Notes: generated from the letters alone by a model not told the origin. A stretch of DNA of 35,592 nucleotides from a virus (IMGVR_UViG_3300022745_000102:1-35592), one strand, 5' to 3'; shown: positions 1 to 35,592, counted from the stretch's first letter. Made by a program: numbers and translations.

Positions 1-1
1 A

Positions 2-739
2 CACGGAACTCTTTTAACTGGGGCCTCCATAACTGCAACCCTTAATGGGGCATCTATCGGGCTTGTGCTTGGGCAGGTTTTCACTGCGGGAGTTTCTGAA
101 ACTTTCAATGTGCTTCAAATCACAAGGCAGTCAGGAACCTTTATAATCTCAGGCTTCTCAAGTCGAAAGACTTATGGAGATATTCAAAACGTACAATCCT
201 TCTCATCGCTCCCAGACTTGTTGAGTTTACAAGGAAGAAACATCAAAGAAAAAACATTGGACGTGACAAGGGCTGCTCATAGGTTTTTAGGTTACAGCGT
301 TGGAATTGGCGGTATTGCAAGAAGCCTTAACGAGACAACGGACCCCATGACAGTCACGGCTGGCTCAACAAGAGCAATCGTTAATATTGAAACAAATGGC
401 GGTCCTATAAATCTCTCTTTCTCATGTTTAGGAACTGCAACGGGAGGCATGGTTTATTCTTTGGCTGCCGGGAGCACTAGTCTTGACGCTCAGATTGACA
501 TTTATAGGCAATCTCCTGGACAAAGCTTTGGAGTCGGGTCTGCTCCAGTTTCAGTCCTTAAACAAAGAATCTCTGAGCTTGGGGCCGCAAGCCGAAGCGG
601 ATGTTTCCCCTTGCAGCTTTCAGGGTTGGATTATGTTGGTCCCGGAATTTACGAATATTTTGCTTATTATTCTGTGATTTCAGCGAGTACTTCCATTACC
701 TTTGGAAACTTTAACTTAACGGCCTTTGAGATTTTTTGA
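2..739 (+). CDS. Structural protein, 5'-truncated
   Basis: The frame is open from base 2, so the start codon lies outside the window; an internal GTG at 65 is not a convincing start. At least 245 residues are present, rich in Gly, Ser, Thr and beta-branched residues with few charges, as in beta-rich virion proteins. It lies first in the tail-gene run, ahead of the adaptor and nozzle genes. By composition it could be the C-terminal part of a protein like the one running off the right edge, but the two frames do not connect directly. No family recognised; virion role inferred from position. Confidence 0.75.
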   Translation, partial: HGTLLTGASITATLNGASIGLVLGQVFTAGVSETFNVLQITRQSGTFIISGFSSRKTYGDIQNVQSFSSLPDLLSLQGRNIKEKTLDVTRAAHRFLGYSVGIGGIARSLNETTDPMTVTAGSTRAIVNIETNGGPINLSFSCLGTATGGMVYSLAAGSTSLDAQIDIYRQSPGQSFGVGSAPVSVLKQRISELGAASRSGCFPLQLSGLDYVGPGIYEYFAYYSVISASTSITFGNFNLTAFEIF

Positions 740-748
740 GGGGGATAG

Positions 749-1240
749 ATGGCTAAAACTTATTGGCTCGGTGTTGGGGATTCGTCCATAGCGCCCGTAA
801 CCTATACCGGGCTTAGCCCGACACTTATTACTTTTGTTGATTCAACTGGAGCAACGGTAACTCCTCCAGGAATCACAGAAAGCCCAGCGGGAAGCGGTGT
901 TTATCGCTTCTCCTATGGCCCAACTCTTGGAATGTTTTTCACTGTAGATTGGGGCGGCTCAGTGCCGTCAAACTTCAGATATACAAAAGGTGCTCTTGAC
1001 CCGCTTCAAGCGGTCGATGAGAGAATCGGCGGAATTATTTCTAACAATGATTCCATTGGTTCCACGTCCACAGACCCGACCACAATTATCGGGTTTTTAA
1101 AACGTGCTCAAGAATTTCTTGAAGGCGATGCGCAATATGCCAAGAGTGCTGGCACATGGAATATTTACAGCCGTGGAAGTTCGACACTTCTGCGTGTTAA
1201 GACATTGACCAATACAACGTCGGCAGCGACTAAAGTTTAA
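749..1240 (+). CDS. Hypothetical virion-associated protein, 163 aa
   Basis: Starts at an ATG 6 nt after a strong GAGGGGG-type ribosome site; the preceding gene stops 9 nt upstream. The N-terminal two thirds is beta-rich (repeated Gly/Thr/Pro, aromatic pairs such as GVYRFSYG) and looks like an immunoglobulin-like or carbohydrate-module fold. The last 60 residues include a helix with FLKRAQEFLEGDAQYAK and a VKTLTNTT end. Co-directional with structural genes on both sides, so head or tail accessory role is inferred. Family not recognised. Confidence 0.7.
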   Translation: MAKTYWLGVGDSSIAPVTYTGLSPTLITFVDSTGATVTPPGITESPAGSGVYRFSYGPTLGMFFTVDWGGSVPSNFRYTKGALDPLQAVDERIGGIISNNDSIGSTSTDPTTIIGFLKRAQEFLEGDAQYAKSAGTWNIYSRGSSTLLRVKTLTNTTSAATKV

Positions 1241-1269
1241 AGGGTTCTAACAGGGGAGGACGCGCCCAA

Positions 1270-3474
1270 ATGAAAAAATCAACTATTGCTCTATGCATGA
1301 TCGTTAAAAACGAAGTGCATAATTTACCTCGTTTATTTAAGTCGATTGAAGAATGTTTTGATGAAATCCATATAACCGACACAGGCTCTGACGATGGAAC
1401 TATCGAATGGCTTGAAAAGAAGTCTGAAGAAGGTTTTTGTGGTGCAAAGGTTTTTTTACATCATTTTAAATGGATTGATGATTTTGCGGCTGCAAGGAAC
1501 TTTTCTTTTTCTCATGCGAAAACTGATTTTTTAATGTGGCTTGATGGGGACGACTGCTTAGATAAACCTGAATCATTTAAAATGTGGCGAGACAATGCCA
1601 TGGACTTGGCTGATTTCTGGCTTGCGACTTATCATTATGGTCTTGATACTGCGGGAAATCCTGTTTGCTCTTTTGCCAGGGAAAGAGTTTTTAGAAACAA
1701 CGTCGGATTTCAATGGAGATACTTTCTTCATGAGGGAGTGACGCCGACCTCTCCAGTTCTTGGCTTAAACGTAAAAGCGAATTTTGTTCCAACTTGGGGC
1801 GTAAAGCACATGAGAAGTGATGCTGATTTAACTCAGGACAGGAGCAGAAATATTCGCATCCTTGAGAAGAGAAAAAATGAACTCGATGTCAGGCTCAAAT
1901 ATTATTACGGCAAAGAGCTTTTTGATGCCAACCAACACGCTGACTCTATTCACTGGCTTTTAGAGGCAACAAGTGACCCAAAGTGCGAGCATCACGATAG
2001 ACTCTTAGGTCTTCAGTATGCGGCTTATGCATATGTGGCCTGCAACCAATTTGAGAGAGCGATTGCAATTTCTCATCAAGGTCTACAGCTTGACCCACAT
2101 CGAGCGGAATTTTACGTGTGTATTGGGGATTCTTATTTGAAAATGGGAAAACCACAGCTAGCCATTCCTGCGTTTAGCGCGGCTAAAGCTTGCCCATATG
2201 CTCCCGCAGGCGGCCAAAGTATGAGTCTTATTTTTAATTCGTCTCCTTGCTACACCGATTATCCAAGAATGCAGCTTGCAAGAATTTATGTGAATTTTGG
2301 CCAAATCGACAAAGCACTCATCGAGGCAAAAGATGCGGTTATTTATGGAAACAATGAGGCCAAAAAAGTTTTAGATGAAATTACAAGAATTGCAGAAACT
2401 GTAAAAATTAAGTCGGACTCGGCGCTTGAGGAGGTTCGTGATGTGATTATTACAGCTCCTCCAGGAACTCAGATGTATGAGTGGGACGCAGATATTGCAA
2501 AAGAGCGAGGCGTTGGGGGAAGCGAGACTGCGGCCATTCAAATGGCTTCATGGATTCATAAGCTCAGTGGGCGTCCTGTGAAAATTTTCAATGGGAGAAA
2601 AGACGAAAAAGTTTGCGAAGGCGTGCATTACATTTCAAACGAAAAGCTTGCGGACTACGCATCGAAATACAAGCCCAAACTTCACGTTGCCTGGAGGCAT
2701 ACAATCCCCGTCACACGTGCCCGCACAGCGATTTGGAGCCATGACCTCATTACTCCAGGAATTGATAACCCAGCGGCTTATGATGAGCTTCTGTGTCTGA
2801 CTCCTTTCCACAAGGATTATGCGATGGCCATGCAGGGAGTTCCTTCTAAAAAGATTTGGGTGACTCGTAACGGAATTGACCCCGCAAGGTTTAAAGATGT
2901 TGGGTCTATCGAAAAAATTCCAGGGAAAGTGATGTTTCCCTCAAGTCCTGACAGGGGACTTTTAGAGGCTCTTGCGATTATGGATGAGGTCGTCAAAGAA
3001 ATTCCACATGCTGAGCTTCATGTTTTCTATGGATGCGACAACATGAGGAAAATGGGCATGACCCAACTTGCAGACAGAATCGAAGCGGAGCTTAAAGAGC
3101 GCCCTTATGTGAAATATCATGGGAATGTGCAGCAAGACGTTTTAGCCATGCATTTTATGGAGTCAGAAATTTGGCTCTATCCTGCATCATTTATCGAAAC
3201 TTTTTGCATCACTGCAATTGAGGCCATGGCAGCTCGCTGCTACCCAGTGGCTACTGCAATCGGAGCCCTCGTAAACACGGTCGGCCAATTTGCCAAACTT
3301 GGAATGGCAGACCTCTTGGATGAGAGAGCTGTGACGGTTGGTGCTCAACAACTTTACGCGCAACGAGTCATTTCAGCCCTTAAAGAAAAGAAGTGGCAAA
3401 AAATTGACTATGACACTGAAAGTTTGAGTTGGGAGTCGGTTGCAAAGGAATGGATTGCCCACTTCGATTTATAG
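1270..3474 (+). CDS. Bifunctional glycosyltransferase: GT2 - TPR - GT4
   Basis: A 734-residue protein in three parts. Residues about 1-230 are a GT-A (family 2) domain: it opens with ALCMIVKNE, followed by ITDTGSDDGT and the metal/sugar-nucleotide motif WLDGDD at about residues 91-96. Residues about 235-370 contain TPR-like helices (AISHQGLQLDPHRAEFYVCI). Residues about 395-734 are a GT-B (family 4) domain with TRNGIDPARF and the donor-binding stretch ASFIETFCITAIEAMA. Such enzymes move sugars from nucleotide-sugar donors onto glycan or protein. A GGGGAGGA ribosome site precedes the ATG. It sits inside the virion operon, so the target could be a virion protein or the host surface; neither can be decided from sequence. 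Confidence 0.9.
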   Translation: MKKSTIALCMIVKNEVHNLPRLFKSIEECFDEIHITDTGSDDGTIEWLEKKSEEGFCGAKVFLHHFKWIDDFAAARNFSFSHAKTDFLMWLDGDDCLDKPESFKMWRDNAMDLADFWLATYHYGLDTAGNPVCSFARERVFRNNVGFQWRYFLHEGVTPTSPVLGLNVKANFVPTWGVKHMRSDADLTQDRSRNIRILEKRKNELDVRLKYYYGKELFDANQHADSIHWLLEATSDPKCEHHDRLLGLQYAAYAYVACNQFERAIAISHQGLQLDPHRAEFYVCIGDSYLKMGKPQLAIPAFSAAKACPYAPAGGQSMSLIFNSSPCYTDYPRMQLARIYVNFGQIDKALIEAKDAVIYGNNEAKKVLDEITRIAETVKIKSDSALEEVRDVIITAPPGTQMYEWDADIAKERGVGGSETAAIQMASWIHKLSGRPVKIFNGRKDEKVCEGVHYISNEKLADYASKYKPKLHVAWRHTIPVTRARTAIWSHDLITPGIDNPAAYDELLCLTPFHKDYAMAMQGVPSKKIWVTRNGIDPARFKDVGSIEKIPGKVMFPSSPDRGLLEALAIMDEVVKEIPHAELHVFYGCDNMRKMGMTQLADRIEAELKERPYVKYHGNVQQDVLAMHFMESEIWLYPASFIETFCITAIEAMAARCYPVATAIGALVNTVGQFAKLGMADLLDERAVTVGAQQLYAQRVISALKEKKWQKIDYDTESLSWESVAKEWIAHFDL

Positions 3475-3498
3475 GCAAGAGTAAAGTAAAATGAAAGA

Positions 3499-3693
3499 AT
3501 GGCTCAACCTCTCGACGTCGAAATTGATGGCTTAGCTCTTCTCACCTACGGTTTTGTGGGCGAGGATGAGGCAGCACTCGAGGGCTTGGGCTTAAATACT
3601 TTCGGATTTCTTTGGCCTGTCAACGGGATTTGGACTTCTTGCATTTGCGTTGACGAAAGTGTTGAGACAACATGGACTGAGTGCGACTGCTAG
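3499..3693 (+). CDS. Small hypothetical protein with Cys-rich C-terminus
   Basis: A 64-residue acidic protein between the glycosyltransferase and the adaptor gene. The C-terminal 17 residues hold four cysteines (CICVDESVETTWTECDC), which could bind metal or form cross-links. The start at 3499 is followed by MAQPLDVEIDG; an out-of-frame ATG lies 8 nt upstream and the ribosome site is weak. It ends 9 nt before the adaptor start. No family recognised; a small head-tail connector or tail component is possible from position. Confidence 0.65.
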   Translation: MAQPLDVEIDGLALLTYGFVGEDEAALEGLGLNTFGFLWPVNGIWTSCICVDESVETTWTECDC

Positions 3694-3702
3694 GGGGAAG
3701 GC

Positions 3703-4359
3703 ATGAATAGACTTGAGCTTAAGAACCTGACGGCGAGTTATCTCGACGACTTGCAAATGACGTATTTTACGCCCGCGCAAATGAACGTGTGGCTTAATAA
3801 TGCGCAAAGAAAAGTTCAAAGAACTCTTATAAATCTTAAGCAGAATTTTTATTTAAAATGCGTTCAAACGACGACAACGGCTCAAGAGTGTTCTCTTGCG
3901 CTGCCTTCAGACTTCATGATGATTCACAAATTGGAGTGCATCACTGGAGGAGTTTTTCCAAATGAAGCCAAGTTTAGCATGGAGCCGATTACGCTCATGC
4001 AAGCGGACCTTCTTCAATCGACACCTTCGACACCTCAAGCCTATTTTTTCAAAAAAAACAATATGGCTTTAGTGCCAATTCCAGACAGGCCCTACACAAT
4101 TCGCATGACATACTCTTATGAAGTGAGTGACATGCTCACAGATACTGACGTGCCTGACGTGCCCGAGAGATATCATGAACTTTTGTCAGTGCTTGCAGCT
4201 CTTGACGGTTTCCTTAAAGACGACCGCGACAATGCTTATTTGATTTCTCTTCGAGATACTTATTTGGCTGACATGAAGGCTGAGGCAAATAACAGACAAG
4301 AGCAGCGTCCAAGAGAAGTTGTTATCACCCAACCCGAATTTTATGGGACACTTTTTTAG
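3703..4359 (+). CDS. Head-tail adaptor protein (SU10/P22 gp4-like)
   Basis: A 218-residue protein with the layout of podovirus adaptors that bind under the portal ring and close the head. The N-terminus MNRLELKNLTASYLDDL with ...MNVWLNNAQRKVQRTL matches the helical start of this family (MNxxELxxxxxxxLxD...VxxWLNxAxxxV). A beta-rich middle (YFFKKNNMALVPIPDRPYTIRMTYSY) and a C-terminal helical section (ERYHELLSVLAALDGFLKDD) follow. A TAGGGGGAAGGC ribosome site lies just ahead of the ATG. The next gene starts immediately after its stop codon, which fits adaptor-nozzle order. Family assignment is by recognition, not search. Confidence 0.8.
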   Translation: MNRLELKNLTASYLDDLQMTYFTPAQMNVWLNNAQRKVQRTLINLKQNFYLKCVQTTTTAQECSLALPSDFMMIHKLECITGGVFPNEAKFSMEPITLMQADLLQSTPSTPQAYFFKKNNMALVPIPDRPYTIRMTYSYEVSDMLTDTDVPDVPERYHELLSVLAALDGFLKDDRDNAYLISLRDTYLADMKAEANNRQEQRPREVVITQPEFYGTLF

Positions 4360-6093
4360 ATGAGCCCAAATCCAAAACAAAAGTCTGAGAACTACTCAAA
4401 CTTTGGCGGAATCAATACTAAAACATCGCTCTACATTACAGGCGAAAATGACGTGTTGGCTCTTGAAAATTACGCCTTTACCAAGCCAGGGTCTCTTTCT
4501 TCAACTCCTGGAAGCTCCCTTTTCATGGGAGCAACCGTTTCAGGGCAAGTAAACGGAATTTATGAATATGAAAAACTATCAGGATTTTCTCAAATAATTT
4601 TTGCCGCAAATACAAACTCCTATTACACAACGGGAGGAGCCCCTACTGCTTTCAGGTCTGGACTAGAAAACGGGGCTCGTTTTGATTACGTAACTTTTCT
4701 TGACACTCTTTTTGCATGTAATGGAAGTCAATTTTTTAAATGGGATGGGACGAATGCCTATACATTTTCAACGCCTCAAGGGCTGAGTCTCACTGTATCG
4801 GCTGTCGCAGGCGGAGCTGCGGGGCTTTCTGGAACTTTTCAATATGCTTATGGATATTTAAACACGACAAGTTATTATTCTGACGTCGGCGCTAGGGCTA
4901 CCTTCGCAGTGGCAGGAACTCAAATTGCTTTATCGGGCTTCACGTTTCCTGCGGGTTACGGAATCACAGCCGCAGTTATTTATCGCACAAGTCCGGGAGG
5001 ACAAGATTTATTTCAAATTGGATTTTTACCTGTGGGAGGGCAAACTTTTGTCGACACTGGACTTGCCCTTGGTAATCAGGTTGAGCCTGATACTTTCTTT
5101 TTTACTCTTGCTCCTCGCTACATGGAACTTTTTCAGAATCATCTTTTCATGGTTGGATTTTCAGGAGCCCCTTCAGACGTGTGGAATAGCGAAGTGGGCC
5201 AGCCGGAAACTATTTTGCCGGATTCTAACTTTGAGTTTCGCACAAATGACGGGGATGAGCTTCGAGGAGCTAAATTCTACAACGGAGCACTTTATGTTTT
5301 CAAGGAGCGCTCTTTTGGTAAAATCGTAGGTGATAATTCATCAAACTTTACTCTTCTCGATGTATCTGACCAATACGGCGCTCTCTCAAACAATGCGATA
5401 GTTACGTATGAAGACATTATGCTCTTTTTAGATAGAAAAGGAATTGCGCGTTTTAATGGAGCAGTCCCTGAAATTATTTCTGACAAAATTGAAGACATCT
5501 TTTTAAGGATGAATATTAGCGCAGCACGTGGAAATGCCACTGCGATTCATCACAGACATAGAAATGAAATTTGGTTCGGAATACCGGTTGATGGGGCAAC
5601 CTTTAATAATTTAACTGTGATTTTTGATTACATTTCTCTGTCATTTACTACACAAAAAGGATTTAATCCATCAAGCTTTGCTATGGCAAAAAGCACTTTT
5701 GCAAGACCTACTGCTTTTTATGGTTCTTATAGTGGGGCAATTTTTTACACCTCAGCATCACTATTTAGTCATAACGGAAATGGAATGACTTATGTCTTGC
5801 AGTCAAAGTTTTACAACATGGGCGGGCCATCGACCACAATGCAATATCGAAGGCTTTTTGTTGACCATGACCCAATTGTAGGAATCACAGTGCCAATGCA
5901 AGTGAACTTTAGAGTGAATGAGCAGAGTGCAATTGCAGCGACTGCAACAATTTATCTCAACGATTATCAATCGCGAATTGATTTTGGGATTCCCGCCAAA
6001 AGTTTGTCAGTTGAGCTTGTAACATCCGGGGCTTCTTTTCCTGTGAAGATAAATGGCTTTACGGTTGAGGGAAGGTTGCAGAGAAAAGTATGA
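4360..6093 (+). CDS. Tail nozzle / DNA-stabilisation-type protein
   Basis: A 577-residue beta-rich protein. The N-terminal SNFGGINTKTSLYITGENDV segment is typical of podovirus nozzle or P22 gp10-like proteins, which often open with a 'GGIN...' motif followed by 'xLxN(Y/F)xxxxxGxLxxRPG'; here it reads LENYAFTKPGSLSSTPG. Repeated short beta blades follow, with LFACNGSQFFKWDG and ALYVFKERSFGKI resembling propeller repeats. It starts directly after the adaptor stop codon and overlaps the next gene by 4 nt. It would form the distal part of the short tail below the adaptor ring. Confidence 0.8.
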   Translation: MSPNPKQKSENYSNFGGINTKTSLYITGENDVLALENYAFTKPGSLSSTPGSSLFMGATVSGQVNGIYEYEKLSGFSQIIFAANTNSYYTTGGAPTAFRSGLENGARFDYVTFLDTLFACNGSQFFKWDGTNAYTFSTPQGLSLTVSAVAGGAAGLSGTFQYAYGYLNTTSYYSDVGARATFAVAGTQIALSGFTFPAGYGITAAVIYRTSPGGQDLFQIGFLPVGGQTFVDTGLALGNQVEPDTFFFTLAPRYMELFQNHLFMVGFSGAPSDVWNSEVGQPETILPDSNFEFRTNDGDELRGAKFYNGALYVFKERSFGKIVGDNSSNFTLLDVSDQYGALSNNAIVTYEDIMLFLDRKGIARFNGAVPEIISDKIEDIFLRMNISAARGNATAIHHRHRNEIWFGIPVDGATFNNLTVIFDYISLSFTTQKGFNPSSFAMAKSTFARPTAFYGSYSGAIFYTSASLFSHNGNGMTYVLQSKFYNMGGPSTTMQYRRLFVDHDPIVGITVPMQVNFRVNEQSAIAATATIYLNDYQSRIDFGIPAKSLSVELVTSGASFPVKINGFTVEGRLQRKV

Positions 6094-6422
6094 AGCTTGA
6101 AGGTTTTGATGCTTTTGCGAACCTTGATAAACCCGAGGATATTGCACGCTTTCTTCAAATTATGGGAAAAAATTTAGGAGCCATTTTAAATGGCGGACTT
6201 ATTTTTCACGATAATTTCAGGGGGCAAGAGCTTGACGTTACTTTCCCGACTGCGAATGCTGATTTGAGCATTTCTCACAAGCTAGGTTACATGCCGACTG
6301 GCTATCTTTTGACACGGGCCAGTGTTGCCATGAGACTTTATGATGGGAGTAGGCCTTTTACTCGGGACACAATTTATTTAAAATCGGACGCGGCGGGAAC
6401 GGCGTCGATCATTATTTTTTAA
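6090..6422 (+). CDS. Small tail-associated protein, 110 aa
   Basis: Starts 4 nt before the end of the nozzle gene (ATGA overlap), so it is probably translated by coupling. The N-terminal 30 residues are helical (KPEDIARFLQIMGKNLGAIL); the rest is a beta domain with HKLGYMPTGYLLTRAS and a C-terminal TIYLKSDAAGTASIIIF strand pair. Small proteins with this helix-plus-'xGYxPxGxxxx' layout are common next to podovirus nozzles and may cap or attach to the tail tip. Function inferred from neighbours only. Confidence 0.75.
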   Translation: MKLEGFDAFANLDKPEDIARFLQIMGKNLGAILNGGLIFHDNFRGQELDVTFPTANADLSISHKLGYMPTGYLLTRASVAMRLYDGSRPFTRDTIYLKSDAAGTASIIIF

Positions 6423-6431
6423 GGGGGATTT

Positions 6432-7052
6432 ATGGCTTTTAGAGATTACTTAGGTTACGGCAAGGAAAAAGCAGAAGTCGCAACACCTCGCCAATTAGAC
6501 CCCCGTTATAAACAAATGGTCGATGAGTCCACAAAGATGGCTCAAGACTATAGGACTGAGCTTCCAAGCATTCAGTCACAAAATGCAAATATTATTGCAG
6601 ACCAAGGCAGACGTGAGCTTGCAGGAAACATGGCAAATGTAGACAACTCGATGAATCGTCGAGGAATGTTTTATGGCGGGCGAAGACAAGGTGCAAGAGC
6701 CGGAGCGGAGTCAAACACCGCCGCAGATGTTGCCGATAAAATTCAAAAATCAAATTTGAGCGCTCAACAAAATTTACAAGACATCGAGGGAAATGCTTTA
6801 GAGGCTGGCACTAATTATCAGAGTCAACTTCAGGGAACCTATGACGATGCATACAATGAAGCTTTGTCGAGACGTCAGCAAAGACTTGATAGGCAAGGCG
6901 GAATCTTTAGAGGCATCGGAAAAGCGGTCGGAGGATTGCTCGGTAGTAGTCAGACTTATGATTCGCTTGGAAAGATGAAAGCAAAGAAGACTCCTAGTTC
7001 AACAACATATGCAGGCGGAGGCGAGGACTCGATGAGTTCCTCATTGGCATAA
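6432..7052 (+). CDS. Internal virion / DNA-ejection protein candidate (206 aa)
   Basis: A polar, Gln/Arg/Asn-rich helical protein (long stretch from residue 15 to 155 with heptad-like spacing) followed by a small glycine-rich hydrophobic segment (IFRGIGKAVGGLLG) and a Ser/Gly tail. This mix of a soluble helix and a membrane-active glycine zipper is common in the small ejection proteins of short-tailed phages (P22 gp7, T7 gp14 class). A TTAAGGGGGATTT ribosome site precedes it. It is first of four or five similar genes in a row. Role inferred from composition and position. Confidence 0.7.
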   Translation: MAFRDYLGYGKEKAEVATPRQLDPRYKQMVDESTKMAQDYRTELPSIQSQNANIIADQGRRELAGNMANVDNSMNRRGMFYGGRRQGARAGAESNTAADVADKIQKSNLSAQQNLQDIEGNALEAGTNYQSQLQGTYDDAYNEALSRRQQRLDRQGGIFRGIGKAVGGLLGSSQTYDSLGKMKAKKTPSSTTYAGGGEDSMSSSLA

Positions 7053-7053
7053 G

Positions 7054-7704
7054 ATGGGATTTGGAAGCGTATTTAAAAAATATAACCCTTTGGCTATCGG
7101 TGCCAATGTTGTTGGGGGACTTTTAGGCGTTCAAAGTGGAATCGACACGCCCGAACTTCAACATGCAGAATTAGACCCAGCTACAAGCCAAGTTTTAGAC
7201 AAAAGAGTAGCGGAAGCATCACAGCCTCATGAGCAATTTGCAAATCAACTTGTTGGCGAGCAGATGGGCAACATGGATTTGGCAAAAAACATGGTGTCGG
7301 CTGGCCGAGGTCCTGGAATTATGGACGGTGCCACAAGTGAAGCAATTAAAAGACGTCAACAAAGACAAATGGGCTCACAGCAAAACGAAATGGAGCGTTC
7401 CATTCGTGCCAACTCTATGGCTACACAGGCGGGTAGACAGGCAGCTACTCTTGGAGCTGTAAACAAAAATGCTGCTCAGGCTTTGTCTTTTGCGAAAAAA
7501 GCAGCGTTAGCTGATCAAAACAGAAAATACGCAAGAAATAATGCCATCAACCAAATCGTCCGAGGAACTTCAACGGTAGCAGGTGCTGCACTTGGGGGAG
7601 CTTATGGAGGCGCAGAAGGAGCAAGAGCAGGGGCAGCTCTTGGACAAGGTATCGGCGGAAGTGTCGGACCTCAAGGCGGAAACTTAAGTTATTTAGGGGG
7701 ATAA
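7054..7704 (+). CDS. Internal virion / DNA-ejection protein candidate with glycine zippers (216 aa)
   Basis: Starts 1 nt after the previous stop. Two Gly/Ala-rich hydrophobic segments, near the N-terminus (IGANVVGGLLGV) and near the C-terminus (STVAGAALGGAYGGAEGARA, ending GQGIGGSVG), flank a long Gln/Arg/Asn-rich helix. Repeated small-xxx-small spacing suggests membrane insertion or helix packing, as expected of ejection proteins that line the channel through the host envelope. No sequence family recognised. The next gene starts immediately after its stop codon. Confidence 0.7.
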   Translation: MGFGSVFKKYNPLAIGANVVGGLLGVQSGIDTPELQHAELDPATSQVLDKRVAEASQPHEQFANQLVGEQMGNMDLAKNMVSAGRGPGIMDGATSEAIKRRQQRQMGSQQNEMERSIRANSMATQAGRQAATLGAVNKNAAQALSFAKKAALADQNRKYARNNAINQIVRGTSTVAGAALGGAYGGAEGARAGAALGQGIGGSVGPQGGNLSYLGG

Positions 7705-8781
7705 ATGGGACTTTTAGTAAATCTTAGCGACCAAAGGCAAAGTCCTCTTGAAGCTGGAATTGATTCTTATTTCGACGCAAGAGATAGGGCTGAGCAACGT
7801 CGTCTTCAAAAGCAACAAGTTCAAGGAGGCCTTTTAGAAAAAGGTCTTGTTGCTGACGACCAAGGAAATTTGACAAGAACTCCTGAAGCTCAAGCAAAGC
7901 TTGATGAGGAAGCAAAAGCACGCGACCCTAATTCTGAGCGCTCAAACTTAGCTCGAAACATGATGGCAAAAATGGGAGCGGCTCCGACAGGAACTGAATC
8001 TTATAACGACGTCATGGGTGTTGCTCCTCTTTATGAAAAATATCAGGCAGCAAAAGACCGCGCTGATATGACAAGAGCACTTCGTGCTCAAGCTGGCTCG
8101 ACAAAAGACCAGGGGCGCGTTGATAGGCTTGTAAAAGATTTTGGAACTGCTCTTGACCCTAACGGACAAAGAGCGGGTGAGTTTGGAAAGATTGTCGGTA
8201 GAAAAAACGCTGCAGATAGAGCAGGGGTTTTATTTGACCAATATGGTTTAAATATTCCGGCAGCTCAAACAAGAGAACTTGCCACGGCAGTGGGGAGTCT
8301 TCTTTCAGGAGGAAGTGCGTCTGCAGTTTCTCAAATTGAAGAACTTGTCCCCAAAAGTTACAAGGGCGATATAAACGCTTTTCTAAGCAAATTGACAAAT
8401 AACCCGCGTGGTCTTGAACAACAAAAGTTTATTCAAGGATATAAAGATACCGTTGAAAGAGAAAGAAAACTTGCAAATCAACAACTCGCAAAAATTGTAA
8501 AACAGCGAGTGAGTCGATTTGGAGAATTAAGAAAACTTGACCCAGAAACTCACGACAGAATTTTAGCTGAAAGTCTTGAGCCTCTTGGAATGAAGCCAGA
8601 AGATTTGGATTCAATTTATAATGAAAAACCGTCAGGAGGTCTTTTGTCTGGAGATGCGGACCACAAGCCAGCCGGATTATTGACGGCACCTCCAGCACCT
8701 CCCGCTGCAACACCTCAAAAAGTCGTTAAGGACGGTATCACATACATTAAACAAGGTTCTCAATGGGTTCCACAGGGGTAA
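7705..8781 (+). CDS. Internal virion protein candidate (358 aa)
   Basis: A charged, mostly helical protein with an N-terminal Gln/Arg-rich coil (RAEQRRLQKQQVQGG) and a C-terminal Pro/Ala linker (LTAPPAPPAATPQKVV) leading to a short beta end ITYIKQGSQWVPQG. That end looks like a small docking motif. Placed in the ejection-protein run between a glycine-zipper protein and a 698-residue relative, with starts and stops nearly touching. It has no enzyme motif that I can see. Role inferred from position. Confidence 0.7.
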   Translation: MGLLVNLSDQRQSPLEAGIDSYFDARDRAEQRRLQKQQVQGGLLEKGLVADDQGNLTRTPEAQAKLDEEAKARDPNSERSNLARNMMAKMGAAPTGTESYNDVMGVAPLYEKYQAAKDRADMTRALRAQAGSTKDQGRVDRLVKDFGTALDPNGQRAGEFGKIVGRKNAADRAGVLFDQYGLNIPAAQTRELATAVGSLLSGGSASAVSQIEELVPKSYKGDINAFLSKLTNNPRGLEQQKFIQGYKDTVERERKLANQQLAKIVKQRVSRFGELRKLDPETHDRILAESLEPLGMKPEDLDSIYNEKPSGGLLSGDADHKPAGLLTAPPAPPAATPQKVVKDGITYIKQGSQWVPQG

Positions 8782-8784
8782 ATA

Positions 8785-10881
8785 ATGGCACAAGCAATTT
8801 CAGATGCCGAAATGCAAGCTCACTTAGCCTCGGGGCGCGCCAAAGCTCTTGATGCAGCTCCCGCACCTCAAGCTTCAATGCCCGGCGCAATTTCAGATGA
8901 GGAGATGCAGTCGCACCTTCAAAGCGGCGCTGCAAAACCTGCAGATGAGCAAGAGGGGCTTTTAGGTAGAGCTGTAAATAAAGCAGAAGATATCGGAGCA
9001 GGAATCTTAAAAGATTACGTGGCTCCTGTCATAGCTCCTATTGGGAGATTTGTTGATAAATACACAGGCGCTCCCACAAGGGCGGCGGCTCAGGATATCA
9101 TTCAAGGAAAAGGACTTTCTTCTGCGGCTTCTCGTTTTGGCTCTCAATTTGGAGAAGACCCCGAAACGGCTCCCACAGGAAAAAAACTTGCTCAAGAATT
9201 AGGTGCTTCAGAGAAGAGTGCAAGCGATGTGCTTCCGAGTTTATACAGCGATACTGGAAACGAATGGACTAAGTTTAAGCGAGGCGGCCTACTTGACCCG
9301 ACGGCTTCGGGAGCTGCGGGCTTGGGTTTGGATGTCGCTCTCGACCCGACGAACCTTATACCTGTGGGCGCTATTGCCAAGGGAGCAGGAAAAGCCATTA
9401 AGGGAGCAGGAAAGCTAGGGCTTGAATTGGGCGAGGGACTTGCAAGAGGCGGGGCAAAACTTGCCGATGTTGCCACGGGCACTGAGCTTGCAACAAAAGG
9501 ACTTGAAGGAACTGAGTCACTTGTCAGAAACGCCGCCGATGCAATCTCACATATTGCAACACCTCAAAGAGTTGAGAATTTCGATAAACTTGCTCAAACG
9601 GCTCAAAGCATTGGAATCAAGCCAGAAGAATTGAGTGCAGCGGCTGAGTTTGGAAAATCAAGCACAGCATCTCGAATGGAAAGACATATTGCAGAAGGCC
9701 CTGTGGGCGGAAAGCTTTTAGATGCGCATGAGAAGGTTGCCTCAAAGATTGCTTATGGAGTGGACCAAACAATCCAAAAATTGGGCGGAGGCCAAGTGCT
9801 TGACCCGGTTGGTGCGGGTGAGCTTTTAAAAAACGGTTACGCTAATGCTGAAAAGCATGTGCTTAAGGATTCAGAGCTGACTTATAAAACCGCATCTCAA
9901 CTCAGTCCCAATCTTCAAATTATTCCTGAAGAAGCTGAAAAAATTCAAACTGCAATTGATGGCCTTAAAAAAAGAGCCGTTGGATATATGCAAAGAGGTG
10001 CCACAAAAGACCAAGTGGCTATGGGGCGAGACCTTTTAGGTTTTGCAAATCGTGTTGAGAAAAATGGCACTAGCTATAAGCAATTAGCAGACCAAATAGG
10101 ATTTATTGGCGAGGCCATGACTGAGCCTACTCTTAACAGGGTTCATGCAAGAGAGCTTAGAAATTTCTACAAGACTCTCTCGGGCGGACTTATAAATACC
10201 GTCAAAGATTTGGCTCCTGATTTGGGTGAGCAGCTTGTTGAAAACAACAAGACGATGAGTAATTTCTTCAAATCAAGAGATGCGGTTGGGACTTTGATTC
10301 AAAATTCAAAATCAAATCCTGAAACTGTATTTAAATCTATGACCTCGGATGCTTCAAAAATTGATGAGCTTAAGAATATTCTTTCTCCTCAAGAGTTTGA
10401 TGCTTTCAGAGCAAGCTACATGAACTCTCTTATAAAAAAGAACGCTGACGGTTTCGTGCTTTACGATTCTGCTACAAGGGCAATTAAAGGAAACAAAGGT
10501 CGTTTAGCAAGAATGTTTAACGACAAGGAAATCTCTGAGCTTGGGGATTTGCTTGAACTAGGTCATGCTCAAGGGACTCCTGTGCTTTCGACTTCTGGGA
10601 CGGGAGCAAGTTCTCTTTTCTCGGATATTAAGCATGGGATAGCGGGCGGACTTATAAACGAAAAAGTTTTAAATAAAATGAAAAATCGTGGCCGTGGTCT
10701 ATTGACAGATGCTGCGGAAGCAGTGCCAGAAGCTGCATCAAACATTGCAAGGCCTGCAAGTTTAAGTGAAGCAACCATGGATGTCGGCGGACTTCTTAAC
10801 GGCCTAAAACGTGGCCCGATTGAAAGACGTCTTAAAGCTGCTCAAAGTTACGCACCACAAACATATGAGGAAAGAAGATAA
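8785..10881 (+). CDS. Large internal virion protein with N-terminal tandem motif (698 aa)
   Basis: The largest of the ejection-type genes. Residues about 4-18 and 34-48 repeat the same motif, AISD(A/E)EMQ(A/S)HL(A/Q)SG(R/A)AK, separated by an Ala/Pro linker; this resembles the short tandem peptides at the N-terminus of some P22 gp16-like and T7 gp16-like proteins. A Gly/Ala-rich stretch (about 175-235, GAGKAIKGAGKLGLELGEG) follows, then a long helical body. No lytic transglycosylase signature was seen. It starts 3 nt after the previous stop and overlaps the next start by 1 nt. Probably ejected with the DNA. Confidence 0.7.
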   Translation: MAQAISDAEMQAHLASGRAKALDAAPAPQASMPGAISDEEMQSHLQSGAAKPADEQEGLLGRAVNKAEDIGAGILKDYVAPVIAPIGRFVDKYTGAPTRAAAQDIIQGKGLSSAASRFGSQFGEDPETAPTGKKLAQELGASEKSASDVLPSLYSDTGNEWTKFKRGGLLDPTASGAAGLGLDVALDPTNLIPVGAIAKGAGKAIKGAGKLGLELGEGLARGGAKLADVATGTELATKGLEGTESLVRNAADAISHIATPQRVENFDKLAQTAQSIGIKPEELSAAAEFGKSSTASRMERHIAEGPVGGKLLDAHEKVASKIAYGVDQTIQKLGGGQVLDPVGAGELLKNGYANAEKHVLKDSELTYKTASQLSPNLQIIPEEAEKIQTAIDGLKKRAVGYMQRGATKDQVAMGRDLLGFANRVEKNGTSYKQLADQIGFIGEAMTEPTLNRVHARELRNFYKTLSGGLINTVKDLAPDLGEQLVENNKTMSNFFKSRDAVGTLIQNSKSNPETVFKSMTSDASKIDELKNILSPQEFDAFRASYMNSLIKKNADGFVLYDSATRAIKGNKGRLARMFNDKEISELGDLLELGHAQGTPVLSTSGTGASSLFSDIKHGIAGGLINEKVLNKMKNRGRGLLTDAAEAVPEAASNIARPASLSEATMDVGGLLNGLKRGPIERRLKAAQSYAPQTYEERR
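8794..8928 (+). repeat. Coding tandem motif in the large virion protein
   Basis: The N-terminus of the 698-residue protein repeats AISD-x-EMQ-x-HL-x-SG-x-AK twice, about 30 residues apart, with an Ala/Pro linker between. The protein level repeat is clear; the DNA copies have diverged. It may be a cargo or head-docking signal. Confidence 0.6.
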
Positions 10882-12500
10882 TGGCAAGAGAAGATTTGCC
10901 CTATGACCCAGACCGCGATGCAGGACTTGAAGCTTTAGGACAAAGAAAGCGTCGAGGTCTTTTGTCGCCCGAAATGCTTGCAGCAATGGAGCACACTTTG
11001 GCGGCTCCAGGAATTATGGGAAAAGATTTATCGACTGCCATGGACGCCTCTATTGGTGCTCCGATGCGTGCAGGGATGAAAGAATTTGCTGATACTTCTG
11101 ATATAAAATCTGCAGGCAGAAAAGCTCTAGCTCAATTTTGGACAGACCCCAAAACTGCACCAACTTCTGAAGATGTCATGGAGAGTTATTCGCTTCCAAG
11201 AAATACGGGCGTTGCTCTTGATTCCATTACGCCAAGCCCGATGGACTTTTTGCCGGGCGGCGGCGGGATAATGGCGGCAGGAGTGATTCCTTTTATAAAG
11301 AAGGGAATGCAAAAAGCAGAAGAGGGAGCAGTTGAAAAGGGTTTACTGAGTGCGGGAGAGCATGCGGCTGAAAAAGAAGCTCCAGGTGAGCTTGTTGATA
11401 TGGCCGAAGCTTTAAAAAGACGGGCACTTCCAAAAGAAGAAGAGAGAGCAATTGAAAAAACTGGCTTGAATGAGGCAAAGATTCCCGAGCCAGAAGCTCC
11501 TCTTGCGCAAAAACTTGATTTCCCATCTGAGAAAGCAACAAAGCCCGGAGTAAATCCTGCAATTTTAGATGAGGAACTTCCTCAGCCTACAGGCATGAAT
11601 GAATTTATAAACAAAAAGAACAGAGCGGAAAAAATTGCAGAAGATGCTCCGTGGCGTGAAAAATATTTAGATTCCGTTAGAAATGAAAAAATTCCTCCTC
11701 CGAACAATGTGAAGCCTTTGCGTGAAACATTTGCAAAAGACTTAGCCGAAGATTATGTGCCTAAAAATTACAGCGAGCATGTTGACCAAGTCACTGACAA
11801 AATTAGGGCTCGATATGGAGACAACCAACCTGAAAACTTAGGAAAGATTGGAAGCCAAAAATCTACTTATGCTTTTGGTGACGTTCACAACTCTATTTTA
11901 CAGCCAGAAACTTCTGCGAAATACAGTCAAAAAAGTGGTCATTGGAATGCGCCTATGCCATTTCCAGATAAATTTGACCCAGTGAAAGCTAACGGTGTTT
12001 TAGGTGCAGATTTGCTTGAAGGGGGAAGTGACCCCTTTATGTGGATGGATAAAAAATACGGTCTAACTAAACAAGCTTTAGATGAATTTGGTCCTCAAAT
12101 TAAAAAAATAAATACACGCTCAGACCTTGTTGCGCAAGATGATTACATAAATCGAATTGCAAAAACAGGTGCTGAGGTAAACATCATTATTCCAACGATG
12201 GATGAGCACATGGCAGCTATGGTTGAGCCAGGAGCACCGTCAATAAAACGACGTCTTTTGGCTTTCACAAAACTTAAAGAAAACGGGATTCCTGCAAAAC
12301 TCACCGTAATGCAGCAACCCGAGCTTGGTCATATTGAGGAATTTAACCCACAAGCTTCTCTTGAAGCAGCTAGAAGTGCAGTTCCTCCAATGTATAAGAG
12401 ATTTGTGACCACAGAGCAGGCACCTCCTCTTTCAAAGGATTCCATGAAAGAATTTGAGCGAGCGACAGGCGTCATGCTTCCTTCGAGGAAAAAGAGATGA
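10881..12500 (+). CDS. Virion protein with a cysteine-free radical-SAM-like C-terminal domain
   Basis: A 539-residue protein whose ATG shares one base with the previous stop codon. Residues 1-270 are low-complexity and helical, like the neighbouring ejection proteins. Residues about 380-465 match the later strands of SPL/Rv2578c-type radical-SAM barrels: GGSDPFMWMDKKYGLTKQ, INTRSDLVAQDDY, GAEVNIIIPTMDE and EPGAPSIKRRLLAF. The protein contains no cysteine at all, so the CxxxCxxC iron-sulfur site of that superfamily is absent and SAM chemistry is not expected. I read it as a repurposed scaffold fold joined to a virion protein. The family link is recognised by eye and needs a profile search. Confidence 0.7.
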   Translation: MAREDLPYDPDRDAGLEALGQRKRRGLLSPEMLAAMEHTLAAPGIMGKDLSTAMDASIGAPMRAGMKEFADTSDIKSAGRKALAQFWTDPKTAPTSEDVMESYSLPRNTGVALDSITPSPMDFLPGGGGIMAAGVIPFIKKGMQKAEEGAVEKGLLSAGEHAAEKEAPGELVDMAEALKRRALPKEEERAIEKTGLNEAKIPEPEAPLAQKLDFPSEKATKPGVNPAILDEELPQPTGMNEFINKKNRAEKIAEDAPWREKYLDSVRNEKIPPPNNVKPLRETFAKDLAEDYVPKNYSEHVDQVTDKIRARYGDNQPENLGKIGSQKSTYAFGDVHNSILQPETSAKYSQKSGHWNAPMPFPDKFDPVKANGVLGADLLEGGSDPFMWMDKKYGLTKQALDEFGPQIKKINTRSDLVAQDDYINRIAKTGAEVNIIIPTMDEHMAAMVEPGAPSIKRRLLAFTKLKENGIPAKLTVMQQPELGHIEEFNPQASLEAARSAVPPMYKRFVTTEQAPPLSKDSMKEFERATGVMLPSRKKR

Positions 12501-12670
12501 ATGATTTCGCCAACTCACAAAATTCTGGAATTTTAAAGAACGATTATCGCGATGAGCCAGCCACAGACGCAATGCGCGAGGCTTTGAAGCGGCGCAAGCA
12601 AAAGCTTATCGATCAGGGTTCCGTTTCTGAAAATGAGGATTACAATTCTAAAGATAAGGACGAAAACTAG
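12497..12670 (+). CDS. Small hydrophilic protein, 57 aa
   Basis: ATG at 12497 overlaps the previous stop as ATGA. The product is strongly charged: MNDFANSQNSGILKNDYRD, then DAMREALKRRKQKLIDQG and an acidic tail ENEDYNSKDKDEN. It ends 8 nt before the holin-like gene, across a TAGGGGGAAAC ribosome site for that gene. No hydrophobic segment. Short but coupled, and it fills the only gap between the virion and lysis genes, so it is probably expressed. Function unknown. Confidence 0.6.
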   Translation: MNDFANSQNSGILKNDYRDEPATDAMREALKRRKQKLIDQGSVSENEDYNSKDKDEN

Positions 12671-12678
12671 GGGGAAAC

Positions 12679-12861
12679 ATGGAAAATAAACCTTTTTACT
12701 TATCGAAAACTTTTTGGGTTCAAGTTTTGGCAGTTGTTGCCGTAATTGTTCCAAAATCTCATGATTTTATTGTTTCCAATCTCGGCGAGAGTGCTGCTAT
12801 TTGGGCAGTTATCAACATGGTTCTTCGTGTAGTTTCTAAGGATAAACTCTCTCTTTCATAA
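12679..12861 (+). CDS. Holin-like small membrane protein
   Basis: A 60-residue protein with MENKPFYLSKTFWVQVLAVV opening, a first hydrophobic segment at about residues 12-26, a short polar turn (KSHDF), a second moderately hydrophobic helix at about 38-52 (AAIWAVINMVLRVV) and a basic tail. The '(N)KPxYxSKTxW' start with a C-terminal 'INxVLRxxxK' is typical of small phage membrane proteins annotated as holins. It heads the lysis group and its stop overlaps the next ATG. It would permeabilise the inner membrane at lysis. Strong GGGGGAAA ribosome site. Confidence 0.65.
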   Translation: MENKPFYLSKTFWVQVLAVVAVIVPKSHDFIVSNLGESAAIWAVINMVLRVVSKDKLSLS

Positions 12862-13067
12862 TGACTGAATTTTTAGCAAGCCTGAAGTTATTTGCGGAAC
12901 TGCTTAAGCAGATGCAAGCTCTTTGGGCTTTCTATAAAGCCAATCAAAAGGAAAAGTGGTTTCAGGATTCGATTCAAACTTTTAACGAGTTAACAAAACC
13001 CAATGCTACTCTTGAAGAAAAGAAAAAAGCCATTTCAGACCTTGGAAAATTATGGGCTGGCGTTTAA
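12861..13067 (+). CDS. Small helical protein in lysis cluster, 68 aa
   Basis: Starts on the last base of the holin-like gene's stop codon. All-helical, with an amphipathic N-terminal half (FLASLKLFAELLKQMQALWAF) and a charged second half. There is no long enough uninterrupted hydrophobic run for a confident membrane helix. The gene overlaps the following lipoprotein-like gene by 16 nt, an arrangement often seen for lysis partners. It could be an antiholin or an inner-membrane-facing lysis accessory, but nothing in the sequence decides this. Confidence 0.65.
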   Translation: MTEFLASLKLFAELLKQMQALWAFYKANQKEKWFQDSIQTFNELTKPNATLEEKKKAISDLGKLWAGV

Positions 13068-13291
13068 TTGCGTTGTTTCTTCTTTTGCCATTACTTGCCG
13101 ATTGTGCAAGCGTTCCTGTGCATACGGTCTGTCAACTTGACTTAAGTCGAAATGGCGCTGAGTGCACTAGAACTGACAACACTAAGGAAACTTTTTTTAA
13201 ACCTTTAAGCCAGCTTGATGGCTACATCATGAGAACGCCTCGCGATGAGCAAGCCATTATAGAGTGGGCGAAAAGAAATTGTTCTAAATAA
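13052..13291 (+). CDS. Lipoprotein-like lysis protein (outer-membrane spanin candidate)
   Basis: A 79-residue product with a signal peptide: MGWRLIALFLLLPLLADC, where the residue pattern before the cysteine (LAD-C) resembles a lipobox but has Asp at -1 instead of Gly/Ala/Ser. ASVP follows the cysteine, as in many Rz1-type spanins. The mature part has three further cysteines, unusual for a spanin. Overlaps the previous gene by 16 nt. It would sit on the outer-membrane inner leaflet and help disrupt it at lysis. No matching inner-membrane spanin (Rz) with a long periplasmic coil is adjacent. Confidence 0.6.
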   Translation: MGWRLIALFLLLPLLADCASVPVHTVCQLDLSRNGAECTRTDNTKETFFKPLSQLDGYIMRTPRDEQAIIEWAKRNCSK

Positions 13292-13300
13292 GGATTATTT

Positions 13301-13861
13301 ATGTCTATGGTTCCTGGCTCTACGCCGCAACAAAAATTGGATGCTTCTCAAAAACTTCTCAAAGACCATGGTGCAGATACTTCAAAACTCTGCATTTTGG
13401 GCGTGCGAGGTTATTACAAGGATTCTATGGGTGAGCCAGGTCAAAACGACCTTGGTATTTACGACGACGCTATTTTTATCGTTGGACCTGACTGTTATGC
13501 CTCATTCAATGCCAATGTTGACCCCGTTCGCTCGAGAAAGGGTTTTGGCTTTGGAGAAAATCACGGAATGGCTCATTTGAAGCCAGGTCTTTGGCTTTAT
13601 CAGCTTGGTCTTCACAGGGGAAGTTATTTGGCTCTAGTTCAAGCTGCAGATGTCACGGTCATAAGAGATGGAAATCCTCCTTATCCTGACACTGGAGATT
13701 TTGGGATTCACATTCACAAGGGAGGCTATAACAACGTCTCTTCGATTGGATGCCAAACGATTTACCCAGACCAATGGGATTCTTTTATCGCACTTGTGCA
13801 GTCTCAAATGAAAAATCTTGGGCAGCACAAGGTTCAATATTTGCTCGTTGAAAATGCATGA
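13301..13861 (+). CDS. Putative endolysin, YkuD / L,D-transpeptidase-like
   Basis: A 186-residue protein without a signal peptide. The C-terminal third has FGIHIHKGGYNN (about 133-144) followed by SSIGCQT (147-153), the His...Ser-x-Gly-Cys arrangement of YkuD-type L,D-transpeptidase active sites, with Cys as nucleophile. These enzymes cut or exchange peptide cross-links of peptidoglycan. Its place directly after holin-like and lipoprotein-like genes and its lack of export signal fit a holin-dependent endolysin. It overlaps the resolvase start by 4 nt. The exact reaction (endopeptidase or other) is not deducible. Confidence 0.65.
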   Translation: MSMVPGSTPQQKLDASQKLLKDHGADTSKLCILGVRGYYKDSMGEPGQNDLGIYDDAIFIVGPDCYASFNANVDPVRSRKGFGFGENHGMAHLKPGLWLYQLGLHRGSYLALVQAADVTVIRDGNPPYPDTGDFGIHIHKGGYNNVSSIGCQTIYPDQWDSFIALVQSQMKNLGQHKVQYLLVENA

Positions 13862-14250
13862 GTGGTCAAGTTGTAGCTTTTCGGGTTGAGGGAAGGCCAG
13901 TGCCTTGGTCAAGAGCCAAGGTTAACGGAAAGCGCTTCTTTAACAATCCAAAGCAGGCAGCTCACCAACAACACGTCGCCATTCTTGCAAAACTAGCCGC
14001 AGGCGGTGTTTTCTTCTTAGGTCCCGTCAGATTGTCTTGTAAATTTGTGTTCGCACGTCCTAGGTCAAATAAATCGAAGGGGCCTTTTATGGCTCAGCGC
14101 CCAGACGGGGACAATCTTCTCAAACAAATCTCAGATGCTTTAAATACGGTTCTTTGGAAGGACGATGCTCAAGTGGTTAAAATTGAGAGCGAGAAGCTTT
14201 GGTCAGATTCCGGCGATGAGTATTCTTGGGTTGAGGTTTATGAGCTTTAA
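13858..14250 (+). CDS. rusA: RusA-family Holliday-junction resolvase
   Basis: A 130-residue protein with the hallmark RusA core: an early basic strand (GRPVPWSRAKVNGKRFF), then RPDGDNLLKQISDALN (about 81-96) with two conserved aspartates, and LWKDDAQVV (about 100-108) with two more. RusA proteins are dimeric Mg-dependent nucleases that cut four-way junctions, in phages usually to debranch DNA before packaging. Starts in ATGA overlap with the YkuD-like gene, so it is expressed late or from the same message. Its stop is followed 1 nt later by the stop of a convergent - strand micro-gene. Confidence 0.92.
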   Translation: MSGQVVAFRVEGRPVPWSRAKVNGKRFFNNPKQAAHQQHVAILAKLAAGGVFFLGPVRLSCKFVFARPRSNKSKGPFMAQRPDGDNLLKQISDALNTVLWKDDAQVVKIESEKLWSDSGDEYSWVEVYEL

Positions 14251-14251
14251 G

Positions 14252-14422
14252 TCAGATATAGAGCAATTCAATTTTTTTTATTTGGTCAAGCACAGAAGAA
14301 AGTTGTCTAGTCAAAGCCGCTTTATCTTCGTGATGAATCCATGGGTTGCTAAGTTCTTCTAATATTTCGCGGACTTTGTTTTTGAGTTCATCGACAACAT
14401 TTTTTTTCAAATCTGTTTTCAT
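14252..14422 (-). CDS. Minus-strand micro-gene, 56 aa helical protein
   Basis: Reads from ATG (complement of 14420-14422) to TGA (complement of 14252-14254). The product MKTDLKKNVVDELKNKVR... is highly charged and helical, with a WIHHEDKAALTRQL segment and a C-terminal helix ending IKKIELLYI. Its start overlaps the stop of the upstream - strand gene as ATGA, so the two form a bicistron. It stops one base from the RusA stop in convergent orientation. No family recognised. Being opposite to almost the whole genome suggests separate (early or lysogenic) expression. Confidence 0.55.
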   Translation of the reverse strand: MKTDLKKNVVDELKNKVREILEELSNPWIHHEDKAALTRQLSSVLDQIKKIELLYI

Positions 14423-14565
14423 TTTTGCCCCAATCTTTTTTGGAGTTCTTTTAAAAGCTCTAAGGCGTCTGCGATAGCCCCACGCTCAACGTCCATGATA
14501 ATTTCGTCCACAAGGGACTTCACAATTTCTTTTTCAGTGGGTTCTAAGTTCGCACGTTCGCTCAT
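14419..14565 (-). CDS. Minus-strand micro-gene, 48 aa helical acidic protein
   Basis: Reads from ATG (complement of 14563-14565) to TGA (complement of 14419-14421), overlapping the next - strand start. Product MSERANLEPTEKEIVKSL then VDEIIMDVERGAIADALELLK, ending KRLGQK. It looks like a compact two-helix protein. The codon pattern is protein-like throughout and the reading frame has no competing + strand gene. A weak TTTAGG ribosome site lies 3 nt upstream. No family recognised; a small regulator or host-interaction factor is possible. Confidence 0.5.
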   Translation of the reverse strand: MSERANLEPTEKEIVKSLVDEIIMDVERGAIADALELLKELQKRLGQK

Positions 14566-14635
14566 GCCTAAAGTAATGCAAAACGCATACCTGTGGCTAA
14601 GCCTTTAATTTCACTGGAAGTCTAGTGTGATTTTG

Positions 14636-14654
14636 GTGTCGAACTTTTTGACAC
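14636..14654. promoter_or_regulatory. Operator-like inverted repeat
   Basis: GTGTC (14636-14640) and GACAC (14650-14654) are perfect inverted arms with a 9-base spacer. A looser dyad, CACT (14612-14615) with AGTG (14624-14627), lies just upstream. The right arm overlaps TTGACA (14648-14653), a perfect -35 hexamer for + strand transcription, but no acceptable -10 hexamer follows at 16-18 bases. A repressor site or a small hairpin is possible; I cannot separate the two. Confidence 0.35.
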
Positions 14655-14672
14655 TGTGTAAACAAAAAAACG

Positions 14673-15053
14673 GGCCTTACTTATTGACCAAAGCCAACTT
14701 TCAGGCCAAAACTTTGTTTGCGTGAAGTTTCGGTCGAAGGATATCACTCCCAAAATCCGAAACAAGTAGCTGCAAATATTTTATGTCCCGGCAAAGGCGT
14801 GGTTAGCCATGGGGGGGACGTTAATAAGCGCCCATTCAGAGACCAAGCGCTCAATCCGACAACGGGGTGAAGCGACAGCGTGACCGAACACATAGAATAA
14901 AGGGAAAGACTCATAAACGTGCTCCCACTATGCGCCTCGTACTTGGGGATTCGGCTGGTAGGTTAAAGCCCTACACTAGAGAGAAGTACCTCGTTTAAAA
15001 AAACCAGATGCCTATCTAGGCAAAGCCCCGCTTTCTCTTCCTTCCTCCGAGGT
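14673..15053 (+). ncRNA. Candidate structured RNA or long regulatory leader, class unknown
   Basis: Successive complementary arms on the + strand: 14673-14677 with 14703-14707 (5 bp); 14727-14733 with 14757-14763 (7 bp, GTTTCGG/CCGAAAC); 14785-14789 with 14815-14819, enclosing a hairpin at 14799-14810; 14827-14831 with 14847-14851; 14939-14944 with 14984-14989 (GTACTT/AAGTAC), enclosing a 5-bp stem with 7-nt loop (14958-14974) shaped like a tRNA T-arm; and 14988-14993 with 15048-15053. The region has purine-rich single-stranded linkers typical of folded RNAs. I looked for group I/II intron, RNase P, tmRNA and common riboswitch signatures and did not find them. It may be a stand-alone RNA or a leader controlling the gene at 15062. 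Strand is inferred from the downstream gene. Confidence 0.5.
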
Positions 15054-15054
15054 G
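15049..15054 (+). promoter_or_regulatory. Ribosome binding site within a switchable stem
   Basis: GAGGTG lies 7 nt upstream of the ATG at 15062. CGAGGT (15048-15053) is complementary to ACCTCG (14988-14993), so the site can be hidden. ACCTCG itself overlaps AAGTAC (14984-14989), which can pair upstream instead with GTACTT (14939-14944). The two pairings share bases 14988-14989 and compete, giving an ON/OFF arrangement for translation. Confidence 0.45.
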
Positions 15055-15061
15055 AAACTTT

Positions 15062-15394
15062 ATGATAATAAAAAAAACAAACAAAGCAGAAATTGAAAAA
15101 TGGTTAGCTGAGAATAAATTAACAAAATTGCCAACGAGAAAAGCAGAAGGTTCATACGGCCAACAAACGCATGTGGCTTATGCCTCTAAGGGGAAGTGGT
15201 TGCCTAAAGATGTGAAAAGGGTAACGAAAAAAGAGAAATATGGAATTAAGAAGAAAAAAAGAGCCGCTGCTTTTAAAACAAGAAAGTTATTAAAATCTAA
15301 GGCTAAATATCAAGAAAGAATGAAGTTTTTTAAAGCAAAGAAATTTGATCAAGAATTGAACACTTTAATGGAATTTGCGATTGAAAAAGAATGA
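15062..15394 (+). CDS. Very lysine-rich basic protein, 110 aa
   Basis: Roughly a quarter or more of the residues are Lys, concentrated in residues 55-100 (VTKKEKYGIKKKKRAAAF, RKLLKSKAKYQERMKFF). The first 30 residues look like a small helical unit (NKAEIEKWLAENKLTKLP). Strong positive charge suggests nucleic-acid binding; ribosome or RNA binding is equally possible. It is directly downstream of the structured RNA candidate, with its ribosome site in a switchable stem. AT-rich codon use relative to the genes on either side hints at separate origin. Overlaps the next gene by 4 nt. No family recognised. Confidence 0.75.
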   Translation: MIIKKTNKAEIEKWLAENKLTKLPTRKAEGSYGQQTHVAYASKGKWLPKDVKRVTKKEKYGIKKKKRAAAFKTRKLLKSKAKYQERMKFFKAKKFDQELNTLMEFAIEKE

Positions 15395-15774
15395 AAGCTA
15401 AAAAACTCTCACCAAAAGAATACGAATCTTTATTGAAATCAATGAGACAGTGGCTTCCGCACCAACGAGATGAGGTAGCAAAGCTTGTCTGGCATATCGC
15501 AGCTTTGAATGAAGAAATAAAAGCTCTTCTCTCAGCACAGCAACCAAATATGTTTGAGGTCAAGCAAGGTCCCGTAATCAAGACTCAGTATCAAGAATTT
15601 AAACCAAAGCTTGATAATTCTCAGAAAGTTCCACTTGCAAGAAGATTGCAGCTTATGATTGAAGCAAATGAGACAGAAAGCTTGGAATGGAAACAAACTT
15701 TAAAATGGAATGGACTCACGCATGAAAAAGCCTTGGCAATCGGAAGTGGGAAAGAAGAAAAGACTTCGGGTTAG
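15391..15774 (+). CDS. Hypothetical protein, 127 aa
   Basis: Starts in ATGA overlap with the lysine-rich gene. The N-terminal half is helical (LSPKEYESLLKSMRQWL, VAKLVWHIAALNEEIKALL), the second half more polar with FKPKLDNSQKVPLARRLQLMIEANE. There is no signal peptide, membrane segment or catalytic motif. It overlaps the next small gene by about 50 nt. I do not recognise it. Position in the accessory cluster behind the structured RNA is its only context. Confidence 0.7.
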   Translation: MKAKKLSPKEYESLLKSMRQWLPHQRDEVAKLVWHIAALNEEIKALLSAQQPNMFEVKQGPVIKTQYQEFKPKLDNSQKVPLARRLQLMIEANETESLEWKQTLKWNGLTHEKALAIGSGKEEKTSG

Positions 15775-15928
15775 GATTGCAGAAATCTTTCTTGGCTCAA
15801 CTCTTGAGGAACTCATTGAGTACGCTATCGTCCAATTCATAAAGGAAACTTCAACAAATCCTTTGCTTAAGCACCTTATGGGGGAAAAACATGAAAAAAC
15901 TAAGTCTGACACTACTTTGCTCAATTAA
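15722..15928 (+). CDS. Small basic protein, about 68 aa
   Basis: Overlaps the 3' end of the previous gene and the 5' end of the lysozyme-like gene in a third frame. Two in-frame ATGs exist (15710 and 15722); neither has a strong ribosome site and I prefer 15722, which gives MKKPWQSEVGKKKRLRVR. A basic N-terminus is followed by an amphipathic helix (STLEELIEYAIVQFIKE). The tail reads through the start of the next gene. Double overlap is unusual but the helix is protein-like. Moderate support only. Confidence 0.5.
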   Translation: MKKPWQSEVGKKKRLRVRIAEIFLGSTLEELIEYAIVQFIKETSTNPLLKHLMGEKHEKTKSDTTLLN

Positions 15929-16694
15929 CGCCTTTAGTTGGGCTCCTAAGCCTCCAAAAGCTTCAGACCCTGTCCATGCAACACCTAGCCCATCTTCGTC
16001 CAGTGCCGAGCCTCCCGTAACGCCTACAGCCCCTCTACCGGACGTGTCAGCCTCGGCTTGTGCCAAATACGGTTGGGGGAATCGTGGAAGGGCTCCAATT
16101 GGTTACTTGAAAGGCTTAGCCACAATGTATGCCATTCATGCTTGTGACAAAGCACCGCCTCTTAACAGAAATGGACTTGATGCTTTGGTCTGGTATGGCA
16201 AGGAAGCCACAATGCTCAATACCTATACGCTGCTCATTGGGCTTGGAATGCGTGAAAGCTCGGGAATATTTTGCACTGGGCGCGATACAAGTGCGGGACC
16301 TGAAACTGCAGATGAGGCTGAAACGGGACTTTTTCAGTTTTCAAGAAACTCAATTGCCGTTGTGAAATCTAAAGGCGACCTTCAGGCTTCTTTGGATTTA
16401 CAAAAACTTGTAGACCTCTATAAATCTCATCCTGAAAATTGCATGCTCGATGTTTTTAAAGAAGGAGTTTCTCAGAGAACAATCGATAGATGTAATTCTT
16501 CTTCAATTGTTGGGTCTGGGCCTGGAGCTGATTTTCAAAAATTAGGAAGGAATTGCCCGGCTTTTGCAGTGGAATATGCTTCACTTCTTATAAGAACTCT
16601 TCGCACCCATTTTGGCCCGCTGAATCGTAAAGAGGCTGAGTTTAATGAGTCTTGTCGGCAAATGCTTCTTAGTTTTCAGAAGGATTGTAAATAA
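15891..16694 (+). CDS. Secreted lysozyme / lytic-transglycosylase-like protein
   Basis: A 267-residue protein with an N-terminal signal peptide (MKKLSLTLLCSINAFSW), a Pro/Ser linker (about 19-52), then a lysozyme-fold-like domain. The core LIGLGMRESSG (about 115-125) places Glu122 as candidate general acid, followed by CTGRD and ETGLFQFSRNS, typical of lysozyme-like muramidases and transglycosylases. About eight cysteines in the mature part suggest disulfides in the periplasm. A TATGGGGGAAAAAC ribosome site supports this start. Unlike the YkuD-like protein in the lysis group it is exported, so it may act on the cell wall from the periplasm, be held at the membrane, or modify the wall during infection. 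Confidence 0.7.
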   Translation: MKKLSLTLLCSINAFSWAPKPPKASDPVHATPSPSSSSAEPPVTPTAPLPDVSASACAKYGWGNRGRAPIGYLKGLATMYAIHACDKAPPLNRNGLDALVWYGKEATMLNTYTLLIGLGMRESSGIFCTGRDTSAGPETADEAETGLFQFSRNSIAVVKSKGDLQASLDLQKLVDLYKSHPENCMLDVFKEGVSQRTIDRCNSSSIVGSGPGADFQKLGRNCPAFAVEYASLLIRTLRTHFGPLNRKEAEFNESCRQMLLSFQKDCK

Positions 16695-16697
16695 AAA

Positions 16698-16823
16698 ATG
16701 GATTTCATGCTTTTATTTGAACTTTTCTTTGAACTTGTCATATGCGTTTTGTTAATTGCGCTTATCATTTTAGCAATTCTTGCCTTGATTTTAGCCATCA
16801 AAGCTTTGTGGGGTGAGCTATGA
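16698..16823 (+). CDS. Tiny single-pass membrane protein, 41 aa
   Basis: ATG at 16698, three bases after the lysozyme-like stop, to TGA at 16821-16823. After MDFMLLFELFFELV the product is almost entirely Leu/Ile/Ala through residue 34, then KALWGEL. It would span the inner membrane once. Its stop overlaps the next gene's ATG. The position directly after an exported wall enzyme suggests a holin-like or release-control role, but the sequence alone cannot show this. Confidence 0.6.
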   Translation: MDFMLLFELFFELVICVLLIALIILAILALILAIKALWGEL

Positions 16824-17062
16824 CTAAAGAACGAATAAAGTTTTTGCTTCAAGCAGCACAAAGCGGAATGATTCATGGGAATTACGTGCCCAACCTCGTT
16901 GATATACAGCAATTGTGCGCTCTTTCTCTGTGGGCTTTAGAGGCGAAGGAAGGTTTGGAGCGAATCACAAAGCTTGGATGTCAGATTATGTATGAAGAAT
17001 GTCCAGCTTGCGAGGCACATGATGCACTCAAAAAGCTCGATGAGATTTTGGAAGGTGCGTGA
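16820..17062 (+). CDS. Hypothetical protein, 80 aa, with Cys cluster
   Basis: Starts in ATGA overlap with the tiny membrane protein. Helical, with LCALSLWALEAKEGLERI in the middle and a CPAC pair plus nearby Cys residues (LGCQIMYEECPACEAHD) that could bind metal. GGGTGAGC upstream is a plausible ribosome site. Coupled to the next gene (TGATG). Function unknown. Confidence 0.65.
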   Translation: MTKERIKFLLQAAQSGMIHGNYVPNLVDIQQLCALSLWALEAKEGLERITKLGCQIMYEECPACEAHDALKKLDEILEGA

Positions 17063-17244
17063 TGAAAATTGCAGTCTGGTATTCGCCAAAACGTGATGAG
17101 ATTGTGTTGCTTTCATCTATCGGTGAATGGACTATAAGTGGACAGCCTATTTTTGTTTTTACGCATTTTGACGGACAAGAGTATGTTATCAATCCCATCC
17201 TAGTGCTTAAGCGCCAAGGCTTTGTGAAGATCGGGGTTTTATGA
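17062..17244 (+). CDS. Small beta-rich protein, 60 aa
   Basis: ATG at 17062 overlaps the previous stop. MKIAVWYSPKRDEIVLL followed by alternating strands (GQPIFVFTHFDG, YVINPILVLKRQGFVKIG) suggests a compact beta sheet of the kind found in many small phage proteins of unknown role. An in-frame GTG one codon upstream is less likely. Coupled downstream to another tiny gene by ATGA. Confidence 0.65.
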   Translation: MKIAVWYSPKRDEIVLLSSIGEWTISGQPIFVFTHFDGQEYVINPILVLKRQGFVKIGVL

Positions 17245-17357
17245 GGCCAGAATGTCGGTGCGGTCGCTGTGAAAAGCAAATCATAATAGAGTTTAGCGTT
17301 TTTCTCATAGGAGCACTTGCAGGTGCTGCAATAACTTTACTTTTTATCGGGGGATAA
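17241..17357 (+). CDS. Tiny membrane protein with N-terminal CxCxxC, 38 aa
   Basis: ATG at 17241 overlaps the previous TGA; stop at 17355-17357. The N-terminus MRPECRCGRCEK contains three cysteines in six residues, a half zinc-ribbon-like knot, followed by one hydrophobic helix (IIIEFSVFLIGALAGAAITL). It would place a small metal-binding head in the cytoplasm on a single membrane span. GGGGGATAA near its end serves as ribosome site of the next gene. Confidence 0.55.
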   Translation: MRPECRCGRCEKQIIIEFSVFLIGALAGAAITLLFIGG

Positions 17358-17606
17358 ATGATGGGGTTCAAAGACACAAAAGAATTTTACACAAAAGCTC
17401 TTGAAGAAATTCACTGCAAAATGCTTGAGGAAAGAATTGAGCAATTTAAGTCATTGAATTTACGCCTTCCAACTCTTGAAGAAGAATCAGCCCTTTTTGA
17501 TGCCATAACAAAACAAGAAGTCAGGGCTAGAATGAAACAAATGATTGACGAAATAAATGGGACAGAATATGACGCTTCCCATGTCGAACGCCCCGTTAAT
17601 TTATAA
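17358..17606 (+). CDS. Small helical hypothetical protein, 82 aa
   Basis: Starts right after the previous stop with a GGGGGATAA ribosome site. Charged and helical (DTKEFYTKALEEIHCKML, RLPTLEEESALFDAI, ARMKQMIDEING), no membrane or catalytic motif. The 3' end overlaps the ERF gene. Last of the 15-17.6 kb accessory group; may act with the recombination genes because of the overlap, but this is inference. Confidence 0.65.
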   Translation: MMGFKDTKEFYTKALEEIHCKMLEERIEQFKSLNLRLPTLEEESALFDAITKQEVRARMKQMIDEINGTEYDASHVERPVNL

Positions 17607-18261
17607 AAAAATCTGCGACCTAATGAAGGACGTCGAGTCCATAGGCAAAAACCGAGCAAACAAAGCTCAAAGCTATTCTTTCAGGGGTGTTGACGATTGC
17701 TACAACTATCTTCATGCAAAATTTGCCGAGCACAGAATCTTCACGGTTCCCGAAGTCATCGAACAAACAAGAGAGCAAAAAACCTCCAGTAGTGGGAGTG
17801 TTCTTCTTTACTCAATCCTTAAAATTAAATTTCACTTTTTTGCAGAAGATGGCTCTTCAATAACCGCAACAATGATAGGCGAGGGAATGGATTCAGGCGA
17901 TAAGGCCTCAAACAAAGCTCAAAGTGTTGCCCACAAGTACGCGCTCCTTCAAGTCTTTATGATTCCTACTGAGGATGAAAAAGACCCAGAAAACGACTCT
18001 CATGATTTAAAACCCTCAACAAGTGAAGACCCAAAACAGCCTCCAAAAAAGCCTCAATCTAGTGCCCCGCTCAATGCCCCAAAATCAGACCTAGCCACTC
18101 CTGCCCAAATCAAAAGACTCTTTGCAATAGCAAACGCCCATGGCTGGGGCGACGCTAGCGTCAAATCTTTGGCAGTTGAAAAATTCAAAGTGAAATCTCG
18201 AAACGAGCTTAAATGGCATCAAGTCAATGACCTTATAAAAATCATAGAGGACGTAAAGTAA
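17581..18261 (+). CDS. erf: ERF-family single-strand annealing recombinase
   Basis: A 226-residue protein from this start. IYKKICDLMKDVESIGKN and YSFRGVDDCYNYLHAKF form the ERF N-terminus; the family signature GEGMDSGDKASNKAQS at about 101-116 is followed by HKYALLQVFMIPT. A flexible Pro/Ser/Lys linker leads to a C-terminal three-helix domain (LATPAQIKRLFAIANAHGW). ERF proteins anneal complementary strands, as in P22 circularisation. In-frame ATGs also exist at 17557 and 17569; I chose 17581 because family members begin close to the IYKKI helix. Coupled to the next gene by a 1-nt overlap. Confidence 0.88.
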   Translation: MSNAPLIYKKICDLMKDVESIGKNRANKAQSYSFRGVDDCYNYLHAKFAEHRIFTVPEVIEQTREQKTSSSGSVLLYSILKIKFHFFAEDGSSITATMIGEGMDSGDKASNKAQSVAHKYALLQVFMIPTEDEKDPENDSHDLKPSTSEDPKQPPKKPQSSAPLNAPKSDLATPAQIKRLFAIANAHGWGDASVKSLAVEKFKVKSRNELKWHQVNDLIKIIEDVK

Positions 18262-18554
18262 TGGCTGGAAAAAACTACTCGACCGAAGAAAGACAAAATA
18301 TTGTTAAAAAAATAGATTCACTGCGTGCCCAAGGAATGGATAGGCTCAGTGCTATAAAGCAAGGAGGGGTTTCCGTTTGTTCCTATAACACTTGGAGAAA
18401 AAAAATACCTCAAGAGCCCGACATCATAATCCATCAAGAAGAAGAAAAAAGAACCTACAAAAAAAAGCAACCAACGCCGAGCCAGTCTTCAAAGTGTGTT
18501 GTCATTGTCACTGACACGCAAAGTCTTTCTCAAGTTTTAAGAGGTCTTGCATGA
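18261..18554 (+). CDS. Transposase-like helix-turn-helix protein, 97 aa
   Basis: STEERQNIVKKIDSLRAQGM followed by AIKQGGVSVCSYNTWRKK matches the helix-turn-helix of IS3/IS66-type OrfA proteins, where the second helix (here CSYNTWRKK) reads DNA. The C-terminal half is a basic linker and a short conserved-looking end (CVVIVTDTQSLSQVLRGLA). No transposase catalytic gene or terminal repeats are near. Its start shares a base with the ERF stop and its end overlaps the next gene by 4 nt. Probably a domesticated DNA-binding factor. Confidence 0.65.
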   Translation: MAGKNYSTEERQNIVKKIDSLRAQGMDRLSAIKQGGVSVCSYNTWRKKIPQEPDIIIHQEEEKRTYKKKQPTPSQSSKCVVIVTDTQSLSQVLRGLA

Positions 18555-18895
18555 AAACAATCCAGGTCATATTAGGTGTGGACATGCGCCAAGGGCATCC
18601 TGGCCTTATCAAGCTTGCAGCAAAAAAAGGTATAAACCTCGATGCTTTAGACCCTCAAACTGCCGTAATATTTATCGCAAGAAACAAAATGCGCATGAAA
18701 GCCTACTCCCACAACGGAGTCCTTTCCTACATGCGCTCAACTGATTCAAAGCGCCCATTTGACCTCAACGCAATTGATGAGTTTCCAAAAGCCTTCTCAA
18801 AAGATGGAAAAATGGATTACGCAAAAGCCTTGAGAGCAAAACTTGAAAAGGAACTTTCAAAAAAAGGAAAATTAGAAGAAAAACAGTTAAAATAG
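18551..18895 (+). CDS. IS66 TnpB (Orf2)-like protein, 114 aa
   Basis: Length and pattern resemble IS66 accessory protein TnpB: DMRQGHPGL at residues 11-19 (family DMRKGxxGL), LDP at 33-35, then an IFIARNKMRMKAY block (40-52) and NG at 55-56 (family 'LFxFxxRRxxxxKxLxWDGxG'). The match is recognised by eye, and the KRLE-type end of the family is not preserved. IS66 TnpA and TnpB genes are adjacent, as here with the upstream helix-turn-helix gene, yet no TnpC is present. Function in the phage unknown; possibly a recombination or DNA-binding accessory next to ERF. Confidence 0.5.
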   Translation: MKTIQVILGVDMRQGHPGLIKLAAKKGINLDALDPQTAVIFIARNKMRMKAYSHNGVLSYMRSTDSKRPFDLNAIDEFPKAFSKDGKMDYAKALRAKLEKELSKKGKLEEKQLK

Positions 18896-18899
18896 TTCC

Positions 18900-19574
18900 A
18901 TGGACTTTGGCGTCACACCAATTCATTCCGATTCCTCAGACTCATACTATACAAAAATTAGAAATCACTTGGTTGGAGTCGTAGTTCCTAAAAACTACCT
19001 CCCCTCTGGCCAAGTGATCATCCACTTTCATGGTCTTCGCTCCCAAAGCTGGGACGCAAGACCTGACGGCACTATCGGATATTTCAAATTTGGGGAAAAA
19101 CTCCCTAAAAACGTACTCATGGTCTGCCCCATAGGCGATATTTCAGATTACACTTTGGCTCGAGATTATTACTCAGTCTCAGTCCTCATCCCGCTCCTTG
19201 CAGATATCGCAAAAATCACAGGTGACAATAATTTCACTGACGTAGCCCTATCGGCTCACAGTGCAGGCGGGCGAGTCATTCCCCCACTCCTGCATCATGG
19301 AACGGGAAAGCTCCCGGTCTCAAAAGTTTTCCTCTTTGATGCAACCTATGGCTTCAACGGCGACCCACGCTTTGGAATCCCTGATTACAACGCATGGCTT
19401 CTCAATCCAAATCATAGGCTTTGGTGTGTCTCCCAAGAAGGGACGCCAAATGAGACAAGAGCTGATAAAATCACAAAAGCAAAAAATTCAGAAATATATT
19501 CCACAGAATTAAGTCATTGGAACCTTGTCAGAGATAAGTTTTTCGGCGACTTTATCAAAGACGCATATGCCTAA
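18900..19574 (+). CDS. Alpha/beta-hydrolase-like protein, 224 aa
   Basis: Has VIIHFHGLRS (about 39-48; HG as oxyanion loop), then ALSAHSAGGRV (116-126) with Ser121 as candidate nucleophile in a variant AHSAGG elbow, FLFDATYG (145-151) as acid strand, and ELSHWNLV (about 207-214) offering a histidine. This fits an esterase or peptidase fold. No signal peptide, so it acts in the cytoplasm or on the virion side. It overlaps the HNH gene by 8 nt. A hydrolase between recombination genes is unusual for a phage; substrate unknown. Confidence 0.65.
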   Translation: MDFGVTPIHSDSSDSYYTKIRNHLVGVVVPKNYLPSGQVIIHFHGLRSQSWDARPDGTIGYFKFGEKLPKNVLMVCPIGDISDYTLARDYYSVSVLIPLLADIAKITGDNNFTDVALSAHSAGGRVIPPLLHHGTGKLPVSKVFLFDATYGFNGDPRFGIPDYNAWLLNPNHRLWCVSQEGTPNETRADKITKAKNSEIYSTELSHWNLVRDKFFGDFIKDAYA

Positions 19575-20043
19575 AAAAAACGATATTTTTGATTTTTGGA
19601 GCAAGGTTTCTGGGAAGCATGGTGACGAAAAATCATGTTGGTTGTGGGTTGGTTCTACTTTTAAAAGTAAAAATGAGATAAGGGGAACTTTTTCATACAA
19701 AGGAAAATCATTTTATTCTCATAGACTTATGTTTTTTTTAAATAATAAATATTTGCCGGAAGCCGTTTGTCATAAATGCGACGTGCCTCTTTGCTGTAAT
19801 CCCTCTCATTTATTTGGCGGGACAAGGGCTTTAAACAATAAAGACCGAAGCATGAAAGGTCGTGGGGCAAATAATAAAGGTGAAAAACATAATCTCGCCA
19901 AACTCACAGAAAAAGAAGTTTTGGAAATAAGATTTTTGAAGAAAAAAGGGGCAAAAGGAACTGATCTCGCTAAAACTTATAAAGTTTCTGGTTCTGTTAT
20001 CAGCTCTATTTGTGCCAGGCGTTCTTGGAGGCATGTACAATGA
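19567..20043 (+). CDS. HNH homing-type endonuclease
   Basis: A 158-residue protein starting at 19567 in overlap with the hydrolase stop. Signature order: CWLWVGS (24-30), SHRLMFFL (51-58), CHKCDVPLCCNPSHLFGGT (68-86), N90...D93, MKGRGANNKGEKHNLAKLT and a C-terminal helix-turn-helix (DLAKTYKVSGSVISSIC). This is the HNH_3 group, free-standing endonucleases that nick or cut double-stranded DNA at a recognition site. AT-rich codon choice compared with both neighbours indicates recent entry. It overlaps the following gene start (TGATG), so the insertion did not break the operon. Confidence 0.88.
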   Translation: MPKKNDIFDFWSKVSGKHGDEKSCWLWVGSTFKSKNEIRGTFSYKGKSFYSHRLMFFLNNKYLPEAVCHKCDVPLCCNPSHLFGGTRALNNKDRSMKGRGANNKGEKHNLAKLTEKEVLEIRFLKKKGAKGTDLAKTYKVSGSVISSICARRSWRHVQ

Positions 20044-20252
20044 ATTGGAAGCAAAAGTTCAAACAAAAGCCGATTAATTTAAATGAAATCGTGGCTTATG
20101 AATTTGAAAAAGAAGGCAAAAAAGTAATCGCTCCTGCCAAAGCCTTTGAAGCCTATCTCAAAGACCAAAAAGAAAAAGGCATAGAGCCAGAAGCTCATAA
20201 GGCTTTAACAAGACAGTTTTGTCTCGATAATAAAGTCAGATTCACGCCTTGA
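20040..20252 (+). CDS. Small helical hypothetical protein, 70 aa
   Basis: ATG at 20040 overlaps the HNH stop; this start fits better than in-frame upstream codons inside the HNH gene. MNWKQKFKQKPINLNEIVAY then a Lys-rich helical middle (KAFEAYLKDQKEKGIE) and ALTRQFCLDNKVRFTP at the end. Soluble, basic. Unknown function; placed between an HNH gene and a nuclease. Confidence 0.6.
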   Translation: MNWKQKFKQKPINLNEIVAYEFEKEGKKVIAPAKAFEAYLKDQKEKGIEPEAHKALTRQFCLDNKVRFTP

Positions 20253-20282
20253 CTCTCATCTCCTAAAAAGTAAAAGATACAA

Positions 20283-20954
20283 ATGGAACAAGGGGACGCA
20301 CTCCGAGGTAGAAACATTGTTATCTGGGACGCAGAGATCAAGGCCACTATCGACGGAGTCCTTGTCGGTTGGAAAGATTACGCCAAAATGGGCATCTCCG
20401 TTGCCTGCCTTAAAGATTATGAAACAGGCGACCTTAATGTCTACATGGACGACAACATCGAGGAACTCACCGAAAGACTCAACCGCGCAGACCTTGTTGT
20501 AGGCTTCAACATCTTAGGCTTTGACATTCCTCTCCTAAACGCCACAACAACCCTAAAAACTCGCCCAGACCTTCCAGTCTATGACATTCTCTATGAATCA
20601 AGGCGTGCTTGTGGGGGAAATCCTGACGCACCTTATGGCGGAGGAATCAAAGGTTTAAAACTCGACAACCACTTAAAAGGAACCTTCGGCCAAAAGTTCA
20701 TGAAGACAGAGCACGGCAGTCAGGCCCCAATCCTCTACCAAACAAAACAAAGAGGCCGTCTCATCTCATATTGTTTGGCTGACGTGGCGCGTGAAGCTGC
20801 CCTTTTTGAGCACATTATCATTCACAAAACCCTCATCACTGACACGCATGGCATAAAAATTCCCCGCCAACCTAGTGAAGTTTTTCCCCAAGCTTTTAGA
20901 ATACAAAAAGATGAACGAGAAAGTAACCTACAAACTTCCCTTAACTTTGTCTGA
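20283..20954 (+). CDS. DEDD-type 3'-5' exonuclease-like protein
   Basis: Residues NIVIWDAEIKATI (11-23) supply the D-x-E pair (D16, E18); ADLVVGFNILGFDIPLL (about 69-85) the second acidic motif; and ISYCLADVAREAALF (about 161-175) the third with Tyr and Asp. This is the RNase-H-like DEDDy exonuclease layout used in PolB-like proofreading domains, here free-standing at 223 residues. No polymerase is near. It may trim 3' ends for ERF-mediated annealing or degrade host DNA. No strong ribosome site upstream. Overlaps the next gene by about 44 nt. Confidence 0.75.
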   Translation: MEQGDALRGRNIVIWDAEIKATIDGVLVGWKDYAKMGISVACLKDYETGDLNVYMDDNIEELTERLNRADLVVGFNILGFDIPLLNATTTLKTRPDLPVYDILYESRRACGGNPDAPYGGGIKGLKLDNHLKGTFGQKFMKTEHGSQAPILYQTKQRGRLISYCLADVAREAALFEHIIIHKTLITDTHGIKIPRQPSEVFPQAFRIQKDERESNLQTSLNFV

Positions 20955-21153
20955 TCTAATCAGAGAATGTGAAAACAGGGGCTTTCATTGGGAACTGCGC
21001 TCACGCTCCCTTTCCACAGCAAAAGACTCAGTCCACTGTAGAATCGCAAATGACATTTTTCACTTGGACTCTTATGGACAGGAACCTGAAGAGGCACTTG
21101 AGAGAGTCCTAAAAAGAGCCATCACTCTTCTTGACCCCCAACTCTATCTTTGA
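20911..21153 (+). CDS. Small hypothetical protein, 80 aa
   Basis: Overlaps the exonuclease 3' end; ATG at 20911 preferred (a GTG at 20875 is in frame). MNEKVTYKLPLTLSDLIREC then ENRGFHWELRSR and DPQLYL at the end. Resembles a compact mixed alpha/beta protein without motif. Placed directly before the XRE regulator, 4 nt from its ATG. Confidence 0.6.
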   Translation: MNEKVTYKLPLTLSDLIRECENRGFHWELRSRSLSTAKDSVHCRIANDIFHLDSYGQEPEEALERVLKRAITLLDPQLYL

Positions 21154-21157
21154 CTAT

Positions 21158-21457
21158 ATGGAACACATGACACTGGGCTACAAAGTTCGCACAAAAAGAC
21201 TCAAGCAACGCCTTTCCTTAAGAGCGCTTGCCAATATCATAAATGTCCCCTCAGCTACACTCTCAAGAATTGAAAACAACACAGGAAAGCCCGATAAGCT
21301 CACGCTCACAAATGTCAAAGCATGGCTTGAAAACAAAGGCGACTATCCTGGCAAAACAAACTCCCCAAGTGTGAGAAATTGGTTCGACGTCGTAAATACA
21401 CGACTTGCTAGACTTGAAAAGACCTTGAAGACTGCAGGAATCAAGCTTCCTTCTTAA
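21158..21457 (+). CDS. XRE/Cro-CI-type helix-turn-helix regulator
   Basis: A 99-residue protein (ATG at 21158; an upstream in-frame TTG is less likely). YKVRTKRLKQRLSLRALANI then INVPSATLSRIENN is the classic XRE helix 2-turn-helix 3, with LTLTNVKAWLENKGDY as helices 4-5. The C-terminal 30 residues (VVNTRLARLEKTLKTAGI) form a short coiled coil, likely a dimer interface. Candidate repressor or Cro-like switch. No intergenic operator site directly upstream is obvious; the nearest open region is the divergent gap at 21708-21800. Confidence 0.85.
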   Translation: MEHMTLGYKVRTKRLKQRLSLRALANIINVPSATLSRIENNTGKPDKLTLTNVKAWLENKGDYPGKTNSPSVRNWFDVVNTRLARLEKTLKTAGIKLPS

Positions 21458-21707
21458 GATTTTCCAGATGGCTAATGCGCCTATCAAAAAACTCATTCTT
21501 CGCATCATAGCTTGAGTGCTTTGCCAGAATCTCAGCCAATTTATTGTTCAAATCTTCAATCGAAGCCCGAACCGCTTTGGTCTCACTCTCAATAGAGCCC
21601 CGAACCGCTCTTATCTCTGTAGTCACCCAGTAACTCACCGACCCAGCTAAAAACATCAAAATTACGTCCTTCGCGTGATTCCAGTCCAACTCATTCATAC
21701 CTCCCAT
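21441..21707 (-). CDS. Minus-strand membrane/coiled-coil protein, 88 aa
   Basis: Reads from ATG (complement 21705-21707; an in-frame ATG three codons on is also possible, GGAGGT between them) to a stop overlapping the last 17 nt of the XRE gene. One membrane helix, HAKDVILMFLAGSVSYWV, is followed by a coiled coil with repeated AVRGSIESETKAVRASIEDL and ending DRRISHLENLKK. That N-in, coiled-coil-out layout resembles inner-membrane spanins or tail-length XhlA-like proteins, but its opposite strand and convergent overlap with XRE fit an immunity or superinfection-exclusion gene. Undecided. Confidence 0.65.
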   Translation of the reverse strand: MGGMNELDWNHAKDVILMFLAGSVSYWVTTEIRAVRGSIESETKAVRASIEDLNNKLAEILAKHSSYDAKNEFFDRRISHLENLKKEA

Positions 21708-21800
21708 TGTAACTTCAACCCTTTCAATATTAAAATGGGTCTAAGGAAGCTCGACACAACCAACCAAGAGACGCGCTTGGGAGCCTCGGGAGGACACAAC
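21708..21800. promoter_or_regulatory. Divergent intergenic region with promoter-like elements
   Basis: Separates the - strand membrane gene and the + strand packaging run. On the + strand TTGTAA (21709-21714) is followed 15 bases on by TATTAA, a weak -35/-10 arrangement. A strong GGGAGGA ribosome site lies before 21801. No clear operator repeat. A reasonable place for a switch promoter serving the terminase genes. Confidence 0.35.
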
Positions 21801-21995
21801 ATGGGGGATTTACCCTTAAAAGAAATCGGCACCGCCGCTGCCACAGTGTATAAAGTCACCAACACGGCTGACGGAGCACTCAGAATAACAATCGACATTT
21901 CATCCGGCGACACAGAGTTAGCATCGCGCCTTCTCAAAATCGCAGCTCTAAATGAAAAGGCCGTCATTGTCTGCTTCATGGAGCACACAGGATGA
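21801..21995 (+). CDS. Small hypothetical protein before terminase, 64 aa
   Basis: ATG at 21801 after CGGGAGGACACAAC, the best ribosome site of the region, so I do not use longer in-frame starts at 21735 or earlier. MGDLPLKEIGTAAATVYKV then ALRITIDISSGDTELASRLL and KAVIVCFMEHTG. A small alpha/beta fold. Overlaps the small terminase start by 4 nt. Unknown role, possibly packaging-related. Confidence 0.6.
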   Translation: MGDLPLKEIGTAAATVYKVTNTADGALRITIDISSGDTELASRLLKIAALNEKAVIVCFMEHTG

Positions 21996-22408
21996 AAAAG
22001 AAGCTTTCCGTTATGGGGGCTCCTTGTAAATACAAGCCTGAATATTGTGAACTCCTAAAAGAGCATATGGGAGCCGGTTATTCCTTTGAAACATTCGCTG
22101 CAACAATCGATGTTTCTAAAGATACACTCTATCAGTGGGCAAAAGATTTCCCTGACTTTTCCGACGCATTCGACAAATCTCGAGTCAAATGCCAAATGTA
22201 TTGGGAAAAAACAGGCATCAATGGAGTAAATGGAAAGATTCGTCATTTTAATGGCGCAGTCTGGGCCTTTTGGATGAAAAACAGATTCCAATGGCACGAT
22301 AACGTAAAGCTCGAGCAGACCGTCGTCTCAGATGAGAGTGAAGAGGTAAAAGCCATGGCCGATAAGCTTGTGAAGCTCAAGAATGTCCTCGATGAATCTA
22401 ACGATTGA
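21992..22408 (+). CDS. terS: Terminase small subunit
   Basis: A 138-residue protein with GAPCKYKPEYCELLKEHM followed by FETFAATIDVSKDTLYQWAK, a helix-turn-helix typical of small terminases that bind the packaging site, then DAFDKSRVKCQMYWEK and a coiled-coil-like C-terminal tail with acidic start (SDESEEVKAMADKL). It forms a ring that hands DNA to the large subunit. Directly followed by, and overlapping by 26 nt, the ATPase half of the large subunit. Confidence 0.88.
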   Translation: MKKKLSVMGAPCKYKPEYCELLKEHMGAGYSFETFAATIDVSKDTLYQWAKDFPDFSDAFDKSRVKCQMYWEKTGINGVNGKIRHFNGAVWAFWMKNRFQWHDNVKLEQTVVSDESEEVKAMADKLVKLKNVLDESND

Positions 22409-23105
22409 GGCCCATAAAGAAGCTTTTCGTCGCATCTATCGAAATAGCCTCTATGCCACAGTCAAAGAACTCATGGGCTACAAAGACGTCAATTGGTTGA
22501 CACATGGGCCGATTATCAAGGCCCTTGAGTCACCAACGAAACGAAAGCTCATCATTGTTCCTCGAGGTTGTTTCAAATCAACGCTTGGAGTCGTGGGCTT
22601 TTCAATATGGTCACTTCTCAAAAATCCAAATGAGCGCATACTCATCGACTCAGAGCTTTTCCAAAACTCCTCATCATTCCTTCGAGAAATCAGAGCACAG
22701 CTTGAGTCAAAAGACTTCGTTGACCTCTTCGGGGAATTTAAAAGCGAGGATAATTGGAATCAAACGAGCATCACAATAAAACAGCGCACCAAGGCTTATA
22801 AAGAAGCCTCCATTACGTGCGGCGGTGTCGGCACGACCAAAGTAGGCCAACACTTCACAATTATCATTGGCGACGACTACAACTCGCCAAAGAACTCTGA
22901 CACGCAGGAGGGCCAAGAGAAAATTATTCGCCACTATCGCTACAATCTTTCAATCCTTGACCCCGATGGGACATACGTCGTGATTGGAACTCGCTACGCT
23001 GAATATGACTTGCCAGGTCATATATTGGGAAAAGAACTCAACCTGCCTTCTCATCCAAAATCTGGAGTTTATGATTCAGACCTAGCGGGTCACGGCCTTA
23101 TTTAG
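22383..23105 (+). CDS. terL: Terminase large subunit, ATPase half (split gene)
   Basis: A 240-residue protein holding the complete packaging ATPase: Walker A VPRGCFKST at about 59-67, Walker B FTIIIGDDYN at about 158-167 and coupling-motif VVIGTRYAEYDLPGHI at about 199-214. In unsplit family members this last motif runs on directly to a 'KWDVxV' strand and the RNase-H nuclease. Here the frame instead continues into about 20 unrelated residues and stops. The nuclease half is at 26909-27688. ATP hydrolysis drives DNA into the capsid through the portal. Start ambiguous (22383 or 22392). Confidence 0.88.
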   Translation: MSSMNLTIEAHKEAFRRIYRNSLYATVKELMGYKDVNWLTHGPIIKALESPTKRKLIIVPRGCFKSTLGVVGFSIWSLLKNPNERILIDSELFQNSSSFLREIRAQLESKDFVDLFGEFKSEDNWNQTSITIKQRTKAYKEASITCGGVGTTKVGQHFTIIIGDDYNSPKNSDTQEGQEKIIRHYRYNLSILDPDGTYVVIGTRYAEYDLPGHILGKELNLPSHPKSGVYDSDLAGHGLI

Positions 23106-23130
23106 TATTCTTTCAAAAGGGGAGGGCTTG

Positions 23131-23445
23131 ATGAGCCACGAAAATAATTCTTATGCACTTTATCCAGAAACTTTGGTGATAGGGGCTAGCACTGCGTGCG
23201 ACGTCCTCCCACTTCCGGGACAAAATAGAGTGTGGTTACAATATGGCAGTGGCGGGACTTTGTTTATTCTTGGCACCTCAATTACTGAGGGCTCTACTTT
23301 CGCTTCTGCGCAAAGATTCCTTGTCCCCTTCACAACAACGCCTTTTCTTATTCCTCTCTCGGGAATCCTCAAACTTGGTTCCAACGGGGCGACTACTACG
23401 TGTTTCCTCCTTCGCGGTCGCAGTGACGGGTTTACCTCGGCATGA
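23131..23445 (+). CDS. Tail-fibre-module protein, paralogue A
   Basis: 104 residues, ATG at 23131 after AAAAGGGGAGGG. All-beta: VIGASTACDVLPLPGQNRVWLQ, SGGTLFILGTSI, GILKLGSNGATTTCFLLRGRSDGF. It aligns clearly by eye with the next gene product around PxxGQN, GxTxxIxGxSxT and the end RGRSxGF. Placed at the 5' end of the fibre module inside the split terminase; could be a fibre-base, chaperone or head-fibre subunit. The next gene starts in overlap (ATGA). Confidence 0.75.
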   Translation: MSHENNSYALYPETLVIGASTACDVLPLPGQNRVWLQYGSGGTLFILGTSITEGSTFASAQRFLVPFTTTPFLIPLSGILKLGSNGATTTCFLLRGRSDGFTSA

Positions 23446-23735
23446 GCAATCGTGACGATGTCTACACACCGTTTGCTTCGCGCATTACGGTTGGACTCTC
23501 ATCTATTCTTCAAATTACTCCAATCGCTGGACAGAATTGCCTTGTGCTCAAGGGCATAAGCATTTCGACTCTTGAGATTGGCGGTGCTTCACTCACATGG
23601 GGTCAAGGTTATCCTCTCTCCAGTGGCGAAGCTCTTTCTTGGAATGGCTCGGGAAGTTTTTATTTAGCCGCTTCAGGAGCCACAGCTACAGTCGCATTAT
23701 TTAGGGGACGCTCCCAAGGATTCGACCAAGTATGA
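23442..23735 (+). CDS. Tail-fibre-module protein, paralogue B
   Basis: 97 residues, overlapping its paralogue by 4 nt and the fibre gene by 4 nt. VGLSSILQITPIAGQNCLVLK, LEIGGASLTWGQGYPLSSGE, FYLAASGATATVALFRGRSQGF mirror paralogue A. Tandem duplication with divergence; the pair probably form related subunits of one ring or spike. Exact role unknown. Confidence 0.75.
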   Translation: MSNRDDVYTPFASRITVGLSSILQITPIAGQNCLVLKGISISTLEIGGASLTWGQGYPLSSGEALSWNGSGSFYLAASGATATVALFRGRSQGFDQV

Positions 23736-25960
23736 GAGTTCGCTCATATTCTTCAAGCATTTCTTCGGGAGGAGGGGGAGGCGGCTCTGTTAACTCAGTT
23801 ACTGCCTCAAGCCCTCTTGCTTCAAGTGGGGGAACAAATCCAAATATAAGTTTAACAGCTCCAATTCCAGTCCTTTACGGCGGATTTGGCGAAGACATGA
23901 CGGTGCAATCTGTTTCGGGAACTTCTAATCTCACCGTCCCATCCGGCAATGTTGTACTCACATCCAATAACGCAAACGTGGTTGGTATTACAGCGGGAAC
24001 CTTCGATGGACAGCTCACATATATTTATAACGGTGCTTCTGGGGGAAATGCTTTTCTAATAACTCAAAGCGGTGCTGCCAGCGCTGCAAATAGAATTGCA
24101 TTAACAGGAAGTATTGCAAACGTTGCGTTTGCCCCTGGACAAATTGCAGTTCTTAGATACGACACATCAATATCGAGATGGCGTGTTATTTCTGTAGGTT
24201 TTTTTGGAGTAGCAAACACACCTCTTAGTTTTGGAAGTGGAGTTCTTTCAATATCTCAATCGTCATCTTCGGCGTCTGGATATTTGTCGCAAGGGGACTG
24301 GATAGCGTTTGATGCAAAGGTCGGCATTCAAGGAACCTTTGATTTACATTCAATTCCATACGTAGCTAATGCTTCAGGGCCATCTTCTTTGACTGGTAAT
24401 GTAAATAAAATTAATTTTAATTCAACGAAAGTTGCTTTAGGTGTTGGACTTCCTTATGCGGATTTGGCTGCTACAATTCACTCTAAAAGCGACACGGCGC
24501 AAACGGTTGACGACCCAATATCTTTTACAGCGACGCTTGTTTTATTTACTTTGCCAACAAATCCAACAATAGCTCTTTCCGCTGCTAATCCTGATATTCA
24601 ACAAGTCACAGCTACAGGCACTCCTTCAAACTTAGGCGGTGGCGCATACTCGCCAGGAGACGTAGTCGACGTGATAATCACGCCTGGATATAGCGATGGC
24701 TCAACCATAATTTGGGGTGTAGCATCGCGCTCTGTTAGTGGAATAACAGATGTGACTGCTTTTGATATTGATTTTGCAATCACTCAAGGAACAGAGAATT
24801 TACCCACAAACGTTTGGAGTTTTTCAAGACAAGTAAACGGCGGCGGTTACAACGATTATCAAAGGTTCACGTCGACAACATTCACAGATACAACTACTGG
24901 TTGGGTGTCGGGAGCTGACCCAGACCTCGGCAATAAAGCCGACGACTTTTTAGCTAACGGTGCAAATCCTCAAGTCACAGGATATGGAACAAAACAAACG
25001 CCAATTTCCACAACTATTTATTCGTCCTCATTTGATACTCAAGTTTACAATGACCCAAATGATGGAACGGCATACAAGCTACATGTGGCTTTCACTGGTG
25101 GCACCGCTCCTTATGCGGGCGATTGGCCCGGAAGTCGTCAATATAGCTCAAGCGTAGATTTCACAACGGGGCCAACGGGCGCCCCTACTAGTTCGGGGGC
25201 GCTGAATCCAACACCTACCACTTACGGGTATTTATCAAATGGCAGTGCACTCAATATACAATTCGACTTGGCCGACAAGCTGTTAGTTGGTTCAAACAAT
25301 ATTTATTCAGTCACTCCAATTACTGTTACAGTTACAGACCCGAACGATGGACAGCGTTATTATGTCCAGCTAGCGGGGAATACGGGCGCTTTCTTAGGGA
25401 AGCTTGTAAAAAATACAACTACAAGTCTTGAAGTAACGCCTGCAGGTTCCTTTACTTATTATGACGATGGTGTCCAGACTTTTCCTGGAAACGGGACGTT
25501 GACGCCAACCGGGTATTATTTGCCGGGTCATATAACAGAAACACATGGAACGACAACGAATGAAATTCCCTCAATTATTCATAAAGCTTTAGATGGGTCT
25601 GGAAGAATATATCACCAATGGCTAGATAGCGTCGGAAGTGAGATGGGTTATTTAAAGGTCGATGGGACCAATATGACCTTTCATGGAACAAATAGTTTTA
25701 ATTTGAGCGGTCAGCAATTTAACATGACTGCGACAAATACTTATGGAGCTTTAAATTATAATAGCTCTTTAAGGCTAAAGTGGGACAATACCGGATTAGG
25801 ATTTTTTGGAACCACTCCTGCCGCACAGCCAACGACAGCTATAGGAAGTGCAAGTTTCACTGCTAATTCAGGTACGGCTATAAATGACGCGTCTACATTT
25901 GATGGTTACACAATTAAGCAAATCGTAAAAGCGCTTAGAGATTTAGGAGTATTACAATAA
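23732..25960 (+). CDS. Tail fibre / receptor-binding protein
   Basis: 742 residues, overlapping paralogue B. Ser/Gly-rich N-terminus (SSSISSGGGGGGSVNSV), then PLYG-type repeats, a 'SASGYLSQGDWIAFDAKV' linker commonly seen in phage fibres, a large beta-rich middle with repeated ALxxNPxIQQVTATGTPSN-like units, and a C-terminal GSASFTANSGTAINDASTFD followed by GYTIKQIVKALRDLGVL, a typical trimerisation/closing helix of fibres. It would contact the host surface. It is placed between the two halves of the large terminase rather than with the tail genes. Confidence 0.85.
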   Translation: MRVRSYSSSISSGGGGGGSVNSVTASSPLASSGGTNPNISLTAPIPVLYGGFGEDMTVQSVSGTSNLTVPSGNVVLTSNNANVVGITAGTFDGQLTYIYNGASGGNAFLITQSGAASAANRIALTGSIANVAFAPGQIAVLRYDTSISRWRVISVGFFGVANTPLSFGSGVLSISQSSSSASGYLSQGDWIAFDAKVGIQGTFDLHSIPYVANASGPSSLTGNVNKINFNSTKVALGVGLPYADLAATIHSKSDTAQTVDDPISFTATLVLFTLPTNPTIALSAANPDIQQVTATGTPSNLGGGAYSPGDVVDVIITPGYSDGSTIIWGVASRSVSGITDVTAFDIDFAITQGTENLPTNVWSFSRQVNGGGYNDYQRFTSTTFTDTTTGWVSGADPDLGNKADDFLANGANPQVTGYGTKQTPISTTIYSSSFDTQVYNDPNDGTAYKLHVAFTGGTAPYAGDWPGSRQYSSSVDFTTGPTGAPTSSGALNPTPTTYGYLSNGSALNIQFDLADKLLVGSNNIYSVTPITVTVTDPNDGQRYYVQLAGNTGAFLGKLVKNTTTSLEVTPAGSFTYYDDGVQTFPGNGTLTPTGYYLPGHITETHGTTTNEIPSIIHKALDGSGRIYHQWLDSVGSEMGYLKVDGTNMTFHGTNSFNLSGQQFNMTATNTYGALNYNSSLRLKWDNTGLGFFGTTPAAQPTTAIGSASFTANSGTAINDASTFDGYTIKQIVKALRDLGVLQ

Positions 25961-26289
25961 TGGCAAAAGACTTAGAACTTAAAGGAACTCTTCCTATCTC
26001 AGATGCGAATGAAGGGCTTTTAACTCTCATCGCAAAGAAAAAGGGTTGGACTGAAACTCGGTTATTAAAAACTCCAGATGAAAAAGGCAATCCAACCGAA
26101 CCCATGACCGCAGAAGAATTTGTGTGTCAGTTTCTTCTTAAGAAAATGCTTGAGGATTATTTTAATACTGAAGTCGATGAGACATTTGAGTGGGCTTATG
26201 GGATTTTACAATCGGATGCAAAAGTAAGAGTTCTCGAACAACTCAACGAAGAACTCGTAGTAACGGCTGAGATAAAAAACAGACAATAA
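25960..26289 (+). CDS. Hypothetical protein downstream of fibre, 109 aa
   Basis: Starts on the last base of the fibre stop. LELKGTLPISDANEGLLTLIAKKK, TAEEFVCQFLLKKMLEDYF and LNEELVVTAEIKNRQ; helical and acidic. Small genes in this place often assist fibre folding or attachment. No family recognised. Confidence 0.7.
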   Translation: MAKDLELKGTLPISDANEGLLTLIAKKKGWTETRLLKTPDEKGNPTEPMTAEEFVCQFLLKKMLEDYFNTEVDETFEWAYGILQSDAKVRVLEQLNEELVVTAEIKNRQ

Positions 26290-26315
26290 TAGTTTAGGAA
26301 AGGACGCAAAAAACT

Positions 26316-26486
26316 ATGGAACAAATTCAAATCACAATTGAGCAGGCTTATGAGAATTTAGTGGCAGCGGCCAAAGATTTTCGAGGCACACTTAAGGACC
26401 ATCACGCGCTTCAAATCTCTCTTCAAATGATTCGTGAGAGAATATTTCCTAAAGACGAAGTGCCAAATCCTCCAAGCGAGGGATAA
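26316..26486 (+). CDS. Small helical protein, 56 aa
   Basis: ATG at 26316 after GGAAAGGACGC, stop at 26484-26486, next gene starting immediately. MEQIQITIEQAYENLVAAAK then LKDHHALQISLQMIRERIF. Amphipathic helix pair, no membrane segment. Too short for a family guess; probably a fibre-module or packaging accessory. Confidence 0.55.
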   Translation: MEQIQITIEQAYENLVAAAKDFRGTLKDHHALQISLQMIRERIFPKDEVPNPPSEG

Positions 26487-26912
26487 ATGTACGAGCCGAA
26501 GACACGCGTTGTTGTCTTCACAAAGACAAACGCTAAGGTTCTTATAAACAACACTCGCCCAATTAAAAAAGGGTTGCCATTTCTAGTGAATCCTCGCATG
26601 GACACTGACAACGTGTGGCCCGAGTATTGGAAAATTGGTGAGAATAACAATGTTGTCATTATGGACATGCATGAGAGAGCGCAGCGCGACAGAGACATAA
26701 GACTCTTTGGAATTGATAACGATATTTTTGAACCTGAAGTTGTGGAAGTTGAGAAATTTGAGCCAGAAATTGTTGTCCCGCTCCCATGGTGGGCGAAGTT
26801 TGAGCCAAAAAGAGTATTTGAAAGCATGAATGAGGAGCAAAGACATTTTTATTTCTTGTCAGTGATGCTTTTGCTCGTACTTTTCGCCATAATTTTGACG
26901 GGGCATAAATGA
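26487..26912 (+). CDS. Protein with C-terminal membrane helix, 141 aa
   Basis: A beta-rich start (KTRVVVFTKTNAKVLINN) and an acidic linker (FEPEVVEVEKFEPEIVV) precede HFYFLSVMLLLVLFAIIL, a C-terminal membrane anchor. It overlaps the nuclease half of the terminase as ATGA, so its translation and that of the nuclease are coupled. A membrane protein immediately ahead of terminase nuclease is odd; it may belong with the inserted module. Confidence 0.7.
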   Translation: MYEPKTRVVVFTKTNAKVLINNTRPIKKGLPFLVNPRMDTDNVWPEYWKIGENNNVVIMDMHERAQRDRDIRLFGIDNDIFEPEVVEVEKFEPEIVVPLPWWAKFEPKRVFESMNEEQRHFYFLSVMLLLVLFAIILTGHK

Positions 26913-27688
26913 AGTGGGACGTCGTTGTTGAGAAAGCCATCAAAGACGACGGAAGCTTGTATTTCGAGAAGCGTTTATCGAGGGAGTTTCTTTTAAATGT
27001 CAGAAAGTCGCAAGGCTCGTACATTTTTGCGAATCAATATCAAAATGAAATCATCCCCGAAGACGAAAAGAAGTTCAAAGCGGAATGGATTAGGTATTAT
27101 CGTGATTTACCCGACCGCTTGCTTAATTTTGGCTTCATTGACCCTGCAATCTCTCATAAAGAAGGCTCGGACTTCACGGCTCTTGTCATTGTTTCGGTCG
27201 ACGTCGAAGGGACCTGGTATGTCAGACACGCAATGCACGCAAAGCTCACGCCGACCGAGCAGCTAGACCTTGCTTTTAAGGCTTGCTTTGAGTGGAAGCT
27301 CACAACTCTTGGAATTGAAGATATCGCCTATCAGCGAGCGCTTCTTTACATGATTGCAGATGAGTCGAAGCGTCGAGGCGTTGTTCTCCCAATTACTGGA
27401 ATAGGTCTAGGAGATGCGCGTCACAAAGACACTCGAATCCTTGGCCTGGTTCCTAGATTTGAATGGAGTCGAATTTTTTTAGCTCCAGGTTTTTTAGACC
27501 TGGAAAATGAGTTAAAGTTCTTTCCTCGGGGAAAGAAAGACATCGTGGACGCATTGGCCCGTATCGAACAAATCGCATACGCGCCACAACGAGAGAGGAA
27601 ATCTAATGAACCGCCCGCACCAAACAGCCCAAGTTACGAGTCCTGGTACATCAAAAACATCCACAGAAGAAACGACGAAAATAGTTGA
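26909..27688 (+). CDS. Terminase large subunit, nuclease half (split gene)
   Basis: 259 residues with the C-terminal RNase-H-fold nuclease of a terminase: MKWDVVVEKA (start of the domain where the ATPase half stops), FIDPAISHKEGSDFTALVIV (about 76-95, first catalytic Asp), LGIEDIAYQRALLYMIADE (about 133-151) and KKDIVDALARI (about 210-220, last acidic residue). This nuclease cuts the concatemer at headful or site. It has its own GACGGGGC ribosome site. Together with 22383-23105 it makes one complete large terminase in two chains. Confidence 0.88.
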   Translation: MKWDVVVEKAIKDDGSLYFEKRLSREFLLNVRKSQGSYIFANQYQNEIIPEDEKKFKAEWIRYYRDLPDRLLNFGFIDPAISHKEGSDFTALVIVSVDVEGTWYVRHAMHAKLTPTEQLDLAFKACFEWKLTTLGIEDIAYQRALLYMIADESKRRGVVLPITGIGLGDARHKDTRILGLVPRFEWSRIFLAPGFLDLENELKFFPRGKKDIVDALARIEQIAYAPQRERKSNEPPAPNSPSYESWYIKNIHRRNDENS

Positions 27689-27959
27689 CCCTTTTGGAGG
27701 AGACGTCAGGGATTTCGAAACAAAAATCGCCATGGCTCAGCACGCCTTAGCTAGTGGCATGGGAACTGGAGAAATTGAAACTTCTCAAGCTGTCATTGAT
27801 TATTACAATCCCAATGGGACAGGGCCTTCTGGCTATTTCTTTTATAAAGGAATCGCAGTCTACCCCCATGGAAAGACCGAGGAAATTAAACTCGCCAACC
27901 GAGAGCAAATCGGTAAACGCCTTCATGGAGTAAAAGAGGGCGAGGTCGTAGGCACCTAA
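27606..27959 (+). CDS. Hypothetical protein, 117 aa
   Basis: Begins inside the last 83 nt of the nuclease gene after GAGAGAGGAAATC, a good ribosome site. The N-terminus is a Pro/Ser/Thr linker with DPFGGDVRDFETKIAMAQHAL, then a beta region (FFYKGIAVYPHGKTEEI) and KRLHGVKEGEVVG. Likely a head-assembly accessory from its position before portal. No family recognised. Confidence 0.7.
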   Translation: MNRPHQTAQVTSPGTSKTSTEETTKIVDPFGGDVRDFETKIAMAQHALASGMGTGEIETSQAVIDYYNPNGTGPSGYFFYKGIAVYPHGKTEEIKLANREQIGKRLHGVKEGEVVGT

Positions 27960-28174
27960 TGGAATCCATTATCGTGCTTGGCATTGTTTCTCTTGTCGTC
28001 ATTGTGTCGCAACAAGTCATGATTCATCGTCTTATCAACAAAATGATGAGTCGAAATTTTGGCGAATACGAGCAGTCTCGCTCGATTGGCAAAGCGGCCC
28101 TAAATAAGTCAAAATCAAAAGGGGAGTCGGACGCGCCCGAGGATTTAAGGATTCTTCAAGAATTTACAATGTAG
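27959..28174 (+). CDS. Small N-terminal membrane protein, 71 aa
   Basis: ATG shares one base with the previous stop. IIVLGIVSLVVIVSQQVMI is a single membrane helix at the N-terminus, followed by a charged tail (EQSRSIGKAALNKSKSKG) ending EFTM. Stop codon TAG lies within a hairpin that precedes the portal gene. Unknown role; small membrane proteins upstream of portal genes are seen in similar phages. Confidence 0.65.
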   Translation: MESIIVLGIVSLVVIVSQQVMIHRLINKMMSRNFGEYEQSRSIGKAALNKSKSKGESDAPEDLRILQEFTM

Positions 28175-28186
28175 AGCATTGTAAAT
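28162..28186 (+). repeat. Perfect 9-bp inverted repeat before portal
   Basis: ATTTACAAT (28162-28170) and ATTGTAAAT (28178-28186) flank a 7-base loop that contains the stop codon of the upstream gene. The stem ends 2-3 bases before the GGGGGAG ribosome site of the portal gene. No U-run follows, so it is not a standard terminator; it could be a processing or stabilising hairpin. Confidence 0.5.
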
Positions 28187-28201
28187 GGGGGAGCGGATAT
28201 A

Positions 28202-30244
28202 ATGGGTTTTTTAGACGGTTTATTTAAAGGCGACACAGAGGGTGCAAAATGGCATAAAGAAGACCAAACTCCCGATGAAATAGAACTCTGTGGTTATATA
28301 AAATCGAAAGTCGAAGACGTTAGGTCAAGCGGCTCCAGAATTTCCCATGAGGGAATTTGGATGACAAATATTGCCTACCTTCTTGGATTCGATTCGATTT
28401 ATTACGACACGACAACGAGACAATTTCGCCCTGTCGGTCAAGCCAGCAAATATCTTCGCCGTAACCGTGTTCATATCAATAAGATTTTGCCGACAATTCA
28501 AAACCGCCTCGCACGCCTTTGTAAAAATCCTCCTAGATACGATGTTAGACCCAACTCGAATGAGCAGGATGACAAAGACACGGCGAGGCAGAATTTAGAA
28601 ATCTTAAACATGCTTTGGGAGAAAGAGTCGGTTCGCTTAAACGAGCAGCGCATTCCCCTTTTCATGTGGACTCAGCAATGTGGTCACGCCTTTGTAAAAA
28701 TCTCATGGGACGACACCATAGGTGAGTGCATGTATGACCCGGAAACGGGCGAAATGATGGGTTACGAGGGAGACGTTAGAGCTGACATTTGTTCGGCTTT
28801 TGAAATCTTCGTTGACCCTCTTGCAAAAACACTTGAAGACGCCCAATGGGTTGTTCAAGCAAAAGTGCGTAAACTAGATTACTTTAGAATGCACTATCCC
28901 GAGCGTGGCGACCAAGTAAAAGAAGAGGGAGCGTGGCTTCTTTCAACTCAGTATGAGCAAAGAATCAACTCTCTCAACTCTGCAGGTCCCATGGCGTCGG
29001 CCACAAATATGCAGATGAAAAACGCTGCAATTGAGCTGGCCTACTATGAGAAACGCTCAAAGAAACATCCAAATGGGCGTCAATGTGTTGTTGCTAACGG
29101 GATTCTCCTTCAAGACGACGACTTAACTGTGGGAGAAATTCCATTCGCTAAGTTCGACGACATTATGATTGCAGGAAAGTTTTATAGTGAAGCAATCATA
29201 ACTCACCTTCGTCCTCCTCAAGACCAAATCAATCGTATTTATACTTTGAGAGCAGCTTGGACAAATAAGATGCTCACAGGAAAATATATTGCGGCCAAAG
29301 GTCATGGGCTCACACAAGAAGCTCTTAATGACCAAAACGGAGAAGTAGTTGAGTATGAACACGTGCCAAATGCAGCTCCTCCGACCGCTTTAGTTATTCC
29401 TACAATTCCACAGTACGCCTACACAGAAGAGCAGAATCTCGAGAAACAATTTTACGATATTTCAGGAATCAACGAGGTTTCGCGTGGACAACTTCCCGCA
29501 GCGGGTATTCCTGCAGTGGGCATGCAGCTCTTAACTGAGCAGGACGAAACTCGAATTGGAATCATGACCGAGGCGAGCGAAAATTCATGGGCAAAAGTTG
29601 GAAAGCTTTTACTCATGTTTGCTCAAAAGCAATACAAAACCCCAAGACTTCTTAAAGCTATGGGTAAACACGGCGAATATAACGTGAAGTCTTTTGTTGG
29701 ACAGGACATTAAGGGAAATGTGGACGTCACCGTAATACGTGGCTCGACAATTCCTGGCTCTAAGGCAATGAAACGCCAAGAGCTTCTCAATCTCTTCAGT
29801 CAGGGCCTTCTCGGCGACCCAGCCGATGCAAAAGTGCGTCAAAAGGTTTTGGACATGCTTGAGTACGGTGACGTGTCAGAAGTTTGGCTCGACCAAAGCA
29901 TCGACATGAACCAAATCAAGCGCAGCATTGAGATGATAGAAAATGGCCAAGTTCCTCAAGTCAGTGAGCTTGATAACCATGACCTTCATATCCAAGAAAA
30001 GAACCGTTACAGAAAGAGCGACAAGTTCGACACGCTTGCTCCTGAGATTCAGCAAATTTTCATGCAGGATATTGATACTCACTTGAACTTTATTGTTGAG
30101 TTATCGAGTCCTCCTGGAGCCATTGAGCCTCCGAATCCGGATGAGCAAGCTCAAGAAGACATGATGGCAGAGCAAGGAATGCAACAACAACAACCAATGG
30201 CTGGGCCTGAAGGTGCTCCCATTGAACAAACGCCCGAAGGGTAG
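28202..30244 (+). CDS. Portal protein
   Basis: 680 residues, near the size of P22/SU10-type portals. DGLFKGDTEGAKWHKEDQT leads to a helical/beta body; NRVHINKILPTIQNRLARLC at about 87-106, PRYDVRPNSNEQDD next, and EIFVDPLAKTLEDAQWV at about 201-217 are typical of the family that also has 'YYEKRSKKH'. PPQDQINRIYTLRAAW and SEVSRGQLPAAGI-like segments (NEVSRGQLPAAGI) match the portal clip/wing and crown helix region. A Gln/Pro tail (QGMQQQQPMAGPEG) follows. A dodecameric ring at one vertex, it is the channel for packaging and ejection. Preceded by GGGGGAG. Confidence 0.88.
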   Translation: MGFLDGLFKGDTEGAKWHKEDQTPDEIELCGYIKSKVEDVRSSGSRISHEGIWMTNIAYLLGFDSIYYDTTTRQFRPVGQASKYLRRNRVHINKILPTIQNRLARLCKNPPRYDVRPNSNEQDDKDTARQNLEILNMLWEKESVRLNEQRIPLFMWTQQCGHAFVKISWDDTIGECMYDPETGEMMGYEGDVRADICSAFEIFVDPLAKTLEDAQWVVQAKVRKLDYFRMHYPERGDQVKEEGAWLLSTQYEQRINSLNSAGPMASATNMQMKNAAIELAYYEKRSKKHPNGRQCVVANGILLQDDDLTVGEIPFAKFDDIMIAGKFYSEAIITHLRPPQDQINRIYTLRAAWTNKMLTGKYIAAKGHGLTQEALNDQNGEVVEYEHVPNAAPPTALVIPTIPQYAYTEEQNLEKQFYDISGINEVSRGQLPAAGIPAVGMQLLTEQDETRIGIMTEASENSWAKVGKLLLMFAQKQYKTPRLLKAMGKHGEYNVKSFVGQDIKGNVDVTVIRGSTIPGSKAMKRQELLNLFSQGLLGDPADAKVRQKVLDMLEYGDVSEVWLDQSIDMNQIKRSIEMIENGQVPQVSELDNHDLHIQEKNRYRKSDKFDTLAPEIQQIFMQDIDTHLNFIVELSSPPGAIEPPNPDEQAQEDMMAEQGMQQQQPMAGPEGAPIEQTPEG

Positions 30245-30272
30245 CAAAATAGGAATTAGGGGGAAATATTAA

Positions 30273-30659
30273 ATGCACTCAATGAAAGATGCTTTTTCGG
30301 AGGCTCTAAAAAACCGCAAAATGAAGGGTATGAAGGACGACATGTCGCTTGAAGATGAAGCGAAGATGGAAGGCGAGTCCCCTGAAGAAGAAATGAATGA
30401 AAAGAAAATGGATTTGGCTCCTGACGTTAAGGACTCCAAAGGCATTTCCAAAATTGAGATTGAAGTGAAGCCCGGTATGAGTGACAAGCACGCCGCTGAC
30501 GATATTAGCGAGTCAGGCGACATGTCAGACCTCGCAGCACTTCTCGGCAAGGATTCAACCCCTGAAGAAATTGCACAGCTTGCAGGAGCTTCTGGCAAGC
30601 CAAAATCGTTATTTGAAGCCGCATCTCGCGCTTTAGCACAAAAGAAAATGAAAGTTTAA
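30273..30659 (+). CDS. Acidic head protein, scaffold-associated candidate
   Basis: 128 residues, Lys/Met-rich start (KNRKMKGMKDDM) and strongly acidic centre (EGESPEEEMNEKK), then SKIEIEVKPGMSDKHAADDI and a helical end. Preceded by TTAGGGGGAAAT. Lies between portal and scaffold genes, so a small scaffold or head-assembly helper is inferred. No enzyme motif; disordered by composition. Confidence 0.6.
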   Translation: MHSMKDAFSEALKNRKMKGMKDDMSLEDEAKMEGESPEEEMNEKKMDLAPDVKDSKGISKIEIEVKPGMSDKHAADDISESGDMSDLAALLGKDSTPEEIAQLAGASGKPKSLFEAASRALAQKKMKV

Positions 30660-30672
30660 GGAAAGGACGAAT

Positions 30673-31530
30673 ATGTTTACGGACGCAAGCAATTCAGACC
30701 AAGACACAGGAACTGAAGGAGGCTCAGAAGGCTCCGAAGGTTCAACACAACAAAGGGAAGTTTCACGTGAAACAAGCGACCAAGCAATCGCCGAGAAAAT
30801 CGCCGACCTTGGGCAGTTTCAACGTGTGAAGTGGAAAGACAAGGAGCTGCCTGTAAACGACTTGATGTCGGCCTACAGTCGGCAAGGTGCTCTTTCCAGA
30901 CAAGTGCAGCAATACAATGAAGAGAAGAAGTATTTCTCGAATTTAAAGGCTGACTTGTCAAAAGTGAGAGCCAACCCAGCACTGGCCGATGAGTTTCGCC
31001 GCGTATATCCTGAGCAGTTCCATGAATGGCTCGAGGATGTTTTGGATAAAGCCGCAGCTCAAGGTGCAAGTCCTGCAACCGCTCAAGCTTCGAGTGCTCA
31101 AACGCTACTTCCGAAAGAAGTTCAAGACGCTCTTAAGACCGTCAAGGAACTCCAATCGGAAAGGCATACTGAAAGAGTCGCACAAAGAGAGGCTGAAATT
31201 GATTCAGCTTTTGCCCGATTGACGCCTAAGTTTCCTCTCGCAACACCGAACGGAGATGAGAGTCGCGTGCTAAACGCAGCTCAAGCAGCTCTTGACCGTG
31301 GCGAGAAACTCACGCCTCAAGTTTGGGAGAAGATTTTTAAAGAATCTAACGATTTTTATCAGAAAGCTTTTGAGTCTCATTACAAAACCAAATTTACAAA
31401 ACAAAATGAGGCAAACGCTCGGGGGAGAGACGTTGCTAGAGGTGGGGGAATACCGGGAGCTGCACCAAAGACCGCGAGGACTTTGAAAGAAGCAACCGCC
31501 GCCGCTCTGCAAGACTTAAACCCAAACTAA
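30673..31530 (+). CDS. Capsid scaffolding protein candidate
   Basis: 285 residues: disordered Gly/Glu/Ser start (TEGGSEGSEGSTQQREV), a globular patch VKWKDKELPVNDLMSAYSRQ, a long charged coiled coil (about residues 90-240) with KTVKELQSERHTERVAQREA and a basic Gly-rich tail. Direct position before the capsid gene, high helical charge and lack of catalytic motif match scaffolds, which guide capsid assembly and leave. GGAAAGGACGA precedes the ATG. Confidence 0.75.
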   Translation: MFTDASNSDQDTGTEGGSEGSEGSTQQREVSRETSDQAIAEKIADLGQFQRVKWKDKELPVNDLMSAYSRQGALSRQVQQYNEEKKYFSNLKADLSKVRANPALADEFRRVYPEQFHEWLEDVLDKAAAQGASPATAQASSAQTLLPKEVQDALKTVKELQSERHTERVAQREAEIDSAFARLTPKFPLATPNGDESRVLNAAQAALDRGEKLTPQVWEKIFKESNDFYQKAFESHYKTKFTKQNEANARGRDVARGGGIPGAAPKTARTLKEATAAALQDLNPN

Positions 31531-31555
31531 GTTAGTTTGCTTCCTATATTAGGAA
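31524..31555 (+). promoter_or_regulatory. Two adjacent dyads before capsid, one over its ribosome site
   Basis: AAACTAA (31524-31530, including the scaffold stop) and TTAGTTT (31532-31538) are inverted arms. TTCCTA (31541-31546) with TAGGAA (31550-31555) forms a 6-bp hairpin with a 3-base loop; its right arm covers part of AGGAAGG, the capsid ribosome site, 7 nt from ATG. Could time capsid translation relative to scaffold. Confidence 0.5.
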
Positions 31556-31564
31556 GGATTTAAG

Positions 31565-32773
31565 ATGGCAAATCTATTTGATAACGTGACATCTAACCTT
31601 GCGCAGTTGAAAAACTACTACCAAGGTCCGATTGTCAGTCAATTTAACGATGAGGTTCCGATTTACCGGGCCGCTGAAAAAATTAAAAACATGTGGTCGG
31701 GACAACAAGTTATCCGCCCCTTGAAAGTTCGACGTAACCAAGGCATTGGAGCTGTCTCTGACGGCGGTCTTCTGCCTGCAATTGGTCGTCAAACAACGGT
31801 GCAAGCAATTATCGCAGCGAAATATAACTATCTTCGTTTCGGTGTTACTGGCCCCATGATCAAAGCTTCTCAAAGCGATGTAGGTAGCTTCGTTCGCGCA
31901 GCTTCTTATGAACTTGAAGAAGGTTACAAAGACTTGAAGAGTGATGTTAACCGTCAGCTCTCTTGGGACGGAACTGGTTGGCTTGCTCAAGTTTCAGCTA
32001 ACGCTGTAGCTTCGACAACCATCACAGTTACAGGCCGTGAATCGACAGAAGATGGAAATAAATTCCTCGATGTCGGCACTGTTTTTGACGTTGTTACTGC
32101 GGGCGGCTCAGTCGTTCAAAGTGCAATTGAAATCACAGGAATTTCTGGCACTACAACTGCAACCTTAACTCTTGCTGCTCCTGTTACAGTTTCTTCGGGT
32201 CAATACTTGATTCGCAGCGGCTCTAACGGCCAAGAAATCCAAGGTCTTTTGACTCAGCTCGATGGCAACACAACGACTGTTTTCAACGTCGACAGAAGCA
32301 CATATGCATCTGCACGTGGAAACGTAGTGAATGCTGGCGGCGGTCAACTTTCTTTGGACCTTATGCAACAAGCATGGAACTTAGGTCTTCGTCGCGGCGG
32401 TGCTAAATACTCTGCTATTTGGTCCGACTTCGACAGCCTTCGTTATTACCAAAAACTTTTGACGGCTGATAAACGCTACAGCAACACCGTAAAAGGTGAT
32501 GGCGGTTTCTCAAATAAAGACCAAGCGTACTTGGAATTTAACGGAATCCCCATTGTTGCAGACAAAGATTGCCCTCTCAGAATGTTCATGATTCCAGAAG
32601 ATGCTCTTAAGGCATACGTTTTGGCTGAAATGGAATTTGCTGACGAAACTGGCACTATGTATATCGCACAAGTTTCTCAAGACGCTCTTGAAGTACGTAT
32701 TCGTTTCTTCATGAACCTCTTTAACGAGAAGCCTTCAGCTTCGGCTGTATTGCGTAACTACATTAGCCCATAA
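31565..32773 (+). CDS. Major capsid protein (HK97 fold)
   Basis: 402 residues, the common length of P22/SU10-like coats. The start FDNVTSNLAQLKNYYQGPIV and an N-arm with DGGLLPAIGRQTTVQAI lead to the P domain; the stretch RESTEDGNKFLDVGTVFDVV to about residue 225 is an inserted beta domain (TTATLTLAAPVTVSSGQYLI); the A domain includes EFNGIPIVADKDCPLRMFMI, and YIAQVSQDALEVRIRFF with NEKPSASAVLRNY ends the chain. Assembled as hexamers and pentamers into the icosahedral head. Confidence 0.88.
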   Translation: MANLFDNVTSNLAQLKNYYQGPIVSQFNDEVPIYRAAEKIKNMWSGQQVIRPLKVRRNQGIGAVSDGGLLPAIGRQTTVQAIIAAKYNYLRFGVTGPMIKASQSDVGSFVRAASYELEEGYKDLKSDVNRQLSWDGTGWLAQVSANAVASTTITVTGRESTEDGNKFLDVGTVFDVVTAGGSVVQSAIEITGISGTTTATLTLAAPVTVSSGQYLIRSGSNGQEIQGLLTQLDGNTTTVFNVDRSTYASARGNVVNAGGGQLSLDLMQQAWNLGLRRGGAKYSAIWSDFDSLRYYQKLLTADKRYSNTVKGDGGFSNKDQAYLEFNGIPIVADKDCPLRMFMIPEDALKAYVLAEMEFADETGTMYIAQVSQDALEVRIRFFMNLFNEKPSASAVLRNYISP

Positions 32774-32789
32774 TCAGGGAGAGTTTAGG

Positions 32790-33218
32790 ATGAGGGATGC
32801 GAGAGAGAGAAGGTTGACCCAAGAGCTGCGAGCTTATGACTCAAAGCTCTATGCAAAGAGGGAATCAAACGGCTCAATTCACGTTTATCGTGAAGGAGTC
32901 AGATTTTTTCCCTTCGAGTATCACGGGAATAATTTTCTAGCCTCGTTTCCCTCGCCGCATTTTGTTTTGGCACTGACGCATAATTGGAGCCTAAAGGGTC
33001 GTCCAGTAGATTGGGGCATTGAGCCGCTTATGAACCGCATTCGAGAGATTGACGGTTGGCGCGATGACCGAGTCGCGGACAAGCTGATAGACTCATATGA
33101 GAAGGTGGCAGAGCAAAAAGAAAAAGACCTAAGAAACAAAAACGAGGCTTTCTTTTACGACCAAAGGTCGGAATTTAAGAAGGCCTTTTCAGATATCAAC
33201 ACCTCAAACATGAGGTAA
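32790..33218 (+). CDS. Small head-associated protein, 142 aa
   Basis: Directly after capsid with CAGGGAGAGTTTAGG. Basic start (MRDARERRLTQELRAYDSKL), then an aromatic beta region (VRFFPFEYHGNNFLASFPS, VLALTHNWSLKGRPVDWG) and a helical C-terminus (RVADKLIDSYEKVAEQKEKD). The N-terminal helix plus '...VDWGIEPLMNRIREID' is a layout that recurs in proteins of unknown function downstream of podovirus capsid genes. Role not determined. Confidence 0.75.
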   Translation: MRDARERRLTQELRAYDSKLYAKRESNGSIHVYREGVRFFPFEYHGNNFLASFPSPHFVLALTHNWSLKGRPVDWGIEPLMNRIREIDGWRDDRVADKLIDSYEKVAEQKEKDLRNKNEAFFYDQRSEFKKAFSDINTSNMR

Positions 33219-33233
33219 AGAAAGGATTTTAGA

Positions 33234-33656
33234 ATGCCTATCATCAATAGAGAGTTAGACGTCTCTGAAAAAAGACTTGTCGAATGCGTAACAATTAACA
33301 ACAAAGCTGCAGGAACCTATGCACTTCATTTGGTTCCCTATGCTTGCGCTCTTGAAAGCGCTCGAGTTTCGGCAGTCGGTGTTTCCGGCGCAGTCGTTGC
33401 TCAAATGGCAGTTCAAAGATTCATTGCAGGTAGCGGACTCACAAGCATCCTAACAGGTGCAACGATTACGCTCACCACAATTGGAACTTCCGGCATGCAA
33501 GGGATTTCTCTTCTTGGCGGTGCTTCACTCTTGAACCTTCAACAAGACGACCTGATTAGCGTTGTCATGACAGGTACAGGCGTGACTGAATTGACCGTTG
33601 CAGTTGTTATCAAAGCCCTTCAGGACATCAAATCTCCTCAAGGTCTCGTAGCATAA
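33234..33656 (+). CDS. Capsid decoration or stabilising protein candidate
   Basis: 140 residues, beta-rich and small-residue-rich: SEKRLVECVTINNKAAGTYAL, then GVSGAVVAQMAVQRFIAG and GTSGMQGISLLGGASLLNLQ. Preceded by AGAAAGGATT. Two genes after the capsid, the usual place of decoration proteins, and of the right size. Decoration role inferred only. A hairpin pair follows, ending the head block. Confidence 0.65.
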   Translation: MPIINRELDVSEKRLVECVTINNKAAGTYALHLVPYACALESARVSAVGVSGAVVAQMAVQRFIAGSGLTSILTGATITLTTIGTSGMQGISLLGGASLLNLQQDDLISVVMTGTGVTELTVAVVIKALQDIKSPQGLVA

Positions 33657-33665
33657 TTTCGCTTT

Positions 33666-33717
33666 GGAAAAGGAGCGTCCCCTTTTCCCGTGGGGATGGG
33701 TGTTTTACACCCTCCCC
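33666..33717 (+). terminator. Double intergenic hairpin, terminator-like
   Basis: First arm GGAAAAGG (33666-33673) with CCTTTTCC (33681-33688), 8 bp and a 7-base loop. Second, GGGGA (33692-33696), one bulged T, GGGTGT (33698-33703), loop TTT, ACACCC (33707-33712) and TCCCC (33713-33717), 11 pairs. TCGTTATTTT follows. Strong, GC-rich and between head and tail blocks; likely attenuates or ends transcription. Confidence 0.65.
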
Positions 33718-33743
33718 TCGTTATTTTAAGAGGAAGGTAAAAG

Positions 33744-35592
33744 ATGTCTAATTCGTTATTTTTTCCGCAGCAATCGAGTGGGTCTGCCACGACTTCGGAC
33801 TATGTAAAGGACTCTTTTTCTGATTACACATTCCCGGCTACAAACAACAACGGTTTATCAAGCACGATTTCTACAAATCCTTTATCAAAGTATTTCGCCA
33901 ACACAGACGCTCCAAAATACTCTGCAAAAACTCTATGGATAAAAGATTTGGTGTTAGAAGAAAATCCAGCAAATTGGATTGAGGGACAGCGTACATGGAG
34001 AATCGTTTTTGATTCTCAAGAACCAAATATAGCTGCCTATGCATTCGGCAACATTTCCCTTGCTAGCTACAACGAAACTCGCGCAGTGCGAGCAAACTCA
34101 ATAAATGCTGGGCTTGGAATCACTGGGCCCGTTAAAAAGGTCGCGTTTGTTTTTCAATCTAATAGATTTACAGCCGGAAATACTCAGTCAAACACTGGGA
34201 CATCACGACTTTACATAGACAACGCTTTTTCTGCGGCCATAGATTTTGGCTCTATTTCAAACTTAGCTGGCACCTCAGGAACCTCAAGCAGGGTTTTATT
34301 TTCTGACGGGAATCAAAAATACATGGTTTTCGATTCGGGCACTGCGCTATCTTCGGATTTACACGATTTTAGAATTAAAGCAGATCAAGCCGGGGAAATG
34401 AGCATTGCCGGTATTATAATTTTTTATGAGAATGCAACGCTTGACGTGGAATGCCCTCCAGGGGTGTCTTATGTAGACAAAACAAAGATAACCACAACAA
34501 ACAACATGCATTTAGCAGTTCCAGCGCAAAACGCTTCTCTTTTTCACTTAGGAGCTAAGACAGCTTTTTACAAAAATTCAGGAGGAACTTTTGTTGCTTC
34601 CACGTGGTCAGTTCCACTTCTTCAAACTCAGGCTAGTGGTTCAAGCGGAACCAACTTAGTTTCAACATCAATAGGGTCTGGAGCAAGTTTTCCGACTGGC
34701 TCAGGCATCAATATTCAAATTGGCTCAAGCCATTATTTTGGCATAGTAACAAATCAATCAAGCGATGTTTTAACGGTTTCCCCAACTCTTTCTTTTGGAA
34801 TTGTTGGAGGAACTTTGACAAAAAATTTCATGACAGGGCTGTCGAACACAATTAGCAGCGCTACATATTCTCTCGCTTTTACTTTGGATGGGTATAAGCT
34901 TTCTAGCTCTAATCAAGAACAAAATTCTACAGGCAACGGAGCTGGGTCTGCCTTAGCTAATTATACTTCTGCAAATTATTTTTACACATTTGGTCCGGTG
35001 CTTGATTTGCTTGGAAATTCCATTGGAGCGGGAGCGATGTCAGACGGGCAATATGGAATTGCCGGACCATGGAGATTTGTTGGGGATTTTCAAGCTGTTG
35101 AAGTTGTTTTTGATTTGGGCGTCAGCGCCGCTGTTTCAGGGACATTTTTCTTAGATGGACTTGCGGCTGTAGGATTTACTCTTGCAGCGGGTTCTACATC
35201 AAATGAAGTTAGAAATATTTTTCAACTTCCAATCGCAAAAGAGCTTGGGATTGGGCAACACGTTTTAGAGTTTCAACCAAACAATCCATCCGGTGCATCG
35301 TACTTAATGAAAGAAATTAAATCATTTAAGTATATTGGACCAACTCAGACAATTGGTGTCCAAGCTACTATGGAGCAGCTAGAGGCATTTGCGGTTAAAT
35401 CTCAAACATATCCGACATCGACAAATCCATTTTCAGGAGCCTATCGAAATATTCCTGCATCGAGACTTCCAATGAAGGGACTTTGGGCAACAAGCGCACC
35501 AAATAACCTTGGCGGAGGAGAAACTCTTTCTCCGTTTCCATTTAACTCTTATAGGGGTTACAGCTCTACCTCGACTTTACGACATGAGTTTT
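33744..35592 (+). CDS. Large structural protein, 3'-truncated
   Basis: ATG at 33744 after AAGAGGAAGGTAAAAG; the frame stays open to the last base (616 complete codons, one base left). Beta-rich, Ser/Thr/Asn/Gly-rich with few cysteines: NSLFFPQQSSGSATTSDYVK, WIEGQRTWRIVFDSQEPNIA, EVVFDLGVSAAVSGTFFLDG and STLRHEF near the edge. First gene after the double hairpin, so first of the tail block. Such long proteins ahead of adaptor genes are often tail or receptor-binding components. Continuation lies outside the window, or at its left edge if the map is circular. Confidence 0.75.
   Translation, partial: MSNSLFFPQQSSGSATTSDYVKDSFSDYTFPATNNNGLSSTISTNPLSKYFANTDAPKYSAKTLWIKDLVLEENPANWIEGQRTWRIVFDSQEPNIAAYAFGNISLASYNETRAVRANSINAGLGITGPVKKVAFVFQSNRFTAGNTQSNTGTSRLYIDNAFSAAIDFGSISNLAGTSGTSSRVLFSDGNQKYMVFDSGTALSSDLHDFRIKADQAGEMSIAGIIIFYENATLDVECPPGVSYVDKTKITTTNNMHLAVPAQNASLFHLGAKTAFYKNSGGTFVASTWSVPLLQTQASGSSGTNLVSTSIGSGASFPTGSGINIQIGSSHYFGIVTNQSSDVLTVSPTLSFGIVGGTLTKNFMTGLSNTISSATYSLAFTLDGYKLSSSNQEQNSTGNGAGSALANYTSANYFYTFGPVLDLLGNSIGAGAMSDGQYGIAGPWRFVGDFQAVEVVFDLGVSAAVSGTFFLDGLAAVGFTLAAGSTSNEVRNIFQLPIAKELGIGQHVLEFQPNNPSGASYLMKEIKSFKYIGPTQTIGVQATMEQLEAFAVKSQTYPTSTNPFSGAYRNIPASRLPMKGLWATSAPNNLGGGETLSPFPFNSYRGYSSTSTLRHEF

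What the first reader, a model, noticed from the sequence alone, without database searches (positions are those of the whole stretch)
22383..27688. Large terminase split cleanly between ATPase and nuclease by about 3.8 kb
Seen: ATPase motifs stop after GTRYAEYDLPGHI plus about 20 unrelated residues; MKWDVVVEKA, the strand that normally follows, begins a new gene 3.8 kb later with its own ribosome site and ATGA coupling. Known: in single-chain large terminases these parts are continuous and joined by a short linker. Inference: the packaging motor works as two separately made chains, or is rejoined by RNA or protein splicing; no intein residues or intron core were found at the borders.
Basis: partly seen in the sequence, partly recalled or inferred. 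Interest (0 to 1): 0.85.

Follow-up and report, generated by a model that had tools for sequence, protein, structure and literature searches.

The report
Phage packaging motor in two genes
In a large group of uncultured short-tailed phages, the gene for the motor that pumps DNA into the virus head was cut once, long ago, into two separate genes, and tail-fibre-like and other genes now sit between them; the cut falls inside the ATPase part, so the piece thought to pass on the power stroke is made together with the DNA-cutting part.

Summary
Confirmed and extended. Window 22383-23105 encodes only the ATPase core of the large terminase (TerL); the rest starts as a new gene at 26909, 3.8 kb downstream. 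It is neither an artefact nor a recent insertion: 41 non-redundant contigs (window included), plus 2 more, carry both halves broken at the same site, 0.22-6.35 kb apart. ATPase and nuclease trees each put all split members on one side of one branch (SH-aLRT 97 and 95). More distant TerLs are single ORFs across this junction. Catalytic residues are invariant in both chains; dN/dS is 0.02-0.06 in the one measurable pair; long contigs hold one copy of each half. No intron or intein was found; the nuclease frame is random relative to the ATPase; its start usually abuts the preceding stop. So: two separately translated chains that must assemble (assembly inferred).

Correction: the cut is not between ATPase and nuclease. 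It lies between the ATPase core and its lid, so lid and linker are made with the nuclease, unlike the published two-gene TerL of Arthrobacter cluster AY phages. A ~100-aa protein family occupies 34 of 41 gaps, is alone in five of the six one-gene gaps, and was seen nowhere else in the loci examined.

The parts
21992..22408 (+). terminase small subunit gene, overlapping the start of the ATPase gene by 26 nt
   Evidence: phrog_309 E 3.3e-25
22383..23105 (+). TerL chain 1: ASCE ATPase core only (240 aa)
   Evidence: phrog_38 positions 275-464; AF2 pLDDT 93.5; Foldseek best hit PhiV-1 TerL 8dgc_E, E 4.8e-11
22560..22583 (+). Walker A (PRGCFKST); R61 and K65 invariant in 51 sequences
22872..22877 (+). 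Walker B acidic pair D164-D165, invariant in 51 sequences
22986..22997 (+). motif III GTRY, the last TerL motif in chain 1
23037..23102 (+). variable C-terminal tail of chain 1 (residues 219-240), mostly low-confidence
23131..23445 (+). first g97-family gene in the gap
   Evidence: HMM hit E 2.8e-26
23442..23735 (+). second g97-family gene in the gap
   Evidence: HMM hit E 4.4e-35
23732..25960 (+). 742-aa fibre-like cargo protein (by composition; only a weak depolymerase C-domain match)
25960..26289 (+). 109-aa cargo gene, function unknown
26316..26486 (+). 56-aa cargo gene, relative in L099 gap
26487..26912 (+). 141-aa protein with a hydrophobic C-terminal stretch, translationally coupled (ATGA) to the nuclease gene; family in 7 gaps
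26909..27688 (+). TerL chain 2: lid, linker and RNase H-like nuclease (259 aa)
   Evidence: phrog_38 positions 468-714; AF2 pLDDT 91.6; Foldseek best hit 8dgc_E, E 9.3e-9
26909..27121 (+). lid and linker part of chain 2 (residues 1-71)
   Evidence: helices 25-35 and 37-44, RNase H strand 1 starts at 72; chain order from D6E
27140..27541 (+). nuclease acidic residues D78, E137, D211, invariant in 68 sequences

Best explanation
This phage lineage has a two-polypeptide large terminase. One ancient event, probably insertion of a small gene (ancestor of the ~100-aa g97 family) into terL between the ASCE ATPase core and the lid, turned one gene into two. Shown: clade-wide split at one site, single branch, g97 alone in five of six one-gene gaps. 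Inferred: the insertion mechanism. Each half has its own start and stop and is read as separate translation, the nuclease gene coupled to whatever gene precedes it (sequence evidence only). The chains then assemble non-covalently, the lid of chain 2 docking on the core of chain 1, to rebuild the packaging motor (inferred from fold and conservation). The split site later became a cargo locus for fibre-like genes, glycosyltransferases, methyltransferase-like proteins and HNH enzymes (shown).
For: Same break in 41 non-redundant contigs, gaps 224-6346 nt, plus 2 contigs with both halves found separately. Distant relatives are single ORFs with 1-9 residues between domain hits in the closest and 0-2 in three archaeal-bin contigs. 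Split members on one side of one branch in both trees, SH-aLRT 95 and 97. Catalytic residues invariant. dN/dS 0.019 and 0.063 in L077/L082. Nuclease frame random relative to ATPase; 33 of 41 nuclease starts within -30 to +12 nt of the preceding stop. One match of each half in each of 14 long contigs. g97 alone in gaps of L092, L107, L090, L089, L032; all 75 copies lie upstream of the nuclease, none in fused relatives.
Against: No experiment. No complex was modelled (only single chains could be folded). ATPase-nuclease distances correlate (r 0.48) but not clearly better than ATPase-portal (0.42), so co-inheritance, not contact, is shown. dN/dS is measurable in one pair only. In L051, L044, L064 and L068 no g97 was detected, so loss or another origin must be assumed there.
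Confidence: 0.82

Rival explanations
1. The halves are joined at RNA level: the gap is a self-splicing intron, or the halves are trans-spliced or bypassed by the ribosome.
For: Group I introns in terL are known: LL-H, Moonbeam (PMC4299906) and SIOphi, with splicing shown (PMC11878797).
Against: No Rfam match in the window or in nine short-gap loci; the sensitive scan of the region gave only a sub-threshold non-intron match. The second half has its own start codon, usually abutting the previous stop, and the gap contents differ between relatives.
Confidence: 0.05
2. The halves are joined at protein level by a split intein.
For: Inteins occur in related TerLs: L070 at VG|TRY, L109 in the nuclease, ctLwi270 in the lid; Mic1 TerL has two (PMC7156551).
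Against: In the shortest forms chain 1 ends about 20 residues after GTRY and chain 2 starts one to three residues before the conserved Trp (L021, L006, L107), leaving no room for intein fragments. The L070 intein lies about 17 residues upstream of the fission point.
Confidence: 0.02
3. The two products work apart: chain 1 is the translocation ATPase, and chain 2 is an independent nuclease (for example for DNA cutting or resolution) not built into the motor.
For: phi29-type packaging ATPases are recalled to work without a TerL nuclease domain (background knowledge, not tested here). No complex has been shown.
Against: Chain 2 carries the lid, which in solved TerLs is part of the ATPase domain (PMC5727402), and its lid motifs (W3, G36, Q43, Y44) are nearly invariant; a free nuclease would not need it.
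Confidence: 0.08
4. Assembly artefact, broken gene or helper-dependent element.
For: The window record may be incomplete: it is an IMG/VR record, and one ORF runs off its end.
Against: Same break in dozens of contigs from many metagenomes; low dN/dS; own small terminase, portal, capsid and adaptor.
Confidence: 0.02

Closest known systems
Two-gene TerL of Arthrobacter cluster AY phages (BillyTP gp2 and gp3; PMC11920828)
   Same: ATPase and nuclease of the large terminase are separate genes in one operon.
   Different: AY genes are consecutive and overlap by 17 nt; the break is at the start of the nuclease, so the lid stays with the ATPase; a different TerL family (phrog_19179/phrog_9, not phrog_38).
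Podovirus ctLwi270 (MW202554)
   Same: Nuclease on its own ORF; distant relative by ATPase (31%), capsid (30%) and portal (22%).
   Different: The break is after the lid, right before RNase H strand 1; the first ORF carries an intein in the lid.
Intron-interrupted terL (Lactobacillus LL-H, Bacillus Moonbeam, SIOphi)
   Same: terL interrupted by extra DNA.
   Different: No intron detected here; the interruption holds ordinary genes and the second half has its own start.
Single-chain TerL of fused relatives (L111, L112, archaeal-bin contigs L126, L127, L129) and T7-like TerL (PhiV-1)
   Same: Same domains, motifs and order.
   Different: One polypeptide.
PHROG half-families phrog_4758 (243 positions) and phrog_5573 (250 positions)
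   Same: Their ends are complementary at the present junction, so the same break may already sit in reference genomes.
   Different: Members and any description could not be listed here.

Membership tests
TerL, taken as the sum of both genes | Walker A and B of the ASCE ATPase core | tested here: met
   R61, K65, D164, D165 invariant in 51 sequences
TerL, taken as the sum of both genes | RNase H-like nuclease with acidic triad | tested here: met
   D78, E137, D211 invariant in 68 sequences; TerL nuclease structures among top Foldseek hits
TerL, taken as the sum of both genes | Single polypeptide | tested here: not met
   Separate ORFs in all 41 contigs
TerL, taken as the sum of both genes | Packaging activity | not testable with these tools
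   No experiment possible
Two-gene TerL of cluster AY type | ATPase and nuclease parts on separate genes | tested here: met
Two-gene TerL of cluster AY type | Genes consecutive | tested here: not met
   At least one gene between in every gap examined
Two-gene TerL of cluster AY type | Break between lid and nuclease | tested here: not met
   71 residues precede RNase H strand 1 in chain 2 against an AY nuclease gene that starts at the nuclease
Intron-interrupted terL | Recognisable group I or II intron in the interruption | tested here: not met
   No Rfam hit
Intron-interrupted terL | Spliced transcript | not testable with these tools
   No RNA data
Split-intein TerL | N- and C-intein fragments at the borders | tested here: not met
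   Border lengths and sequences leave no room

The most novel reading that the evidence does not exclude
A natural two-subunit packaging motor in which the ASCE ATPase and the lid-nuclease are separate, possibly exchangeable or non-stoichiometric subunits, so that the lid-nuclease chain could join for cutting and leave or swap during translocation, perhaps with the gap-encoded g97 protein as a third component. A covalent link between core and lid would then not be needed for the power stroke.
Probability: 0.2. Interest if true: 0.8.

Novelty: new variant of a known kind. Interest (0 to 1): 0.62.

Why it matters
Models of viral DNA packaging (T4, Sf6, D6E, P74-26; summarised in PMC5727402) propose that ATP hydrolysis in the core moves the lid, which passes force to DNA or to the nuclease domain. 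Here evolution has cut the chain between core and lid and kept it cut across a diverse clade (nuclease identity to the window down to about 40%). That makes it directly testable whether the covalent link matters, whether ATPase and nuclease need one-to-one stoichiometry, and whether halves can be exchanged. Practically, single-gene TerL annotation and phylogenies will miss or mis-measure such phages, and the split site marks a cargo locus for fibre-like genes.

Tried and rejected
Single-protein scans of viral contigs with each window half found nothing; the capsid gave the first relatives, then alignments gave dozens. Scans of genome contigs found no split relative, only five distant TerLs, four of them single ORFs, so no host could be named. 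Jasmine, Shocker and ctEqG8, near by capsid or portal, have single-gene TerLs that the family HMMs do not detect. ICP2, P12053L, BSTP12, Tripp, Youna2, NHagos, StAugustine and ReqiPine5 were checked as possible precedents and are single-gene. PDB sequence searches with the nuclease profile gave only chance hits; hhalign of the family to Sf6 and D6E was not significant. Naming a P-loop Arg to lid Tyr contact residue by residue was dropped: by eye D6E Y213 does not fall on Y44. Mirror-tree did not separate ATPase-nuclease from ATPase-portal. Literature searches for the same split found only cluster AY.

Full report
What is in the window. The window is a 35,592-base IMG/VR virus record of a phage with a P22/SU10-like portal, an SU10-like adaptor, its own major capsid protein and a small terminase. 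The two TerL halves are at 22383-23105 and 26909-27688. Against the single-chain profile phrog_38 they match positions 275-464 and 468-714, so almost nothing is missing between them. The window holds one match of each.

The split is a clade trait. The capsid brought in four relatives. The three with both halves on the contig have the same split, with gaps of 4.8, 4.8 and 1.2 kb; the fourth has a stand-alone nuclease. Alignments of the halves then brought in 57 nuclease and 46 ATPase loci. In 41 non-redundant contigs, window included, both halves are present and always on separate ORFs, with gaps of 224 to 6,346 nt, median 2,312. Two further contigs have both halves on loci fetched separately; in one of them the pair lies at opposite ends of the contig. 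Most relatives below about 40% identity have one ORF; in the closest of these the two domain hits are 1-9 residues apart, and in three contigs from archaeal bins 0-2. The exception is ctLwi270, split at another place (below).

One origin. In separate trees of nuclease (83 rows) and ATPase (66 rows) all split members lie on one side of one branch, SH-aLRT 95 and 97 (a first nuclease tree gave 98). These are quick searches without bootstrap, and some fused rows have long branches, but both trees ask for a single change of state.

Where the cut is. Borders side by side: the fused L112 reads GTRYHFADLYGFLIDKYSNDPRWHIEVHQIYDDKGDPIFPEKFKPQYIQEL; the split L021 reads GTRYAEDDVIGYILENEVKHE, stop, then a new gene MDKWSVVYEKAIRDDGSLFFPERLTKEFL. 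The cut falls just after the helix that follows motif III. In D6E TerL the chain order is ASCE core, lid, a 12-residue linker (230-241), nuclease (PMC5727402). The AF2 model of chain 2 (pLDDT 91.6) has 71 residues, with helices 25-35 and 37-44, before the first RNase H strand at 72-78. The model of chain 1 (pLDDT 93.5) ends with helix 210-218 and a low-confidence tail. So chain 1 is the core and chain 2 is lid, linker and nuclease. The PDB fold search puts the same full-length TerL (PhiV-1, 8dgc_E) first for both chains, and the profile of fused relatives runs into T7 gp19 up to residue 225, which places the junction near residues 217-219. The lid assignment rests on homology and chain order, not on a solved structure of this protein.

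Are both halves under selection? R61, K65 and D164-D165 are invariant in 51 ATPase sequences; D78, E137 and D211 are invariant in 68 nuclease sequences. In the closest pair (L077/L082) dN/dS is 0.063 for the ATPase and 0.019 for the nuclease; synonymous sites are saturated, or nearly so, in the other pairs. Each of 14 contigs of 34-41 kb has exactly one match to each half.

Splicing or two chains? Rfam found nothing in the window at gathering threshold and nothing in nine loci with short gaps; the sensitive scan of the region gave one sub-threshold, non-intron match. The frame of the nuclease relative to the ATPase is random (15, 15 and 11 of 41), and 33 of 41 nuclease starts lie within -30 to +12 nt of the preceding stop. 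In L038 no ATG, GTG or TTG start was found at the nuclease, which may be a sequence error or a rare start. Inteins do occur in related TerLs (L070 at VG|TRY, L109 in the nuclease, ctLwi270 in the lid), but not at the split and not in the split members. Introns in terL are known from LL-H, Moonbeam and SIOphi, so this was a serious rival; the evidence does not fit it.

What lies between. A ~100-residue family (g97; beta-rich by its sequence pattern) is in 34 of 41 gaps; three more gaps (L080, L101, L105) hold a family that may be related (hhalign probability 48%). In six gaps a single ORF fills the space, and in five of those it is g97. All 75 copies found in split-clade loci, overlapping loci included, lie upstream of the nuclease, and none is in the loci of fused relatives. 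The simplest history is that a g97-type gene inserted into terL and the site then collected other genes: fibre-like proteins, glycosyltransferases, methyltransferase-like proteins, small membrane proteins and HNH enzymes (names from sequence patterns, partly untested). The function of g97 is unknown; no credible PHROG match was found.

Comparison with known cases. [quoted passage not shown] In BillyTP the break is at the start of the nuclease, so the lid stays with the ATPase. ctLwi270 is a further arrangement: an intein in the lid and a break right before RNase H strand 1. Two PHROG families have complementary ends at the present junction, so the same break may already sit in reference genomes without comment; I could not list their members. 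I therefore call this a new variant of a known kind.

Shown and inferred. Shown: the split, its site, its single-branch distribution, conservation of both halves, absence of detectable introns and inteins. Inferred: separate translation, non-covalent assembly into one motor, insertion of g97 as the cause. Unknown: host, stoichiometry, and whether chain 2 stays in the motor during translocation.

Noticed in passing
L070:3457-5928: The fused TerL of a near relative carries a full intein (C...HN before T) at motif III, VG|TRY; the Mic1 cyanophage TerL is reported to have inteins too, one with Thr at the extein border.
   Followed up: partly
L109:960-3698: TerL with an intein-like insert in the nuclease part, after DDL.
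   Followed up: no
L010:3929-6466 (MW202554): ctLwi270 TerL combines an intein in the lid with a separate nuclease ORF: an apparently independent split at a different site from the window's.
   Followed up: partly
window 27606-27688: The gene after the nuclease (27606-27959) overlaps the nuclease end by 83 nt in another frame; ORFs in L003-L006 overlap similarly, with a protein-level match in L003 and L004.
   Followed up: no
window 26487-26912; L020, L021, L024, L028, L036, L072 gaps: A protein with a hydrophobic C-terminal stretch lies directly upstream of the nuclease gene in seven gaps; function unknown.
   Followed up: no
L096:7396-7890 and L105:9288-9764: HNH-like proteins encoded inside the terL gap.
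   Followed up: no
window 1270-3474: Large two-domain glycosyltransferase with TPR repeats; glycosyltransferase-like proteins also occur in several terL gaps.
   Followed up: no
L069:744-1572: Nuclease half broken across two overlapping frames, a likely frameshift or sequence error in that contig.
   Followed up: no
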